Shown here: positions 1-64,000 of the stretch, in pieces
Layout: every line of letters starts with the position of its first letter
Numbering within the stretch: position 1 is the stretch's first letter
Assembly (NCBI RefSeq): GCF_003932495.1
Contig: NZ_QZMT01000003.1
Location: 1-64,000 of the forward strand
Length of the DNA stretch: 64,000 nt
DNA from: Guyparkeria sp. SCN-R1
GTDB taxonomy: Bacteria; Pseudomonadota; Gammaproteobacteria; Halothiobacillales; Halothiobacillaceae
Direction: 5' to 3'
Made by a program: the position numbers and the translations under genes
The notes under the pieces: generated by a model
Database searches by the model: none
Told to the model about the DNA's origin: nothing
What the model saw: only the letters and a program-made list of their open reading frames with translations

Positions 1-27
1 GTCGGCTCGTCGCCGAGAAGAGCGCGT

Positions 28-55
28 ATCTTACGCCCCTCGTGTCGCCTGTCAA
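28..55 (-). promoter_or_regulatory. Leftward sigma-70 promoter, copy 1 of 3, probable rRNA operon promoter
   Basis: Read on the minus strand this is TTGACA, a 16-base spacer, then TAAGAT, five of six matches in the -10. It is followed by a G+C-rich discriminator starting acGCGCTC, a feature typical of stringently controlled stable-RNA promoters. A short A-rich run lies upstream of the -35 (about 70-76), like an UP element. It is the promoter nearest the left edge of the window, so its product lies outside. The arrangement after tyrS and the discriminator suggest a 16S rRNA operon; that product is inferred, not seen. Confidence 0.7.
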
Positions 56-115
56 CCCCTCGTAGAGGTCTTTTTGGCGACCCTCTCAGCGGCGTTTCCG
101 TCGAGAGGAGCGAGG

Positions 116-143
116 ATTTTACGCTCGCTGCAGCGCCCGTCAA
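116..143 (-). promoter_or_regulatory. Leftward sigma-70 promoter, copy 2 of 3
   Basis: On the minus strand this is TTGACG, 16 bases, then TAAAAT, followed by a discriminator reading cCTCGCTCC. The bases just upstream of the -35 on that strand are a run of six A residues (about 147-152), which would suit an alpha-CTD UP element. Spacing and discriminator match the promoters on either side, so the three look like duplicated copies of one module. Confidence 0.65.
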
Positions 144-173
144 GTGTTTTTTCAATCATCTTTTCGGGGCTGT

Positions 174-208
174 CTTACGGGGCGTTGGCATGGCCTGTGC
201 CCCGTAAG
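174..208. repeat. 10-bp perfect inverted repeat between tandem promoters 2 and 3
   Basis: CTTACGGGGC at 174-183 is repeated as its exact reverse complement at 199-208 with a 15-base loop. It lies between the second and third leftward promoters. There is no T-run, so it is not an intrinsic terminator. It could be a protein-binding dyad or a hairpin in the transcript from promoter 3. Function unknown. Confidence 0.5.
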
Positions 209-217
209 GAGGAGCGC

Positions 218-245
218 ATCTTACGCGCTTTGCCGGGGGCGTCAA
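218..245 (-). promoter_or_regulatory. Leftward sigma-70 promoter, copy 3 of 3, overlapping the end of tyrS
   Basis: On the minus strand this is TTGACG, 16 bases, then TAAGAT, followed by a gCGCTCC discriminator. The -35 hexamer overlaps the tyrS stop codon at 242-244, so the promoter array begins inside the end of the synthetase gene. Transcription from it would pass through promoters 2 and 1 and out of the window on the left. Apart from the three promoters and the inverted repeat, bases 1-241 hold no coding region that I believe. Confidence 0.65.
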
Positions 246-1438
246 CCCCCTCCGACGATGATTTTTGCCAGACGCCGTTTGCCCACCTGAATAATCGACT
301 CACCCGCGGGCAGAACCAGCGCCCGATCCGTCACCGGCTCGCCGCCAAGCTTCACCGCACCGGCCTTGATGTGACGAAAGCCCTCGGAGTTGGACTGGAT
401 CAACCCGGCACGGTTGAGCGCCTCGACGATCGCCACCCCTTCATCGAGGCGCACCTCGGGCATGTCGTCCGGCAGCTGCTTTTTCTGAAAACGGGCAATG
501 AACGCCTCGCGAGCCTTTTCGCCGGCGCCCTTGCCGTGGAAGCGATCCACGAGCTCGACGGCAAGCTCGAACTTGATGTCGCGCGGATTGCGCCCGCCAT
601 CGATCTCCTCGCGCAGGCGCGCGATATCTTCAAGGGGGCGGAACGAGAGGAGCTCGAAGTAGCGCCACATCAGGTCGTCGGAAATCGACATCAGCTTGCC
701 GAACTGCTCGTCGGCGGGCTCCTCGATACCGATATAGTTGTTGAGCGACTTCGACATCTTGTTAACGCCGTCGAGCCCCTCGAGGATCGGCACGGTCATG
801 ACCACCTGGGGCTTCTGGCCGTACTGCTTCTGCAACTCGCGCCCAACCAGCAGGTTGAACTTCTGATCGGTGCCACCCAACTCGACATCCGCCTGCAGCT
901 CCACGGAGTCATAGCCCTGAACCAGCGGATACAGGAACTCATGGACGGCAATCGAACGGTTCTCACGGTAGCGCTTGGAGAAATCGTCGCGCTCCAGCAT
1001 GCGCGCCACCGTGTAGCGACTGGCCAGCTGGATCAGGTCGGCGGCGCTCTTCTGCCCCATCCACTCCGAATTGAAGACGATACGAGTCTTTTCCGGATCG
1101 AGGATGCGGAAGATCTGGCGCTCGTAGGTGCGGGCGTTCTCGCGCACCGCCTCCGGCGTCAGGGTCGGGCGGGTGGCGTTCTTGCCGGTCGGGTCACCGA
1201 TCATGCCGGTGAAATCCCCGATCAGGAAGATGACCTCGTGCCCACGCTCCTGGAACTGGCGTAGCTTGTTGATCAACACCGTGTGTCCGAGGTGAAGATC
1301 CGGCGCGGTCGGATCGAAGCCCGCCTTGATCCGCAGCGGTCGCCCTTCGGCCAGCCGATCCACCAGTTCCTCGCGGACCAGCACCTCGTCGGCCCCCCGA
1401 CACAACTCCGCCAGCATCTGCGCTTGCTCCTGAGACAC
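242..1438 (-). CDS. tyrS: Tyrosyl-tRNA synthetase
   Basis: Cytoplasmic class I aminoacyl-tRNA synthetase that charges tRNA-Tyr with tyrosine using ATP. The 398-residue protein has the class I signatures HLGHT (residues 49-53) and KMSKS (227-231), plus a C-terminal S4-like RNA-binding region (roughly 335-398). Its length fits the shorter TyrRS subfamily (about 400 residues) rather than the E. coli form (about 424). It starts with GTG at 1438 behind GGAAGGG. It is transcribed leftward, divergent from the M23 endopeptidase gene, and its stop codon overlaps the first of three strong leftward promoters. Complete, with no missing motif. Confidence 0.97.
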
Positions 1439-1461
1439 GGTTCACCCTTCCAAGAATTACG

Positions 1462-1489
1462 TTGAATGGCTGCAGAAAGGCGGTTATGT
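1462..1489 (+). promoter_or_regulatory. Sigma-70 promoter for the mepM-anmK pair
   Basis: TTGAAT at 1462-1467, a 16-base spacer and TTATGT at 1484-1489. Transcription would begin near 1496. This supports the ATG at 1532 as the start of the endopeptidase rather than the longer in-frame ATG at 1466, which lies inside the promoter. Sequence match only. Confidence 0.5.
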
Positions 1490-1531
1490 TACCGGTTTTA
1501 CACCATATATTTCTGCCAGGTTTTTATATCG

Positions 1532-3127
1532 ATGCAACAGCGCCCTCTATTCAAGCCCAAACGCAGGCCATCTCGACTGATACGGCGCACCCTCCTGGTT
1601 GGTCTCGGCGTGTTCGCGCTCGGCAGCGTCGTCTGGCAGTTTTTGCCCGGCGAAGGCGCACAAGACGGCGCAGCCACTGCCTCGAAGCCAAGTGACGGCA
1701 ACGAAATCCCACTGACGCTGGAAGCCATCGAGTCCCCGAATGAAACGGCACGCGAGGCAGGATCGGAATCCGTCTCGATCGACACGCCCACTTCGGGCAA
1801 GCAGTCAACGGCCTTTGCCCGATCCGTCAGCCTGGGTAGCCGCCCCAACTTCCATATCCCCGGCCAGGAAGAGGCCCTGAAGGCCATCGAGGCGCCTGAG
1901 GCCAATCGGGCTGCGGTCGGCAGCGCGGAGGATCTTGACCCGGTGGAAGGCGAGACGGAGAGCGCGTCACCCTCGCTAGAGGAAACCACCATCACGGTGG
2001 ATTCGGGGGACACCCTGTCGACGATCTTCGAAAAAGCCGGCCTCGGCTACAGCGACGTGCTAAAGGTGCTCGATCTGGGCGATGAGGCCCGTCGCCTGGA
2101 GCGCATTCGACCGGGCGACAAGCTCGTACTGATGACGGACGACGCCGAACAGTTCGCCGGACTCAAATACGACTTCAGCAGCGAGAGCGAGCTTTCCATC
2201 TTCCGCAGTGACGGCGACCAGCTGGTGGCCGAAATTACCGACCTGCCCAGCGAGACCCGGCTGGTCTCGGCCGGCGGGACGATCAAGGGCTCGCTCTACC
2301 AGTCCGCGATCGCCACGGGCGTCCCCCCGATGCAGATCATGCAACTGGCCGAGGTCTTCGGGTGGAAGGTGGATTTCCTTCGCGACGTGCGGGATGGCGA
2401 CCAGTTCCGGCTGATCTACGAGGTGCGCGAGCGCGACGGTGAGCGTCTCGGGACCGGTCATATCGTGGCCGCCGAGTTCGTCAATCGTGGCGAGCGGGTA
2501 CAGGCCGTGCGTTACACCTCACCCAACGGCACGAGCGGATACTACGAGCCCGATGGCAGCAGCCTCGAGCGCGGTTTCCTGCGCTACCCGGTGGAGTTCT
2601 CCCGCATCAGCTCGAACTTCAACCCCAAGCGGCTGCACCCGATTCACAACACCGTCCGCCCGCACAACGGCGTCGACCTCGCCGCCCCGACCGGCACGCC
2701 GGTCAAGTCGGCCGCCTCCGGCCGTGTGACCTTCGTCGGCTGGAAGCATGGTTACGGCAAGGTGGTCCAGGTGCGGCACGACGCCAAGCACGAGACCCTC
2801 TACGCGCACCTGTCCGGCTTCAAGGGCAACCTCAAGCGCGGCGCGAGCATCGACAAGGGCACCACCATCGGCTTTGTGGGCATGACCGGCGCCGCCACTG
2901 GCCCGCACCTGCACTACGAATTCAAGGTCCACGGCAAGGCGCTCGATCCGCTCAAGGTCGATCTGCCGGAAGCGAACCCGATCGCCTCAGAGGACCGCAA
3001 GGATTTCATCGCCCGGACACGCGGTTCGCTCGAGGAACTGGCCCGCATCGAGGTCGACGTTGAAGGCGAGCAGCCGGTTCACCTCGCCAGCAACGAGCGT
3101 GTCTCCCGCGAATCACGTGAGGACTGA
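1532..3127 (+). CDS. mepM: M23 family murein DD-endopeptidase, MepM/YebA type
   Basis: Membrane-anchored zinc peptidase that cuts peptidoglycan cross-links so that new strands can be inserted. The 531-residue protein has a basic N-terminus and one transmembrane segment, a low-complexity linker, a LysM/OapA-like domain with a GDTLSTIFEKAGL core (about residues 156-206), a middle domain, and a C-terminal LytM/M23 domain. Zinc-site motifs are seen as HNGVD (near 377) and HLHYE (near 459). I chose ATG 1532 because the peptide then begins MQQ, as I recall for E. coli MepM, and because a promoter covers the upstream ATG at 1466. The end overlaps the anmK start. Confidence 0.9.
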   Translation: MQQRPLFKPKRRPSRLIRRTLLVGLGVFALGSVVWQFLPGEGAQDGAATASKPSDGNEIPLTLEAIESPNETAREAGSESVSIDTPTSGKQSTAFARSVSLGSRPNFHIPGQEEALKAIEAPEANRAAVGSAEDLDPVEGETESASPSLEETTITVDSGDTLSTIFEKAGLGYSDVLKVLDLGDEARRLERIRPGDKLVLMTDDAEQFAGLKYDFSSESELSIFRSDGDQLVAEITDLPSETRLVSAGGTIKGSLYQSAIATGVPPMQIMQLAEVFGWKVDFLRDVRDGDQFRLIYEVRERDGERLGTGHIVAAEFVNRGERVQAVRYTSPNGTSGYYEPDGSSLERGFLRYPVEFSRISSNFNPKRLHPIHNTVRPHNGVDLAAPTGTPVKSAASGRVTFVGWKHGYGKVVQVRHDAKHETLYAHLSGFKGNLKRGASIDKGTTIGFVGMTGAATGPHLHYEFKVHGKALDPLKVDLPEANPIASEDRKDFIARTRGSLEELARIEVDVEGEQPVHLASNERVSRESRED

Positions 3128-4301
3128 CCCGAACCGCAAACGCCCCGAAGACAACTCCGAACTCTTCATTGGGGCGATGACGGGCACCAGCATCGACGCG
3201 CTCGACCTGTGCCTCTGCGATTTCTCCGGCTCGCAACCCCGCCTGATTGCCCACCACCAGGAGCCGCTGGACGCGACTCTGACCGCCCAGTTGACGCGAC
3301 TGGCCCGCGGCATCGATGGCGAGGCAATCCATACCCCACCTGTCCCGGCAATCGACGCCATCGACCTGTTCGGCATGGCCGATCGCCGGCTTGCCGAGAC
3401 CACTGCCGCGGGCGTCGCCCAGCTCCTGAAGCAGGCAGGGCTGCCGGCCAGTGCCGTGCGGGCAATCGGCTCGCATGGCCAGACCGTGCGTCATCGCCCG
3501 GACTGGCGGGAAGCGGCATTCACCCTGCAACTGGGTGACCCGAGCCGCATCGCCGAGCTGACCGGGATTACCGTGGCTGCCGACTTCCGTCGCCGCGACA
3601 TGGCCGCCGGCGGTCAGGGCGCCCCGCTGGCACCCCCGGCCCATGCCGCCCTGTTCCCGCCCGGTCCCGAGGGGCGGATCGTGATCAACCTCGGCGGAAT
3701 CGCCAATGCCTCGATCCTGCGCCCCGGCCGGGAACCCATCGGCCTGGACACCGGCCCGGCCAACACCCTGATGGATGCATGGCACAGCCGCCATCGGCAG
3801 GCTCCATTCGACCGGGACGGCCAATGGGCGGCTAGCGGGACGGCACACCCCGCGCTGCTCGAGCGCCTGCTGAGCGAATCGTTCTTTGCCGCCCCCGCCC
3901 CCAAATCCACCGGACCGGAACACTTCAACCTCGACTGGCTGGAACGATTGGGCGGAAAGTGGATCGTTACGCTCCCGGCCGAGGACGTCCAGGCCACCCT
4001 GCTTGAACTGACGGTCGAGAGCATTGCCCGGGCCCTGTCGCCTTGGCAGGTCGAACAAGCGGGCATGCCGATCACGCTGTGCGGCGGCGGGGCCTACAAC
4101 GGGCGGCTGGTCGAGCGCCTAGGCGAACGGCTGGCCGCGCCGGTGGAAAGTAGCGCGGCTCTTGGCCTGGCGCCGGAATGCGTCGAAGGGGCTGCGTTTG
4201 CGTGGTTGGCCCGCCAACTGCTCAGCGGACAACCCGGCAACGCCCCCAGCGTGACGGGCGCGGCCGGGCCTCGCCTGCTGGGAGGCATCTACCCGGCCTG
4301 A
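3117..4301 (+). CDS. anmK: Anhydro-N-acetylmuramic acid kinase
   Basis: Phosphorylates and opens 1,6-anhydro-MurNAc to MurNAc-6-phosphate in peptidoglycan recycling. The phosphate-binding GAMTGTSIDALD sequence lies near the N-terminus and corresponds to GxMSGTSxDGxD of the family. VINLGGIANAS and GLDTGPANTLMDAW are further ASKHA-fold signatures, and CGGGAYNG lies near the end. The start is uncertain: GTG 3117 overlaps the stop of mepM by 11 bases and gives 394 residues, while longer GTG or TTG starts (3099, 3060) are possible. Co-transcription with mepM fits the job, since one gene releases and the other recycles wall fragments. Confidence 0.93.
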   Translation: MRTDPNRKRPEDNSELFIGAMTGTSIDALDLCLCDFSGSQPRLIAHHQEPLDATLTAQLTRLARGIDGEAIHTPPVPAIDAIDLFGMADRRLAETTAAGVAQLLKQAGLPASAVRAIGSHGQTVRHRPDWREAAFTLQLGDPSRIAELTGITVAADFRRRDMAAGGQGAPLAPPAHAALFPPGPEGRIVINLGGIANASILRPGREPIGLDTGPANTLMDAWHSRHRQAPFDRDGQWAASGTAHPALLERLLSESFFAAPAPKSTGPEHFNLDWLERLGGKWIVTLPAEDVQATLLELTVESIARALSPWQVEQAGMPITLCGGGAYNGRLVERLGERLAAPVESSAALGLAPECVEGAAFAWLARQLLSGQPGNAPSVTGAAGPRLLGGIYPA

Positions 4302-4328
4302 GTCGGCCGGACCCTCAAAAGAGATCGA

Positions 4329-5483
4329 TCAGCGGGCGCCGATCGGGCGATAGTCGCGCGGGCTTTCGCCGACGTATACCTGGGTGGGGCGATAGATGCG
4401 GTTGTTCGCGATCTGCTCCTTCCAGTGCGCCAGCCAACCGGCCGTGCGCGAGATGGCGAAGATCGGCGTGAACTGGTCACGCGGGATGCCGAGCTCGGCG
4501 TAGAGCAGCCCGGAATAGAAATCGACGTTCGGGTAGACGCCCTTGCCGGCCAGGTGCTCGGCCGCCTGGGTCTCGAGCTCGCGGGCGATCTCGTAGAGTG
4601 GAGAAAGCTGGCCACCACGATGCTCGCGCAACTGCTCGAGCAGCCCCTGCAGGATGTCGGCGCGCGGGTCCTTGACCTTGTACTCGCGGTGACCGAAGCC
4701 CCAGATCACCTCCTTGTTGGCCAGCTTCTGCTCCAGCCAGGGCGTGACGTTCTCCACCGAGCCGATCTCGTCGAGCATCGCCAGTACGCGCTGGTTGGCG
4801 CCGCCATGCAGCGGGCCGGCCAGCGTGCCGATGGCCGAGGCGACCACCAGATTCGGCGGCGCGAGCGTCGAGCCACAGACCAGCGAGGCGAAGGTCGAGG
4901 CATTGAGCGTGTGCTCGGCATGCAGGATCAGGCAGGCGTCCATGATGCGTGCCTCGATCGGGTCGGGCTCGCGCTCGGTCATCATGTACAGGAAGTTCTC
5001 CGCGTAGGAGAGATCGGCGCGCGGCGCGACCGGGTCGTCGCCCTTGCGGATGTGCTCCCACATGGCCACCAGCGTGGACATGCTCGAGAGGATCTTGACG
5101 ATCATCTGCTCGACAAATTCGCTGTCGGCGTTCACGCCGTTGGCGGTCATGCGCTCCTGCCCCGGGTAGAACATGCCGAGACTGGCCACGCACGTCTGCA
5201 GCGCCTCCATGGGATGCCCGTCGATGGGCAGGAACTTCATGATGTCGCGCACGTTGTATTTCACGCGGCGATTGCGACGCAGGTCGGCATCGAACTCCGC
5301 GAGCTCGAGCGCCGTGGGCAGATCCCCGTGGATCAGCACCCACGCGGTTTCCTCGAACGTGCTCTGGCGGGCCAGATCCACGATGCGATAACCACGGTAG
5401 GTCAGGAGCCCGGCCTGACCATCCAGATACGAAATGGCAGACTGCGCCGCCGGCACACCCTGCAAACCCGGTACGAAATCCAT
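4329..5483 (-). CDS. gltA: Citrate synthase, short (about 380-residue) type
   Basis: Condenses oxaloacetate and acetyl-CoA to citrate at the entry of the TCA cycle. Catalytic residues are readable: His in LHAEHTLNAST, His in GPLHGGANQ, and Asp in YPNVDFYSG. GFGHREYKVKDPRA is the family signature. At 384 residues it is the short form without the extra N-terminal domain of the E. coli enzyme, and it also resembles 2-methylcitrate synthases; no prp genes are nearby, so citrate synthase is preferred. I chose ATG 5483 (AAGG ten bases upstream); the ATG at 5540 would start inside a hairpin. It converges with anmK. Confidence 0.88.
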   Translation of the reverse strand: MDFVPGLQGVPAAQSAISYLDGQAGLLTYRGYRIVDLARQSTFEETAWVLIHGDLPTALELAEFDADLRRNRRVKYNVRDIMKFLPIDGHPMEALQTCVASLGMFYPGQERMTANGVNADSEFVEQMIVKILSSMSTLVAMWEHIRKGDDPVAPRADLSYAENFLYMMTEREPDPIEARIMDACLILHAEHTLNASTFASLVCGSTLAPPNLVVASAIGTLAGPLHGGANQRVLAMLDEIGSVENVTPWLEQKLANKEVIWGFGHREYKVKDPRADILQGLLEQLREHRGGQLSPLYEIARELETQAAEHLAGKGVYPNVDFYSGLLYAELGIPRDQFTPIFAISRTAGWLAHWKEQIANNRIYRPTQVYVGESPRDYRPIGAR

Positions 5484-5518
5484 CGACAACGCCTTGTAAT
5501 AACCCTGACAAACGCGAG

Positions 5519-5537
5519 ACGCGGGCATTGCCCGCGT
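5519..5537 (-). terminator. Short hairpin between erpA and citrate synthase
   Basis: ACGCGGGC, a three-base loop and GCCCGCGT form a perfect 8-bp stem. It follows erpA on the minus strand and precedes the citrate synthase ribosome-binding site. There is no T-run, so it may be only an mRNA end-stabilising or rho-linked hairpin rather than a true intrinsic terminator. Confidence 0.35.
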
Positions 5538-5557
5538 CATGACCCATTACTAACCAG

Positions 5558-5932
5558 TCAGATCGAGAACGAGGAACCGCAGCCGCAGGTGGTCGCGGCA
5601 TTGGGGTTGCGGATCACGAACTGCGCGCCGGAGACATCTTCCTTGTAATCGATCTCGGCGCCCTCGAGGTACTGGATGCTCATCGGATCGACCAAAAGGG
5701 TCACTCCCGAGCGCTCCACCGCCGTGTCGTCCGGCTGGACCTCTTCCTCGAACATGAAGCCGTACTGGAAGCCGGAGCAACCACCACCCGTGATGAACAC
5801 GCGCAGCTTGAGCTCCGGGTTACCCTCTTCCTCGATCAGTGACTGGACCTTGTTCGCCGCATTCTCGGTAAAGACCAGCGGCGTGGTCTCGGTAGCCGGC
5901 TCGGCCACCATGGTGTCGGTTGCGTCAACCAT
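5558..5932 (-). CDS. erpA: A-type iron-sulfur cluster carrier ErpA
   Basis: Carries [Fe-S] clusters from the assembly machinery to apo-proteins. The 124-residue form starts at ATG 5932 behind GAGGTG eight bases upstream; in-frame extension to 5998 has no ribosome-binding site. The three cluster cysteines are in [10 protein letters not shown] and the C-terminal [11 protein letters not shown]. The acidic first twenty residues are variable, as in other A-type carriers. It lies between citrate synthase and argC on the same strand, but a 340-base repeat element separates it from argC. The cytochromes and SdhB in this window make a carrier of this kind an expected companion. Confidence 0.93.
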
Positions 5933-6039
5933 CGCGTTCACCTCAATCGATTGCGCGTCCGCTCGGCGGAAAATCTCTTTGCCGAGCGGCAAACTCACAG
6001 TCTATCAGACCATTGGCGAATGCACGCGAGCTGGCACTG

Positions 6040-6378
6040 GGGAATCTCTGCACGATTCGATAGTGCCTCTGCGGGACCGCCAAGGGCCCAGTTGCAAGGC
6101 GTAGTCCGCGGTGAATGGCGAGGTCCTTCACAAGGACTGAACCGGATCGGCACGACGCCGATCCGGCCGGCGCAAGCCGGCCCGAAGGGCGAGGTCCAGG
6201 GACGGACTTCGCGACGCCGCAAATGGGTCCTTGGCGGCCCGCCCGAATGGGGGCTGGCAGGTTTGCCCGCACTCGGCGTTGACGCCCCTCGCCGGGCAAT
6301 GAGCCCGCCTTCGGCATGGCGCCTTGATTGGGAACAAACCCGCCAGCCAGAGCTCCATCGAATCGTGCAGAGGTTCCC
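6040..6378. mobile_element. Non-coding 339-bp element with 22-bp terminal inverted repeats (MITE-like)
   Basis: The two ends, 6040-6061 and 6357-6378, are inverted copies matching at 21 of 22 bases (core CTGCACGATTCGAT). The interior has no credible coding region but holds stable hairpins, such as CGGATCGGC/GCCGATCCG and GGCCGGC/GCCGGCC around 6145-6183. The right end touches the argC stop codon, whose first base pairs with position 6380. Size, inverted ends and structure suggest a miniature transposable or REP-type repeat. No transposase and no second copy were found in the window, and I could not identify a clear target duplication. This accounts for most of the 445-base gap between erpA and argC. 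Confidence 0.55.
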
Positions 6379-7412
6379 TAGGGCGAAAGCGCGACCAGCT
6401 CGAGGCCCGCCGACTCGTCACATCCCAGCATCAGGTTCATGTTCTGCACCGCCTGCCCGGCCGCGCCCTTGACCAGGTTGTCGATCACGCTGGAGACAAC
6501 CAGCATCGGCCCATCGAGCGGCCGGTGCACGGCCATGCGGCAGATGTTGTTGCCGCGCACACTGCGGGTTTCCGGGTGGCTGTTCGGCGGCATGACGTCG
6601 ACGAACGGCTCCTCGGCGTAGTAGCGCTCGTAGAGCCGCTGCACGTTCTCGACCGGTTCGCCGGCGAGCGGCAGGTAGACGGTCGACTCGATCCCCCGGA
6701 CCATCGGCACCAGGTGCGGCACGAAGGTCAGGCCGATCTCGCGCTCGGCGATGGTGGTCAAGGTCTGGCGAATCTCCGGCTGGTGGCGGTGGCCGGCCGC
6801 CGCGTAGGTGCGCACGCTCTCGCCGGCCTCGGCCATCAGGGTGTGGACGGCGGCCGAACGACCGGCACCGCTGGCGCCCGACTTGGTGTCCGCCACGATC
6901 TGGCCGTGGTCGATCCAATCCAGCCCCATCAGCGGCAGCACGGCCAGCGTGGTCGCGGTGACATGGCAACCGGGGTTCGCGACCAGCTGCGCGCCGCGGA
7001 TCTCGTCCCGGTAGAGCTCGGGGAGGCCATAGACGGCCTGATCGACCCATTGCGGCGAGGCATGCGTCATGCCATACCACTGCGACCAGACATCGAGATC
7101 CTTGATGCGGTAATCGGCGGCCAGATCGACCACCCGGACGCCCTGCTCGAGCAACGCCGGCGCCTCCTGCATCGCGATGCCGTTGGGCGTTGCAAAGAAC
7201 ACGAGATCACAGCCCGCCAGATCAGCCTCCCCCGGCTCGCTGAAAACCAGGTCGGTATGCCCGCGCAGGCTGGGATACAGGTCGTCCACGCGCCGACCGG
7301 CCTCGCCGCGGGACGTCATCGCCACCACCTCGACCTCCGGGTGGTGGGCCAGCAGGCGCATCAGCTCGACACCGGTATACCCGGTGCCTCCGACGATTCC
7401 GATCTTCTTCAT
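6378..7412 (-). CDS. argC: N-acetyl-gamma-glutamyl-phosphate reductase
   Basis: Third step of arginine biosynthesis: NADPH-dependent reduction of N-acetyl-glutamyl phosphate to the semialdehyde. The 344-residue protein begins with the nucleotide-binding loop [10 protein letters not shown] and has the catalytic Cys in [11 protein letters not shown] and the AGHRHQPEI region with the active-site His. The length is normal for the long ArgC class. ATG 7412 has GAGGAG eleven bases upstream. The stop codon abuts the right terminal repeat of the MITE-like element, so the 3' end has been shaped by that element without obvious loss of protein sequence. Confidence 0.96.
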
Positions 7413-7582
7413 GTCTTCGCTCGACTCCTCGTGCTTGGCTACGTCCGATCCTGCCCCCGCCTGTCGGGCAACGGGCGTTCGAATCGGGTCGGCAATCGTG
7501 GCATATTAGCAGCCACCACGCGGCGGACCATCCGTTCGTCCGACCGACCACCGACCTCATCTTCCCCCGGGAGGCCCGGCCC

Positions 7583-9586
7583 GTGACCGCTTTGCTCGCC
7601 CGCATCCAGGACTGGTTCGGCCGCCCGCTGAACCGGTTCATCGAGCGTCTGCGGCTGCGCCTGGCACAGCCGGATGCCCTGCTGCAGGTCACGCTGCTCG
7701 GCCTGATCGCCGGGCTGCTCGCCGCCCTGCTCGTGGTCGCCTTCCGGCTGGCGCTCGAGGGACTGCAGGTCTACGGCCTGGGACTGCCGGGCGCGGAACG
7801 CTACGAATCCCTGCCCGCCGAATGGCGTCTGTTGCTGCCGATACTGGGCGCCTTGGTCCTCGGGCTTGCCTTCCACCTGCTGCCGTTCGGCATGCGCAAC
7901 GTCGGCGTCGGCCACGTCATCATCCGGTTTCACCGCTTCGGCGCCGACATGCCCTGGCAGAACGCCGTGGTGCAGTTCGTTGCCGGCGTGTGGGGTCTGC
8001 TGATCGGACTGACCGGCGGGCGGGAAGGCCCCGGCATCCACCTGGGCGCTTTCTCGGGCAGCCTGTTGGGTCATAGCCTTGGCCTGCCAAACAACAGCGT
8101 GCGCACCCTGTCCGGCTGCGGGGTGGCCGCGGCGATCTCCGCGGCCTTCAACACGCCATTGGCCGGCGTGATCTTCGCCCTCGAGGTGGTGATCAAGCAG
8201 TACACGCTGGCGAGCTTCCTGCCGGTCATCCTCGCCTCCTCGATGGGTGCGCTGCTGGCCACGACCGTCTTCGGGCCGGAAACCCTGTTCACCATCGAGA
8301 TCCACCATCAGATGTCGTTCTGGGAGGTGCCTACGCTGCTGGCGCTGGGGCTGATCATCGGCGCGATGGCCGCCGGCTACATCCAGATCGTCGAGGGCAC
8401 CATCGCCCGCAGCTGGAACTGGCCGGTCTGGGGGCGCTTTACCGCCGCTGGGGTGGCAACCGGCATCATCGGTTTCTGGGTGCCGGAAATCCTCGGCATC
8501 GGCCACGACACCACGGACCTGGTCGCCGCCGCCGAACTGACCCTGGGCGCCCTGCTGATCATCGCCGTGGCCAAGTGGCTGTTGGCCAGCGTCACCGTGG
8601 GCCTCGGTCTGCCGATCGGCACCATCGCGCCGGTGCTGATGATCGGCGCGGTGGTCGGCGGTACGCTCGGCAGCCTGCTCTACCGCCTCGACCAGATCCC
8701 GCTCAACGACGTCGCCTTCTACACGGTGCTGGGCATGGGCGCCATGATGGGCGCCACACTCCAGGCGCCACTGGCCGCCCTGGCCGCGGTGCTGGAGCTG
8801 ACCAGTGACACCGGCGCAATCCTGCCCGCCATGATCACCATCGTCGTCTCGGGACTGGTCAGCCGCATGGTATTCGGCAAGTCCGGTCTCTACGACGCGA
8901 TCCTGCGCGCCAACGACCAGCAGATGCCGGGACCGTCGCTGTGGTTCAACGGCGACAACATCGGCGTGTCAAGCATCATCGAGCGCCGTGTCGCCGAGGT
9001 AAACTGCCCCTGCAATCTCGCCCGCTTCGAACAGGCGCTCGAGGAGAAACCGGCGTGGCTGGTCATCCGCGACGAGAATCGCCAGGCAATGGGCGTGATC
9101 CGCTATGCCCCGGCCCGGGCGGCCTTCGACCAGGTCTTCAACCAGGCGCTGTTCGATGCCCAGGCTCGCGCGGAGCAGGCTGCACGAGAGGCCGACGCCG
9201 AGACGCAAGCCAGCCAGACATCGACGGAAAGCCAGCACGTCGGGGCAGACGAGACCACCCACACCCCCGCGAGCACGGGCGAAGGCGGCGCTGGGGGCGA
9301 GAGCTCCGATACACCGGAGGCAGGCGACGACGCGGGCACAGGCATCGACATGGACGCGCTGGCCAACCAGGTGCGCGAGGACGTCCTCCTCGACCCGGCG
9401 GAGATCAGCGGCTTTTACCAGGCCGCCGACGTCGAGGTCGGCTACACCCTGACCCAGGCTCAACGGGTGATGCGCGAGGAAGACGTCGGCGTGCTGGTCG
9501 CGCGACGCATGCTCGGCTCGCCGCAGGCCCGGACCCTGGGCGTGATGACCGCCGCCATGCTGGAACAGGCGATCGTCGAACGTTGA
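7583..9586 (+). CDS. ClC family chloride channel or transporter with CBS-like tail
   Basis: Integral membrane anion-transport protein of 667 residues. The membrane part (about residues 35-450) has the filter motif GGREGPGIHLGA (around 145-156, with the gating Glu) and GLPIGTIAPVLM. The position equivalent to the proton-pathway Glu203 of E. coli ClC-ec1 appears to be Val (FALEVVIK, near residue 200), as in eukaryotic ClC channels; this alignment is by eye. The cytoplasmic tail looks like a CBS pair split by an acidic Thr/Ser/Gly-rich insert (about 528-590). GTG 7583 has GGGAGG eight bases upstream. Divergent from argC. Whether it is a channel or an exchanger cannot be settled here. Confidence 0.88.
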   Translation: MTALLARIQDWFGRPLNRFIERLRLRLAQPDALLQVTLLGLIAGLLAALLVVAFRLALEGLQVYGLGLPGAERYESLPAEWRLLLPILGALVLGLAFHLLPFGMRNVGVGHVIIRFHRFGADMPWQNAVVQFVAGVWGLLIGLTGGREGPGIHLGAFSGSLLGHSLGLPNNSVRTLSGCGVAAAISAAFNTPLAGVIFALEVVIKQYTLASFLPVILASSMGALLATTVFGPETLFTIEIHHQMSFWEVPTLLALGLIIGAMAAGYIQIVEGTIARSWNWPVWGRFTAAGVATGIIGFWVPEILGIGHDTTDLVAAAELTLGALLIIAVAKWLLASVTVGLGLPIGTIAPVLMIGAVVGGTLGSLLYRLDQIPLNDVAFYTVLGMGAMMGATLQAPLAALAAVLELTSDTGAILPAMITIVVSGLVSRMVFGKSGLYDAILRANDQQMPGPSLWFNGDNIGVSSIIERRVAEVNCPCNLARFEQALEEKPAWLVIRDENRQAMGVIRYAPARAAFDQVFNQALFDAQARAEQAAREADAETQASQTSTESQHVGADETTHTPASTGEGGAGGESSDTPEAGDDAGTGIDMDALANQVREDVLLDPAEISGFYQAADVEVGYTLTQAQRVMREEDVGVLVARRMLGSPQARTLGVMTAAMLEQAIVER

Positions 9587-9750
9587 CGCCGGCGGGTGTC
9601 AGGCGGAAACTTTGCCGTCTGCCGCCGGTCCATTTTGCTTGCCACGCACCGGTCGCTTTTGCCCAAGGACGCGTTGATCCAACAGGAATGCCGTTCCGGC
9701 TTGCCGGACCGCATTCCTATTCGACCTGAGCTTCCCAATGAGGGTTCGAC

Positions 9751-10311
9751 ATGACGCGACGTAACGATATTTCCCGCCGGACGAATACCGCCGCGGATCC
9801 GCACCACGACAGCTCACGCCGCCGCTTGCTGCTGGGCGGCGCGGGGGCGCTGCTCACCCTGGGGCTGGGCGGCTGCCTGTCCGACAGCGGCCTGCCGCTG
9901 GAGGGCGTGACCGTGCAGGATCGCGACGGCAAGCCGGTGGAGCTGGCGGCGATCAAGGGCAAGCCCACCTTGATCACCTTCTGGGCGACCACCTGCCCCG
10001 GCTGCGTCAAGGAAATCCCGCACATCCAGGAACTGCACGACAAGTACGCCGACCGCGGCGTGAACGTGGTGGGGCTGGCAATGAGCTACGACCCGCTCGA
10101 TCAGATCAACAAGATGGTCGAGGAGCGCGACATGACCTACACCATCTGGCAGGACAAGGACGGCCGCGGCGCCGAAGTATTCGGGCCGGTGCGCGTCACG
10201 CCGACGACCTTCATTCTCGATGCCCAGGCTCGCATCGAGTTCCAGAAGATCGGCGTGTTCGACGTCGACCGGGTCGAACGCACCCTCGACCGGCTGCTCG
10301 AGTCGGCTTGA
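9751..10311 (+). CDS. TlpA/ResA-like thioredoxin-fold lipoprotein
   Basis: Predicted periplasm-facing thiol-disulfide reductase of 186 residues. A long basic N-terminus containing SRRRLLLGG, which could be read by the Tat route, leads into a hydrophobic stretch and a lipobox LGGC with the lipidated Cys at 42. The redox motif WATTCPGC places CPGC at 82-85, followed by the cis-Pro region RVTPTTFILD. Such proteins reduce apocytochrome c or other exported thiols, which fits the two small c-type cytochromes elsewhere in the window. The 164 bases upstream contain an AGGAATGC/GCATTCCT hairpin (9684-9718) without a T-run. A good intrinsic terminator follows the gene. Confidence 0.85.
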   Translation: MTRRNDISRRTNTAADPHHDSSRRRLLLGGAGALLTLGLGGCLSDSGLPLEGVTVQDRDGKPVELAAIKGKPTLITFWATTCPGCVKEIPHIQELHDKYADRGVNVVGLAMSYDPLDQINKMVEERDMTYTIWQDKDGRGAEVFGPVRVTPTTFILDAQARIEFQKIGVFDVDRVERTLDRLLESA

Positions 10312-10334
10312 GGGTCATCGACCCGCGCGCCCCG

Positions 10335-10359
10335 ACGCCCCGCGAGCCGGGGCGTTTTT
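10335..10359 (+). terminator. Intrinsic terminator after the TlpA-like gene
   Basis: ACGCCCC at 10335-10341 pairs with GGGGCGT at 10349-10355, with a seven-base loop, and the right arm runs into five T residues. It lies 24 bases after the stop codon and separates the lipoprotein gene from the map-glnD-rluA unit. Confidence 0.8.
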
Positions 10360-10430
10360 CGTTACACTGACGGTCTTTGCGCGCGTCTCGCGTCGTGGCA
10401 GACACAATCAGGGGAGCCCGTTTCCAGGTC

Positions 10431-11189
10431 ATGAACATCTCCATCAAGACTCCCGAGGAAATCGAGAATATCCGCATCGCCAGCCAGCTGGCCGCCGAGA
10501 TACTGGTGCTCCTGCGCGAGCACGTGAAGGCTGGCGTGACCACCGGCGAGCTCAACGAGATCGCCCACCGTCACATCACCGAGGTTCAGGGCGGCACGCC
10601 GGCGACGCTCGGCTACCACGGTTTCCCCGCCTCGATCTGCACCTCGCTCAATCACCAGGTCTGCCACGGCATTCCCGGCGACAAGACCCTGCGCGACGGC
10701 GACATCCTCAATATCGACGTCACCGTGATCAAGGACGGCTGGTACGGCGACACCTCGGCGATGTACACCGTCGGCAAGCCCTCGGTGCGTGCCCAGCGGC
10801 TGATCGATGTCACCCATGAGGCGATGATGAAGGGCATCGAGACGGTCCGTCCCGACGCCACCCTCGGCGACATCGGCCATGCCATCCAGACCCATGCCGA
10901 GGCGAGCGGGTTTTCCGTGGTGCGCGAGTACTGCGGCCACGGCATCGGGCGAAACTTCCACGAAGACCCGCAGGTGGTCCACTACGGCAATCCGGGCGAG
11001 GGCGTACGCCTCAAGGAAGGCATGGTCTTCACCATCGAGCCGATGATCAACGCCGGCAAGAAGGAGATCAAGCTGCTGGGCGACGGCTGGACGGTGGTCA
11101 CGAAAGACCACTCGCTGTCGGCGCAGTGGGAGCACACGGTCGCCGTGACCAAGGACGGGTTCGACATCCTCAGCCTGCCGCCCGCCTAA
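10431..11189 (+). CDS. map: Type I methionine aminopeptidase
   Basis: Removes the initiator methionine from new proteins. In the 252-residue protein the five metal ligands are readable: the two Asp of NIDVTVIKDGWYGDTSAMY, the His of CGHGIGRNFHEDP, and the Glu residues in FTIEPM and QWEHTVAVT. The substrate-binding His is in GYHGFPASIC. I start at ATG 10431 (MNISIKTPEEIE), matching the family N-terminus; an in-frame extension to 10377 has no support. It is four bases upstream of glnD and likely co-transcribed with it. Confidence 0.97.
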   Translation: MNISIKTPEEIENIRIASQLAAEILVLLREHVKAGVTTGELNEIAHRHITEVQGGTPATLGYHGFPASICTSLNHQVCHGIPGDKTLRDGDILNIDVTVIKDGWYGDTSAMYTVGKPSVRAQRLIDVTHEAMMKGIETVRPDATLGDIGHAIQTHAEASGFSVVREYCGHGIGRNFHEDPQVVHYGNPGEGVRLKEGMVFTIEPMINAGKKEIKLLGDGWTVVTKDHSLSAQWEHTVAVTKDGFDILSLPPA

Positions 11190-11193
11190 CTCC

Positions 11194-13890
11194 ATGCAAT
11201 CAACAGGGCAACCGGCCCCCAACGGTCGATTCGGCGACCAGAGCACCTTCCCGGCCGACCGGCCGCTGGCGCGCCAGCTCGAGACACTGAACGACCACTG
11301 GGCCGAGGCGCTGACCGACGAGGCCAGCGCCCGCGGCTTCATCCAGGAGGTTACCGCGCGCGTCGACAGCGCCCTGCGGGCCCTGTGGCAGGACAAGCTT
11401 GCCGACACGCCCTGCGCCCTGGTCGCGGTCGGCGGCTACGGCCGCGGCGAGATGTTCGTCCACTCGGACATCGACATCATGGTGCTCACCGCCGATCACG
11501 CCCATGACGAGGCGGTGCAGGCGTTCCTCTACACCCTCTGGGACACCGGCCTGTCGATCGGCTACGCCGTGCGCAGCGTCGAGGAATGCCTCGAGGCGGC
11601 CACCGACCCCACGGTCTACACCAGCCTGATCGAGATGCGGCTGATCGCCGGCGACGAAGAGCTGCTCACGCGCCTGGATGCCGCCATTCGCGACGATGCG
11701 GCCTTCGATCCGGCCTGGTTCTTCGCCGCCAAGATCGACGAGCAACAGGCGCGCTACGAGTCGCACGACAATGTCGGCACCAAGATCGAGCCACACATCA
11801 AGGAAGGCCCGGGCGGCCTGCGCGACCTGCACACCATCCGCTGGCTGGCCAATCGCATCGACGGCGCCCCCAGTCTCGCGGCGATGCACCGGGCCGAACT
11901 GCTGCGCGATGACGAATACCGGGCGCTGCTACATGCCGAATCGCTGCTGTTTCGCATCCGCATCGGCCTGCACGGCCTGGCCGAACGGGCCGAAGAGCGC
12001 CTGTTGCTGATGCACCAGAAAACGCTGGCCGGCGCGTTCGGCTACGAGGGGCTCCAGGACGGCAACCTCGCGGTCGAGCGCTTCATGCAGCACTTCTTTC
12101 GCGCCACCATCGAGGTCGAACGCCTCAACCAGCTACTGATCCAGCGCTGGCGTGAACGCCTGCACCCGGAAATCCTCGAGCCGATCCAGCGGCTCAACCC
12201 GCGCTTCGTCCGTCGCGGCCGGTTGATCGAGACCCGTGACGCGCAGGTCTTCATGCGCTCGCCCACCGCCATCCTCGAGCTGTTCCTGCTGCTCGCCGAG
12301 CATCCCGAGCTCGAGGGCATGACGGCCGCCACCGCCCGACAGCTGCGCGCCAACCTGTCGGTGATCGACGCCGGTTTTCGCGCCAACCGACACGCGAAAC
12401 AGCTGTTCATGCGCCTGTTGCGCGCCGAGCGCGGCGTCTACCTCGCGCTGCGCAACATGAACCTCACCGGCGTGCTCGCCGCCTACATCCCCAACTTCGG
12501 CCCGATCGTCGGGCTGATGCAGTTCGACCTGTTCCACGCCTACACGGTCGACACCCACACCTTGCTGGTGATCCGCAACCTGCGCCGTCCCGCACTGCCC
12601 AAGTACCGCGACGAGAACCCAATCGCCTCGGACGCCTTCAAGCGTATTCCCCGTCCGGAAGTCCTGTACCTGGCCGGGCTGTTCCATGACATCGCCAAGG
12701 GCCGCGGTGGCGATCACGCCGAGCTGGGCGCGTTCGATGCCCGGGATTTCGCCCGGGCGCATGGCCTGGCGCGCGAGGATATCGATCTGGTCGGCTGGCT
12801 GGTCGAGCAGCACCTGCTGCTCTCGTTCACCGCCCAGCGCCAGGACATCGAGGACCCGGAGGTCATCCGGCGCTTCGCCGAACAGGTCGGCAGCGCCGAA
12901 CAACTCGACTACCTCTACCTGCTGACGGTGGCCGACATCCGCGCCACCAACCCGCAGTTGTGGAACTCCTGGCGCGACACCCTGCTGCGGCGCCTGTTCG
13001 AGCTCACCCACCAGCACTTTGCCGAGGGGGTGCGCTCGTCGGCACAGATCGTGCGCGAGACACGCCGCGACGCCAATCGCCAGGGTTCGAGCGAAGGCAT
13101 GGATGCCGCCAAGCTGGCCGCCTGGCTGTCGGGCATGCCGGAGGAGTACTTCCTCAGAAACGAGATCGACAACATCCTGCGCCACTCGCGGGTGGCGGTC
13201 GATGCCGACCTGCCCGCCCTGACCATCAACGACGACCCGCAGCACCAGGCAACCCAGATCCTGATCCTGGCCCAGAACCACCCGGCACTGTTCGCCCACG
13301 TGGTTGCCGGCATCGACCGGGAGGGCCTGAACGTCCAGTCGGCCAACATCACCGTGATCCCGCGCCCGCTGGTGGTCGAAAGCGGGCTCAACGCCGTGGA
13401 CGACGAAGGCAACCGCGAACCCTTGCCCGAGTCGGAGCTGATTCTGCTGGAATTTTTCGTGCTCGATCGCCAGGGGCACGCCGTCAGCGATCCCGGCGCG
13501 ATCGAGGCACTGCACGAGCGGCTGGAAGGCGTGATCCACCGCCCGGAGCGCGCCCTGTCGATCACCCGCCGGCGCACCCCGGCCCAGCTCTCCAGCCTGG
13601 ACGTGGACACCGAGGTGGAATTCATTGCCGACGTCGCCCGGGCACGCACCATGATCCAGGTCCTCACCAAGGACCGGCCGGGCCTGCTGGCCGATCTCTC
13701 CGACACCCTGTGGCGCATGGGCGCCATCCTGCTGCACGCGCGCATCGCCACCCTGGGCGAACGCGCCGAGGATGCCTTCTTCGTGGTCGACCAGTATGGC
13801 CACCCGATCAACGACCGCGAGCACCAGCAGGCAATTGCCGACGCCCTGATCCACGCCGCCAAGGGCAGCGCCGCCGAGAAAGGCACATGA
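11194..13890 (+). CDS. glnD: Bifunctional uridylyltransferase/uridylyl-removing enzyme of PII
   Basis: Nitrogen sensor: uridylylates PII under nitrogen limitation and removes UMP when glutamine is high. Domain order in 898 residues: nucleotidyltransferase (GGYGRGEMFVHSDIDIMVL, about 79-97), helical linker, HD hydrolase (LFHDIAKGRGGDH, near 498), and two C-terminal ACT domains (about 690-770 and 815-898) that bind glutamine. It follows map by four bases and overlaps rluA by ATGA. The ntrBC pair about 45 kb away would be its downstream output through PII. No obvious Shine-Dalgarno is seen, so it may rely on coupling to map. Confidence 0.97.
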   Translation: MQSTGQPAPNGRFGDQSTFPADRPLARQLETLNDHWAEALTDEASARGFIQEVTARVDSALRALWQDKLADTPCALVAVGGYGRGEMFVHSDIDIMVLTADHAHDEAVQAFLYTLWDTGLSIGYAVRSVEECLEAATDPTVYTSLIEMRLIAGDEELLTRLDAAIRDDAAFDPAWFFAAKIDEQQARYESHDNVGTKIEPHIKEGPGGLRDLHTIRWLANRIDGAPSLAAMHRAELLRDDEYRALLHAESLLFRIRIGLHGLAERAEERLLLMHQKTLAGAFGYEGLQDGNLAVERFMQHFFRATIEVERLNQLLIQRWRERLHPEILEPIQRLNPRFVRRGRLIETRDAQVFMRSPTAILELFLLLAEHPELEGMTAATARQLRANLSVIDAGFRANRHAKQLFMRLLRAERGVYLALRNMNLTGVLAAYIPNFGPIVGLMQFDLFHAYTVDTHTLLVIRNLRRPALPKYRDENPIASDAFKRIPRPEVLYLAGLFHDIAKGRGGDHAELGAFDARDFARAHGLAREDIDLVGWLVEQHLLLSFTAQRQDIEDPEVIRRFAEQVGSAEQLDYLYLLTVADIRATNPQLWNSWRDTLLRRLFELTHQHFAEGVRSSAQIVRETRRDANRQGSSEGMDAAKLAAWLSGMPEEYFLRNEIDNILRHSRVAVDADLPALTINDDPQHQATQILILAQNHPALFAHVVAGIDREGLNVQSANITVIPRPLVVESGLNAVDDEGNREPLPESELILLEFFVLDRQGHAVSDPGAIEALHERLEGVIHRPERALSITRRRTPAQLSSLDVDTEVEFIADVARARTMIQVLTKDRPGLLADLSDTLWRMGAILLHARIATLGERAEDAFFVVDQYGHPINDREHQQAIADALIHAAKGSAAEKGT

Positions 13891-14552
13891 GCCCGATCGA
13901 CCACAACCTGCCCGCCAACCAGCCGCCAGGGGACTGGGCGCTGATCGACGAGCGCCGCGATTTCCTGGTGGTGGCCAAGCCCGAGCGGATGCTGTCGGTC
14001 CCCGGCATCGGCCCGGACAAGCAGGATTGCCTGATCACGCGGGTGCAGACCGAGTTTCCCGAGGCGCGTATCGTCCACCGGCTCGACTGGGACACCTCGG
14101 GCCTGCTGGTGCTGGCACGCAATGCCCGCGCCCACTCCTTCCTCTCCAAGGCCTTCGCCGCGCGCGACGTGGACAAGACCTACGAGGCATTGATCGACGC
14201 CCCGCTGGAGCCGGTCGAGGGCCTGATCGACCTGCCGATCGGCAAGGACCACGAGCGCCGGCCGCGCTACCGCATCGACCCGCAGAGCGGGCGGCCGTCA
14301 CAGACCCGCTACCGCTTGGCCGAACCGGTGGAAGACGGCATTCGGATCATTCTCGAGCCGATCACCGGACGCTCGCACCAGCTGCGCGTGCACCTGCTGG
14401 CCCAGGGGCGCCCCATCCAGGGCGACTCGCTCTATCACCCCGAGGCCAACCGCCACGCGCGGCTGATGCTGCACGCCGCCCGGCTGGTCTTCCCCGACCC
14501 GGAACACCCCGACGCCCCCAAGGTCGGCTACCACTGCGAACCGCCGTTCTAG
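13887..14552 (+). CDS. rluA: RluA family pseudouridine synthase
   Basis: Converts specific uridines in 23S rRNA and some tRNAs to pseudouridine. The 221-residue protein has the catalytic Asp in VHRLDWDTSG (near residue 66), the ITGRSHQLRVH motif, and the N-terminal VVAKPERMLSVPG, which resembles E. coli RluA more closely than RluC or RluD. There is no S4 domain, again as in RluA. It starts at ATG 13887 overlapping the glnD stop (ATGA), so it is translationally coupled. The symbol is likely, but the exact modified position is not provable from sequence. Confidence 0.88.
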   Translation: MSPIDHNLPANQPPGDWALIDERRDFLVVAKPERMLSVPGIGPDKQDCLITRVQTEFPEARIVHRLDWDTSGLLVLARNARAHSFLSKAFAARDVDKTYEALIDAPLEPVEGLIDLPIGKDHERRPRYRIDPQSGRPSQTRYRLAEPVEDGIRIILEPITGRSHQLRVHLLAQGRPIQGDSLYHPEANRHARLMLHAARLVFPDPEHPDAPKVGYHCEPPF

Positions 14553-14582
14553 CCCGGGTATTTCCTGAAACTTCCGGGCTAG
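14549..14582 (+). terminator. Hairpin overlapping the rluA stop codon
   Basis: CTAGCCCGG (14549-14557) and CCGGGCTAG (14574-14582) form a perfect 9-bp stem with a 16-base loop, and the left arm includes the rluA stop codon. No T-run follows, so termination would be weak or rho-assisted. It marks the boundary between the map-glnD-rluA unit and the sdh operon. Confidence 0.4.
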
Positions 14583-14654
14583 GGCATCCGGCGATCAAGC
14601 GCCTATAGTAGCCAGTAGGCCAACGCACACGGACAAGGAAAGGCAAACCGCGCC

Positions 14655-15053
14655 ATGCCGCCCAGGGATCCGAACACTGATCAAAAACGCCCGGTCTTTC
14701 TCGACCTGCGCCGGATACGTTTCCCTCCGCAGGCGATCGCCTCGATCGCCCACCGGCTGACCGGCGTGCTGATGATCCTCGCGATCCTCCCGGCCACCTG
14801 GCTGTTTGCCATCAGCCTGTCGGGCCCGGCGGGATTCGCCCGGGCCGGCGAGGTGCTGACGGGGATCCCGGCGCGACTGGCGGGCCTGCTGCTCGCCCTC
14901 GCACTAGCCCACCACCTGTTCGCCGGCATCCGCTACCTGCTGCTGGATATCGACATCGGCATCAACCGCGTGACCGCCCGCCGCAGCGCGCTGCTGGTCA
15001 TGGGGTTGGCCGTGATCGCCGGTCTGGGCCTCTGGTGGGGACTATGGGCATGA
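14655..15053 (+). CDS. sdhC: Succinate dehydrogenase cytochrome b556 subunit
   Basis: Membrane anchor subunit of complex II that helps form the quinone and heme site. The 132-residue protein has three hydrophobic segments (about 38-58, 70-95, 107-130). The motif SIAHRLTG lies before the first segment, and the heme-ligand region is [14 protein letters not shown]. First gene of sdhCDABE. A TATAGT hexamer near 14606 could be the operon's -10, but no convincing -35 pairs with it. The stop codon overlaps the sdhD start. Confidence 0.93.
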
Positions 15054-15373
15054 GCGGGCTGTCCGCCTGGCTGATCCAGCGTCTGTCCGCGCTCTATCTC
15101 GCCGGATTCACCGTCTACGCACTGGTCCGCCTGGCGATGGCCGAGTCCTTTTCGCATGCGGCGTGGAGCGACTGGCTGGCCGCGCCGCTCAATGCCGTGA
15201 CGCTCTGGCTGGCCGCGCTGGCGCTGCTGCTGCACGCCTGGGTGGGCGGACGCGACGTGCTGCTCGACTATGTCCATCCGCTCGGCCTGCGCGTCGTCAT
15301 GCTGACCATACTGGCCGGCTGGCTGCTCGGGTCGGGAATCTGGTTCGGCGCGATACTGCTGGAGGTGATGTGA
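15050..15373 (+). CDS. sdhD: Succinate dehydrogenase hydrophobic membrane anchor subunit
   Basis: Second membrane anchor of complex II, 107 residues and three transmembrane segments. [13 protein letters not shown] at the N-terminus and [19 protein letters not shown] carry the usual conserved Arg/Ser and Asp-Tyr residues of the quinone site. I choose ATG 15050, which overlaps the sdhC stop (ATGA) and has GGTGGGG nine bases upstream; ATG 15044 and GTG 15035 are in frame. The gene ends by overlapping the GTG start of sdhA. Confidence 0.92.
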
Positions 15374-17121
15374 AGCGACAGGTCGATGCACTGGTGATCG
15401 GGGCCGGGGGCGGTGGACTGCGCGCGGCGCTGCAACTGGCCCGGGGCGAGGCGAGCGTGGCGGTGGTCTCCAAGGTCTTCCCCACCCGGTCACACACCGT
15501 CGCCGCACAGGGCGGCGTCAACGCCTCGCTGGCCAACGCCCTGCCGGACAACTGGCACTGGCACATGTTCGACACGGTCAAGGGCAGCGACTACCTCGGC
15601 GACCAGGACGCGATCGAGTACATGTGTCGCGCCGCGCCCAAGGCGGTCCGCGAGCTGGAACACTTCGGCGTGCCGTTCTCGCGCCTGCCCGACGGGCGGA
15701 TCTACCAACGCGCCTTCGGCGGGCAAAGCCAGGACTTCGGCGGCGAACAGGCCGCACGCACCTGCGCCGCCGCCGACCGCACCGGGCACGCGATCCTGCA
15801 TTCGCTCTACCAGCAGAATCTCGCCGCTGGCACGCACTTCTTCGACGAGCATTTCGCGCTCGACCTGCTCGTTGATGACGCCGGCGCGGTCCTTGGGGCA
15901 CAAGTCCTCGACATTGCCAGCGGCGAGACGACCACCATCGAGGCGCGCACCACCCTGCTCGCCACCGGCGGGGCGGCCCAGATTTACCGCACCAACACCA
16001 ACGCGCTGATCAACACCGGTGACGGCATGGCCATGGCACTGCGCGCCGGCATCCCGCTCCAAGACATGGAATTCGTCCAGTTCCACCCCACTGGCATCGC
16101 CGGCAAGGGCATGCTGATCACCGAGGGCGTGCGCGGCGAGGGTGGCTACCTGGTCAATGCCGAGGGGGAGCGCTTCATGGAACGCTACGCCCCCCACGCG
16201 AAGGATCTGGCCAGCCGCGACGTGGTCAGCCGCGCGATCGTCACCGAGATCCGCGAGGGGCGCGGCTGCGGCCCGAACGGCGACCACGTCCTGCTCAAGC
16301 TCGATCATCTCGGCGAGGCCGTCATCAGCGAACGCCTGCCGGCGATCCGCGAAACCGCCAAGACCTTCGTCAACATCGATCCGGTCGACGACCCCATCCC
16401 GGTGTTCCCCACCGCGCACTACACCATGGGCGGCATCCCCACCAACCGCCACGGGCAGGTGGTCCGCCCGGGCGAGGATGGCAAGGACCAGCCCGTCGAG
16501 GGCCTGTATGCCGCGGGCGAATGCGCCTGCGTCTCCGTGCACGGCGCCAACCGGCTGGGCGGCAACTCCCTGCTCGACATCGTGGTCTTCGGCCGGGCGG
16601 CGGCCCGGCACATGCTCGAGCACCTCGCCGCGCACCGCTATCACCGCCCCCTGCCGGAACAGGCCCCCGCCCGCGCACAAGCCCTGGCCGATGCCATCGA
16701 GACGCGGGAGACCGGCGAGGCGGTCGCCGCCCTGCGCCGCGAGCTCCAGCAGACCATGGAAGACTATGCCGGCGTATTCCGCCGCCAGGACCAGCTGGAC
16801 GAGGGGCTCGAGCGCATCCGCCAGCTGCATGCCCGCAGCCGACGGCTGGCGATCGGCGACCACGGGCGCGTGTTCAACACCGCGAGGATCGAGGCGCTGG
16901 AACTGGTCAATCTCGCCGACGTGGCGCTGGCAGCGATCACCGCGGCGGCCGCCCGAACCGAAAGCCGCGGCGCGCATTCCCGCATCGACCACCCCGAGCG
17001 CGACGACGAGCACTGGCTGGTGCACAGCCTGTTCTCGCTCGAGACCGGCATGCGTTACAAGCCCGTGCGGACCACCCCGCTGACGGTGGATGCATTCCCG
17101 CCCAAACCGAGGGTCTACTGA
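15370..17121 (+). CDS. sdhA: Succinate dehydrogenase flavoprotein subunit
   Basis: Catalytic subunit oxidising succinate to fumarate with covalently bound FAD. The 583-residue protein starts at GTG 15370 behind GGAGG. It has the dinucleotide fold [13 protein letters not shown], the FAD-linking His in [20 protein letters not shown] in the substrate region, and [13 protein letters not shown] with the catalytic Arg. C-terminal helical domain complete. Overlaps sdhD by four bases and sdhB by one, so the four subunits are tightly coupled. Confidence 0.97.
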
Positions 17122-17873
17122 TGAGCGAATGGCTGCCGGTCCGCTTCATGCGACCTCCCGGCCCGCGCGACGGGCGGATGCGCTTTTCCATCTACCGCTA
17201 CGATCCGGAAAGCGACGAGGCACCCCGCCAGCAGGAATACGTCCTCGACGACCTGTCTCCCGACGACATGCTGCTCGACGCGCTGTTAAGCCTGCGCGAG
17301 ATCGACGAGACGCTCGGTTTCCGTCGTTCCTGTGGCGAGGGCGTCTGCGGGTCGGATGCGATGAACATCAACGGGCGCAACGGGCTGGCCTGCATCACCC
17401 GACTGGGCACGCTGACCGACCCGGTGGAGATCCGCCCGCTGCCAGGGATGCCGGTGATCCGCGACCTGATCGTCGACATGGACAACTTCCACCACCAGTA
17501 CCAGCGGGTCGAACCCTGGCTGCAACCGGACGCCCCGCCGCCGGACCGAGAGCAGGCCCAGACGCCCGAAGAGCGCGAGCGTCTCGATGGCCTGACCGAA
17601 TGCATCCTCTGCGGCTGTTGCTCGGCCGCTTGTCCGTCCTACTGGTGGAATCCGGAGCGTTTTCTCGGCCCGGCCGCACTACTGCAGGCCGCCCGATTCA
17701 TCGAGGACAGCCGCGACACCGCCACCGAGGCACGCCTCGAACAGCTCGACGATGCCTACAAGCTGTTCCGCTGCCACACCATCATGAACTGCAGCGATGT
17801 CTGCCCGAAGGGGCTGAACCCCACCGAGGCGATCGGACGCATCCGTCGACGCATGCTGGGTCGACATGTTTGA
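17121..17873 (+). CDS. sdhB: Succinate dehydrogenase iron-sulfur subunit
   Basis: Electron-transfer subunit of complex II, 250 residues. Ligand sets are all present: [2Fe-2S] in RRSCGEGVCGSDAM and the following NGLAC, [4Fe-4S] in CILCGCCSAACPS, and [3Fe-4S] in CHTIMNCSDVCPKGLNP. The start ATG overlaps the sdhA stop (TGATG), and the last bases overlap sdhE by eight bases. Slightly extended N-terminus relative to E. coli SdhB. Confidence 0.97.
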   Translation: MSEWLPVRFMRPPGPRDGRMRFSIYRYDPESDEAPRQQEYVLDDLSPDDMLLDALLSLREIDETLGFRRSCGEGVCGSDAMNINGRNGLACITRLGTLTDPVEIRPLPGMPVIRDLIVDMDNFHHQYQRVEPWLQPDAPPPDREQAQTPEERERLDGLTECILCGCCSAACPSYWWNPERFLGPAALLQAARFIEDSRDTATEARLEQLDDAYKLFRCHTIMNCSDVCPKGLNPTEAIGRIRRRMLGRHV

Positions 17874-18123
17874 AGACGAACGGCGCGCCCGCCTGCGCTG
17901 GCGCTGCCGGCGGGGCCTGCGAGAGCTCGACCTGCTGCTCGGCCCGTTCGCCGAGCGGCAATTGCCCGTACTGGCGCCAGACGAGCTCGACACCCTCGAC
18001 CGCCTGCTGACGGCGGCCGACCAGGACCTGCAATCCTGGTTTCTCGGCCGGGAGCGCCCGAGCGACGACTCCCTGGCCGATCTGGTGGAACGGATACGGC
18101 AACAGGCGCGTTCATCCGAGTAA
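17866..18123 (+). CDS. sdhE: FAD assembly factor SdhE
   Basis: Small (85 residues) alpha-helical chaperone that promotes covalent flavinylation of SdhA. The family signature RGxxE appears as RRGLRELDLLL, followed by the conserved LDTLDRLL helix and a DLQSWFLGRE segment. It overlaps the sdhB reading frame by eight bases and closes the operon. Having the flavinylation factor coupled to its target operon is a common proteobacterial arrangement. Confidence 0.92.
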   Translation: MFEDERRARLRWRCRRGLRELDLLLGPFAERQLPVLAPDELDTLDRLLTAADQDLQSWFLGRERPSDDSLADLVERIRQQARSSE

Positions 18124-18153
18124 ACCCCGGGTGAACACGACGGAAAAGGCGCG

Positions 18154-18567
18154 TTACGCGAAGCCTTTCGTCCCGACCAACTCCACCGCATTGCCGTCCG
18201 GATCACGGAAGAACAGCGCGTCCCGACCGGATCGCGAGCGCGTGAAGGCAAGCCCCTTGGCCTCCAAACGCCCGGCGAAAGGTGCAGTCGCCTCGACTCG
18301 CAACGCGAAATGTCGGTCGCGCCCGCCGTGTTCCGGTCGACCGTCGACCCCGTCGGGGTTGGGCAACTCGAGCAGGTGCAAGGCCTGTCCGCCGCCCAGC
18401 GACAGCCACGCGCCCGGGAAACCGAGATCGGGACGCGGCAACTCCGCCAACCCCAGCACCTCCACGTAGAAATCGCGCGCCCGTCGAGCATTGCTCACCA
18501 GCAGGCTCACGTGGTCGACTCCATGGGCCTCGGGCGACGGATCGAGTCGGTTGTCGGCATCAGGCAT
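18154..18567 (-). CDS. VOC (glyoxalase/bleomycin-resistance fold) family protein
   Basis: 137-residue protein with one full vicinal-oxygen-chelate unit, two beta-alpha-beta-beta-beta repeats. Putative metal ligands are His in VDHVSLLVS, His in DRHFALRVE and Glu in GNAVELVG. Such proteins include glyoxalases, dioxygenases and antibiotic-binding proteins; nothing here selects one. I start at ATG 18567 (MPDADNR) behind GGGAG; the reading frame continues to 18639 without a ribosome site. It faces sdhE tail to tail and is divergent from dapC. Confidence 0.8.
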   Translation of the reverse strand: MPDADNRLDPSPEAHGVDHVSLLVSNARRARDFYVEVLGLAELPRPDLGFPGAWLSLGGGQALHLLELPNPDGVDGRPEHGGRDRHFALRVEATAPFAGRLEAKGLAFTRSRSGRDALFFRDPDGNAVELVGTKGFA

Positions 18568-18675
18568 GACTGGCTCCCGGTTCGGTTCTCGCCGCAACTC
18601 GCAGCGACTGGATCGGGCACCTATAATGCCCGGTCGCATCCCGCCCCGTCACCACCCAACCGAACGGCTCCCGGC

Positions 18676-19884
18676 ATGAATCCCAATCTCGACCGACTGC
18701 ATCCCTACCCCTTCGAGAAGCTCGCCGAACTCAAGGCTGGCGCCGAGCCGCCAGCCGACCGGAAGCACATCCCTCTGTCGATCGGCGAACCGCGCCATGC
18801 CCCGCCGGCGATCGTGCTCGATACCCTGCGTGAGGCCCTGCCGGAAATCGCCCGTTACCCGGCGACCAAGGGCGAGCTGTCCTTGCGCGAGGCGATGGCC
18901 GACTGGCTGACACGACGCTTTGCGCTCACACCGGGGCAACTGGACCCAGAGGCGAACGTGCTGCCGGTCGCCGGCACCCGCGAGGCCCTGTTCGCCATCG
19001 CCCAGGCGGTGGTCGACCGCGACAGCGGCAACCAGCCGCCGGTGGTGCTGATGCCCAATCCCTTCTACCAGATCTACGAGGGGGCGGCCCTGTTGGCCGG
19101 GGCCGAGCCCTACTACTACCCGACGCTGGAAGAAAACGGCTTTCTGCCCGACTTCGATGCCATCCCCGAGGCCATCTGGGAACGCGCGCAACTGCTCTAC
19201 GTCTGCTCGCCGGGCAACCCCAGCGGCGCGGTGATCGATGCCGAGCGCTACCGCAACCTGCTCGCCAAGGCCCGTCAGCACGAGGTGGTCATCGCGGCCG
19301 ACGAGTGCTATTCCGAGATCTATTTCGACGAGGCGCGGCCACCGACCGGACTGCTGGAAGTCGCCAACGAGGTCGGTGGCGAGTCACCGTTCGAGAACGT
19401 GATCGTCTTCCACAGCCTTTCCAAGCGCTCCAACCTGCCGGGCCTGCGCTCGGGGCTGGTCGCCGGCGACGGCACCCTCTTGAAGCGCTTTCTGCGCTAT
19501 CGCACCTACCAGGGCTGCGCCCTGCCGCTACCGACCCAACTGGCATCAATCACCGCCTGGAACGACGAGGAGCACGTGCGCGCCAATCGCGGCTTCTACC
19601 GCGAGAAGTTCGATGCGGTGCTGGAGATCCTCGAGCCGGTGGCCGGCATCGACGTGCGCCGGCCGGATGCCGGGTTCTACCTCTGGGCCGGGGTGGAAGG
19701 CGACGAACGCGACTTCGCGCGTCGGCTGTTTTCCGAGCAGAACATCACCGTGCTGCCGGGCCGTTTCCTCTCGCGTGAGGCGAACGGCGTGAATCCCGGG
19801 GCGGGATTCGTGCGGATGGCGTTGGTCGCCGAGCTGGACGACTGCGTCGAGGCGGCGGAGCGGATTCGGGCGATGCTTTCCTGA
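18676..19884 (+). CDS. dapC: Succinyldiaminopimelate transaminase
   Basis: PLP-dependent aminotransferase making N-succinyl-LL-diaminopimelate in lysine and peptidoglycan synthesis. The 402-residue protein is fold-type I; the PLP Lys is in VFHSLSKRSNLPGLRSG, with Asn/Pro in CSPGNPSGAVI, Asp in IAADECYSEIYFD and the C-terminal Arg in GAGFVRMAL. LDRLHPYPFEKL at the N-terminus matches the proteobacterial DapC group. It reads in the same direction as dapD, but about 1 kb of structured repeats and a terminator lie between, so they are probably separate transcripts. dapE is about 6 kb further on. Confidence 0.93.
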   Translation: MNPNLDRLHPYPFEKLAELKAGAEPPADRKHIPLSIGEPRHAPPAIVLDTLREALPEIARYPATKGELSLREAMADWLTRRFALTPGQLDPEANVLPVAGTREALFAIAQAVVDRDSGNQPPVVLMPNPFYQIYEGAALLAGAEPYYYPTLEENGFLPDFDAIPEAIWERAQLLYVCSPGNPSGAVIDAERYRNLLAKARQHEVVIAADECYSEIYFDEARPPTGLLEVANEVGGESPFENVIVFHSLSKRSNLPGLRSGLVAGDGTLLKRFLRYRTYQGCALPLPTQLASITAWNDEEHVRANRGFYREKFDAVLEILEPVAGIDVRRPDAGFYLWAGVEGDERDFARRLFSEQNITVLPGRFLSREANGVNPGAGFVRMALVAELDDCVEAAERIRAMLS

Positions 19885-19984
19885 GACGCGAAACTCGCGT
19901 GACTGTGAGGCGGCGACTAACCGCCACTGGGTTTTCGCACGCCGGCTAGCCCACGCGGCACGGATGCACTGCCGTGCATGGCGT

Positions 19985-20037
19985 GCGAGTCGATTTTCTT
20001 GCTTGTCCAAGAAAATCGACGAAAAGAAGACACCCCA
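19985..20037 (+). repeat. Hairpin module, copy A
   Basis: A perfect 13-bp stem (GTCGATTTTCTTG at 19989-20001 with its complement at 20008-20020, loop CTTGTC), followed by CGAAAAGAAG and CACCCC. It matches the reverse complement of copy B closely. The stem bases that differ between the copies differ in pairs on both arms, so pairing is kept. Confidence 0.7.
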
Positions 20038-20090
20038 ATGCCTTGGCCCTTCGGGCCTGATCGCCGCGGATTGCATCCGCGACGATCAGC

Positions 20091-20198
20091 CTCGCGAACG
20101 CGGGATTGCGGACGGGTCGGTTCGACGCGACGTCGTGTCGCGGCGAACCTCTGGCCGGCGTCCATGCCGGCCAGACCCTGCAATCCCGCGTTCGCGAG
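20091..20198. repeat. Long-stem multi-branched inverted repeat
   Basis: A perfect 19-bp outer stem: 20091-20109 (ending CGCGGGATTGC) and 20180-20198 (beginning GCAATCCCGCG). It encloses a smaller hairpin CTGGCCGGC/GCCGGCCAG (20151-20174) and a GCGAC/GTCGC hairpin around 20127-20141. The fold is clover-like, but there is no tRNA acceptor or anticodon pattern. Probably part of the repeat element. Confidence 0.6.
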
Positions 20199-20482
20199 GC
20201 AAGGCATAAGGGGAACCGCCCCCTTCGATTAAGCCGAGGGCGCGACCTCGGGGCAGCGTCTCTCTTGGAGATTTCAGTGACACCACCTGATGGTCGGGGA
20301 CAAGGTCCCCTTGCGTCCTGCCTCGCGGCTGGTGGATGGCTCGGGGTCGGAGCGACAGGGACGTCGCTCCGAGGCTCGCCGTGACAGGAAGTCACGTCGA
20401 GCCGGCCCCGAAGGCAGCCGCCGGTCGCGAGGCTTCGAGCGCGGACGAAGTCCGTGCTCGAAGGCCCGCAGGGCCAGGACGC

Positions 20483-20535
20483 CGGGGTGCCCTTCTTTTC
20501 GCCCCTTTTCTTGGGCAAGCAAGAAAAGGGGCTCG
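20483..20535 (-). repeat. Hairpin module, copy B (inverted relative to A)
   Basis: A perfect 13-bp stem (GCCCCTTTTCTTG at 20501-20513, complement at 20520-20532, loop GGCAAG). Read on the minus strand it is followed by CGAAAAGAAG and a CACCCC block, as in copy A. Relative to A, the stem base TCGAT is replaced by CCCCT on one arm and ATCGA by AGGGG on the other. Confidence 0.7.
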
Positions 20536-20823
20536 CGCGCCAGGCAGGGCGGTCGGTCGTGGCCACGGCGCGAGAGAGGCGTGCGAAACGATCCTCCAGG
20601 TTCTGGTCGAGAAAACTGTGAATTCCTCGACCGATGGCCGAAGTCGGACTGAAATCCGACCTACAGGGGCTGGTGGTCAAGCGGTCTTTGACAAGCAAGA
20701 AGATCAACTCGCGCGCCCGGCGGGTTCATCAAGGCCCCCTCCCGCAAAACCGGCGCGCGAAAACCCTGACGGGCTTCGACGGACAACCCGCACCCCGCGA
20801 GACAAACGCCATCAACGATCTGT

Positions 20824-20832
20824 TGTTACAAT
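20824..20832 (+). promoter_or_regulatory. Extended -10 promoter candidate for dapD
   Basis: TGTTACAAT: a TGn extension directly before TACAAT (20827-20832). No recognisable -35 is present at 16-18 bases, which suits an extended -10 promoter. Transcription would start near 20839, ahead of the terminator-like hairpin at 20860-20891. Confidence 0.4.
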
Positions 20833-20859
20833 AACCACCAATTGATTACCCCGTTTCCC

Positions 20860-20891
20860 GGCCGACCCAGAGAGGTCGGCCGCTCGTTTTT
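20860..20891 (+). terminator. Intrinsic terminator just upstream of dapD (possible attenuator)
   Basis: GGCCGACC (20860-20867), a six-base loop and GGTCGGCC (20874-20881), followed by GCTCG and a run of five T residues ending at 20891. It lies 13 bases before the dapD Shine-Dalgarno GGAG. It may stop read-through from the repeat region or, if transcription begins at the candidate promoter near 20832, act in the dapD leader. Confidence 0.7.
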
Positions 20892-20914
20892 CCAAATCAT
20901 TTCAGGAGCATCCG

Positions 20915-21745
20915 ATGGACATCTCTTCCATTCGCGACACGATCGAATCGGCCTTCGAGCGCCGCGCCGAGATCAACCCGGGCAATGCCCCGGCCGACGT
21001 GGTGGAGGCAGTCGAAACCGCGCTCGCCGGTCTCGACGATGGCTCGCTGCGCGTCGCCGAGCGCCGTGGCGTCGGTGACTGGCAGGTCAACGAATGGCTG
21101 AAAAAGGCCGTACTGCTGTCGTTCCGCCTGCGCAACAACGAGGTGGTTTCCGGCGGCGACGTGAACTACTTCGACAAGGTACCGACCAAGTTCGCCGGCT
21201 GGGACCAGGCACGCTTCGAGGCCGCCGGCATGCGCGTCGTGCCGAACGCCGTGGCCCGCCGAGGCAGCTTCATCGCCAAGAACACCGTGCTGATGCCCTC
21301 CTACACCAACATCGGCGCCTACGTCGACGAGGGCACCATGGTCGACACCTGGGCGACGGTCGGCTCCTGCGCCCAGATCGGCAAGAACGTGCATCTTTCC
21401 GGTGGTGTCGGTATCGGCGGCGTGCTCGAGCCGCTGCAGGCGGCCCCGACCATCATCGAGGACAACTGCTTCATCGGCGCGCGTTCCGAGGTGGTCGAGG
21501 GCGTGATCGTCGAGGAAGGCTCGGTGATCTCGATGGGCGTCTACATCGGCCAGTCGACCAAGATCTACGACCGCGAGACCGGCGAGATCCACTTCGGCCG
21601 TGTGCCGGCCGGCTCGGTGGTCGTCTCCGGAAACCTGCCGTCCAAGGACGGCAAGTACAGCCTGTACTGCGCGGTGATCGTCAAGAAGGTCGACGAGAAG
21701 ACCCGTTCCAAGGTCGGCATCAACGAGTTGCTGCGCGACGTCTAA
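20915..21745 (+). CDS. dapD: 2,3,4,5-tetrahydropyridine-2,6-dicarboxylate N-succinyltransferase
   Basis: Transfers succinyl from succinyl-CoA to tetrahydrodipicolinate in the succinylase branch of lysine synthesis; acts immediately before DapC. The 276-residue protein has an N-terminal helical domain followed by a left-handed beta-helix of hexapeptide repeats (about 105-250, for example [20 protein letters not shown] and [13 protein letters not shown]). The start at ATG 20915 has GGAG eight bases upstream. The 5' side is a terminator-like hairpin and the 3' side a bidirectional terminator, so it is a single-gene unit. Confidence 0.97.
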
Positions 21746-21752
21746 GCATGCC

Positions 21753-21778
21753 GTGCCGTTGGACGCGTCCAACGGCAC
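21753..21778. repeat. Perfect 26-bp palindrome after dapD
   Basis: The half-site GTGCCGTTGGACG is followed immediately by its exact reverse complement, with no spacer, starting eight bases after the dapD stop. As RNA it would fold with a minimal loop; as DNA it is a perfect dyad. No T-run follows. It lies 13 bases before a strong bidirectional terminator. Confidence 0.6.
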
Positions 21779-21791
21779 TACGACACACACG

Positions 21792-21832
21792 AAAAGGCCC
21801 GCAGGGAGAGAAAGAATCCCTGCGGGCCTTTT
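21792..21832. terminator. Bidirectional intrinsic terminator between dapD and the methyltransferase gene
   Basis: A perfect 16-bp stem: AAAAGGCCCGCAGGGA at 21792-21807 and its complement at 21817-21832, with a nine-base loop. It has A residues at the left and T residues at the right, so it works for dapD on the plus strand and for the convergent gene on the minus strand. Confidence 0.9.
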
Positions 21833-21844
21833 GACGTCTGGAGA

Positions 21845-22447
21845 TCAGCCTTGGCGTCGTCCCACGCCGTGGGTGACGAACCCGGGCCCCTGGTGCCCCG
21901 GTCCCTCGTCGAGCAGGGCCTTGCCCTCGGCGAGAATAAGCCACTCCAGTCCGGGCAGATCCTGCGAGAGATCACTGGCCCGCACCAGCATGTCGGCCCG
22001 CTTGGGCCCGCCGCTCTGATAGGCCAGCTGGCGCGGGTGGAACAACTCGATGATCAGCAGGCCACCGGGGCGCAGGGCGGCCGCGGCGCGGCGGTAGACC
22101 TCGCGCCGCGACGGCGGCTCGAAATGAAGGTAGATCAGCACGACGGCATCGAAGCCATCTTCCTCCCAGTCCCACTCGGTCAGATCGCCACAGTGAACCG
22201 CCACGCTGACATCGCGCTCGTCGGCCAGCTGCCGGGCCTTCTCGCAGCCCACGGCGGAGTAGTCGATGCTGGTGACGTCGAAGCCCTGTTCGGCGAGCCA
22301 GACGCCGTTGCGTCCCTCGCCATCACCCAGGACCAGCACGCGGCCGCCCGGCGGCAGACGCCAGGACTGGCTCAGCAGGAACTCGTTGGGGTGGGTCCCG
22401 TAGAGGAAATCGACCTGGCCGTACTTTTCGTTCCAGAATTCGGACAT
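21845..22447 (-). CDS. Class I SAM-dependent methyltransferase
   Basis: Small (200 residues) methyltransferase. The SAM-binding glycine loop is VLVLGDGEGRNGVWLA (about 36-51), followed by SIDYS at the end of strand 2 and DAVVLIYLHF at motif IV. The N-terminal FWNEKYGQVDFLYGTHPNEFL resembles TehB-like thiol or metalloid methyltransferases. The substrate is not predictable. I start at ATG 22447 (MSEFWNEKYG); an in-frame TTG at 22474 is less likely. It lies between dapD and phoR and reads like phoR; the gap to the phoR stop is 38 bases. Confidence 0.82.
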   Translation of the reverse strand: MSEFWNEKYGQVDFLYGTHPNEFLLSQSWRLPPGGRVLVLGDGEGRNGVWLAEQGFDVTSIDYSAVGCEKARQLADERDVSVAVHCGDLTEWDWEEDGFDAVVLIYLHFEPPSRREVYRRAAAALRPGGLLIIELFHPRQLAYQSGGPKRADMLVRASDLSQDLPGLEWLILAEGKALLDEGPGHQGPGFVTHGVGRRQG

Positions 22448-22485
22448 CGGCTGGCTCGCGGCCCCTTGTGGCAAGTCGGGTCAGT

Positions 22486-23910
22486 CTAACCCATGTTTGC
22501 GGGGCTGGACGGCCAGGCGGCCGGGGCCGGAAAGATCACGCGAAAGCAGCTGCCCTCGCCCGGCGTGCTGTCGATCTCGAGCCGCGCCCCGTGGCGCAGA
22601 GCCACGTGCTTGACGATCGCCAGCCCCAGACCGGTGCCACCCCGCGACCGCGACCGGCCCACGTCGATGCGATAGAACCGCTCGGTCAGGCGGGGGATGT
22701 GGCGCGCCTCGATGCCGATGCCCGAGTCGCAGACTGAGAACACGGCCCGGCCCTGATCGTCACGCGCCCAGCGCACCTCGACACGCCCGCCGGCCGGGGT
22801 GTACTTGACCGCGTTGAAGACCAGGTTGGAAAACGCCGACTGCAACTCGCGTGGCACGCCCCACACAGTCAAGGCAGGGTCGAGGTCGGCGCGGATGTCG
22901 TGACCTTCCTCGCCGGAGACCAGTCGCGCGTCGTTGAGGATCGGCCCGACCAGGCGGGCCACGTGGATTGTCTCGAACCAATCGGCATCGGGCTGCGAGG
23001 TCTCGAGCCGGGACAGCAGCAACAAGTCCTCGACGATGCGCCGCATCCGATCGGCCTGCTGGTGCATATTCGACAGGATGCGGTGCATCTGCGGATCGTG
23101 CCCTTCCTCGGTGTCGAGCAGGGTCTCGACATAGCCGGCCAGAACGGTCAGCGGGGTGCGCAGCTCGTGCGAGACATTGGCCACGAAGTCCTGACGCACC
23201 CCCTGCAGCCGGTGCAACGCGGTCACGTCACGACCGATCAAGAGATAGCGATCCGGGCCATAGGGCTCGATCCGCAGGCTCAGGGTGCGGGTCTCGTCCG
23301 ACGGCGCGACGATCTCCAGCGCTGGTCGATCATCCCCCTGTTTCAGCCAGGCGATGAAGGCCGGGGTACGCCAGAGGTCGTCCAGACGCAACCCGATATC
23401 CGAGCGGTTGAGCCCGAGCATGTCGATGGCGGCGTGGTTGATCCACTCGATTTCGCGCTCGGCGGTGAGCACCACCATGGCGTCCGGCACCGTCATCGCC
23501 GAATGATGATATCGCTTGAGCAATGCCACCAGGCGGCGCTGGCGGCGGGACCAGCGCCGGCTCAGTCGCCGCTGGCGCACCTGGATCAAGCCGGGCAATC
23601 CCCAGACCCGGCGCGGCTGGGAGGTGACGGGCAAGGCACGCGCCAGGTAGATCACGCGCCACAGCAGCGCGACGGTATAGATCAGCAGCCCGCTGACGGG
23701 CGCCAGGGCCCAGGCGGCCTCCCAGCCAATCGCCGCTCCGCCCCAGGCGACCATCGACGCCAGTGCCAAGACGGCCAGGACAAGCACGCCTTCCTCGCGC
23801 CATGCACGCTGGCGCGCCTCGGCCAATCGCAGTTGTCGCAGTTGGGCGCGGCGCTCGAGCCGCGTCGGCGAGGGAAGGTCATCAGGAAAGGGAGGTCGCG
23901 AATCGGTCAT
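22486..23910 (-). CDS. phoR: Phosphate regulon sensor histidine kinase PhoR
   Basis: Inner-membrane kinase that phosphorylates PhoB when phosphate is scarce. Of 474 residues: two adjacent transmembrane segments (about 36-80), a basic cytoplasmic linker, a PAS domain (about 130-225), the dimerisation/phosphotransfer helix with VSHELRTPLTVLAGY, and a HATPase_c domain (NAVKYTPAGG, DSGIGIE, RGGTGLGLAIVKH). No large periplasmic loop, as expected for PhoR. It starts at ATG 23910 (MTDSRPPF) and follows phoB by 49 bases on the same strand. Shares the PhoB-controlled promoter. Confidence 0.93.
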   Translation of the reverse strand: MTDSRPPFPDDLPSPTRLERRAQLRQLRLAEARQRAWREEGVLVLAVLALASMVAWGGAAIGWEAAWALAPVSGLLIYTVALLWRVIYLARALPVTSQPRRVWGLPGLIQVRQRRLSRRWSRRQRRLVALLKRYHHSAMTVPDAMVVLTAEREIEWINHAAIDMLGLNRSDIGLRLDDLWRTPAFIAWLKQGDDRPALEIVAPSDETRTLSLRIEPYGPDRYLLIGRDVTALHRLQGVRQDFVANVSHELRTPLTVLAGYVETLLDTEEGHDPQMHRILSNMHQQADRMRRIVEDLLLLSRLETSQPDADWFETIHVARLVGPILNDARLVSGEEGHDIRADLDPALTVWGVPRELQSAFSNLVFNAVKYTPAGGRVEVRWARDDQGRAVFSVCDSGIGIEARHIPRLTERFYRIDVGRSRSRGGTGLGLAIVKHVALRHGARLEIDSTPGEGSCFRVIFPAPAAWPSSPANMG

Positions 23911-23959
23911 CAACGAAATCAGCAGTTCATCAGCCAGCCCAAAGCACGATCCATAACCG

Positions 23960-24646
23960 TCATTGGGCCGAAAGCCGGTAGCCCACACCGCGTACGGTCT
24001 GGATCAGGCCATCATAACCGCTCGGTGCGAGCACCTTGCGCAGACGCAGGATATGCACGTCGACCGTCCGCTCCTCGACGTAGGCGTTCTGCCCCCAAAC
24101 CCGATCGAGCAACTGCGCGCGGGTGAACACGCGATCCGGATGCTTCATGAAGAAGGCGAGCAGGCGGAACTCGGTCGGGCCGATATCGACCGGTTCGGCG
24201 GCGGCGGTCACCCGGTAGCTCTCCTGGTCGAGCTTCAGCCCGGCGACGTCGAGAACGGGGTTGTCGGTGTCCGGCGACACCCGACGCAGCACTGCCTTGA
24301 TCCGCGCCATCAGTTCGCGCGGCGAGAACGGCTTGGTCACGTAGTCGTCGGCGCCGGCCTCCAGCCCGCTGACCTTGTCCTCCTCCTCGCCGCGCGCGGT
24401 GAGCATGACGATCGGCACATCCTTGGTCAGCTCGTCGCGCTTGATGCGTCGAGCAAACTCGATGCCGCTGGCACCCGGCAGCATCCAGTCAAGCAGGATC
24501 AGGTCGGGCTGCTTTTCCGCCAGACGCTCGAACGCCTCCTGTACATCGGCTGCCTCGATCAGGTTGTAGCCAGCGCGCCCCAAGGCGAAGGCGACCATCT
24601 CGCGGATCGGCTTCTCGTCCTCGACGATCAGTATGGTCTTTTGCAT
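23960..24646 (-). CDS. phoB: Phosphate regulon response regulator PhoB
   Basis: OmpR-type transcription factor of 228 residues. Receiver domain with acidic pocket EDE, phosphoacceptor Asp in [10 protein letters not shown], Thr in [10 protein letters not shown] and Lys in [11 protein letters not shown]. Winged-helix domain in the second half ([34 protein letters not shown]). ATG 24646 gives [11 protein letters not shown]; the frame extends to 24736 but that ATG lies upstream of the natural start. A canonical PHO box with a matching -10 lies upstream, so the operon is likely autoinduced. Confidence 0.95.
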
Positions 24647-24744
24647 TCGATCATCCCGGCCAGCGCCGGTCCTCGCAACAATCGGTGTGAGCGGGAAGCC
24701 GGGGGACCGGGTGGAACCGGGTAAAACCCCGAGCATCTGCCGGC

Positions 24745-24786
24745 ATTAAACGCCGCGGCGATGACAGCAGCATGACAAGATGACAG
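24745..24786 (-). promoter_or_regulatory. PHO box and -10 of the phoBR promoter
   Basis: On the minus strand: TTGTCAT, GCTG, CTGTCAT (24778 to 24761) gives two 7-base half-sites at the canonical 11-base period. Exactly ten bases later comes TTTAAT (24750 to 24745) as the -10. A third CTGTCAT half-site at 24786-24780 is out of register (8-base step). In PhoB-activated promoters the box replaces the -35 about ten bases from the -10, which is what is seen. Confidence 0.8.
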
Positions 24787-24912
24787 CGTGACGGGAAGCA
24801 CCAAGAGGCCCAGGCCACCACACAACCGCGCAGGGCCGGCCGGCTGCGTGTCAATTCGCCCTCGAGAACTTGCTAGACTTCCGTCCCCGACTATCCGACA
24901 CACGGTGCCTCA

Positions 24913-25749
24913 ATGAGCAAAGCCGACCCTGACATCGTCGCCCTGGACGTGGCGCGCGCCCTGGCCGAGGACATCGGCAGCGGCGACGTCTCGGCGCAGC
25001 TGATCCCGGCCGACGAGACCGCACATGCCCGCATCATCAGCCGCGAGCCGGCAATCCTCTCCGGTGTCGACTGGGCGGATGCCGCCTTCCGGCGCGTCTC
25101 GCCGGCGGTGCGGATCGAGTGGGCCGCCGCCGACGGCGACAGCCTGTTCCCGGAACAGAGCCTGTGCCTGCTCAGCGGCCCGGCGCGCGCCCTGCTCACG
25201 GCCGAACGGGTGGCGCTGAACTTCCTGCAGACGCTCAGCGCAACGGCCACGGTCACCCGCCGATTCGTCGAGACGGTCGAAGGCACCGGCACGCAGATCC
25301 TCGACACCCGCAAGACCCTGCCCGGCCTGCGTTACGCGCAGAAGAAGGCGGTTACCGACGGCGGCGGCGCCAACCACCGCATGGGTCTCTACGACATGGT
25401 GATGATCAAGGAGAACCACATTCGGGCGGCGGGATCGATCACCGAGGCCGTTCGGGCCGCCGGGGTGGTGGCACGCGACCTGCCGCTGGAAGTCGAGGTG
25501 GAGAATCTCGAGCAACTCGAGGAGGCGCTGGGCGCCGGGGTCAAGCGCGTGCTGCTGGACAACTTTGCCCTGGATCAGCTGCGCGAGGCCGTCCGGCTCA
25601 CCGCCGGCCGGGCCAAGCTGGAATCCTCGGGCAATGTATCGCTCGAGACGGTGCGCGACGTGGCCGAGGCCGGCGTCGACTACATTTCCATCGGCGCACT
25701 GACAAAACACGTCGAGGCGATCGACCTGTCGATGCGGTTCATCGACTGA
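24913..25749 (+). CDS. nadC: Nicotinate-nucleotide pyrophosphorylase (carboxylating)
   Basis: Quinolinate phosphoribosyltransferase of NAD synthesis. In 278 residues: an N-terminal sandwich domain with EDIGSGDVSAQLI, then a seven-stranded barrel carrying DTRKTLPGLRYAQKKAV, GGGANHRMGLYDMVMIKENH and the phosphate-binding ESSGNVSLE and ISIGALTKHV. Length and all substrate-binding motifs are normal. Divergent from phoBR; a TGCTAGACT extended -10 lies about 40 bases upstream. No nadA or nadB adjacent. Confidence 0.96.
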   Translation: MSKADPDIVALDVARALAEDIGSGDVSAQLIPADETAHARIISREPAILSGVDWADAAFRRVSPAVRIEWAAADGDSLFPEQSLCLLSGPARALLTAERVALNFLQTLSATATVTRRFVETVEGTGTQILDTRKTLPGLRYAQKKAVTDGGGANHRMGLYDMVMIKENHIRAAGSITEAVRAAGVVARDLPLEVEVENLEQLEEALGAGVKRVLLDNFALDQLREAVRLTAGRAKLESSGNVSLETVRDVAEAGVDYISIGALTKHVEAIDLSMRFID

Positions 25750-25774
25750 TCACGCCCCGAGCGCGTCGATCAGG

Positions 25775-26101
25775 TCACTCGAAGTCGTAGTATTCCTGAT
25801 TCAACCAAGCGGTAACCGCCTCGACCTCTTCGTCGAACCACGGCAGACCGAAGTTGTTGGCACAGCCCTGGACCTGGGTGCGCAGGCTGTCGTAGCTACC
25901 CATATTGCCGGCGTCCGCGCGTGCCTTGAACCAGTCGTCGTCGTGCGGAACCATGTGGCACTCGGAACAGTTCTCGGCAAAGAGCTCCCCGCCCCAGCTG
26001 ATATCCGGCTCGGCGGCCGCGGGCACGGCGAGCATCAGGCCGGCGAGAAGGCCCAGCATTCGAGTCGGGCTTGCGTGCATCGTCATCTTCCTGGTTCGCA
26101 T
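25775..26101 (-). CDS. Small exported monoheme cytochrome c, atypical distal ligand
   Basis: 108 residues: signal peptide ending around AVPAAA (residue 30), one CSECH heme site (45-49), and a C-terminal helix AVTAWLNQEYYDFE. The usual class I C-terminal Met ligand is not evident; Met occurs at HMVPH and GNMGS only. The segment QVQGCANNFGLPW before the last helix recalls SHP-type cytochromes, which use an Asn near a Cys as axial ligand; this comparison is by eye. ATG 26101 has GGAG upstream; the longer frame to 26128 is unlikely. Predicted periplasmic electron carrier, partner unknown. Converges with nadC. Confidence 0.75.
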   Translation of the reverse strand: MRTRKMTMHASPTRMLGLLAGLMLAVPAAAEPDISWGGELFAENCSECHMVPHDDDWFKARADAGNMGSYDSLRTQVQGCANNFGLPWFDEEVEAVTAWLNQEYYDFE

Positions 26102-26188
26102 GGCATTGCCACTCCTTTTCTGCTGCAATTCTTAATGCGCGGGCCATCTTCAGGGCCGCATGGAGTTCGAGTGTAGGACGCCGACACT

Positions 26189-26244
26189 GATAGGAAAATC
26201 AATTTTTCCTATCCGGAACAACAATTTTCACTTGATAGGACTAT
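26189..26244. repeat. GATAGG dyad and third half-site upstream of the ArsC-like gene
   Basis: GATAGGAAAA (26189-26198) and its exact complement (26204-26213) form a 10-bp inverted repeat with a five-base gap. A further GATAGGACTATC lies at 26234-26245, next to the start codon at 26247. The A+T-rich cluster stands out from its surroundings and could be an operator for the ArsC-like/dapE pair. I could not match it to a known regulator; OxyR spacing (ATAG-N7-CTAT) is not kept. Confidence 0.4.
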
Positions 26245-26246
26245 CG

Positions 26247-26591
26247 ATGATCACCGTCTACGGGATCCCCAACTGCGACACCGTGAGAAAGGCCCGCGCC
26301 TGGCTGGCCGAGCAGGGGCTGGATTATCGCTTTCACGACTTCAAGAAGGCGGGCGTCCCGGAGGCCCAGCTGGATGACTGGCTGGAGCGATTCGGCTGGG
26401 AGACGGTGATCAACCGCCGGGGCATGAGCTGGCGCCGCCTGCCGGCCGAGGAGCGCGAGGCGATGGACAGCGCGCACGCCCGCGAGGCGGCGCTTGCCAA
26501 TCCGAGCCTGATCAAGCGCCCGGTGGTGGAACACAACGGCAACACCCTGGTCGGCTTTTCCGCCGACGACTGGCAGGAGGCCCTGGCATGA
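26247..26591 (+). CDS. ArsC/Spx-fold family protein, YffB type
   Basis: 114-residue thioredoxin-like protein of the ArsC-related family. It has the N-terminal YGIPNCDTVRKARAWL with a single Cys at position 10, and the basic loop NPSLIKRPVV that in ArsC contacts the substrate. The second Cys of thioredoxin-coupled reductases is absent, so a glutathione-linked reaction is more likely. ATG 26247 has GGA six bases upstream. The dapE start overlaps its stop by four bases, the same pairing as yffB-dapE in E. coli as I recall. Biochemical role unproven. Confidence 0.85.
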   Translation: MITVYGIPNCDTVRKARAWLAEQGLDYRFHDFKKAGVPEAQLDDWLERFGWETVINRRGMSWRRLPAEEREAMDSAHAREAALANPSLIKRPVVEHNGNTLVGFSADDWQEALA

Positions 26592-27751
26592 GTGAGGCAA
26601 CCATCGATCTCGCGCGCGAACTGATTCGTCGCCCCTCGGTCACGCCGGACGACCAGGGGTGCCAGGCGCTGATCGCCGGGCGCATCGCCCCGCTGGGCTT
26701 TGCGATCGAGTCGTTGCGCTTCGAGGAGGTCGACAACCTCTGGGCAGTACACGGGGGCCGGGGCGACGCCGCTCCCTTGTTCGTGTTCGCCGGGCACACC
26801 GACGTGGTGCCGACCGGCGAGGCCTCGCGCTGGACCTACCCGCCGTTCGGCGCCGAAATCCACGGCGGGCGCCTGTACGGACGAGGCGCAGCCGACATGA
26901 AGGGGTCGGTGGCGGCCTTCGTCACCGCCACTGAGCGCTTCCTCGCCCGGCAACCCGAACCGGCCTTCCGGCTGGGCTACCTGATCACCAGCGACGAGGA
27001 GGGTCCCGCGCAGCACGGCACCAAGCGCGTGGTGCAGTGGCTGCGCGAGAAGGGGATTTCGATCGACTGGTGCCTGGTGGGCGAGCCGTCGAGCCGCAAC
27101 CGGCTGGGCGACGAGTTCAAGATCGGGCGGCGCGGATCGATCACCGGCAACCTCGTCATCGAGGGCCGTCAGGGGCACGTCGCCTACCCGCACCTGGCGG
27201 ACAACCCGGTGCACCGCGCAACGCCGTTCCTGGCCGAGCTGGTCGAGATCGAGTGGGACCAGGGCAATGCGCACTTCCCGCCCTCGACGCTGCAGATCGC
27301 GAACATCCACGCGGGCACCGGGGCGAACAATGTCATCCCCGGCGAGCTCGCCGTGCAGTTCAATCTGCGCTTCAACACCGAAACCTCGGTCGAGGCAATC
27401 AAGAGTCGGGTCGAGGAGTTGCTCAAACGCCACGGCCTGAGCTATCAACTCGACTGGCATCTCTCGGGCGTGCCGTTCCTCACCCGCGACGACGGGCCGA
27501 TGGTGGGCGCGGTCGAGCGGGCCGTGGAAGGCGTGCTGGGAACGGCGCCGACGCCCTCTACCGCGGGCGGGACATCGGACGGGCGCTTCATTGCGCCGAC
27601 CGGCGCCCAGGTGATCGAGCTCGGCCCGCTCAACGCCACCATCCATCAGATCGACGAGCATGTCGCTGTCGAGGATCTGAAAGTCCTGTCCGCTATCTAC
27701 GAGCGCCTGCTCGACGAACTGGATACCGAGGCGCGACGCCTCCGGGGCTGA
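26588..27751 (+). CDS. dapE: Succinyl-diaminopimelate desuccinylase
   Basis: Zinc hydrolase releasing LL-diaminopimelate and succinate. The 387-residue protein is M20-family: metal ligands His in FVFAGHTDVVPTG, Asp in GRGAADMKGSVAA, the general-base/ligand Glu pair in LITSDEEGPAQHGT, Glu in VGEPSSRN, and His in ATIHQIDEHV. A dimerisation domain is inserted in the middle (about 180-295). It overlaps the ArsC-like gene (ATGA) and converges with proB. Completes the succinylase route with DapC and DapD in the same window. Confidence 0.96.
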   Translation: MSEATIDLARELIRRPSVTPDDQGCQALIAGRIAPLGFAIESLRFEEVDNLWAVHGGRGDAAPLFVFAGHTDVVPTGEASRWTYPPFGAEIHGGRLYGRGAADMKGSVAAFVTATERFLARQPEPAFRLGYLITSDEEGPAQHGTKRVVQWLREKGISIDWCLVGEPSSRNRLGDEFKIGRRGSITGNLVIEGRQGHVAYPHLADNPVHRATPFLAELVEIEWDQGNAHFPPSTLQIANIHAGTGANNVIPGELAVQFNLRFNTETSVEAIKSRVEELLKRHGLSYQLDWHLSGVPFLTRDDGPMVGAVERAVEGVLGTAPTPSTAGGTSDGRFIAPTGAQVIELGPLNATIHQIDEHVAVEDLKVLSAIYERLLDELDTEARRLRG

Positions 27752-27772
27752 CCGTCGGTCGCTGTCGCGACC

Positions 27773-28891
27773 TCAAAGGAGCACCAGGTTGTCCCGGTGC
27801 ACCAGTTCGTTTTCCTCGCGATAACCGATCGCCTCGGCGATCGCCTGGCTCGAGCAACGGACCAGCCGCGCGGCGTCGCTGCTGGGGTAGTTGACCAGCC
27901 CGCGCGCGAATTCATGGCCGTCGGCGTCGACGATCGAGACCAGCTCACCGCGGGCGAACTGCCCCGAGACGCCCGTCACGCCGACCGGCAGCAGCGAACG
28001 TCCCTGCTCGGCCACCGCCCGGGCGGCACCGGCATCGACCCGCAGCTGGCCCCGCACCCGCAGCTGCCCGGCCAGCCATTGCTTGCGCGCGGCGAGCCGG
28101 TTGGTCGCGGGGCGAAAATGCGTTCCCAGCGGCTCACCGGCGGCGAGTCGGCAGAGCACGTCCGCCTCGCTACCCGCCGCGACGATCGTCGCGGCGCCGG
28201 AACGGGCGGCGCGCTTGGCGGCCAGCACCTTGGTGTACATGCCGCCGCGACCGAGACGCCCGCCTTCGGGGGAGGCCATAGTTTCGAGGGTCGGGTCGCC
28301 GGCGGTCACCTCGGCCAGTAGCTTCGCGTCCGGCTGCTTGCGCGGGTCGGCCTCGAACAGGCCCGGCTGGTCGGTAAGGATCACCAGCATGTCGGCCTCG
28401 ACCAGGTTGGCGACCAGCGCGGCGAGTGTGTCGTTGTCGCCGAAGCGGATCTCGTCGGTGGCGACCGTATCGTTCTCGTTTACCACCGGCACCACGCCCA
28501 GGTCGAGCAGCGTGCGCAACGTACTGCGGGCGTTGAGGTAACGCTCGCGGTCGACCAGGTCGTCGTGGGTCAGGAGGATCTGCGCCGAATGGGTATCGAA
28601 CCGCGCCAGCCCCTCGGCGTACGCCTCAACCAGGCCCATCTGGCCGACGGCCGCGGCCGCCTGCAGCTTGGGCAGCGACTCGGGACGTTCATCCCAACCC
28701 AGACGCGCCATGCCCTCGGCGACCGCGCCGGAGGTGACGATGAGGATCTCGCGCCCCTCGCGGCGGAGCTCGGCCAACTGGCGCGCCCAGGCAGCGATTG
28801 CCTCACGGTCCAGGCCGCGCCCGTCCCCGGTAACCATCGCCGAGCCGATCTTGACCACCCAGCGCTGATAGCCCCTGACCTCGTCACGCAT
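27773..28891 (-). CDS. proB: Glutamate 5-kinase
   Basis: First step of proline synthesis: ATP-dependent phosphorylation of glutamate. 372 residues: amino-acid kinase domain ([57 protein letters not shown]), followed by a C-terminal PUA domain (about 280-360). Two bases after obgE on the same strand, so part of the rplU-rpmA-obgE-proB unit. proA is not in the window. Proline synthesis can also serve osmoprotection. Confidence 0.95.
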
Positions 28892-28893
28892 CC

Positions 28894-30051
<1,158 letters not shown>

Positions 30052-30094
30052 TCACCGGCCAGCCGGGCTGACCGCCAACTTACATCGTGCCGGT

Positions 30095-30352
30095 TCAGGC
30101 CGACTCGATGCTGACGAAACGGCGGCTCTTCGGACCCTTGGTCTCGAACTTCACCTGGCCGTCGGTCAGGGCGAACAGGGTGTAGTCGCGGCCGACGCCC
30201 ACGTTGCTGCCGGCGTGGAACTTGGTGCCACGCTGACGAACGATGATGCTGCCAGCGGAGACGGCTTCACCGCCGAAACGCTTCACGCCGAGGCGCTTGC
30301 TTTCACTGTCGCGCCCGTTCCGGGTAGAGCCTGCTGCTTTCTTATGTGCCAT
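30095..30352 (-). CDS. rpmA: 50S ribosomal protein L27
   Basis: 85-residue ribosomal protein near the peptidyl-transferase centre. The N-terminus [20 protein letters not shown] is the family signature and needs no leader cleavage; [22 protein letters not shown] follows. 32 bases downstream of rplU on the minus strand. Confidence 0.98.
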
Positions 30353-30384
30353 GGTTCAAGTCTCCTGGTCTGGTCACCGGGCGC

Positions 30385-30696
30385 TTAGGCGCTGATGCCG
30401 GTGATCTTGAGTTCAGTGTAGGCCTGGCGGTGGCCCTGACGCTTCATGTGGTGCTTGCGGCGGCGGAACTTGATGATCTCCACCTTCTTGCCACGACCCT
30501 GGCCGACGATCTCGGCGGTGACGCTCGCGCCATCGACGTTGGGCGTGCCCACCTTGATGTCAGAGCCGTCGCCGACCATCAAAACCTGATCCAGCGTCAC
30601 GGTGCTGCCGGCTTCGCCAGAGAGCTTCTCGACGCGCACCTTGCTGCCTTGCTCGACGCGGTACTGCTTACCGCCGGTAACGACCACTGCGTACAT
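30385..30696 (-). CDS. rplU: 50S ribosomal protein L21
   Basis: 103-residue large-subunit protein. [25 protein letters not shown] at the N-terminus (seen here across residues 1-25) and [14 protein letters not shown] near the C-terminus are diagnostic. First gene of the rplU-rpmA-obgE-proB unit, driven by a strong minus-strand promoter at 30777-30805. Confidence 0.98.
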
Positions 30697-30776
30697 GCTG
30701 TAAAACCCGAATGTTTATGCGTAAAGAGGTCGGCGACACATTGCTGCCACCGACCGGCGTTGTTTGAAGGCGCGCA

Positions 30777-30805
30777 ATCTTAGCGACCCGCGCCCCGTCC
30801 GTCAA
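30777..30805 (-). promoter_or_regulatory. Sigma-70 promoter of the rplU operon
   Basis: On the minus strand TTGACG, 17 bases, TAAGAT, then a TGCGCGCC discriminator. It has nearly the same hexamers and G+C-rich start region as the three promoters at the left edge, consistent with growth-rate or ppGpp control of ribosome genes. Leader of about 75 bases to the rplU start. Confidence 0.75.
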
Positions 30806-30831
30806 GGGAGATCTGCAGACTTCCCAAGGGC

Positions 30832-32250
30832 TTATGCCTCGACTTCCGCGGCATCGATCACCTTGAGGCCGCTTTCCTCCTGCATCGCCGCGTACTCGTC
30901 CTCGAAGAAGAACGTCTCCTCGCGGAAGGCCGGCGTCAGCTCATTGAGCCAGGTGGCTTGCTCGTCGTACTTGGCGAAGAACGGCCGCTGGACCCAATCC
31001 GGGTTGCGACCCTGGACGAAGCGCAGGACGAACACCTTCTCGCCCTGGATCTCGGCCACGCCCTGGATCTCGACCTTGCCCGGTCCAGCGGACATGGACG
31101 GGCCACGGGCGGTACGCGCCAGGCCCGAAACCCGCTTCATCGCGTCGCGATAGATCCGGTGCGCCTCGGCCAGCGGCACCTCGAAGCGGTACTTCGCCCC
31201 GGTGTCGCGCTCGACGAACATGTAATAGGGAATCATGCCCAGACGTACCTGCTCGCGCCACATGCGCGCCCAGACCTCGCCCGAATCGTTGATGTGCTTG
31301 ATCAACGGGCTCTGGGTGCGGATCTCGGCGCCGGTGGCGCGGATGCGCTTGACCGCCTCGCGGAAGATGGGGTTCTCCATCTCCTGGTAGTGGTTGATGT
31401 GCGCCATCACCGCGACGTGCTTGCCGGACTCGACCAGCCGCTCGAACAGCCCCAGGAGCTCGTCGGCGTCCGCATCGGTGACGAAGCGATACGGCCAGAA
31501 CGACAGCGCCTTGGTGCCGATGCGCACGGTCTGCACGTGCTCGAGGCGTTCGTCGAGCAGGCCCTCGAGATACGGCGCCAGGTGCTTGGTCTTCATCACC
31601 ATCGGGTCGCCGCCGGTCATCAGCAGATCGGTCAGGTTGGGACGCTCAGCCAAGTAGTCGAGCAGCTGGCCGGCCTCCTTGGAGGCAATCTTGAGGTCTT
31701 TGTCACCGACGAACTGCGCCCAGCGGAAGCAGAAGGTGCAGTAGCTGTGACAGGTCTGCCCCTGACTGGGGAAGAACAGCGCGGTCTCGCGGTACTTGTG
31801 CTGCACGCCCTCGACCGTCTCGCCGTTGACCTCGGGGAGGTTCATCTCCATCTGGCCGGCCGGGTGCGGGTTGAGCTTGTGCCGCAGCTTCCAGGCCAGC
31901 GCGGTGATCTCCTCCTTGGGCGCCTCGCGGCGATGCAGCTCGGCCATCTGCTCGTACATCTCGGGGTCGAGCATGTCACGCTGCGGGAAGGTCAGGGCGA
32001 AGATCGGGTCGTCGGGGGCACGGTCCCAGTCAATCAGGTTCTCGATGACGTAGTTGTTGACGCGAAACGGCAGCACGCTCGCGACGACCTTCATCTCGAA
32101 CAGCGCCTCCTCGCCGAGTCGCTTGAGCGGCTCGATCTTGTCGAGGTGGCGATCGGTGAAGACCTGCAGCTTGGGCGCCTGCCCATCCTGCGTACCCGCC
32201 GCTGTCGCGTGGCGGGTTCCGGGAATGCTTCGCTTGGCAACAGTCGTCAT
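30832..32250 (-). CDS. KamA family radical SAM protein (lysine 2,3-aminomutase-like)
   Basis: 472-residue radical SAM, PLP-type aminomutase family member. The cluster motif CHSYCTFC (CxxxCxxC, near residues 166-173) and RWAQFVGDKDLKI, LMTGGDPMVM and the C-terminal barrel AHINHYQEMENP fit KamA/EpmB enzymes. It is longer than EpmB (about 340 residues), so not the EF-P modifier by length. In some halophiles and methanogens a lysine 2,3-aminomutase makes beta-lysine for N-epsilon-acetyl-beta-lysine, an osmolyte, but no acetyltransferase partner is adjacent. ATG 32250 has AGG five bases upstream. Substrate unknown. Confidence 0.8.
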   Translation of the reverse strand: MTTVAKRSIPGTRHATAAGTQDGQAPKLQVFTDRHLDKIEPLKRLGEEALFEMKVVASVLPFRVNNYVIENLIDWDRAPDDPIFALTFPQRDMLDPEMYEQMAELHRREAPKEEITALAWKLRHKLNPHPAGQMEMNLPEVNGETVEGVQHKYRETALFFPSQGQTCHSYCTFCFRWAQFVGDKDLKIASKEAGQLLDYLAERPNLTDLLMTGGDPMVMKTKHLAPYLEGLLDERLEHVQTVRIGTKALSFWPYRFVTDADADELLGLFERLVESGKHVAVMAHINHYQEMENPIFREAVKRIRATGAEIRTQSPLIKHINDSGEVWARMWREQVRLGMIPYYMFVERDTGAKYRFEVPLAEAHRIYRDAMKRVSGLARTARGPSMSAGPGKVEIQGVAEIQGEKVFVLRFVQGRNPDWVQRPFFAKYDEQATWLNELTPAFREETFFFEDEYAAMQEESGLKVIDAAEVEA

Positions 32251-32351
32251 AAAACCTCGTCTGGTGCGCATGGGATAGGCCGTGCCGACCACGAGGGAAA
32301 GGCGGAACGGCGCGGCTCGCGCGCCGTTCGGTATTCCCCCAAGGCCGGCGA

Positions 32352-32379
32352 ATTCTAGTGCATTCCCCGATAAAAACAA
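32352..32379 (-). promoter_or_regulatory. Sigma-70 promoter of the KamA-family gene
   Basis: On the minus strand TTGTTT, a 16-base spacer and TAGAAT. Transcription would begin about 95 bases before the start codon. It lies in the divergent gap between this gene and the CPBP protease. Confidence 0.5.
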
Positions 32380-32516
32380 CCGCTTATACGCATGAATGCC
32401 CTCCGTGTCGGCCAAAATCGATGACCACGTCCTCGCTAGCCGCCCCCTCGGCGACAATGCCCTTTTCCAATGACCAGGGCCCCACGCCGGAACGAACAAA
32501 AGTGTCAGAACACCCC

Positions 32517-33284
32517 ATGACCGATCTTCGCCACTGGGGCCTCGCCCTGGCTCTCTCCGTGACCACGGGCCTGGCCGCGCTGTTCACCGGACACGCCGAG
32601 CCACCAGGCCTGGCAGTGCTACTGCCATTGCTGGGATTGGGGCTGATCACCGCCACCCGCGGGACGATCGGCCCAATCACCGCGACCATCGTCATCGGCC
32701 TGGGCGTGATCCTCAGCCTTCATCTCTGGCCCGGCTTTGACAACCCGCGGATCTGGCAGGACCGACACTTCTGCCGCGACTGCCTGCCCCACAGCCTCTA
32801 CCTGTCGGTCGACCAGGCCCTGCTGGTGGCCGCCTGGCTGCCGCTGCTGCTCGGGCGTTGGCGGGCAACCCGTCCGTTATCCCTGCTAACAGCCGGGCTC
32901 GCGACCATCGCCGCGGCGATCGCGTTCGGCATCGCCACCGGCCTGTTCCGCTGGCAGCCGGGCTGGCCCGGCGTATCGCTACTGACCCTGTTTGCCGCAG
33001 TGAACCTGGTCACGGTCGCCGCCGAGGAAGTGCTGTTCCGCGGCCTGATCCAGCGGCAGCTGTTGGCCCGGCTGGGCGCGGTGCATGCCTGGTGGCTCAC
33101 CGCGCTGATCTTCGGGCTGGCGCATCTGCCGTTTGGCGTCGAGTTCGCTGCCGCGGCCACCGTCGCCGGGCTGGGCTACGGCTGGGTCGCCTGGAAAAGC
33201 GGTTCGCTCTGGCCGGCCATCGCGCTGCACTGGCTGGTCAACGTGCTGCACTTCTCGCTGCTCAGCTACCCGATGCTGGCCTGA
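32517..33284 (+). CDS. CPBP family intramembrane metalloprotease
   Basis: 255-residue polytopic membrane protein of the CAAX-protease/bacteriocin-processing (Abi) family. The catalytic motifs are EEVLFRG (EExxxR), FGLAHLPFG (FxxxH) and the C-terminal HWLVN. About seven hydrophobic segments. Substrate unknown; relatives process peptides or give immunity to bacteriocins. ATG 32517 (MTDLRHWGLAL) is my choice; the frame is open from 32358 and another ATG lies at 32460, and none has a clear ribosome site. Confidence 0.78.
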   Translation: MTDLRHWGLALALSVTTGLAALFTGHAEPPGLAVLLPLLGLGLITATRGTIGPITATIVIGLGVILSLHLWPGFDNPRIWQDRHFCRDCLPHSLYLSVDQALLVAAWLPLLLGRWRATRPLSLLTAGLATIAAAIAFGIATGLFRWQPGWPGVSLLTLFAAVNLVTVAAEEVLFRGLIQRQLLARLGAVHAWWLTALIFGLAHLPFGVEFAAAATVAGLGYGWVAWKSGSLWPAIALHWLVNVLHFSLLSYPMLA

Positions 33285-33350
33285 GAACCTCGACCGACTC
33301 GTCTAATCTCGAACCCCACATGACCGGAACACTCGCCGCGAGGAACCACC

Positions 33351-34448
33351 ATGTTTCGTGCACGACTTGCCCTGCTCATTCTCCTGCCGCTGGTGCCACT
33401 ATTCGCCGTCCAGCCGGCGTTGGCCGAGCCGGCCGTCGAGACGATCACCGACGAGCTGCATCACCCCTGGGCCCTGACCTTTCTAGCCGATGGCGAGTTG
33501 CTGGTTACCGAGCGGCGCGGCCGACTCTGGCGCATCGACCCGGCGACCGGTGAGCGCCAGGCGATCGAGGGTGTGCCCGAGGTCGACCACCGCAACCAGG
33601 GTGGGCTGCTCGACGTGCTCGCCCATCCGGCGCATGCCGACGGCCAATGGATCTACCTGACCTGGGCCGGGCGCTGCGACGGCGGCAACGCCACCCACCT
33701 GGGCCGCGGGCGACTGGAGGACAACCGGCTGGTCGACTTCAAGACACTGCATGTCGCCACGCCCTGTGTCGATTCCGGCATTCATTTCGGTTCGCGGCTG
33801 GCCTTCGATCGCGACGGGCTCCTGTTCATGACCGTCGGCGACCGCGGCGAACGCAATCGCGCCCAGGATCTCGCCGATCACAACGGCTCGGTCCTGCGAT
33901 TCCACGACGACGGCCGCATTCCGGCCGACAACCCGTTCGTCGACCGGCCCGATGCCGAAGACGCGATCTTCAGCTATGGCCACCGCAACCCGCAGGGGGC
34001 AGCCACTCATCCGCAAACCGGCCGCGTCTGGATCCATGAACACGGCCCGCGCGGCGGAGACGAGATCAACATCCCGGCCGCCGGGGAGAACTTCGGCTGG
34101 CCGATCCAGACCTACGGCCGCGAGTATGCCGGCCCGGAAATCGCCCCGGACGAGGTCGAGGGCGTGACCGGACCGCTCCATCACTGGACGCCATCGATCG
34201 CCCCCTCCGGCATGACCTTTTACGATCACGCCGCCGCGCCTGACTGGCAGGGCAACCTGTTCGTCGGCGCACTGGTCAAGCGCCACCTCGCCCGTCTGCA
34301 ACTGGATGGCGAACGCGTGGTCAGCGAGGAACGCTGGCTGGAGGAACGCGAGTGGCGTATCCGCGATGTCGAGGTCGGGCCAGACGGTGCGCTCTGGGTG
34401 ATCACCGACCATGCCGATGGTCGACTGCTGCGGTTGACACCCGACTGA
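33351..34448 (+). CDS. Exported PQQ-dependent sugar dehydrogenase family protein
   Basis: 365-residue beta-propeller of the soluble aldose/glucose dehydrogenase (YliI/Asd-like) type. N-terminal signal peptide (cleavage near PALA-EP, residue 25). HHPWALTFLADGELLVTERRG opens the propeller. VGDRGERNRAQD, GHRNPQGAATHP, HEHGPRGGDEINI and APSGMTFY are the blocks around the cofactor and calcium. It would oxidise aldoses in the periplasm if PQQ is available; no pqq genes are in the window. It lies directly upstream of the metal-efflux operon, reading the same way. Confidence 0.87.
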   Translation: MFRARLALLILLPLVPLFAVQPALAEPAVETITDELHHPWALTFLADGELLVTERRGRLWRIDPATGERQAIEGVPEVDHRNQGGLLDVLAHPAHADGQWIYLTWAGRCDGGNATHLGRGRLEDNRLVDFKTLHVATPCVDSGIHFGSRLAFDRDGLLFMTVGDRGERNRAQDLADHNGSVLRFHDDGRIPADNPFVDRPDAEDAIFSYGHRNPQGAATHPQTGRVWIHEHGPRGGDEINIPAAGENFGWPIQTYGREYAGPEIAPDEVEGVTGPLHHWTPSIAPSGMTFYDHAAAPDWQGNLFVGALVKRHLARLQLDGERVVSEERWLEEREWRIRDVEVGPDGALWVITDHADGRLLRLTPD

Positions 34449-34468
34449 CCGCCAATCCGCGATAGGCC

Positions 34469-34497
34469 TTGCGCCCGCCAAAAGAGGCACCTATAGT
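34469..34497 (+). promoter_or_regulatory. Sigma-70 promoter in front of the metal-efflux operon
   Basis: TTGCGC at 34469-34474, a 17-base spacer and TATAGT at 34492-34497. The expected start site, near 34504, is only about three bases before the ATG of the small Cys-rich protein, which has no Shine-Dalgarno. The spacer is 17, not the 19-20 of CueR/MerR-activated promoters. Confidence 0.5.
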
Positions 34498-34506
34498 CCC
34501 GGCACC

Positions 34507-34839
34507 ATGAAATTCATGCACCTGGTCACCCTGCTGCTCGCCTTCTGGGCACCGCTGAACGCGGTGACCGCCGGCGTGGCCATGCTCGATTGTCCGATCG
34601 ACGAGACAATCGAGCACTCGGCCGATTGCCCGAGCACGAGCGGCACGACCGAGCAGCCAACTGCCTCGGCGGGCTGTGACCACTGCGGCAACTGCGTGCT
34701 GCTGGGCGGCTTCTCGCTGCCGGCCCAGGCCACACCCGCCGCCATCCACCTGCCCAACGGCACCCTCGACGCGCCGCTGGCCGACTCGATGGCCGCCGGC
34801 GTTCCGAACACCCCGTTCCGCCCTCCCCTCTCGGCCTGA
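34507..34839 (+). CDS. Small exported Cys-rich protein heading the metal-efflux operon
   Basis: 110 residues with a signal-like hydrophobic N-terminus (about 4-22). The mature part has Cys in MLDCPIDE, SADCPS and a CDHCGNC cluster, and a Pro/Ala-rich tail. Similar short Cys/His-containing exported proteins (DUF2946/CopL-like) accompany copper resistance genes; I cannot confirm the family. Probably periplasmic metal binding or sensing. The TolC-like gene follows after 86 bases. The start at 34507 sits almost on the predicted transcription start. Confidence 0.6.
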   Translation: MKFMHLVTLLLAFWAPLNAVTAGVAMLDCPIDETIEHSADCPSTSGTTEQPTASAGCDHCGNCVLLGGFSLPAQATPAAIHLPNGTLDAPLADSMAAGVPNTPFRPPLSA

Positions 34840-34925
34840 CACAGCCGAGAACCCCGGGGCATCACGCCTCGCACACCTCGGCTGACCCAGCTTCCCGCTG
34901 ACCGTCTTTAACCGAGGAAACCTCC

Positions 34926-36179
34926 ATGAACCAATCCATTCTCTCGCGGGCCGCCGTGGCCTGGCTGGCGATCGTCGCGCCGATCACGCCAAGCCTGGCC
35001 GACTCGTCGGCAGATGCCGGGCCACGCCTGACACTGGAAGCAGCCGAACAGGCCGCAACCCAGAGCGACGAGGGCCTGCAGGCTGCCGATCGACGGCGCG
35101 CCGGTCTGGCCGCGACCGCCGAGGCCGCCGACGAACTGCCCGACCCGCGGCTGTCCGTCGCCCTGCAGAACGTGCCCACCGACAACTACAGCCTGAGCGA
35201 TTCACCCATGACCCAGACGGTGGTGACGCTCTCGCAGAGCCTGCCGCCGGGTGACACGCTCGCCTTCCGCGGCGAGCAGGCCGAAGCCCGCGTCGCCGGC
35301 TCGGCAGCCGCCCTGGCCACCGCCGACCGCCAGCTCAAGCGCGAGGTGCGCCGACTGTGGCTGGCCGTCTACCGCGAAGAGGCCCTTGGCCGCCTGCTCG
35401 AGACCGAGCGCGCGCTGTACCGGGAGTTGCTGGAAAGTGCGCGCACCGCCTACCAGGTCAACGAGGCCAGCGGTAGCGATCTGGTCGCCCTGCAGGCGCG
35501 GCTGTCGCGGATCGGGGATGCCCTCGACCGTCGCCGGGGCGAGGCCGAGGCCGCCCGGGCCCGGCTGGCACGCTGGGTAGGTGATGCCGCCCAGCGCCCC
35601 TTGCCGGACTCCCTGCCCACCAGCCTGAGCGACGAGCCGAGCGGCGAGCTCGACCAGCAGCCCGAGCTCGACCGCCTGCGCGCCGAACTCGAAGCCGCTC
35701 GCGCCCAGGTGGGCGAGGCCGAAGAGCAATTCGCCCCGGAAATCGGTCTGCAGGTCGGCTATGGCCTGCGCGCCGGCAGCGAGCCCAACACGCTGTCCGC
35801 CGGCGTGAGCGTGAGCCTGCCGATCTTCAGCGAACGCCGCCAGTCCCCCCGGCTACGCGGGGCGCAACAGTCCGCCCAGGCCGCCCAGCTCGAGCTGACC
35901 AAGCGCGCGCGTGATCTCGCCGCCCAGGCCGACGGCATCCGCGCCCGCCTGACCGCCCTGGACCGGCGCGTCACGCGCTACGAGACCGACATCATTCCCG
36001 AACTACAACAGGTCGCCGAGATGATCCGCGGCGAGATCGGCTCCGGGCGGGGCGAATTCGACGCCCTGATCGAGGCCGAACGCGCCGTCGTCGAGGCCCG
36101 CCAGGAACTGCTCACCCTGCGCCTCGACCGTGCCGACCAACTCATCGACCTGCGCTACCTGCTGGAGCCGACCGCATGA
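34926..36179 (+). CDS. TolC family outer-membrane efflux protein (CusC/CzcC-like)
   Basis: Outer-membrane channel of a tripartite heavy-metal pump. 417 residues: signal peptide (about 1-25), two OEP repeats rich in Ala/Glu/Arg helices, LPDPRLSVALQNVP and YGLRAGSEPNTLSAGVSVSLPIF as the short beta-barrel parts. No lipobox Cys, unlike CusC. ATG 34926 has GAGGAAA upstream. It overlaps the adaptor gene by ATGA, so outer, adaptor and pump genes are transcribed together. Confidence 0.88.
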   Translation: MNQSILSRAAVAWLAIVAPITPSLADSSADAGPRLTLEAAEQAATQSDEGLQAADRRRAGLAATAEAADELPDPRLSVALQNVPTDNYSLSDSPMTQTVVTLSQSLPPGDTLAFRGEQAEARVAGSAAALATADRQLKREVRRLWLAVYREEALGRLLETERALYRELLESARTAYQVNEASGSDLVALQARLSRIGDALDRRRGEAEAARARLARWVGDAAQRPLPDSLPTSLSDEPSGELDQQPELDRLRAELEAARAQVGEAEEQFAPEIGLQVGYGLRAGSEPNTLSAGVSVSLPIFSERRQSPRLRGAQQSAQAAQLELTKRARDLAAQADGIRARLTALDRRVTRYETDIIPELQQVAEMIRGEIGSGRGEFDALIEAERAVVEARQELLTLRLDRADQLIDLRYLLEPTA

Positions 36180-37957
36180 AGACCCACACGCATCGCCATC
36201 CGACTGTCCGCATCAAGCGACTCACCCGCGTCACGCTGCTGGGCTCGGCCCTGGTCACCCCGGCCCTGCTGATGGGCGTCAACCCGGCGATCACCTCGGT
36301 GATGGCGGCCGACAATGGCAACCAGAACGACCACGACGGTCACGATCACGCCCAGTCCGCGAGCGACGGCGGCGACACCGTGACCCGCTGGACCTGCCCC
36401 ATGCACCCGCAAATCGTCGAGGAAGAACCCGGCAGCTGCCCGATCTGCGGCATGGACCTGGTCGAGAAGGAATTCCCCGCCGAGGAGGCCGAGCAGGCAG
36501 CGAACGAAGACGCGGAGCCCACCTCGAACGATGAGGGCAATGATCAAGCCGAATCGTCCGATGACGGCGGCGACACCGTGACCCGCTGGACCTGCCCGAT
36601 GCACCCGCAGATCGTCGAGGAAGAACCCGGCAGCTGTCCGATCTGTGGCATGGACCTAGTCGAGAAGGAATTCCCCGCCGAGGAGGCCGAGCAGACCACC
36701 GAATCCTCCGCCAACGAGGACGCGGACGAAGGCCACGATCACGCCCAATCCGCGAGTGACGGCGGCGATACGGTCACCCGCTGGACCTGCCCGATGCACC
36801 CGCAGATCGTCGAGGAGGAACCCGGCAGCTGCCCCATCTGCGGCATGGATCTGGTCGAGAAGGAATACCCGGCCAGCGAGGTGGGCGGCGGCAAGTCGGA
36901 CTCCGGTCAGGAGGTGCCCAGCTACCCGGGCGTGTCGGTCGACCCGATCACCGTGCGCCACATGAACGTGGTCATCAGCGAGGCCGCCGAGCGACAGCTC
37001 GCCGGCGAGATCCGCACGGTGGGCACCGTCGGCTACGACGAGGACCGGCTCGCCCACGTCCACCCGCGCGCCGAGGGCTGGGTGGAAACGCTCAAGGTCG
37101 CCTCCATCGGGGCCAGCGTGAAGCAGGGCGACGTGCTGCTCGAGGTCTACTCCCCCGACATCGTCTCCGCCCAGCAGGACTACCTGGTGGCCCTGCGGCG
37201 CGGCATGGACGACCTGATCGAATCCAGTCGCGCGCGCCTGGAACTGCTGAATGTGCCCGAGTCGACCATCGAGCGCATCCGCCGCGAGCGTAAGGTGCAA
37301 CGTCGCATCCCGTTGCTCGCCCCGCAGGACGGCTATGTCGCCGAGATCGACCTGCGCGAGGGCATGTACATCCGCCCGGACATGGAGCTCTACACCATCG
37401 CCCGCCGCGACCAGGTGTGGGTCAACGTCGACGTACTCGAACGGCGCATGCAGTCAGTCGGCGAGGGCCAGACCGCCCGCATGCACGTGGACGGCGTCCC
37501 CGGCCGCGAATTCGAGGGCACGGTGGACTTCGTCTATCCGGAACTCGACCCGCAGTCACGCACGCTGCGAGTGCGGCTGGTCTTCGACAACGAGGACGGC
37601 CTGCTGCGCCCCAACCAGTTCGCCGAGGTCACCTTGAGCCCGGCAAACGCCCCCGAGGTGCTGACCGTGCCGTCGACCGCCATCATCCCCGCACCCGGCG
37701 GCGCCCGCGTGGTGGTACGCACCGGCGAGGGTCGCTTCCGGCCGATGGTGGTGGAGACCGGCGTCGAGGCCGGCGGCTACACCGAGATCGTCTCGGGGCT
37801 GGAGGCCGGCGATCAGGTGGTCGCCTCCGGGCAGTTCCTGATCGACTCGGAGTCGAACGTCCAGGCCGCCTTCTCGCGCCTGTCCGGCTCCAGTGGCTCG
37901 GAGACGTCGAAGGAAAAGGACTCGTCCGGCAACGGCCAGTCCGGTCACCAGCACTAA
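36176..37957 (+). CDS. cusB: CusB-like periplasmic adaptor with three tandem heavy-metal-binding domains
   Basis: 593-residue membrane-fusion protein of a Cu(I)/Ag(I) RND pump. A signal-type N-terminus (about 16-44) is followed by three near-identical metal-binding units (residues about 62-106, 127-173, 191-233). Each has WTCPMHPQIVEEEPGSCPIC and GMDLVEKE, separated by acidic His/Asp-rich linkers including DHDGHDHA and EGHDHA. The rest is a standard adaptor: barrel-sandwich (HPRAEGWVETLKV), helical hairpin, beta-barrel and membrane-proximal domain, then a Ser/Lys-rich tail ending GHQH. One such unit is common in CusB relatives; three is unusual. Directly coupled to the TolC-like gene and 12 bases before cusA. 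Confidence 0.92.
   Translation: MKTHTHRHPTVRIKRLTRVTLLGSALVTPALLMGVNPAITSVMAADNGNQNDHDGHDHAQSASDGGDTVTRWTCPMHPQIVEEEPGSCPICGMDLVEKEFPAEEAEQAANEDAEPTSNDEGNDQAESSDDGGDTVTRWTCPMHPQIVEEEPGSCPICGMDLVEKEFPAEEAEQTTESSANEDADEGHDHAQSASDGGDTVTRWTCPMHPQIVEEEPGSCPICGMDLVEKEYPASEVGGGKSDSGQEVPSYPGVSVDPITVRHMNVVISEAAERQLAGEIRTVGTVGYDEDRLAHVHPRAEGWVETLKVASIGASVKQGDVLLEVYSPDIVSAQQDYLVALRRGMDDLIESSRARLELLNVPESTIERIRRERKVQRRIPLLAPQDGYVAEIDLREGMYIRPDMELYTIARRDQVWVNVDVLERRMQSVGEGQTARMHVDGVPGREFEGTVDFVYPELDPQSRTLRVRLVFDNEDGLLRPNQFAEVTLSPANAPEVLTVPSTAIIPAPGGARVVVRTGEGRFRPMVVETGVEAGGYTEIVSGLEAGDQVVASGQFLIDSESNVQAAFSRLSGSSGSETSKEKDSSGNGQSGHQH
36359..36874 (+). repeat. Three tandem DNA repeats encoding the metal-binding units
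   Basis: Units at about 36359-36496, 36554-36694 and 36746-36874 encode nearly the same 45 residues. They also match at the DNA level (shared blocks such as GGCGGCGACACCGTGACCCG), which suggests recent duplication or gene conversion. Linkers differ in length and composition. Confidence 0.85.
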
Positions 37958-37969
37958 GGGGAGGCAGAC

Positions 37970-40900
37970 ATGATCGAGCGACTCATCCATGCCTGCATCC
38001 GCCTGCGGGTGCTGGTCGTCCTGCTGGCCGCCCTGCTGGCCGTGGCCGGCTGGGCGAGCTGGAAGGCCACCCCGCTGGACGCGATACCGGATCTCTCCGA
38101 CACGCAGGTGATCGTCAAGACCAGCTATCCGGGCCAGTCGCCGCAGGTGGTTCAGGACCAGGTCACCTACCCGCTGACCACCCGCCTGCTGGCCGTGCCC
38201 GGCTCGACGGCTGTGCGCGGCTACTCGTTCTTCGGCGACTCCTACACCTACGTCACCTTCGAGGAAGGCACCGACCTCTACTGGGCCCGCTCGCGGGTAC
38301 TCGAATACCTCAACCAGGCCAGCGAGGACCTGCCCGAGGGTGTCACCCCCAGTCTGGGTCCGGATGCCACCGGCGTGGGCTGGGTGTTCCAGTACGCGCT
38401 GAACGATCCCACCGGCCAGCATGATCTTTCCGAGCTGACGACACTGCAGAACTGGTTCTTGAAGTTCCAGCTCGAGTCGGTCGAGGGGGTCTCGGAAGTG
38501 GCCACGGTCGGCGGCATGGTGCGCGAGTACCAGATCGTGGTCGACCCGCAGCGCCTGCGGGTGTTCGGCATCTCGATCACCGAGCTGCGCGAGGCGATCG
38601 CCGAGGCCAACCGCGAGGTCGGCGGCGGCGTGATGGAACGCGGCGGCGCCGAGTACATGATCACCAGCCGCGGCTACCTGCAGTCGGTCGACGACATCGC
38701 GCAGATCCCGGTGGGCGTCTCGGATTCGGGCACGCCGATCACGGTCCGCGATCTCGGCCGGGTCGAGGTCGGGCCGGCCGAACGGCGCGGCATCGCGGAG
38801 CTCGACGGCAAGGGCGAGGTCGTCGGCGGCATCGTGGTGATGCGCCACGGCGAGAACGCCCGCGAGGTGATCGCCGCGGTCAAGGAGAAGCTCGAGGACG
38901 TCAAGTCCGGCCTGCCCGAGGGCGTGGAGGTACTGACCACCTACGATCGCAGCGGCGTGATCGAGCGGGCAGTGGCCTTCCTCGAGAAGAAGTTGGTCCA
39001 GGAGCTGATCGTGGTGGCACTGGTCAGCCTGATCTTCCTGTTCCACCTGCGCTCGGCGTTCGTCGCCATCGTCAGCCTGCCGCTGGGCATTCTCGCCGCG
39101 TTCATTGTCATGCACTGGCAGGGCATCAACGCCAACATCATGTCGCTGGGCGGGATCGCGATCGCCATCGGCGCGATGGTCGATGCCGCGATCGTGATGA
39201 TCGAGAACGCCCACAAGCACCTGGCCCGCTACCGCGAGCAATACGGACAGGCCCCGAAAGGCGAGAAGCACTGGCACCTGATCGGCCGCGCGGCCAGCGA
39301 GGTCGGTCCGGCCCTGTTCTTCTCCCTGCTGATCATCACCCTGTCGTTCCTGCCGGTATTCGCCCTTGAGGCGCAGGAAGGCCGCCTGTTCGCCCCGCTG
39401 GCCTACACCAAGACCTACGCCATGGCGGCCGCCGCCGGCCTGGCCGTGACGCTGGTGCCGGTGCTGATGGGTTATTTCATCCGCGGGCGGATCCCCAAGG
39501 AGGAAAGCAACCCGCTCAACCGCTTCCTGATCTGGGGCTATCGGCCGCTCTTGTCCGGCGCCCTGCGCTTCCCGAAGACCGTGCTGGTCGGCGCCCTGCT
39601 GCTCCTGCTCTCGGCCGTGCTGCCGTTTGCCGGCGTTTCCGGCTTTCTCTCGCCGCTCAAGTGGGGCGGGGACACGGACTGGCAGGCGCAGGTCACCGAC
39701 TGGCAATCAGGCCTCGAGCGCCAGTGGCAGGGGTGGTTCGACGGCTCACCGCGGCTCGCCGGGCTGGGCTCGGGGCTGGGCTCGGAGTTCATGCCGCAAC
39801 TCGACGAGGGCGATCTGCTGTACATGCCCACCACCCTGCCGGGCCTGTCGGTGGGCGAGGCGCGCCTGCTGATGCAGCAGGTCGACGGCCTGATCGCCCA
39901 GGAGCCGGAAGTCGAGCGCGTGTTCGGCAAGATCGGCCGGGCCAACACGGCCACCGACCCCGCCCCGCTGACCATGATCGAGACCAGCATCACGCTCAAA
40001 CCGCGTGACGAGTGGGACGAGGGCGTGACGCTCGACGACCTGATCGAACGGCTCGATGACAAGGTCGACTTCCCCAGCCTCAACAACGCCTGGGTAATGC
40101 CGATCAAGACCCGCATCGACATGCAGACCACCGGCATCCAGACGCCCATCGGCATCAAGATCACCGGCTCGGATCTGGAGCAGATCGAGGCGATCGGCCA
40201 GGAGGTGGAGACCGCGCTCAAGGGCCTGCCCGGCACGCGCAGCGCGTTCGCCGACCGCACCTCCGACGGGCGTTACGTGGTGATCACCCCCGACCGCGCC
40301 AAGGCCGCACGCGTGGGGCTGAACATCGGCGAGATCCAGCGGGTGATCAGCCTGGCCGTTGGCGGGGTCAAGGTGACCGATACCGTCGAGGGACTGGAAC
40401 GCTTCCCGGTCAGCCTGCGCTACCCGCAGGCCGACCGCGATTCGGTCGAGGCACTGCGCGATCTGCCGATCGTCACACCCACGGGGTCGACCGTGGCGCT
40501 GGGACAGGTCGCCAGCGTCGAGATCGAGTCCGGCCCACCGGTGATCAAGTCGGAGAACAGTCGACCGGCCGGCTTCGTCTTCGTCACCACCCGCGGCGTG
40601 GACCTGGGCGGCTACGTCGAACGGGCCAAGCAGGTGCTGCGCGACGAGGTCGACCTGCCGCCGGGCTACGCGATCGAGTGGGCCGGCCAGTACCGCTACA
40701 TGGAGCGTGCTGCCGAGCGCCTCAAGCAGGTAGTGCCGCTGACGCTGGCGATCATCTTCCTGCTGCTGTACCTGGCCTTCCGCCACGGCGGCAAGGCGGT
40801 CATGATCATGGGCACCCTGCCCTTCGCGCTGATCGGCAGCTTCTGGCTGCTGTGGGCGCTGGGCTACAACCTCTCGATCGCGGTGGCGGTGGGACTGATC

Positions 40901-41245
40901 GCCCTGGCTGGGGTGGCCGCCGAGTTCGGCGTGGTGATGCTGATCTACCTCGACCAGGCGATCAAGCGCCGCCAGGAGGAAGGCCAGTTCAACACGCGCG
41001 CCGACCTCAGGGACGCCCTGATGGAAGGGGCGGTGCTGCGGGTACGGCCCAAGGCGATGACCGTCGCCGTGATCCTCGCCGGCCTGATGCCGATCATGAT
41101 CGGCGTGGGGACCGGCTCGGAGGTGATGTCGCGCATCGCCGCGCCGATGGTCGGCGGCATGATCACCGCACCGATCCTGTCGATGATCGTCCTGCCGGTG
41201 ATCTACTGGCTGTGGCAGAGACGCAAACTCCCCACGACCACCTGA
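37970..41245 (+). CDS. cusA: Heavy-metal RND efflux pump, CusA/SilA type
   Basis: Inner-membrane proton-driven pump of 1,091 residues with the RND layout: TM1, a large periplasmic loop, TM2-6, a second periplasmic loop, TM8-12. IPDLSDTQVIVKTSYPGQSPQVVQDQVTYP is split by family-typical residues near the N-terminus (about 38-67). GAMVDAAIVMIENAHK in TM4 and GVAAEFGVVMLIYLDQA in TM10 are HME-RND signatures. EWAGQYRYMERAAERLK lies before TM8. With the triple metal-binding adaptor the likely substrate is Cu(I) or Ag(I); Zn/Co/Ni (CzcA) cannot be excluded from sequence alone. A clear terminator follows. Confidence 0.93.
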   Translation: MIERLIHACIRLRVLVVLLAALLAVAGWASWKATPLDAIPDLSDTQVIVKTSYPGQSPQVVQDQVTYPLTTRLLAVPGSTAVRGYSFFGDSYTYVTFEEGTDLYWARSRVLEYLNQASEDLPEGVTPSLGPDATGVGWVFQYALNDPTGQHDLSELTTLQNWFLKFQLESVEGVSEVATVGGMVREYQIVVDPQRLRVFGISITELREAIAEANREVGGGVMERGGAEYMITSRGYLQSVDDIAQIPVGVSDSGTPITVRDLGRVEVGPAERRGIAELDGKGEVVGGIVVMRHGENAREVIAAVKEKLEDVKSGLPEGVEVLTTYDRSGVIERAVAFLEKKLVQELIVVALVSLIFLFHLRSAFVAIVSLPLGILAAFIVMHWQGINANIMSLGGIAIAIGAMVDAAIVMIENAHKHLARYREQYGQAPKGEKHWHLIGRAASEVGPALFFSLLIITLSFLPVFALEAQEGRLFAPLAYTKTYAMAAAAGLAVTLVPVLMGYFIRGRIPKEESNPLNRFLIWGYRPLLSGALRFPKTVLVGALLLLLSAVLPFAGVSGFLSPLKWGGDTDWQAQVTDWQSGLERQWQGWFDGSPRLAGLGSGLGSEFMPQLDEGDLLYMPTTLPGLSVGEARLLMQQVDGLIAQEPEVERVFGKIGRANTATDPAPLTMIETSITLKPRDEWDEGVTLDDLIERLDDKVDFPSLNNAWVMPIKTRIDMQTTGIQTPIGIKITGSDLEQIEAIGQEVETALKGLPGTRSAFADRTSDGRYVVITPDRAKAARVGLNIGEIQRVISLAVGGVKVTDTVEGLERFPVSLRYPQADRDSVEALRDLPIVTPTGSTVALGQVASVEIESGPPVIKSENSRPAGFVFVTTRGVDLGGYVERAKQVLRDEVDLPPGYAIEWAGQYRYMERAAERLKQVVPLTLAIIFLLLYLAFRHGGKAVMIMGTLPFALIGSFWLLWALGYNLSIAVAVGLIALAGVAAEFGVVMLIYLDQAIKRRQEEGQFNTRADLRDALMEGAVLRVRPKAMTVAVILAGLMPIMIGVGTGSEVMSRIAAPMVGGMITAPILSMIVLPVIYWLWQRRKLPTTT

Positions 41246-41272
41246 GAATGCGCGACGACCTAGAGTAAAAAT

Positions 41273-41300
41273 GGCCGGGGACTTCCCCGGCCTTTCTTTT
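41273..41300 (+). terminator. Intrinsic terminator of the metal-efflux operon
   Basis: GGCCGGGG (41273-41280), ACTT loop, CCCCGGCC (41285-41292), followed by TTTCTTTT. A strong stem with seven T in eight bases, 27 bases after the cusA stop. Confidence 0.9.
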
Positions 41301-41363
41301 GCCCAGAGGCACGCGGCGCGCGTTTGGCCTTGCCCCTGCCAAACGAGGGATAGCGACTCACCG

Positions 41364-42998
41364 TCAGTCGCGCGCCACCGGCTGGCGTGAGTCCCGAATC
41401 TCCGTCAGGCAGGCCTCGGGCAGAAAGCTGTCCGCTCTCGCCTCGCGCAATTCCAGGGCATAGCGCTCGGGCGGGTCGTCGAGAAAGCTGCCCTTGCGCA
41501 CGTAGGGAAAGATCTCGTCATAACGTCGGATCGAATCCGGACTGATCCGACGGTAGAGGTGGGTGCGGTTGAGCGCCTCGGGGTGGCGCAACCCGGCGGA
41601 CGACAGCAGGTCCGACGTCGCCGCCAACGTGCCTTGGTGGAAATGGCAAACCCGTGAGCCCTTATCGGACACGACCAGCCCCCGATAGAGATTGGGGTTC
41701 TGTGTTGCCACGCCCGTGGGACAGCGATTGCTGTTGCACGTCAACGACTGGACGCAACCCAGCGCCAGCATCATGCCGCGCGCGCTGTTGCAGAGGTCCG
41801 CCCCCAGGGCGAGATTCTTGACCAAATGAAACCCGGTGAAGATCTTGCCCGAGGCGATCACCCGGATGTGCTGGCGAATGCCGAAACCCGTCAGGCTGTC
41901 GTCGACGAAGGCCAGGGCCTCGCGCAGGGGCATGCCCACGGAGTTGGTGTACTCGATCGGCGCCGCACCAGTCCCCCCTTCACCACCATCGACGGTGATG
42001 AAGTCCGGGTAGATCCCGCGTTCGACCATCGCCTTGCCGATCGCGAGGAATTCACTCTTGCGACCAATCGCGAGCTTGATCCCCACCGGCTTGCCGTCGC
42101 TGAGATCGCGCAGCCGCTCGACGAAGTCGATCAGGCCCAGCGGCGAATCGAAGGCGCTGTGAACCGGCGGGGAATTGATGCGCGTGCCCGGCGGCACGTC
42201 ACGAATCGCCGCGATCTCGGCGGTATTCTTCTCGGCCGGCAGGATCCCGCCATGGCCAGGCTTGGCCCCCTGCGAGATCTTGAGCTCGATCATCTTGACC
42301 GTCGGCAGACAGGCGCGCTCACGGAAGGTCTCGGCGCAGAACCGCCCCTGGTCATCCCGACAACCGAAATACCCCGTCCCGATCTGCCAAACCAGATCGC
42401 CACCGTGTTCGAGGTGATAGGGGCTCAGCCCACCCTCGCCGGTGTTATGCGAGAAGCCGCCGAGCCGCGCGCCGCGGTTCAACGCCATAATGGCGGTAGG
42501 GCTGAGTGACCCATAGCTCATGGCGGAGATGTTGAGCACACTGGCGGAGTACGGCTGCCTGCATTGCGGACCACCCACCGTCACGCGCAGGTCGGGGTCG
42601 ATCTCCTCGACGTCGATGGCCGCCATCGACTGGGCCAGCCACTCGTATCCCAACCGATACGTATCGACGCGCGTGCCATAGGGCACCGTCTCGCTCTGTT
42701 GCTTGGCGCGCTGGTAGACCACCGAGCGGAACATGCGGCTGATCGGCCTGCCATCGGTGTCCGATTCCAGCAGGTACTGGCGGATGAATGGCCGCATCCG
42801 CTCCATTAGCCACCGCCCTCGCGCGACCAGGGGAAAGTTGCGACGCAATGAATGCCGCGGCTGTGCCATGTCGTACAGCCCGATGGCAATCAGGGGGAGC
42901 ACCACCAGGAAAGCCCACCACATGGGTGACCAAAGAAACCCAATCGCGCCGATCAGGGCGATCGATAGAACGGCAAAGAAGAGAAAACGCCAATGCAT
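41364..42998 (-). CDS. Membrane-anchored FMN-binding glutamate synthase (GltB-domain) family protein
   Basis: 544 residues: two N-terminal hydrophobic segments (about 5-42), then a TIM-barrel like the FMN domain of glutamate synthase large subunit. Landmarks are NISAMSYGSLSPTAIMALN, EGGLSPYHLEHGGD, KISQGAKPGHGGILPAEK, FITVDGGEGGTGAAP and CNSNRCPTGVATQ, the last matching the [3Fe-4S] Cys region of GOGAT. It lacks the amidotransferase domain, so it is not a full glutamate synthase; relatives are stand-alone enzymes of unproven reaction. Convergent with the cus operon. Confidence 0.85.
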   Translation of the reverse strand: MHWRFLFFAVLSIALIGAIGFLWSPMWWAFLVVLPLIAIGLYDMAQPRHSLRRNFPLVARGRWLMERMRPFIRQYLLESDTDGRPISRMFRSVVYQRAKQQSETVPYGTRVDTYRLGYEWLAQSMAAIDVEEIDPDLRVTVGGPQCRQPYSASVLNISAMSYGSLSPTAIMALNRGARLGGFSHNTGEGGLSPYHLEHGGDLVWQIGTGYFGCRDDQGRFCAETFRERACLPTVKMIELKISQGAKPGHGGILPAEKNTAEIAAIRDVPPGTRINSPPVHSAFDSPLGLIDFVERLRDLSDGKPVGIKLAIGRKSEFLAIGKAMVERGIYPDFITVDGGEGGTGAAPIEYTNSVGMPLREALAFVDDSLTGFGIRQHIRVIASGKIFTGFHLVKNLALGADLCNSARGMMLALGCVQSLTCNSNRCPTGVATQNPNLYRGLVVSDKGSRVCHFHQGTLAATSDLLSSAGLRHPEALNRTHLYRRISPDSIRRYDEIFPYVRKGSFLDDPPERYALELREARADSFLPEACLTEIRDSRQPVARD

Positions 42999-43310
42999 GT
43001 GAGCGCCCTACGAGTTCGAAGTATCCGGTCCGCCAGCTAGCGGTGTCGACGTGGCAGCACGAGGACAGTCCTAACCATGCCCCATCCCCGTTGGTGCGAA
43101 ACCATCGCGTGGTTCCACGAAGGTCCCCTGGAACTGTGCTCGCAGCGCCGGGTTGTCTGCAACTCGAACGCCAACGAATGCCTCGCATTGAGAAAACCCC
43201 TGTCGGTCGGGTTGGTACCCACCGGACAGGGGTCAGTTCAATTTGCGGACCGTTCTTCAATGTCTCGCCTGGCTGGCAATCCAGCGCCGCGCGCGGGGGC
43301 ACTTCGCGCG
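42999..43310. other. 312-base gap with one hairpin and no gene
   Basis: No supportable gene on either strand. ACCCCTGTC (43196-43204) and GACAGGGGT (43225-43233) form a 9-bp stem with a 20-base loop; there is no T-run. The sequence is less G+C-rich and less codon-like than its neighbours and could be the remnant of a decayed gene or insertion, but I cannot identify it. Confidence 0.4.
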
Positions 43311-43802
43311 TCATTCAGCGCCAGTGGCGGCCCGCGCAAACCCATCGAGTGCCTGGCCGACCTTCTCCTGCACCGGCGCGGCACAATCGCCGATCCCGTG
43401 TCGTTCGACGAGGTAGTCGGCCGTGTTGTAGGCCACCTTGACGATATCCCCGTCTTCCCAGATCAGCATCTTCATCGGCAAGTCGATCGCCACCGTCGGA
43501 GCACACTTCATCAACTGGGTGCCTGCCGCTGGGTTGCCGAAGATCACCAGCCGCGTCGCAGGCATCTCCATGTCAACCGTCTTGGCGTTGGCCTGGTGAT
43601 CGACCTGTGCCATGACCGTCAGGCCCTTGCCTTCGACCGCCTCGACCAGCCGCTCTTCGGTCTCGGCCACGCTGTACTGGCTTTCCAGCGTCGTCAGGCC
43701 ATTACCGGCCAGGGCCGTGGCCGGCAGCGCAAAGGCCGGCCCAGCCAATAGCGTGCCCAACAATGCGGCTCGCATTTTCGAAAACATCGTGTTGCGGTTC
43801 AT
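43311..43802 (-). CDS. Exported DUF302 family protein
   Basis: 163 residues: signal peptide (cleavage near ALAG, residue 32) and a DUF302 domain with SVAETEERLVEAVEGKGLTVMAQVDHQANAK broken here at the end of helix 1, then TRLVIFGNPAAGTQLM and DLPMKMLIWEDGD. DUF302 proteins occur with sulfur-oxidation and redox genes, but no activity is established. ATG 43802 has GGAGTGAAG seven bases upstream. Second gene of the operon with the AhpD-like protein. Confidence 0.82.
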   Translation of the reverse strand: MNRNTMFSKMRAALLGTLLAGPAFALPATALAGNGLTTLESQYSVAETEERLVEAVEGKGLTVMAQVDHQANAKTVDMEMPATRLVIFGNPAAGTQLMKCAPTVAIDLPMKMLIWEDGDIVKVAYNTADYLVERHGIGDCAAPVQEKVGQALDGFARAATGAE

Positions 43803-43847
43803 CACTTCACTCCATTTGTTGTCTCGGGGAACAGGAACAGGGTTAGT

Positions 43848-44411
43848 TCACGCCGACGGCGGTGTCCAGGCATTGCCCTGCATTGGTTCATCCACCGGTG
43901 TATCCGCCAGGTGGTTGGTGTAATTGCTCAAGGTCTTCTGCGCGATGCCCACCAGCACGTCGAACAGCTGCGACGGCTCGTAGCCGGCATCGAAGAAGCG
44001 CTGCTGAGTCGCCTCGCTCGGCCACCCTCGACGATCGACCATTTCGTGGGTCAACTGGCGCAGGGCCTCCAGCCTGGGGTCATCAATCGGCTGGTCGTTG
44101 CGGATCGCCTCGACCACCGGGTCATCCACTCCCATCATCCCCGCGGTGGTCGTGTGCGCGGCCATGCAGTAGTGGCACTCGTGGTAGCGGCTGACGGTCA
44201 GCAGCACGACATGCTGCTCGGCGGCATCGAGGCCGGTTTTCGACTGGAAGATGTCGGAAAGCGACAGGTACGCCTCGGCCAGCGCCGGGGACTCGGCCAT
44301 GATGCCGATCAGGTTGGGCAGGAAACCGAATGCCGCGGTGGCCTGTTCGATCGAGGCGGCAGCCTTGTCTGGCGCGGTTTCGGCGGTATGGACGGGATAA
44401 CGGTCGGACAT
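43848..44411 (-). CDS. Carboxymuconolactone decarboxylase (AhpD-like) family protein
   Basis: 187-residue all-helical protein. ECHYCMAAHTTTA gives the redox/proton-relay CxxC plus His of the AhpD superfamily, preceded by the helix LLTVSRYH. The family includes alkylhydroperoxidase-type disulfide enzymes; this one lacks a gamma-carboxymuconolactone pathway context. ATG 44411 has AGGAG eight to nine bases upstream. It leads the operon with DUF302 and is divergent from a TetR regulator that probably controls it. Confidence 0.83.
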   Translation of the reverse strand: MSDRYPVHTAETAPDKAAASIEQATAAFGFLPNLIGIMAESPALAEAYLSLSDIFQSKTGLDAAEQHVVLLTVSRYHECHYCMAAHTTTAGMMGVDDPVVEAIRNDQPIDDPRLEALRQLTHEMVDRRGWPSEATQQRFFDAGYEPSQLFDVLVGIAQKTLSNYTNHLADTPVDEPMQGNAWTPPSA

Positions 44412-44430
44412 TGCCACGACTCCTCGACGG

Positions 44431-44489
44431 GTTATAATTGAACAAACGTTCAACGCACAAGGAACGTATACCAACACGAACGATCGTTC
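44431..44489. promoter_or_regulatory. TetR-type operators and promoter in the divergent control region
   Basis: Two dyads: TGAACAAACGTTCA (44439-44452) and GAACGATCGTTC (44478-44489), centres 38 bases apart, sharing GAAC/GTTC arms. On the minus strand TTGTGC (44460-44455), 18 bases and TATAAC (44436-44431) form a promoter for the AhpD-DUF302 pair, with the first dyad inside its spacer. This is the usual layout for repression by a divergent TetR protein. Confidence 0.6.
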
Positions 44490-44534
44490 AAATAAGTGCG
44501 AGCAACGCACCAGCGACCAGGATTGATGACCACC

Positions 44535-45125
44535 ATGGCAAGAACGGCGGCATTCGAACGCGACCAGGTACTGACCGAGGCGATGAAGCTCTTCTGGTCA
44601 CGGGGTTACAACCGCACCTCGATGCGCGACCTCACCCAGGCCACACGCCTCAACCCGGGCAGTCTCTACGCGGCCTTTCGCAACAAGCAGGGCATGTTCC
44701 TGGAGTCGGTCGACCTGTACACCCGGGCATTGCGCCGGGAAACCGAGGCCACGCTGGGCGGGGAAGGAAATGCCGCCGCACGGATTCGACGATTCTTCGA
44801 CAACCTGCTGGACGGCTCGGCGCACGACGCGGAGAACAAGGGGTGCCTGCTGATCAACACACTGATCGAGGCACCGGCCGACGAGCCGGAACTGCGTCGG
44901 CGGGCCGGCGAGGCACTGAAATACGTGGAGGGTCGTTTTGCCGAGGTGCTCGACGAGGGACAGGGCGACGGGTCGATTCGGACGGTGACGTCCCCGGAGC
45001 GCCAGGCGCGCCTGCTGATGACGGGCATCTTCGGCTTGCGCGTCTACGCCCGGATGCCGGAGGGGCGGGAACACGCCGTCGAGATCGTCGACACCCTGCT
45101 ACAGGGTGTTATTCAGGCGGGGTAA
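44535..45125 (+). CDS. TetR/AcrR family transcriptional regulator
   Basis: 196 residues. N-terminal helix-turn-helix: FERDQVLTEAMKLFWSRGYNRTSM then LNPGSLYAAFRNKQGMFLESVDLY, the typical TetR DNA-binding domain. The C-terminal ligand domain has Cys in ENKGCLLINTLIE, which could sense oxidants or electrophiles. I start at ATG 44535 (MARTAAFERD); ATG 44526 is also possible, with AGGA too close. Divergent from AhpD-DUF302, with two dyads between them. Confidence 0.87.
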   Translation: MARTAAFERDQVLTEAMKLFWSRGYNRTSMRDLTQATRLNPGSLYAAFRNKQGMFLESVDLYTRALRRETEATLGGEGNAAARIRRFFDNLLDGSAHDAENKGCLLINTLIEAPADEPELRRRAGEALKYVEGRFAEVLDEGQGDGSIRTVTSPERQARLLMTGIFGLRVYARMPEGREHAVEIVDTLLQGVIQAG

Positions 45126-45237
45126 TCCATTGATCACCAACTATGGGCATGCCCGCCTCGCGATTGAGAACTGATCCAGCGACTCCACATCGACACGCCT
45201 TGCTCCCGCGCCAGTCACCCTCCATTCCTGCAGGCAA

Positions 45238-46794
45238 CTACTCTTTCGACGCCGCCTGACCTTCGGAGGAATCGGACAACGCCTCGGTCAGCTCGGCGGC
45301 CGTCAACGGGCGCGGCTCCTGGGTCACCGGATCGAGCGAGGCGATGTCCTTCTCGGCGGAGACGGTCTTGAGATCGCGGAACTTGCGCGCGCTGGGCAGC
45401 ACGCGGGACTCGAGCGTACCCACGGAGCTGTTGTAGGCATCCACGGCCTGATTGAGCCGATTGCCCACCTTGTTCCAGTGATCCGCCAGCGTGCCGATGC
45501 GCTCATAGAGCTCCTTGCCCAGCGCGGCCACCTCGGCGGCATTCTGCGCCATGGCCTCCTGCCGCCAGCCGTAGGAGACGGCCTTCAACAGCGCGATCAG
45601 GGTGGTGGGGCTCGCCGGGATGACGCGGTTCTCGGCGCCGTACTCGATCAGCCCCGGGTCCTCGGCCAGCGCCGCGGAGAAGAAGGCCTCGCCCGGAACG
45701 AACAGCACCACGAACTCCGGTGACGGGTCGAACTGGTCGAAGTAGCTCTTCTTCGCCAACTGGCCGACGTGATTGCGTACCTGGCGGGCATGGTGGACCA
45801 GTGCGGCCTTGCGGGCGGTCTCGTCGTGCGCCTCGACGGCCTGCAGGTAGGCGTCCACTGGTGCCTTGGCATCGACCACCACCTGTCGACCACCGGGCAG
45901 GTGGACGATCATGTCGGGGCGCAGGCGGCCGGCCTCGGTGGACTGGCTGACCTGCTCCTCGAAGTCGCAGTGTTCGAGCATGCCGGCCATTTCGACCACG
46001 CGCTTGAGTTGCAGCTCGCCCCAGCGCCCGCGCGCCTGCGGCTGGCGCAAGGCCTTGACCAGGTCCGCGGTCTCGCGGTGCAGCCGCGGCAGGTGGGTCT
46101 GCAGCAGGTCGTTGACCTGCTGGCTCAAGGCCGAATAGGCGCCGGTACGCGCCTGCTCGAGCCCGTCGAGCTTGGTATCGAATTTCTCCAGGCGCTCGCG
46201 GATGGGTGCGGTGAGTTGCTCGATCGCCTTGTGGCGCGCCGAGAGGTCGTCCTTGGCCTGGTGCTGGAAGCGCTCGAGATTCTCGCGCGCGAGCTTGAGA
46301 AAGGATTCGTTGTTGCGCGACAGCGCATCGGCCGACAGCCCCTTGAAGGCGTCCGAGAGCTTCTCCCGCGCCTCGTCGAGAAGCTTCAATTTCTCCTCGG
46401 CCGCCTCGCGCTCGCGTTCGAGCCGTTCGGTCAGCTCGGCCTTTTCCGCCTTGAGCGCGGCGCTGGCCTCCCGCTCGGCATCCAGCGCCGCCTGCGCCTC
46501 GCGCCGCCGGGTCTCGAGCGCATCACGCATCTCGACCAGGTGCTGGCGCTCGGTTTCATGGCGGGCGGCCATGGTGCGTGCCTCGGCCAACTCCTCGCGG
46601 GCGGCGCTGAGCGACTCGGTCTCCGCCTCGAGCAGGGACTCGAGGCGCTCTTGTTCGGTGACCAGGCGGTCGCGCTCGCGCGTCTCGGCCCGCAGTCGGG
46701 CCACCAGCCAGGCGGTCGCCACCAGCATGACCAGCGCGACCGCTGCCAGCCCCCAGGCAATCGGGTTGTCGATCAGCACGTCGATGGACGTCAT
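45238..46794 (-). CDS. rmuC: DNA recombination protein RmuC
   Basis: 518 residues: one N-terminal transmembrane segment (about 12-34), a long coiled coil rich in Glu/Arg/Ala (about 35-200), and a C-terminal RmuC domain with LRQPQARGRWGELQLKRVVE, VDAKAPVDAYL and FVPGEAFFSAAL, a PD-(D/E)XK-like nuclease fold. Thought to limit inverted-repeat recombination, and recently linked to defence. It overlaps ribF by four bases on the same strand. Confidence 0.93.
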   Translation of the reverse strand: MTSIDVLIDNPIAWGLAAVALVMLVATAWLVARLRAETRERDRLVTEQERLESLLEAETESLSAAREELAEARTMAARHETERQHLVEMRDALETRRREAQAALDAEREASAALKAEKAELTERLEREREAAEEKLKLLDEAREKLSDAFKGLSADALSRNNESFLKLARENLERFQHQAKDDLSARHKAIEQLTAPIRERLEKFDTKLDGLEQARTGAYSALSQQVNDLLQTHLPRLHRETADLVKALRQPQARGRWGELQLKRVVEMAGMLEHCDFEEQVSQSTEAGRLRPDMIVHLPGGRQVVVDAKAPVDAYLQAVEAHDETARKAALVHHARQVRNHVGQLAKKSYFDQFDPSPEFVVLFVPGEAFFSAALAEDPGLIEYGAENRVIPASPTTLIALLKAVSYGWRQEAMAQNAAEVAALGKELYERIGTLADHWNKVGNRLNQAVDAYNSSVGTLESRVLPSARKFRDLKTVSAEKDIASLDPVTQEPRPLTAAELTEALSDSSEGQAASKE

Positions 46795-47789
46795 GCGGTC
46801 TCTCCTTCATCCACCGGCCAGGGCGTCCCCGCCCGGCGATGCGTGTCTATCAATCGGCGCGCTTCGGCCACGTCCGCCCCGATCTGTTCGACCAGGGCAT
46901 CCAGCGATTCGAAACGCCGCTCGTCGCGGATATCGGCCAGAAACTCCACCGTCGCCAACTGGCCGTAGAGATCGCCGTCGAAGTCGAGCACAAACACCTC
47001 CAGACGCGCCTCGCCACCATCGACGGTCGGACGGGTGCCGATATTGGCCACGCCGAAGCGCGGCCCGCCGTCGATGCCGCTCATCCGCACCAGAAAGACT
47101 CCGCGCAACGGCGACAGCCGGCGTCGCAACGCGATGTTCGCGGTGGGAAAACCCAGCTGGCGGCCGCGCTTGTCGCCGTGCATCACGCGCCCGCAGAGAA
47201 AGAACGGATGGCCCAGCAGGCGCGCGGCGGCGACCACGTCGCGGGCCTCGAGCGCCGCGCGCACCCGCGTCGAGGAGACCCGCTCGCCGTCGAGGGTGAC
47301 GGTCACCGCCCGCTCGACGCCGAAGCCAATATCCGGCCCCATCGATTCCAGCAGGGCGAAATCGCCGGCGCGTTTGGCGCCGAAACGAAAATCGTCGCCG
47401 ATCACCACGTGGCGCGCACCCAGTGCCTCGACCAGCAACTCGTTGACGAAGTCTCGTGCCGACATGCCGGCCAGCCGCGCATTGAAGGGCATCAGCACCA
47501 GCCGGTCGACCACGCCCAGCGCCTCGAAGGCCTGGAAGCGCTCGCGCAGGCGGGTGAGCCGCGCCACTGGCGGAACACCATGGCGCTCGGCGAAAAACTC
47601 CCGCGGCAGCGGCTCGAAGATCACCACCGTCAGCGGCAGCCCCAGCTCGTCGGCACGCGCGGCGGCCTGCCGGATCACCGCGCGATGCCCACGATGCACG
47701 CCATCGAAATTGCCGATGGTGACCACCGCGCCGGCGCGTGGGGCGGCTTCGGTGGGCTGTGTCCCGGGAGACAGGCGGACGAGTTCCAT
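46791..47789 (-). CDS. ribF: Bifunctional riboflavin kinase/FMN adenylyltransferase
   Basis: Makes FMN and then FAD from riboflavin. 332 residues: adenylyltransferase domain with GNFDGVHRGHRAVI (HxGH-type), VIGDDFRFGAKRAGD and SSTRVR, then the riboflavin kinase domain (GRVMHGDKRGRQLGFPTANI, ARLEVFVLDFDGDLYG). ATG 47789 has AAGGA upstream; an in-frame ATG at 47804 is less likely. It follows murJ, as in many proteobacteria, but the next gene is rmuC, not ileS. FAD supply fits SdhA. Confidence 0.95.
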   Translation of the reverse strand: MELVRLSPGTQPTEAAPRAGAVVTIGNFDGVHRGHRAVIRQAAARADELGLPLTVVIFEPLPREFFAERHGVPPVARLTRLRERFQAFEALGVVDRLVLMPFNARLAGMSARDFVNELLVEALGARHVVIGDDFRFGAKRAGDFALLESMGPDIGFGVERAVTVTLDGERVSSTRVRAALEARDVVAAARLLGHPFFLCGRVMHGDKRGRQLGFPTANIALRRRLSPLRGVFLVRMSGIDGGPRFGVANIGTRPTVDGGEARLEVFVLDFDGDLYGQLATVEFLADIRDERRFESLDALVEQIGADVAEARRLIDTHRRAGTPWPVDEGETA

Positions 47790-47828
47790 TCGGGCTTCCT
47801 TCATTGACGTTCCGTCATTGCCATTCCG

Positions 47829-49415
47829 TCATTGGTGTTCGGGCGACACGTGACGGTCGAAGGCGACTACTGACCACAGCCGGCGCGGCGTCTGCCCGAA
47901 CATGGCGGCGGCCGCAACGAACGTCACCACCCCCAGCGTGATCAGTCCGAGCACCGCGCCGACTCGTTCGAACCAGACCCAGCCGCTCCAGACCTCGGCG
48001 ACCGGGCTCACCCAGAGAAGCAAACCGGCCATGGCCAGGGCAGCGAGCGTAACGTGGCCGATGAACCGGCGCGTGCCCGCCTCCACCCGCCAGGCGCCGC
48101 GCTGGCGCAGTGTCCACCCCAGCAACAGGGCATTGACCCAGGCGGCCATCACGGTGGTCAGCGCCAGGCCCACGTGGGCGAGATTGCCGCCCAACCAGAT
48201 GATCCACGGCAGCACCAGCAGGGCCTTGAAGACCAGGTTGGCGACCACCGAGATCACGGCGATGCGCACCGGGGTCACCGTGTCCTGCCGGGCGAAAAAG
48301 CCCGGCGCGAAGATCTTGATCAGCAGGAAAGCCGGCAGGCCGAGGGCATAGGCGACCATCGCCATCGACACCATCTGGGTATCCGTGGGGGTGAACGCGC
48401 CATACTCGAACAGCGTGGCCAGGATCGGCACCGACAGGCCGATCAGCCCGGCCATCGCCGGCACGCCGATCAGCAGGGTCAGGCGCAGCGCGCCGTTGAC
48501 GGTGCGATTGTAATCCTCGTCGCTGCCCCGGGCGAACGCGCGCGACAGGGCGGGCAGGATCACCGTGCCGATCGCCACGCCGAACACACCCAACGGCAGC
48601 TCGACCAGGCGGTCGGAGTAGTACAGCCAGCTCACCGAGCCGGCCACCAGCAGGGAGGCGAGGATGGTGTCGATCAGCAGGTTGATCTGCGTGACCGAGG
48701 CACCGAACATCGCCGGCAGCATCAGCCGCAGCGTCTTTCTTACCCCGGGGTGATGACCGAACCTCGGGCGCGGCAGCAAACCAAGCCGGGCGAGGAACGG
48801 CAACAGGAAAAACAGCTGCAGGATCCCGGCGACGAACACGCCCCAAGCAAGCGCCATCACCGGCTCGTCGAACAAGGGCGCGGCGATCAGTGTCGCGGCG
48901 ATCAGGCTCAAGTTGAGCCAGATGGGCGCAAGCGCCGGCATGGCGAAGCGGCCAAAGGCGTTCAGGCTGCTGGCGACGAAGGCGGTCAGCGAGATGAACA
49001 GCAGGTAGGGAAAGGTAATCGCGAGCATCGTCTCGGCGAGCTCGAGCTGGGCCGGGTCGTCGGTGAAACCGGGGGCGAACAGCATCACCAGCAGTGGCGC
49101 GCCGGCGATTCCCAGCGCGACGACCACCGCGACGATCGCCGCCAGCGTGCCGAACATGTAGTCGACGTAGCGCTTGAGCTCCTCGCGCGTCGAGGTCTCG
49201 CGGTACTCGGACAGCACCGGCACGAACGCCTGCTGGAAGGCGCCCTCGGCGAACAGCCGGCGCAGGAAATTCGGAATCTTGAAGACGACGAAGAAGGCGT
49301 CCATCGACGCACTGGCGCCGAACACCCGCGCGAGCAGCATGTCGCGCACGAAGCCCAGCACCCGCGAGATCATCGTCATGCCGCCGAAGGCCGCGCTGCT
49401 CTTCCAGATGCTCAT
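47829..49415 (-). CDS. murJ: Lipid II flippase MurJ
   Basis: 528-residue MOP-superfamily membrane protein with about 14 transmembrane segments that moves lipid II across the inner membrane. The N-terminal SRVLGFVRDMLLARVFGAS and FAEGAFQQAFVPVLSEY are diagnostic, and the central cavity Arg residues are in FLRRLF and PRPRFG. Upstream of ribF (39 bases). Its own promoter region has been joined to the A+T-rich insert: only 65 bases separate it from the DUF262 stop, including an 8-bp inverted repeat CGACCGTT/AACGGTCG at 49435-49466. Confidence 0.96.
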   Translation of the reverse strand: MSIWKSSAAFGGMTMISRVLGFVRDMLLARVFGASASMDAFFVVFKIPNFLRRLFAEGAFQQAFVPVLSEYRETSTREELKRYVDYMFGTLAAIVAVVVALGIAGAPLLVMLFAPGFTDDPAQLELAETMLAITFPYLLFISLTAFVASSLNAFGRFAMPALAPIWLNLSLIAATLIAAPLFDEPVMALAWGVFVAGILQLFFLLPFLARLGLLPRPRFGHHPGVRKTLRLMLPAMFGASVTQINLLIDTILASLLVAGSVSWLYYSDRLVELPLGVFGVAIGTVILPALSRAFARGSDEDYNRTVNGALRLTLLIGVPAMAGLIGLSVPILATLFEYGAFTPTDTQMVSMAMVAYALGLPAFLLIKIFAPGFFARQDTVTPVRIAVISVVANLVFKALLVLPWIIWLGGNLAHVGLALTTVMAAWVNALLLGWTLRQRGAWRVEAGTRRFIGHVTLAALAMAGLLLWVSPVAEVWSGWVWFERVGAVLGLITLGVVTFVAAAAMFGQTPRRLWSVVAFDRHVSPEHQ

Positions 49416-49480
49416 CCGTAACGCCTTGAATAAGCGACCGTTTGGTGCGCCAGCGAAGAACGGTCGGCTTGATTCATTGG

Positions 49481-50491
49481 TTAACTTGCAGCATTTTGAA
49501 CTAGAGCGTAAATAGACTCGCCACGTTTGATTCTGCTACTCCTATCGTTACTCGCCTGCAACGCTGCGCTGTAATATTCCTGAGCCTCCCTATCATCCCC
49601 AGAATCTCCGGACGGAACTCGATCCACACGTGCATAAAAGTCATCTAGAAGCCCTCTCAATGCACACGCGTCAACTGCAAGGCAATTCTTGATCAATGCC
49701 CTATGAAGCTCCACAAAAAGTGTAAAGAAATCAGCCTTTTTAAAGGCTCTAGAATTGCTATTAAAATTTAATCTGTCGATAAACAAAAAAACCTCGGATA
49801 TCTCTTTATATAATTTATCCCGCCCGGGAAAATCTTCGTTGTACTTCTCTAAGTAATTTTCTAGCTCTTTATCCCTATTAAAATACGTACTAATAATAGT
49901 TATTATAAGACCCAGACAGTATCTTACATCGTTCATTCGTTTTATATCAGTGGATGTGAACACCCGGTTATCTTCAAAGATTTTACTTTGAGAAATCTCT
50001 TCGGCAAATTTCTTGAACTCACCAGCGTAACGCGAATTATGCAACTCCATTGCATTGAGGCCATAGCTTGTCGAGTTAATTCGCTTAAAAACCTCTTTAA
50101 TATCGCTCATGGGCATATTTCCCATGTCTCTAACCACTACTTTATACTCCAAGAAACCTATCTGTTTACCTTCATCAAGGTCTTTATACGCGGGTAAATT
50201 TTTACCCAGCTTTAAGTCAGGAGAGCCTTTAAAGTACTGGTACAAAGTAGTGACTCTTTGCTGGCCATCGACTAGAACTTCGGCGCCGTCTCCGGTTTTT
50301 GGATCCACTTTTCCCGCAGCAATGTATATTTCTGGAAACGGATAACCTTCAAGCACCGTTTTTATGAATTCAATCTTGTCCTTATTGGTCCAAACCAAGC
50401 GTCTCTGAAAATCCGGCTGCGGGATGAGCGTCTTGTTCCCAATAGCCGTTAACAGCACTCGAAGGCGCCTATTTGATGCTGAAGTGTCCAT
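49481..50491 (-). CDS. DUF262 family protein, putative defence effector or sensor
   Basis: 336-residue protein with the ParB/GmrS-like DUF262 domain: QPDFQRRLVW near the N-terminus, LVDGQQRVTTLYQYF (the DGQQR signature, about 80-94), and VFKRINSTSYGLNAMELHN. The C-terminal part is helical, and I see no DUF1524 HNH nuclease motif, so it is not a full GmrSD-type enzyme. Start at ATG 50491 behind AGGAGG; an upstream ATG contains that site. The start shares a base with the stop of the nucleotidyltransferase-like gene (TAATG), so the two are coupled. A+T-rich codon use unlike all neighbours indicates transfer. Function inferred from family context only. Confidence 0.8.
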   Translation of the reverse strand: MDTSASNRRLRVLLTAIGNKTLIPQPDFQRRLVWTNKDKIEFIKTVLEGYPFPEIYIAAGKVDPKTGDGAEVLVDGQQRVTTLYQYFKGSPDLKLGKNLPAYKDLDEGKQIGFLEYKVVVRDMGNMPMSDIKEVFKRINSTSYGLNAMELHNSRYAGEFKKFAEEISQSKIFEDNRVFTSTDIKRMNDVRYCLGLIITIISTYFNRDKELENYLEKYNEDFPGRDKLYKEISEVFLFIDRLNFNSNSRAFKKADFFTLFVELHRALIKNCLAVDACALRGLLDDFYARVDRVPSGDSGDDREAQEYYSAALQASNDRSSRIKRGESIYALVQNAAS

Positions 50492-51045
50492 TAAAAAGCC
50501 TCCTGAATGCATTGATCAATACAGATGGTTTGGTACTCTTGCAAGAAAAAATGAGAATGATAGAGGCCGCCTCGTATCTTATAAGGGCCAAATCGATTAC
50601 TACTGGTTAAATCATTGAAAAAGCTCCACCATTCATCAGTAAAACCAAAGTAACTACTTGGCGGGAGTTTATCCGGCCTTACCCAACCATCAGCAAGATA
50701 TTTGAAAAATCTTCCTGATGACGGCCAATCTGCACCACTCTTTTTGTAAAGGTAAGCTTCTTGCCATACACGCTCAAACAATGAGGTTGAGACAATCGCG
50801 ATATCAATGTCAGAGTCATCATTGAAAAGCCCATATCTTCTTGAAGGCTTTATACTAAATCCTAATTTTCCTGAACCAACCATCAGCACATCATTAAACT
50901 CTATTCGAAAATGCTCACAGATCACCTCTCGCAACTCAAATAAACTATGATTGTCTAGCAAATGACATCCGCCACCAAGAACGTACTTTCTATAGACTTG
51001 GAGGCTATTTAAATTTTTCAGATCAGCTTTAAACTCTTCGATCAT
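50491..51045 (-). CDS. Nucleotidyltransferase-like protein paired with DUF262
   Basis: 184 residues. MVGSGKLGFSI followed by NDDSDIDIAIVS gives the GS...DxD pattern of polymerase-beta-type nucleotidyltransferases; the third catalytic Asp is not evident. The C-terminal half is Trp/Tyr/Phe-rich (GRFFKYLADGWVRPDKLPP, SNRFGPYKIRGGLYHSH). It is first in a two-gene operon with DUF262. ATG 51045 has GGAG about 12 bases upstream; the frame is open to 51117. A+T-rich like its partner. It could modify a nucleotide, RNA or the partner protein; none is established. Confidence 0.7.
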   Translation of the reverse strand: MIEEFKADLKNLNSLQVYRKYVLGGGCHLLDNHSLFELREVICEHFRIEFNDVLMVGSGKLGFSIKPSRRYGLFNDDSDIDIAIVSTSLFERVWQEAYLYKKSGADWPSSGRFFKYLADGWVRPDKLPPSSYFGFTDEWWSFFNDLTSSNRFGPYKIRGGLYHSHFFLQEYQTICIDQCIQEAF

Positions 51046-51092
51046 TATAAGCCATCCGTCTCCTCTCAAAATCTCAAAGCTAACCAAAAATG

Positions 51093-51108
51093 GACACTTC
51101 CAAGTGTC
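51093..51108. promoter_or_regulatory. Dyad upstream of the NTase-DUF262 operon
   Basis: GACACTT, two bases, AAGTGTC: a perfect 16-base dyad centred about 55 bases before the first start codon. Its position suits an operator. No strong -10/-35 pair is visible. The rest of the gap to tesA (51109-51271) is A+T-rich at first and returns to normal composition near 51190; nothing else is recognised. Confidence 0.45.
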
Positions 51109-51271
51109 GCACAACATCCCGCCATCAACGCAGGCCCGACCTGGTTATTGATACAATTCAACCCCTTAAGCACACCATCAAGATACCTTGCAGGTGCGTT
51201 ATCAGGCGCGTCCGCGGTTTAATGCTTTAACGGCGCTGGCAGGGCACAAATGTGTGCTCCGTGAAGCGCGC

Positions 51272-51952
51272 TCACTCGGGTGTTTCCGCATCATCCAACT
51301 CCCACAACGGCGCCACCACGTCCCAGACGTTTTCCAGCACCCGCTTCTGTCCCTCGGCATTCGGGTGGATGCCGTCGTCGAGCATCAGGGCGCGGTCGTC
51401 AGCTGCCCCTTTCAGGAGAAAGGGCAGGCCGGGGAGGTCGTTTTTCTCGGCCAGGCGGGCGTACATGTCGCGAAAGGGGTCGGCGTAGGCAGGGCCGTAG
51501 TTGGTCGGAAGCATGATGCCCAGCAGCACCACCTGCGCTCCGCTTTCCTCGGCGCGGTCGATGAGTTTCTGCAGGTTGGCCTCGATGGTGCTCAGCGGAA
51601 GGCCGCGCAGGCCGTCGTTGGCGCCCAGTTCAAGCAGCACCCAGTCGTAGTCGCCGGTCTCGAGCACCTCGGGCAGGCGGGTGAGCCCGCCGGAGGTGGT
51701 CTCGCCACTGGCCGAGGCATTGGTGATCTCGAACGAGCCTGGAACGCGCTTGTCCAGGCGTTCACGCAGCCGCGCGACCCAGCCGTCCTCGGCCGGCAGC
51801 TTGTAGGCCGCCGAGAGCGAATCGCCGAACACCAGCACTTGCGTCGCCCCCTGCGTCGGCGCAGACGGGCTGTCGTCACCTATACTCGCGCCGACTCCGA
51901 AACACAGCAGCAACAGCCCGGCGATAGCAGCCGACCAACGACTTCCGAGCAT
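51272..51952 (-). CDS. tesA: Arylesterase/lysophospholipase TesA (SGNH hydrolase)
   Basis: Periplasmic esterase/thioesterase of 226 residues. Signal peptide (about 1-25), then block I VLVFGDSLSAAY with the catalytic Ser, block III LELGANDGLRG, and DDGIHPNAEGQ with the Asp-His pair. ATG 51952 has GAGG nine bases upstream; ATG 51967 is possible and would overlap the divergent ABC gene. Five bases separate the two start codons, so the promoters lie inside the opposing genes. The tesA/ybbA/ybbP arrangement matches E. coli. Confidence 0.92.
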   Translation of the reverse strand: MLGSRWSAAIAGLLLLCFGVGASIGDDSPSAPTQGATQVLVFGDSLSAAYKLPAEDGWVARLRERLDKRVPGSFEITNASASGETTSGGLTRLPEVLETGDYDWVLLELGANDGLRGLPLSTIEANLQKLIDRAEESGAQVVLLGIMLPTNYGPAYADPFRDMYARLAEKNDLPGLPFLLKGAADDRALMLDDGIHPNAEGQKRVLENVWDVVAPLWELDDAETPE

Positions 51953-51957
51953 TCCCC

Positions 51958-52689
51958 ATGTCCTCATCCGATACCCCCCGAGACGACAGCCAGCCAATCC
52001 TGACCGTCGAGGGCGTCACGCAGACCGTGCGCACGCCCGAACCGCTGACCATTGTGCATGAGGCCACCCTGCAAATCTTCCCCGGCGAGGCCGTCGCGCT
52101 GGTCGGTCCGTCAGGGGCCGGCAAGTCGACGCTGCTGGCGCTGATGGCCGGGCTGGACACGCCCACCGCCGGGCGGATCACACTGGCCGGCCAGTCGTTG
52201 GAGGACCTGGACGAAGACGGCCGAGCGGCGGTGCGCGCCGGGCATGTGGGCTTCGTGTTCCAGTCCTTCCAGCTGATCGACGGGCTCAATGCGCTGGAGA
52301 ACGTCGCCCTGCCGCTGGAACTGGCGGGCGAACGCGGTGCGGAGGCGCGGGCACGCGAGGCACTGGTGGAGGTCGGCCTGGGTGAGCGGCTTGCCCACAT
52401 GCCTCGCCAACTCTCCGGCGGCGAGCAGCAGCGTGTCGCGCTGGCCCGCGCCTTCGTCATCGAACCGGACATCCTGTTCGCCGACGAACCCACGGGCTCG
52501 CTGGACACGGCCACCGGCGAGCACGTCATCGAACTGCTTTTCCGCCTGCGCGAACGCCACCAGACCACGCTGGTGCTGGTGACCCACGACCCGGCCCTGG
52601 CCGCCCGCTGCGACCGGGGCTTCGAGGTGAATGCCGGCCGGGTCACGGACTGGCAGCCCGATCCGGATGCGCTGCGGGGTCCGAAATAA
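51958..52689 (+). CDS. ABC transporter ATP-binding protein, YbbA type
   Basis: 243-residue ATPase of the LolD/MacB group. Walker A GPSGAGKSTLL, Q-loop FVFQSFQLI, signature LSGGEQQRVALARA, Walker B ILFADEPTGSLD and switch VTHD are all intact. Drives the FtsX-type permease encoded next (TAATG overlap). In E. coli the YbbAP complex sits beside TesA; its substrate is uncertain, with hydrophobic or acylated compounds suspected. Confidence 0.92.
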   Translation: MSSSDTPRDDSQPILTVEGVTQTVRTPEPLTIVHEATLQIFPGEAVALVGPSGAGKSTLLALMAGLDTPTAGRITLAGQSLEDLDEDGRAAVRAGHVGFVFQSFQLIDGLNALENVALPLELAGERGAEARAREALVEVGLGERLAHMPRQLSGGEQQRVALARAFVIEPDILFADEPTGSLDTATGEHVIELLFRLRERHQTTLVLVTHDPALAARCDRGFEVNAGRVTDWQPDPDALRGPK

Positions 52690-55151
52690 TGGCCGGGGTC
52701 ATGCACAACGCCCGACTGGCCTGGCAAGGGCTGGTACGCGAGGTACAAAACGGACTGCTCACGCCCATGCTGCTCGCCCTGCTGGTGGCCGTGTCGGCGG
52801 TGACGGCGGTGGGTTTCTTCGTCGACCGCGTCGACGGGGCGATGCGTGCACAGGCCGCCCAGTTCCTCGCCGCCGACGCCCGGGTGGAATCGCCCGATCC
52901 ACTCGACGAGGTCGTCGGGATCGCCCGGGAACTGGAACTGATCACTAGCCAGCACGTCACCTTTCCCACCGTGGCACTCGCCGGGGAGCAGAGCCAGCTG
53001 GTGGGCGTCAAGGCGGTCGACGGCGCCTACCCGCTGCGCGGCGACCTGCGCATCGACGACGGCGAGACGGTGAGCACGGTCGAGCACGGCCCGCCCGCCG
53101 ATCAGGTCTGGATCGCCCGACGCGCCCTGCTCTCGCTGGACACCGCGATCGGCGATTCGATCGCGGTGGGGCAGTCAGAGCTGACGATCGGCGCGGTGCT
53201 CGAGCGCGAGCCCGACGTGGGTAACGTCTTTGCCCAGGCCGCGCCCAGATTGATGATCCACCTTGACGATCTGGCCGCCACCGGGCTGGTGAGCGACACC
53301 AGCCGCGTCGAACACGCCCTGCTGCTGGCCAGCGATGCCAACGATCGCGACGCCCGACTCGAGCGACTCGCCGAGCGCCTGCCCGACCGCTTGCAGCTGG
53401 AACGCCCGGAATCCAGCCAACCGGCGTTCGAGACCGCCTTCGACCGCGCCGCGCGCTTTCTGGGTCTCGCCTCGGTGGTCGCCGTGCTGCTCGCCGGCGC
53501 GGCACTGGTAATCGCGGCACGACACTACAACCGCGTGCAGCAGGGGGCGGCCGCGCTGATGCGCGCACTGGGCGCGTCCTCCAAGCAGATCGGGGCGATC
53601 TACCGCTGGCGCCTGCTGATGCTGGCGCTGCTGGCGGCCATCCCGGGCATCATGATCGGCGCGGTCACGCAGTTGCTGCTCGCCGACCTGATGGCGCAGG
53701 TCCTGGAGGTCGACCTGCCGCCGCCCGGCTTCACACCGGTGGCGCTGGGACTGGCGGTCGCGCTGGTCGCGCTATTCGGCTTCGCCCTGCCCAGCCTGGT
53801 GCAGCTCAAGCACACCCCGCCGCTGCGGGTGCTGGTCGAGCACGCGGTCGCACCCAGCCCCGCGGCGACGCTGCTGTTCGGCGCGGGCATCGCGGCGATC
53901 ACACTGCTGGTCTGGTTCCAGGCCCGCGATGCCGCACTGACGTTGTGGGTACTGGTCGGGCTGGGGGCGAGCCTGCTGGTCTTTCTCGCCGTCGCCTGGC
54001 TGCTGGTGACGCTGCTGCGCCGCTGGCCGGCCCGGGGCGTGGCCCGCTTCGGGCTGGCGCGCATGGCGCGCGCCCGCTGGATGTCTGCCACCCAGATCGC
54101 CGCGCTCGCGCTGGGCGTGACCGCGGTGCTGCTGCTGTCGGTGGTCCGTTCGGACCTGATCGATGCCTGGGAGCGCCAGATCCCGGCCGATGCGCCCAAC
54201 ATCTTTGCCATCAACATCCAGCCCGAACAGGTCGAAGGCATGCGTGCCTTCCTGCAGGATGCCGGCATCGAGAACGCCAGCTTCTACCCCATGATGCGTG
54301 CCCGCTGGACCGAACTGGACAACGAGCCGGTGGACAAGGCGCGCTACGAGGGGCGCGCGCATCGACTGGCCACGCGGGAATTCAACCTCTCCGTGGGCGA
54401 GGAAGCCGCCGCGCACAACCGCGTCACCGCCGGCGATCTGGGCACGGAAGGCTTTTCGGTGGAAGAGGGCATCGCCGAGACGCTCGGCTGGTCGCTGGGC
54501 GACCGGCTGACCTTCACCGTGGACGGCCGGGAGGTGACCGCCCCGATCACCTCGCTGCGTGAAGTCGACTGGGACTCGATGCGACCAAACTTCTTCGTCA
54601 TCGCCAGCTCATCGCTGATGGACGGCGTGGCCACGCAGTACATCACCAGCTTTCACTTCCCCGACGGCGCGCCGGAGACGCAGGTGGCCCTGTTGCGCGA
54701 ATTTCCCACGGTGACGCTGTTCGACGTCTCGCGGATCCTCGACGAGGTACGCACGCTGATCGACCGGGCGAGCCAGGCGGTGGAGTACGTGTTCGCCTTC
54801 ACGCTGGCCGCCGGCCTGGTGGTGCTGCTGGCCGCCTTCGGTGCAAGCGAGCGCCAGCGCATCCACGACGCCGCCGTGTTGCGGGTAATGGGCGCGAGTC
54901 GCCGCAAGGTGGTCGCCGCGCTGTGGATCGAGTTCCTCACCCTTGGACTGCTGGTGGGAATGCTCGCGGCCGTTGCCGCCATGGCCGTCGGCGCCACGCT
55001 CTCGGCCCGGGTATTCGGTCTGCCGCTGGCGTTCAACCCCGGCTTGCTCCTTTGGGGGCTGGGCGCCGGCCTTCTGCTCGCGGCGCTGGTCACGCCATTG
55101 CTGGCCCGCCGAATGACGAGTATCGCCCCGGCCCGCGCATTGCGGGGCTGA
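52689..55151 (+). CDS. FtsX-like ABC permease, YbbP type
   Basis: 820-residue membrane protein with about ten transmembrane segments: TM1 (about 20-45), a periplasmic MacB-like domain, a first FtsX block (about 255-370), a middle pair, a second periplasmic domain (about 480-690) and a final FtsX block (about 700-815, with VLRVMGASRRKVVAALWIEF). The length and doubled FtsX layout match YbbP. The start overlaps the ybbA-like stop. Probably a type VII mechanotransmission ABC system. Confidence 0.92.
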   Translation: MAGVMHNARLAWQGLVREVQNGLLTPMLLALLVAVSAVTAVGFFVDRVDGAMRAQAAQFLAADARVESPDPLDEVVGIARELELITSQHVTFPTVALAGEQSQLVGVKAVDGAYPLRGDLRIDDGETVSTVEHGPPADQVWIARRALLSLDTAIGDSIAVGQSELTIGAVLEREPDVGNVFAQAAPRLMIHLDDLAATGLVSDTSRVEHALLLASDANDRDARLERLAERLPDRLQLERPESSQPAFETAFDRAARFLGLASVVAVLLAGAALVIAARHYNRVQQGAAALMRALGASSKQIGAIYRWRLLMLALLAAIPGIMIGAVTQLLLADLMAQVLEVDLPPPGFTPVALGLAVALVALFGFALPSLVQLKHTPPLRVLVEHAVAPSPAATLLFGAGIAAITLLVWFQARDAALTLWVLVGLGASLLVFLAVAWLLVTLLRRWPARGVARFGLARMARARWMSATQIAALALGVTAVLLLSVVRSDLIDAWERQIPADAPNIFAINIQPEQVEGMRAFLQDAGIENASFYPMMRARWTELDNEPVDKARYEGRAHRLATREFNLSVGEEAAAHNRVTAGDLGTEGFSVEEGIAETLGWSLGDRLTFTVDGREVTAPITSLREVDWDSMRPNFFVIASSSLMDGVATQYITSFHFPDGAPETQVALLREFPTVTLFDVSRILDEVRTLIDRASQAVEYVFAFTLAAGLVVLLAAFGASERQRIHDAAVLRVMGASRRKVVAALWIEFLTLGLLVGMLAAVAAMAVGATLSARVFGLPLAFNPGLLLWGLGAGLLLAALVTPLLARRMTSIAPARALRG

Positions 55152-55177
55152 TTGCAGCCGGATGCGTGGAACCGAGC

Positions 55178-55939
55178 CTATGGGGCTTGTTTACCGGCCT
55201 TCTCCTCATTTCGCCGCGCATCGCGAACAAAAACACCGCTTTTCCGCCGATCAAGATCGAACAGCCCAATCGTCTCGAACAGCGAACTGAGCTTCGTGTG
55301 GCCGTAATTGCGCGGATCGAAGTCATTGGCTGTCTTGCTCATGTAGCTGCCGACCGGGCTCAGATTGGCCCAACCATTCTCGTCCGACGTCGCCTCGACA
55401 GCTGCACGCGCGAGCCGCACCAGCGCCGTGTCACTCCGCAGCTCCTTGCCACCACGGGGCTTGTGCACGGGCATGACGTCCTCTTCCTCGGGCGCGGTGA
55501 ACACTTCGGTGTAGATGAAACGGTCACAGGCTGAGACGAAGGCCTTCGGTGTCTTCTTTTCGCCAATGCCAAAGACACTCAGTCCCGATTCGCGGAGCCG
55601 TGCGGCCAGGCGAGTGAAATCACTGTCGCTGGATACGATGCAGAATCCCTCGAAGCGATTCGTGTAAAGCAGGTCCATGGCATCGATGATCATTGCGCTG
55701 TCGGTGGCGTTCTTGCCGCTGGTGTAACCGAACTGTTGCATGGGCTGAATGGAATGATCCAGCAACACCGCCTTCCACTTACCCAGTCGCGGGGTGGTCC
55801 AATCGCCGTAAATCCGCTTTACGTGGGCGACGCCGATCTTGGCCACTTCGGCCATCAAGCCATCCACTATGCCCGGCTGGGCGTTGTCAGCGTCAATCAG
55901 AACAGCGAGTGAGAGGTTCGAGCCATGTCCGTTGGCCAT
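55178..55939 (-). CDS. NYN domain protein with C-terminal OST-HTH/LOTUS-like domain
   Basis: 253 residues. The PIN-like NYN nuclease core has acidic residues in VLIDADNAQPG, KNATDSAMIIDAMDLL and IVSSDSDFTRLAARLRE, giving the expected Asp constellation of a metal-dependent RNase. The C-terminal part (LVRLARAAVEATSDENGWANLSPVGSYM is split across 180-207) ends SLFETIGLFDLDR and resembles OST-HTH RNA-binding domains. Likely RNA processing or decay; targets unknown. ATG 55939 has GGAA upstream. It follows the ParA-like gene by 69 bases on the same strand. Confidence 0.85.
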   Translation of the reverse strand: MANGHGSNLSLAVLIDADNAQPGIVDGLMAEVAKIGVAHVKRIYGDWTTPRLGKWKAVLLDHSIQPMQQFGYTSGKNATDSAMIIDAMDLLYTNRFEGFCIVSSDSDFTRLAARLRESGLSVFGIGEKKTPKAFVSACDRFIYTEVFTAPEEEDVMPVHKPRGGKELRSDTALVRLARAAVEATSDENGWANLSPVGSYMSKTANDFDPRNYGHTKLSSLFETIGLFDLDRRKSGVFVRDARRNEEKAGKQAP

Positions 55940-56008
55940 GATGAATTCCTTTCTTTATCGGCCCTTTGAAGGCCCTTGCGGCATGTATGACGTGCATTCC
56001 TGCAATCA

Positions 56009-56752
56009 TCAGGCAAAGAGATCGTCGATCTCGTCCCAGAGGGCGCGGTAGGCCTGATTGGCCGGGTGGCGTGGCTCGCGGTAGACGCTGGGCTGCTGGT
56101 CCTCGCCCATCTGTTCGACAATCGAGGCGTAGGGGATCTCGCTTGAGAGCAGTTCGGGGATGTCGTGGCGATGGCGCTCGGCGAACTCGCGGTGCATGCG
56201 CCGGCGCCGATCGACCAGGGAGAGGAAGGCGCGTAGGCGTTCGGGGTGGATATGGCGCTCGTCGAGGTGGCGCTTGAGCTGGAACCAGGTGCGTTCGGAC
56301 AGGTGGGTGGGCACCATCGGCACCAGCACCATGTCGGCGGCGCGCAGCACGTTGTCCGCCAGCAGCGACAGCCCCGGCGGCGCGTCGATCCAGATTTCCT
56401 CGAACTGCTCGGCCAGCGGATCGATCAGCTTGGCCAGCCGATAGCCGGCGTCCTTCTTGTCGGCGAGATGATGCTCGATCGCCTGCTGGCCGGGCAGGGC
56501 CGGCAGCACCCAGAGGTGGTTGTGGATCGTGGGGCGCACCGAGGCGGCCAGCCCCTTGGGCTTGAGAAGCTTCTTGACCGACCGCTCCGCGCCCGCCTCC
56601 GATTGCAGGTACCACGACGCGGCGCTTTGCGGGTCGAGGTCCCAGACCAGCACACGCCGGCCGGCCGCCGCCGACAACGCCGCCAGGTTGACCGCCGCGG
56701 CGGTCTTGCCCACCCCGCCCTTGACCGAATACAGCGCCACCGTCTGGGCCAT
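56009..56752 (-). CDS. ParA/MinD-like P-loop ATPase without a ParB partner
   Basis: 247-residue deviant Walker A ATPase: YSVKGGVGKTAAAVNLA, Walker A' VWDLDPQSAASWYL, and IWIDAPPGLSLLADN as Walker B. Such proteins position DNA, clusters or machinery. No parB, centromere-like repeats or plasmid genes are adjacent, so this is an orphan chromosomal ParA. ATG 56752 has AGGAAAGG upstream; the frame is open to 56794. It precedes the NYN gene and follows ntrC on the minus strand. Confidence 0.85.
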   Translation of the reverse strand: MAQTVALYSVKGGVGKTAAAVNLAALSAAAGRRVLVWDLDPQSAASWYLQSEAGAERSVKKLLKPKGLAASVRPTIHNHLWVLPALPGQQAIEHHLADKKDAGYRLAKLIDPLAEQFEEIWIDAPPGLSLLADNVLRAADMVLVPMVPTHLSERTWFQLKRHLDERHIHPERLRAFLSLVDRRRRMHREFAERHRHDIPELLSSEIPYASIVEQMGEDQQPSVYREPRHPANQAYRALWDEIDDLFA

Positions 56753-56862
56753 GCCTTTCCTGCTCCTGCCTCGATTGAACGTCAGGCCGAGCATAGCATC
56801 GGGCGGGGGCGGATCTTGTGACAGTCGCCGCCGACGAGCATGACCGGAACGCTTGTTTCTCT

Positions 56863-58317
56863 TCAGTGCTCGCCCAGTTCCTTGAGCTTGCGGGTGACGG
56901 TGTTGCGTCCCCAGCCGATCAATGCGGCGGCCTTCTGCTTGTGCCCACCGGTGAAGGCCAGCGCGGCCTGCAGGAGGGTGCGCTCGAAGGCGGGGCCCGC
57001 GGTGGCGAGCAGGTCCTGATCACCGGCCTTGAGCCGTGCCTCGGCCCAGCGCGACAGGTCGCTGGTCCAGCGCGAGAGCAACTGGTCGTCGCCCGCGGCG
57101 CCATGCTCGCCGCCCAGTCCTTCGGTGATGGTATCGGGCAGATCGTCGATGCTGATCTCGTTGCCCGGCGCCATCACGGTCAGCCAGCGGGCGATGTTCT
57201 CCAGCTCGCGGACGTTGCCCGGCCAGGGGTAATCGCACAGGCGGGCCTCGGCGGCGCGGGTGAGGGTCTTGACCGGCACGCCCAGTTCCTCGGCGGCGCG
57301 GACCAGGAAAAAACGCATCAGCTGCGGGATGTCCTCGACCCGTTCGCGCAGCGACGGCAGCTTGAGGCGAATGACATTCAGCCGGTGATAAAGATCTTCA
57401 CGGAAACGCCCCTCCTTGACCAGCTCCTCGAGCCGCTGGTGGGTCGCGGCGATCACGCGCACGTCGCTCTGGATCAGCGAGGTGCCACCGACGCGGTAGA
57501 AGTGGCCGTCGGAGAGTACCCGCAGCAGGCGAGTCTGCAATTCCAGGGGCATGTCGCCGATCTCGTCGAGAAACAGCGTGCCCCCCTGGGCCTGCTCGAA
57601 GCGTCCGCGCCGCTGGGTGGCCGCGCCGGTGAACGCGCCCTTCTCGTGGCCGAACAGCTCGGATTCCAGCAGGTCCTTGGGGATGGCGGCGGTGTTCAGC
57701 GCGACGAACGGCCCCTCGCGACGCTGGCTGTGCCGGTGCAGGGCCCGGGCGACCAGTTCCTTGCCGGTGCCGGACTCGCCGTTGATCAGCACGGTGACCG
57801 ACGAGCGCGCCAGCCGACCGATGGCGCGGAAGATCTCCTGCATGGCCGGGGCATTGCCGATCAGCTCCGAGCCGGACTCGGCCTCCTCCGGCACGGCGGC
57901 GTGCTGCGCACGTTCCCGCGAAGCGTCATAGGCCCGCTCGGCCAGGCGCACCGCCTCGTCGATATCGAACGGCTTGGCAAGATAATCGAACGCGCCTTTC
58001 TCGAAGGCGCCCACCGCGCTCTCGAGGTCCGAGTGCGCGGTCATGATCACCACCGGGATGGCCGCGTGCTCGACGGCCAGCCGGGTAAGGAAGCTCAGGC
58101 CGTCCTCGCCGGGCATGCGGATATCCGAGAAAATCACGTCCGGCAGATCGCCGCGATCGAGTCGCGCCTGGGCGCTCGCCACCTCGTCGAAGGACTCCAC
58201 GGCGAAGTCGGTGGTGGCCAGCGCCCGCTCGAGCACCCAGCGGATGGCCTGATCGTCGTCGATCACCCACAGGCGGGGGATGGGACGTCCATTGTTCGGC
58301 TTGTCGGCGGCTTGCAT
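56863..58317 (-). CDS. ntrC: Nitrogen regulation response regulator NtrC
   Basis: Sigma-54 activator of 484 residues. Receiver (DDDQAIRWVLERAL, phospho-Asp in VIFSDIRMPGEDG, Lys in YLAKPFD), AAA+ domain with GESGTGKE Walker A, GAFTGA loop (contacts sigma-54) and LFLDEIGDMP, and a Fis-type DNA-binding helix-turn-helix at the end (GHKQKAAALIGWGRNTVTRKL). Activates nitrogen-scavenging genes when phosphorylated by NtrB. Seven bases after ntrB; the operon has its own sigma-54 promoter and NtrC site. Confidence 0.95.
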   Translation of the reverse strand: MQAADKPNNGRPIPRLWVIDDDQAIRWVLERALATTDFAVESFDEVASAQARLDRGDLPDVIFSDIRMPGEDGLSFLTRLAVEHAAIPVVIMTAHSDLESAVGAFEKGAFDYLAKPFDIDEAVRLAERAYDASRERAQHAAVPEEAESGSELIGNAPAMQEIFRAIGRLARSSVTVLINGESGTGKELVARALHRHSQRREGPFVALNTAAIPKDLLESELFGHEKGAFTGAATQRRGRFEQAQGGTLFLDEIGDMPLELQTRLLRVLSDGHFYRVGGTSLIQSDVRVIAATHQRLEELVKEGRFREDLYHRLNVIRLKLPSLRERVEDIPQLMRFFLVRAAEELGVPVKTLTRAAEARLCDYPWPGNVRELENIARWLTVMAPGNEISIDDLPDTITEGLGGEHGAAGDDQLLSRWTSDLSRWAEARLKAGDQDLLATAGPAFERTLLQAALAFTGGHKQKAAALIGWGRNTVTRKLKELGEH

Positions 58318-58324
58318 GGTCGGC

Positions 58325-59437
58325 TCACTCAGTCGGAGAAAGAGATGTTTTCCGCCCCGGGGCGTGGTCGCCGTCGGGGTGGATGGGCAGGATCAGGGAA
58401 AACCGGGTCAGGCCGCGCTTGGGCACGAACTCGATCATGCCCTGGTGGCGCTCGGCGATGGTCTGCGCCAGCGACAGACCCAACCCGCTGCCACCGGCCC
58501 GGCCGCTGACCATCGGCAGGAACAGGGTCTCGACCAGGTCCTCGGGCACGCCGGGGCCGTTGTCCTCCACGTCGATGCGCACGGCCAGACGGTGGCGCTT
58601 GCCGTGGATGGTGAACTGGCGCAACACGCGGGTGCGGAAGGTCAGCCGCGGTTCGGGCGTGTTGCCCTCGCGCATGGCCTGGACGGCGTTGCGGGCGAGA
58701 TTGAGCAGCACCTGAACCAACTGGTCGCGGTCGGCCCAGACGTCCGGGATCGACGGGTCGTAATCCAGCTGCCAGTCGAGTGGCTTGTCGCCCGCCTCGA
58801 TCCTCAGCAGCTGGCGGACCTGCTCGAGCGGCTCGTGGACGTTCACCCAATGGCAGTCCGGCCGGTCAATCGGCCCGAGCATGCGGTCGATCAGCCCGCG
58901 CAGGCGATCGGTCTCCTGCAGGATGATGCGGGTGTATTCGGTCAGGCGCTCGTCGGGCAGCTCGCGTTCCAGCAGCTGCGCTGCCCCGCGCAGGCCGCCC
59001 AGCGGATTCTTTAGCTCATGGGCCAGTCCGCGCATCATCTGCCGGGTGGTCATCTGCAGCGAGTTGATGCGCGCGTCACGTGAGATGCGCAGGTGGCGTT
59101 CGATGTCGTTGAATTCCAGCATCACCCGGGCACGGGGGTAGTCCGGTCGCGGCGTGATCGCGCAGTCGGCCACGCGCGTGGACTCGTGGGCCAGCACCAG
59201 CTCGATCTCGCGCAGGGTCATGACCTGCTGCGAGACCAGCGCCTCGCGGATGGTCTCGGCGAGCAGGGGATTGGCGGCGAACACCGTGTCGAAGCCCGAT
59301 TTGAGCGCGGCGCTGTAGCTGGTGCCGAGAAACTGCTCGGCCGCCGAGTTGAGATAGATCGGCCGATTGCGCTCGTCGAGCACCACGATCGCGGTGTTCA
59401 GGGTGTCGGCAAGCCGGGGCTCGGATCTCGGGTTCAT
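58325..59437 (-). CDS. ntrB: Nitrogen regulation sensor kinase NtrB
   Basis: Soluble 370-residue kinase/phosphatase that reads PII. N-terminal PAS domain (VVLDERNRPIYLNSAAEQFLG), phosphotransfer helix GLAHELKNPLGGLRGAAQLL with the active His, and HATPase_c domain (NLARNAVQAM, DNGPGVPE, GRAGGSGLGLSLAQTIAE). I start at ATG 59437 (MNPRSEPRL) behind GGAG; the reading frame reaches 59617 across the promoter and should not be used. GlnD in this window acts upstream of the same pathway. Confidence 0.95.
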   Translation of the reverse strand: MNPRSEPRLADTLNTAIVVLDERNRPIYLNSAAEQFLGTSYSAALKSGFDTVFAANPLLAETIREALVSQQVMTLREIELVLAHESTRVADCAITPRPDYPRARVMLEFNDIERHLRISRDARINSLQMTTRQMMRGLAHELKNPLGGLRGAAQLLERELPDERLTEYTRIILQETDRLRGLIDRMLGPIDRPDCHWVNVHEPLEQVRQLLRIEAGDKPLDWQLDYDPSIPDVWADRDQLVQVLLNLARNAVQAMREGNTPEPRLTFRTRVLRQFTIHGKRHRLAVRIDVEDNGPGVPEDLVETLFLPMVSGRAGGSGLGLSLAQTIAERHQGMIEFVPKRGLTRFSLILPIHPDGDHAPGRKTSLSPTE

Positions 59438-59501
59438 GCACTGCTCCACCAGGCGCGAAACGGTCGACAGGACAAGCCTGCCGGGCGGCTGACGATTTTG
59501 G

Positions 59502-59517
59502 TGCAAGTAGCGTGCCC
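59502..59517 (-). promoter_or_regulatory. Sigma-54 promoter of ntrBC
   Basis: On the minus strand GGGCAC-GCTAC-TTGCA, against the sigma-54 consensus TGGCAC-N5-TTGCA: only the first base differs, and the invariant GG and GC dinucleotides are present at -24/-12 spacing. It lies 65 bases upstream of the ntrB start. Confidence 0.75.
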
Positions 59518-59612
59518 GACCGAGAACCGGTGGACGGACCATGGCGGATCGCATGGTGACGGGGTTTGCCCTGATTGCCAGCCCGAGCCGGGACGTTCGG
59601 CCAGCAAACGAT

Positions 59613-59629
59613 TGCACCAGGTCAGTGCA
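59613..59629. promoter_or_regulatory. NtrC binding site upstream of ntrBC
   Basis: TGCACCAGGTCAGTGCA, close to the NtrC consensus TGCACC-N5-GGTGCA (one mismatch). It is centred about 105-120 bases upstream of the sigma-54 promoter, the usual enhancer distance, and begins just after the end of the DUF4124 gene. Together with that promoter it implies NtrC-dependent autoregulation. Confidence 0.7.
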
Positions 59630-59650
59630 TGAGAATAGACGATCGCACCG

Positions 59651-60295
59651 TTATTGGGAGGGCGTCATCAATTGAAAGCGCACCGGCGCACTCTCCTTGA
59701 CCACCTCCCCGTCGCGGTGGATCTGCGCCACCAGCACGTGCTCGCCGGGTGCAAGCCCGTTGATCAGGTGACGACGACCGGAGGAGTCACGCACGCGCGG
59801 CTCGCCATCGACGAGGATGCGTATTCGATCGCCGCCCTGCAGGTTCGGCTGCATCACCAGCGCGACGGTGATACTGCCCTGCAGCCGGCTGGCCACCTCG
59901 CCATCGGCCGGCTCGACGATGGCCAGGTGCTGGTAGCCCGCGGGTTCGTCGCCTGCCTCGCGCGATGCGGCATCCTTGCCAGCCTCCGCGCCCGTCGTCT
60001 CGCCCGATCCTGCCGGGGCGTCGCGGGGTACATCGGCAGACGGCTCGGGACGGTCCGTCGGGGTGGACTCGCCCTGGCGGGGCTCGGGCACGTCCACCGG
60101 CGTCATGGGAATTACCGGGGCATCCTCGACCTCGTGGACGGCCGCGCCCTCGACCGGCTCATCGGTGAATACCGTCTCACCGGCGCTGTTGGTGTACTGG
60201 TAGATCTTGGCGGCCGACAGGGGCTGGGCCAGCACCAGCAGCAGGGGCCAGAGCAGGTGGACGCGACGCGGCGATCTTCCAGTGACGACTCGCAT
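59651..60295 (-). CDS. Exported DUF4124 domain protein
   Basis: 214 residues: signal peptide (about 1-28), DUF4124 with KIYQYTNSAGETVFTDEPVEGA, a long Pro/Glu/Ala/Asp-rich linker (about 70-125), and a C-terminal domain (LAIVEPADGEVASRLQGSITVAL to VRFQL) resembling an Ig-like fold. Role unknown. Proteins of this kind often sit between glnA and ntrB in gammaproteobacteria; glnA is not here. Separated from ntrB by the NtrC-controlled region, so probably a separate transcript. Confidence 0.75.
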   Translation of the reverse strand: MRVVTGRSPRRVHLLWPLLLVLAQPLSAAKIYQYTNSAGETVFTDEPVEGAAVHEVEDAPVIPMTPVDVPEPRQGESTPTDRPEPSADVPRDAPAGSGETTGAEAGKDAASREAGDEPAGYQHLAIVEPADGEVASRLQGSITVALVMQPNLQGGDRIRILVDGEPRVRDSSGRRHLINGLAPGEHVLVAQIHRDGEVVKESAPVRFQLMTPSQ

Positions 60296-60323
60296 GGATG
60301 CTCCCTCGATGATTAGCGGCGGG

Positions 60324-61517
60324 TTACGCCTCGGGCGGCTGGATCACGGCGCGCAGGCGATCCAGCCGGGACTCGAGCGCGGTACGATCCGGCGCGGTGA
60401 CCGTGACATGACCGAGCTTGCGCCCCGGACGGGGCGTCTTGCCGTAGTCGTGCCACTGGGTGCCCGGCACGGCCAGCACCACTGCCGGGTCGGGCAAGCT
60501 GCCGACCAGGTTGAGCATGGCGACCTCGCCAATCGGGTCGGTCTCGCCCAGCGGCCAGCCGATCACCGCGCGGATGTGGTTCTCGAACTGCGAGGTGCGC
60601 GCCCCGCCCAGGCTCCAGTGACCGCTGTTGTGCACGCGCGGTGCCATTTCGTTGATCACCAGCCGACCATCCACGACAAAGAACTCGATCGCCAGCACAC
60701 CGACGTAATCGAGCTTTTCCATCACCAGCCGAGCCGCGCGTTCGGCATCCGCCTGCAGCGGGTCGCTGGTGTGGGCGGTGGTCTGCCAGAGGATGCCGTG
60801 GCGATGTTCGTTGGTCACCAACGGGTAGACCCGCGCCTCGCCGTTGCGGCCGCGCACGGCGACGATCGATACCTCGCGCTCGAAGTGCTGCATCTTCTCC
60901 AGCACCGCCGAGGCACCCGCCAGCGCCTCCCAGGCGGAGGCCGCCTCGCCGGGGTTGCCCGGCCCGCCCTCATGGGCGGCATGGGCGGGATCGGCCAGGC
61001 GCACCTGCCCCTTGCCGTCGTAACCGAAGCGTCGCGTCTTGAGGATCGAGGCACCACCGAGGTGCGCCACGCCCTGGACGATGTCACGGACCGAGTCGAC
61101 TTGCACCCATGGCGCGACCGACAACCCCAGCCCCTCGAAGAACTGCTTTTCCTCGACGCGATCCTGCGCCACGGCCAGCGCCTGCGGATTGGGCATCAGG
61201 CAATTGCGCGCGGCGACCAACTCGGCGGAAGCCTGCGGCACGTTCTCGAACTCGAGCGTGACCAGATCACACTCGACGGCCAAGCGCTCGAGGGCCTCGG
61301 CGTCATCGAACTCGGCGCGCAGGTGGCGGCCGACCGAGGCGGCCGGCGGCTCCATGGCCGGATCGAGGAAGGTAAAGCGATGCCCCATCGCCACCCCGGC
61401 AAGGCCCAGCATTTGGCCGAGCTGGCCACCACCGATCACGCCGATGTGCAGCCCGGCCGGCTCGCCGGTGCGCCCCTCGACACGCGGCACCTCGCACTGA
61501 TCCTGAACGCCGCCCAT
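60324..61517 (-). CDS. purK: N5-carboxyaminoimidazole ribonucleotide synthase
   Basis: ATP-grasp enzyme of purine synthesis, 397 residues: converts AIR, bicarbonate and ATP to N5-CAIR. IGVIGGGQLGQMLGLAG near the N-terminus, FEFVNVP-type segment as TLEFENVPQAS, KTRRFGYDGKGQ and EFFVVDGRLVINEMAPRVHNSGHWS are the PurK signatures. ATG 61517 gives a short N-terminal extension before the Rossmann strand; the longer frame up to 61817 lies inside purE. Four bases after purE on the same strand. Confidence 0.95.
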   Translation of the reverse strand: MGGVQDQCEVPRVEGRTGEPAGLHIGVIGGGQLGQMLGLAGVAMGHRFTFLDPAMEPPAASVGRHLRAEFDDAEALERLAVECDLVTLEFENVPQASAELVAARNCLMPNPQALAVAQDRVEEKQFFEGLGLSVAPWVQVDSVRDIVQGVAHLGGASILKTRRFGYDGKGQVRLADPAHAAHEGGPGNPGEAASAWEALAGASAVLEKMQHFEREVSIVAVRGRNGEARVYPLVTNEHRHGILWQTTAHTSDPLQADAERAARLVMEKLDYVGVLAIEFFVVDGRLVINEMAPRVHNSGHWSLGGARTSQFENHIRAVIGWPLGETDPIGEVAMLNLVGSLPDPAVVLAVPGTQWHDYGKTPRPGRKLGHVTVTAPDRTALESRLDRLRAVIQPPEA

Positions 61518-61521
61518 CGGC

Positions 61522-62019
61522 TCAGCCCTCGCCCGGCTCGGGCTTGTCGAGCACCATTTGCGTCTGGCGCTCGCGCCAGGCATCGAGTCGCTCGGCCAGC
61601 GCCTCGTCGTGGGTCGCCAAGGTAGCGGCGGCCAGCAACGCGGCGTTGATGGCGCCGGAACGGCCGATCGCCAGCGTGCCCACCGGCACGCCGGCCGGCA
61701 TCTGCACGATCGACAGCAGCGAGTCCATCCCCGAGAGGGCCTTGGACTGCACCGGCACGCCGAATACCGGCAGCCGCGTCTTGGACGCGACCATGCCCGG
61801 CAGGTGGGCCGCGCCACCGGCCCCGGCGATGATCACCTTAAGCCCCCGGCCGACGGCCGTATCGGCGTAGTCGAACAGCTTGTCGGGGGTGCGGTGCGCG
61901 GAGACCACCTCCTTCTCGAAGGGGATGCCCAGCGCCTCGAGCGTTTCGCAGGCATGGCTCATGGTCTCCCAGTCCGACAGCGAGCCCATGATCACGCCAA
62001 CCAGCGGTTGCGCACTCAT
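61522..62019 (-). CDS. purE: N5-carboxyaminoimidazole ribonucleotide mutase
   Basis: 165-residue class I PurE that moves the carboxyl group of N5-CAIR to give [34 protein letters not shown] and [17 protein letters not shown] are diagnostic. The start shares bases with the SirB2 stop (overlap 62016-62019); order is sirB2-like, purE, purK. Confidence 0.96.
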
Positions 62020-62432
62020 ACGCCCGTCACCATGGCCGGCAGAACGTCCTGCAATTGCGGGTGCGTGTTCGCCACGCCCACGGCGGCGACGTACAGGAAG
62101 ACCAGGATGGCCAGCACCCAGGCGCTGGCGCGCAGACCGCGGGTCTTGCCGAAGCGCATCGCCACCAGGCCCAGGCCGATGTAGACGATCAGCCCGACGA
62201 TCTTGACGGTCAGGAAGTCGGGGTGGACGCCATTACCCCAGAACAGCAGCCAGGCGGCGACCAGGGCGCTGACCAGCAGCACGGTGTCGACCACGTGCGG
62301 GGTGATCTTCACCCATTTCCTGCTCAACATCGGCGAGCCGGAGAACATCCAGATGCCGCGCACGACGAAGCCGATCAGCGAGAGCACGGCCGCCAGGCCG
62401 TGCAGGTGAATCCAGAGGGAGGCGTTGGCCAT
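62016..62432 (-). CDS. SirB2 family membrane protein
   Basis: 138 residues, four hydrophobic segments (about 8-27, 40-63, 72-96, 108-128). [35 protein letters not shown] and [17 protein letters not shown] are typical of SirB2/YchQ. Function not established. ATG 62432 has GGAAG upstream; longer frames to 62666 cross the divergent promoter. Coupled to purE by a 4-base overlap. Confidence 0.85.
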
Positions 62433-62572
62433 GGGGTATCTTCCCGATTGATGTGTCCGTGTGACCGCGGGGGAAATTTCCCCGGATGCGGAAAAGGCCA
62501 AAGCATAAATCATCGGCGCCCACCCCCCAAGGTCGCTACACTGGCCTGCCTCGAACGCCTTGAGGTGACGCC

Positions 62573-63241
62573 ATGCAGCTACCCAACCACCTGGTCTCCC
62601 TGCCGATTGGCGGGATCGGCTGGCTGATCGCGCTGACGAGTCTCGCCTGGGCGGTGCGCATTGCACCCTGGCCGGCCCTGCGCGCCGAGCCGATGCGGAT
62701 TCACCTGGTCCTCCTGGCCGTCGTCTTTCTGACCGGCATGTGGACGCTCTCGGCCACGCTGATGCCGGGACTGACCCTGCATTTTCTCGGCGTAGCGACG
62801 GTCACGCTGGTCATCGGGCTGGAACTGACCCTGATTGCCGGCCTGATCGCGGCCATTCTCTCGGCATTGCTATTCGGCCATGGCCTGGCCATCACCGGCT
62901 GGACGTTTCTGCTGAGCGCCGCCCTGCCCGCCGCGATCACCTACGGCATCACGCGCGCCTCGCAACGCTTTCTGCCGCCGAACTTCTTCATTTACCTGTT
63001 CATCGGCGTGTTCCTCTCCGCGGTACTGGGCGTGCTGGCCCACGGTGGCGGCACCGCGTTGCTGGTGATGGCGCTGGGGTTGTACGACGGCGACATCGTC
63101 TGGAACAACTACTTGCGGATCCTGCCGCTGCTGGCGTTCTCGGAAGGGGTGATCAACGGCATGCTGATGACGGCCCTGGCACTGGTCAGCCCGCAGTTGG
63201 TGATCTCCTTCGACGACCACCATTACATCGACGGCCGGTGA
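62573..63241 (+). CDS. CbiM-like energy-coupling factor permease family membrane protein
   Basis: 222 residues with about six or seven transmembrane segments. The segment LHFLGVATVTLVIG and the C-terminal LLAFSEGVINGMLMTALALVSPQ are like the CbiM/NikM substrate-binding component of cobalt or nickel ECF transporters; the family usually starts Met-His-(hydrophobic), which this protein does not. No ATPase (CbiO) or CbiQ gene is adjacent. Substrate unknown. ATG 62573 has GAGGTG upstream. Divergent from SirB2. Confidence 0.65.
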   Translation: MQLPNHLVSLPIGGIGWLIALTSLAWAVRIAPWPALRAEPMRIHLVLLAVVFLTGMWTLSATLMPGLTLHFLGVATVTLVIGLELTLIAGLIAAILSALLFGHGLAITGWTFLLSAALPAAITYGITRASQRFLPPNFFIYLFIGVFLSAVLGVLAHGGGTALLVMALGLYDGDIVWNNYLRILPLLAFSEGVINGMLMTALALVSPQLVISFDDHHYIDGR

Positions 63242-63355
63242 ACCGAACGATCCGGGTGGCCCAGGCCGGCGGTGCTGACGGATTGCGTCCTGATGTCTCG
63301 CATTTGCAAGATGCAACTCCCGCCGCTGTCATCAGTCGAACCGGACTGGGGTAAG

Positions 63356-63375
63356 CGTTTGTTTATGAACAGACG
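63356..63375. promoter_or_regulatory. Imperfect 20-bp dyad upstream of the cytochrome c gene
   Basis: CGTTTGTTTATGAACAGACG: the arms CGT.TGTT and AACA.ACG are inverted copies. About 100 bases before the cytochrome start. It could be a regulator site; it does not match the FNR consensus TTGAT-N4-ATCAA well enough to assign. Confidence 0.3.
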
Positions 63376-63475
63376 CCGACCCGCGCGCGGGTGGCATGGA
63401 ACCTGCTTTACCAAGCCCTAGCCGAGCAGGAGTGAGCTCGGGTAACTAAATGACACGAGATATCAGGAGTTCCTC

Positions 63476-63814
63476 ATGAAAAAACTGACCGCGATCGCAT
63501 TCGCCTCCGGTCTGGCCGTTGCCTCCGGGCAGGCCATGGCCGCCGACGTGGACGCTGGCAAGAAGCTCTACGAGCAAAGCTGCGCCTCCTGCCACGGCCA
63601 GAAGGCCCAGGGCCAGGGCATGTTCCCGGCGCTGGCCGGCAAGGGCGCTGACCACATCGTCACCGCGCTGGGCCACTACAAGGACGGCAACCAGGACGCC
63701 CTCAAGGAAATGGGTGATCTGGGCGGCTCGAACTTCGCCATCATGGCCCCGAACGCTGCCGGCCTGTCCGACGGCGACATGGAGAACCTGGGCGCCTACA
63801 TCGAGAGCCTCTAA
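63476..63814 (+). CDS. Small periplasmic class I cytochrome c
   Basis: 112 residues: signal peptide ending AMA-AD (residue 22), heme site CASCH (about 36-40), and a C-terminal Met ligand in FAIMAPNAAGLSDGDM. The size and pattern suit a cytochrome c553/c5-like electron shuttle between the bc1 complex or sulfur enzymes and terminal oxidase. AGGAG lies six bases upstream of ATG 63476. Followed by a strong terminator, so it is monocistronic. Confidence 0.88.
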   Translation: MKKLTAIAFASGLAVASGQAMAADVDAGKKLYEQSCASCHGQKAQGQGMFPALAGKGADHIVTALGHYKDGNQDALKEMGDLGGSNFAIMAPNAAGLSDGDMENLGAYIESL

Positions 63815-63856
63815 GCTCCCGCGCCCGACACCCGGGGACACCCCGGGGCAAACGAA

Positions 63857-63885
63857 AACCCGGACCGCATGGTCCGGGTTTTTTT
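63857..63885 (+). terminator. Intrinsic terminator after the cytochrome c gene
   Basis: AACCCGGACC (63857-63866), GCAT loop, GGTCCGGGTT (63871-63880), then five more T. A perfect 10-bp stem with a long T-run, 43 bases after the stop codon. From here to the window end (63886-64000) I see no gene. Confidence 0.92.
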
Positions 63886-64000
63886 GTGGTCGACGCCGGC
63901 GACAAAAGGCCGGATGCAAGATCGGGCTCGGTCGCCTGACCACGCCCACGACGCTTCGCGGCGTAGGCGACCGGGTGGTTTCAGCGCCCGCTGCGCAGGC

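Follow-up and report, generated by a model that had tools for sequence, protein, structure and literature searches.

An integron gene cassette between tesA and murJ carries a conserved nucleotidyltransferase–DUF262 gene pair with a probable role in phage defence

Introduction

The closest described relatives of the locus presented here are systems built around the DUF262 domain, which in GmrSD, BrxU and SspE senses modified DNA (PMC10952713, PMC12137116) and in its GmrSD-type form carries the motifs QR, DGQQR and FxxxN (PMC12137116). Stand-alone DUF262 proteins act without DUF1524 in PD-T4-2, Menshen and Dazbog (PMC10952713). Among nucleotidyltransferases (NTases), MntA of the type VII toxin–antitoxin pair HepT/MntA transfers AMP and bears a GSX10DXD motif (PMC7641770), and NTase-fold enzymes usually have a third acidic residue, RelA/SpoT synthetases being without one of the three (PMC11646218). 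Integron cassettes are well documented as carriers of compact defence systems (PMC12409362), and cassettes can also enter genomes outside integrons at attG sites, as cited in PMC12444791 and PMC12901181.

Here we analysed a window of 64,000 nt, meaning the whole stretch of DNA examined, from Guyparkeria sp. SCN-R1. A sequence-only reading had singled out an A+T-rich insert between murJ and tesA, with an NTase-like gene coupled to a DUF262 gene, as a compact defence or toxin–antitoxin module. We find that the insert is a mobile integron gene cassette and that its two genes form a conserved pair, related in its DUF262 half to the systems above and distinct from each of them in its partner.

Results

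The insert is a single integron cassette with defined ends. Between murJ and tesA the G+C content drops sharply from about 0.67 to 0.36–0.45, as had been noticed before; the sequence-only reading missed the key fact about the insert, namely its nature as an attC-bearing integron cassette. The cassette measures 1,662 bp (49422–51083, minus strand), starts with TTAGCT at 51083, ends with the G of the attC GTT at 49422, and has a G+C content of 41% against 66% for the window. This extent, which replaces the earlier 49481–51271, follows from the attC at the right end, the GTTAGCT at the left end with crossover between G and TTAGCT, and a homology to the sister genome G751 that stops at GTTA. A second, shallower G+C dip (0.56–0.60) lies at 55200–56200 of the window.

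The attC site (71 bp, 49416–49486, minus strand) was recognized by pattern match, covariance model and folding. Directly after the DUF262 stop codon the sequence reads AGTTAACCAATGAATCAAGCCGAC...GCTTATTCAAGGCGTTACGG, a typical attC; the gapped attC pattern has this single match in the window and none in 100 shuffles, and the site folds better than its shuffles (z −2.6). Its covariance-model score of 46.7 bits is partly so by construction, since one of the 15 sites behind the model is that of the window, the other 14 coming from relatives in the family; as a positive control, the long array next to IntI in the relative G363 was recovered, with about 25 attC sites. At the left end the sequence runs TTTTTG and then, across the crossover at 51084/51083, GTTAGCTTTGAG. 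The GTTAGCT there pairs with the R'' box AGTTAAC of the attC, one of the pairs being G-T, giving a 5' end of the G-TTRRRY kind that is complementary to R'' and one base off the RRRY consensus. An identical GTTAGCT start stands ahead of the gene pair in a Shewanella locus (L002) and in L022. In L022 an attC of 35.8 bits directly follows DUF262, and in a Pseudoalteromonas integron array (L005) attC-like sites lie at the cassette joints (best 22.3 bits); the model detects no attC at the Shewanella copy.

Upstream of the cassette, the landing-site DNA (51084–51240, minus strand) has a homologous counterpart at this position in G751 (alignment score 70; highest score among shuffles 25), and this homology runs to the exact G/TTA crossover, beyond which the genes differ. 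As a candidate attI of the genus integron this DNA was rejected, having no match to the G751 intI region except a short hairpin; a short near-perfect hairpin, of the TTATGCGGCGCATCCGCCGCATAA type, occurs both beside intI in G751 (L081 6434–6468) and in the tesA–murJ landing region of that genome (L064 4019–4066). The perfect dyad GACACTT-N2-AAGTGTC described in the sequence-only reading is exact (GACACTTGGAAGTGTC, 51093–51108, minus strand) and is followed by CATTTTTGG, but it does not belong to the module: it lies on the tesA side, 9 nt outside the cassette, and we reject it as an operator of the pair given this position and the terminator-like T-run after it. By simple arithmetic, a dyad with arms of this length should arise a few times in 64 kb. 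We saw no convincing promoter within the cassette.

On the other side the cassette abuts murJ, a gene that is essential in well-studied bacteria. The GTT of the attC lies 7 nt before the murJ ATG (49415), so that, judged from the sequence, the attC is now the 5' leader of murJ. The attC arm contributes an AAGG at a distance of 8 nt from that ATG (49413–49427, minus strand), which could act as the murJ ribosome-binding site, and murJ may now depend on cassette-derived signals.

The cassette resides outside any integron. The genome has no intI above the curated cut-off (best TIGR02249 score 74 bits against 265), and the locus is thus not a complete integron with intI nearby; nor is it a CALIN of at least two clustered attC sites lacking an integrase, as the gap holds one attC and a second, weak match lies elsewhere in the genome. 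Of 27 genomes of the family, 9 have an IntI above the TIGR02249 cut-off, among them a single species of this genus. In that species IntI is found beside glyQ/glyS (gene names assigned from the sequences by eye), and in another species of the genus (L085, contig 5 of G749) an attC very like the window's lies next to glyQ, possibly as an integrase-less remnant of the genus integron. The gene that precedes this attC encodes 495 aa and weakly matches sigma-70 region 4.

The tesA–murJ gap itself is 99 bp in one species. In G269 it holds an A+T-rich insert with an attC of 59.5 bits and an AbiV-type HEPN protein (2e-44), and in G752 one with an attC of 30.2 bits and a RiboL-PSP HEPN protein (3e-29). 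Because these attC-bearing inserts recur in sister species, we regard the gap as a site where cassettes land repeatedly, several of these being defence-like. The inserts of this region differ across sister species (L059, L063, L064, L057): the RiboL-PSP HEPN insert comes with a GDSL hydrolase, the G751 gap holds a GAF-GGDEF gene, and in G753, whose contig ends before murJ, a T5orf172 (GIY-YIG) protein lies downstream of tesA. The window locus is flanked by housekeeping genes rather than a defence island. Site-specific recombination into the gap is the best explanation for the insertion, and we regard the identification of the insert as an integron cassette as almost certain.

Both genes of the cassette lie on the minus strand and share a TAATG, as first reported, the NTase stop TAA overlapping the DUF262 ATG at 50491. 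The downstream gene (49481–50491) encodes a DUF262 (GmrSD_N) protein of 336 aa with a ParB/Srx domain and an alpha-helical C-terminal half; its start (MDTS) was set from homologues, the ORF start at 50512 being too far upstream. Its identity holds (Pfam GmrSD_N, 1.4e-22), and QR (Q29, R30), DGQQR (D75–R79) and FxxxN (F135, N139) are invariant in 18 of 18 homologues. The structural model (pLDDT 86) has BrxU as its best PDB match (1.5e-4), followed by ParB/Srx proteins. In agreement with the earlier remark that no HNH motif is visible, the protein has no Pfam match to a DUF1524/HNH nuclease and its homologues share no conserved HNH pattern; a hidden HNH or HEPN in the helical half was likewise rejected, with no conserved pattern there. 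The nearest PADLOC models are NsnA (2e-30), which we take to be Menshen's, and PD-T4-2 A (3e-15). Viral contigs queried with the DUF262 protein gave nothing informative.

The upstream gene (50491–51045) encodes a predicted NTase-fold protein of 184 aa. Its start at 51045 (MIEEF) was also set from homologues; the ORF start at 51117 is too far upstream and would fall outside the inserted unit. The NTase residues noted earlier stand, GS57–58 and D79/D81 of a GSX20DXD motif being invariant in 17 homologues, and the match of the sequence to the family is weak (Pfam NTP_transf_2, 0.008, below cut-off). AlphaFold2 models the protein with a pLDDT of 94.6, and no hit of a structural search reached significance (TUT1 came first, E 0.4), the weak top matches including terminal uridylyltransferases and a poly(A) polymerase; PDB sequence searches and a viral fold search were uninformative. 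D79 and D81 are the only invariant acids, the usual third acidic residue being absent among the homologues. This does not exclude catalysis, since RelA/SpoT synthetases also lack one of the three, and the protein may instead be a non-catalytic partner. Its dN/dS is about 0.05. A CBASS assignment was rejected: the window NTase has no cyclase match (2 of 17 family members do, at 0.0095 or weaker), and there is no effector of a known type. The NTase also has no match in PADLOC, and the suspicion that no named two-gene system has this composition is borne out by PADLOC 2.0.0, in which the pair matches no named defence system.

The two genes form a conserved module whose pairing is near-obligate and far above chance. 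The neighbourhood survey suggested by the sequence-only reading supports it: at 19 of 20 NTase loci, two of them near-duplicates (L014 and L015), the next gene on the same strand encodes DUF262, with spacings from a 14-nt overlap to a 12-nt gap (17 loci measured). Loci were collected with the NTase only, except the E. coli locus, which was found with the DNA of the whole pair; matches L025 and L026 were dropped as not true relatives. None of nine control loci picked by DUF262 carries the NTase, and their nameable partners are a kinase, an AAA ATPase, an EcoRI-type methylase or a HEPN protein. At the twentieth NTase locus, on an Aliarcobacter plasmid (L118 3929–6588), a DUF4365-TPR protein follows instead of DUF262, which suggests that the NTase side can also swap partners. 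On an Asticcacaulis plasmid (L109 3441–5583), where genes for a Tn3 transposase and a recombinase lie upstream, the gene for a DUF262 protein overlaps one with a protein-kinase annotation, a possible further swap. Distances within the two families co-diverge (Mantel r 0.958, 17 pairs, 0 of 5000 permutations). Between the window and Shewanella, third codon positions are 39–52% identical and first and second positions 84–91%, so both genes are under purifying selection.

The pair travels in the mobile contexts of defence genes. It occurs on a 6.2-kb Cronobacter plasmid, in an E. coli lambdoid prophage, adjoining phage integrases (L011, L012, L024), and in P2-like prophages, where it lies between the replication gene A and the genes for portal and terminase. 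P2 itself carries tin and old in that interval. In L019 and L020 a C5-methyltransferase gene lies directly upstream, and the L019 phage contig (3387–7994) bears a larger version of the module, an operon of C5-methyltransferase, NTase, an extended DUF262 protein (502 aa) and an SRA-HNH endonuclease. In Vibrio phage L9-1 (L111 1368–6686), a C5-methyltransferase precedes a Menshen-like set near an integrase, comprising a 646-aa NsnA-like protein, an AAA ATPase and an NsnC-like protein.

Discussion

The earlier proposal of a compact module stands in its composition, a horizontally acquired ParB/GmrS-like DUF262 protein with an NTase-like partner, and its defence or toxin–antitoxin activity is best put as a prediction. 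A defence function of the pair appears quite probable from its gene content and surroundings. With slightly better than even confidence, we favour a mobile cassette carrying a two-gene phage-defence module in which a DUF262 sensor would gate an NTase effector; for the sensor–effector mechanism with a catalytic NTase, taken on its own, we see the chances as evenly balanced. The DUF262 protein would be sensor and switch, its ParB/Srx domain binding and hydrolysing NTP through DGQQR and responding to a feature carried by phage DNA or a product of it, with modified bases the likeliest cue, and its helical half would hold the NTase. Once triggered, the NTase would attach a nucleotide to a target of host or phage origin, such as a protein or the 3' end of an RNA, and so halt infection, probably with the loss of the cell. 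Extending this model, we tentatively suggest a new two-component immunity of DUF262 NTPase sensor and two-acid NTase effector, spread by attC recombination and prophages, with the tesA–murJ gap a recurrent defence-cassette landing site in the genus.

An unlikely though coherent alternative is a HepT/MntA-like toxin–antitoxin pair lacking a dedicated phage sensor, in which either an NTase antitoxin would nucleotidylate and silence DUF262, or DUF262 would restrain an NTase whose toxicity comes from blocking tRNA or translation. Integrons hold toxin–antitoxin cassettes, and the stop/start overlap, the NTase-first order, the GS...DXD motif and a weak MntA model match point the same way. AMP transfer by MntA, with its GSX10DXD motif, is a further precedent (PMC7641770). 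Against these stand the GSX20DXD spacing, the missing equivalent of the third metal ligand, an MntA model score (NF047752) of 12.7 bits against a cut-off of 60, on which we reject MntA membership, and the lack of a HEPN partner, an RX4H motif or an evident conserved tyrosine acceptor.

We consider it improbable that the pair is part of a modification-dependent restriction system, in which DUF262 would read a DNA modification, the NTase would be structural or DNA-binding, and a nuclease or methylase would act in trans or have been lost. The methyltransferases upstream in L019 and L020, the SRA-HNH gene downstream in L019, the stand-alone DUF262 genes that follow EcoRI-type methylases, and the sensing of modified DNA by GmrSD, BrxU and SspE (PMC10952713, PMC12137116) are consistent with this idea; the DUF262 homologues have no conserved nuclease motif, however, the cassette has neither methylase nor nuclease, and the pair stands alone at most loci. 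A role unrelated to phages, in stress or nucleotide metabolism and carried neutrally, is decidedly improbable: the functions of most cassettes are unknown, no promoter is evident and a GAF-GGDEF gene occupies the same gap in G751, but the strong purifying selection, the repeated carriage by prophages and beside integrases, the record of the DUF262 family, and the AbiV and HEPN genes in the gap of sister species argue otherwise. That the A+T-rich insert was delivered by another route, with a chance attC look-alike, has a negligible probability, for although the genome lacks an integrase, has a single confident attC and is matched by a Shewanella copy without a model-detectable one, the empty shuffles, the covariance score, the matching ends and the attC sites present at homologous loci and, in sister species, in this very gap all count against it.

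DUF262 proteins occur with many partners, including HNH, HEPN, OLD-type, kinase and methylase proteins, and a near-obligate NTase partner would, if true, add an enzyme class to that list. The pair offers a small, easily cloned test case for a DUF262 switch without a nuclease. The locus also shows, in a natural setting, an integron cassette lodged away from any integron and immediately ahead of murJ, a position at which other cassettes of defence type are found in sister species.

Compared with known systems, the pair shares with the type IV enzymes GmrSD, BrxU and SspE (DUF262 with DUF1524) a DUF262 protein bearing QR, DGQQR and FxxxN and a structural match to BrxU, and differs in having an NTase partner and no DUF1524/HNH nuclease. 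PD-T4-2 (DUF262 with HEPN) is likewise a two-gene system with a stand-alone DUF262 protein, and its model matches ours; the partner here is instead NTase-fold, is encoded first, and its family has no HEPN match in Pfam. Menshen contributes the nearest model, NsnA, whereas NsnB and NsnC are absent from a cassette of only two genes. HepT/MntA resembles the pair as a two-gene operon with a small Pol-beta-type NTase and a GS...DXD motif, but here the motif is GSX20DXD, the third metal ligand is missing and DUF262 takes the place of HEPN. Finally, integron defence cassettes (Darracq 2025, Kieffer 2025) were compared at the level described in the review PMC12409362; the window cassette stands alone, away from any integrase, and like them it joins an attC to compact, putatively anti-phage cargo.
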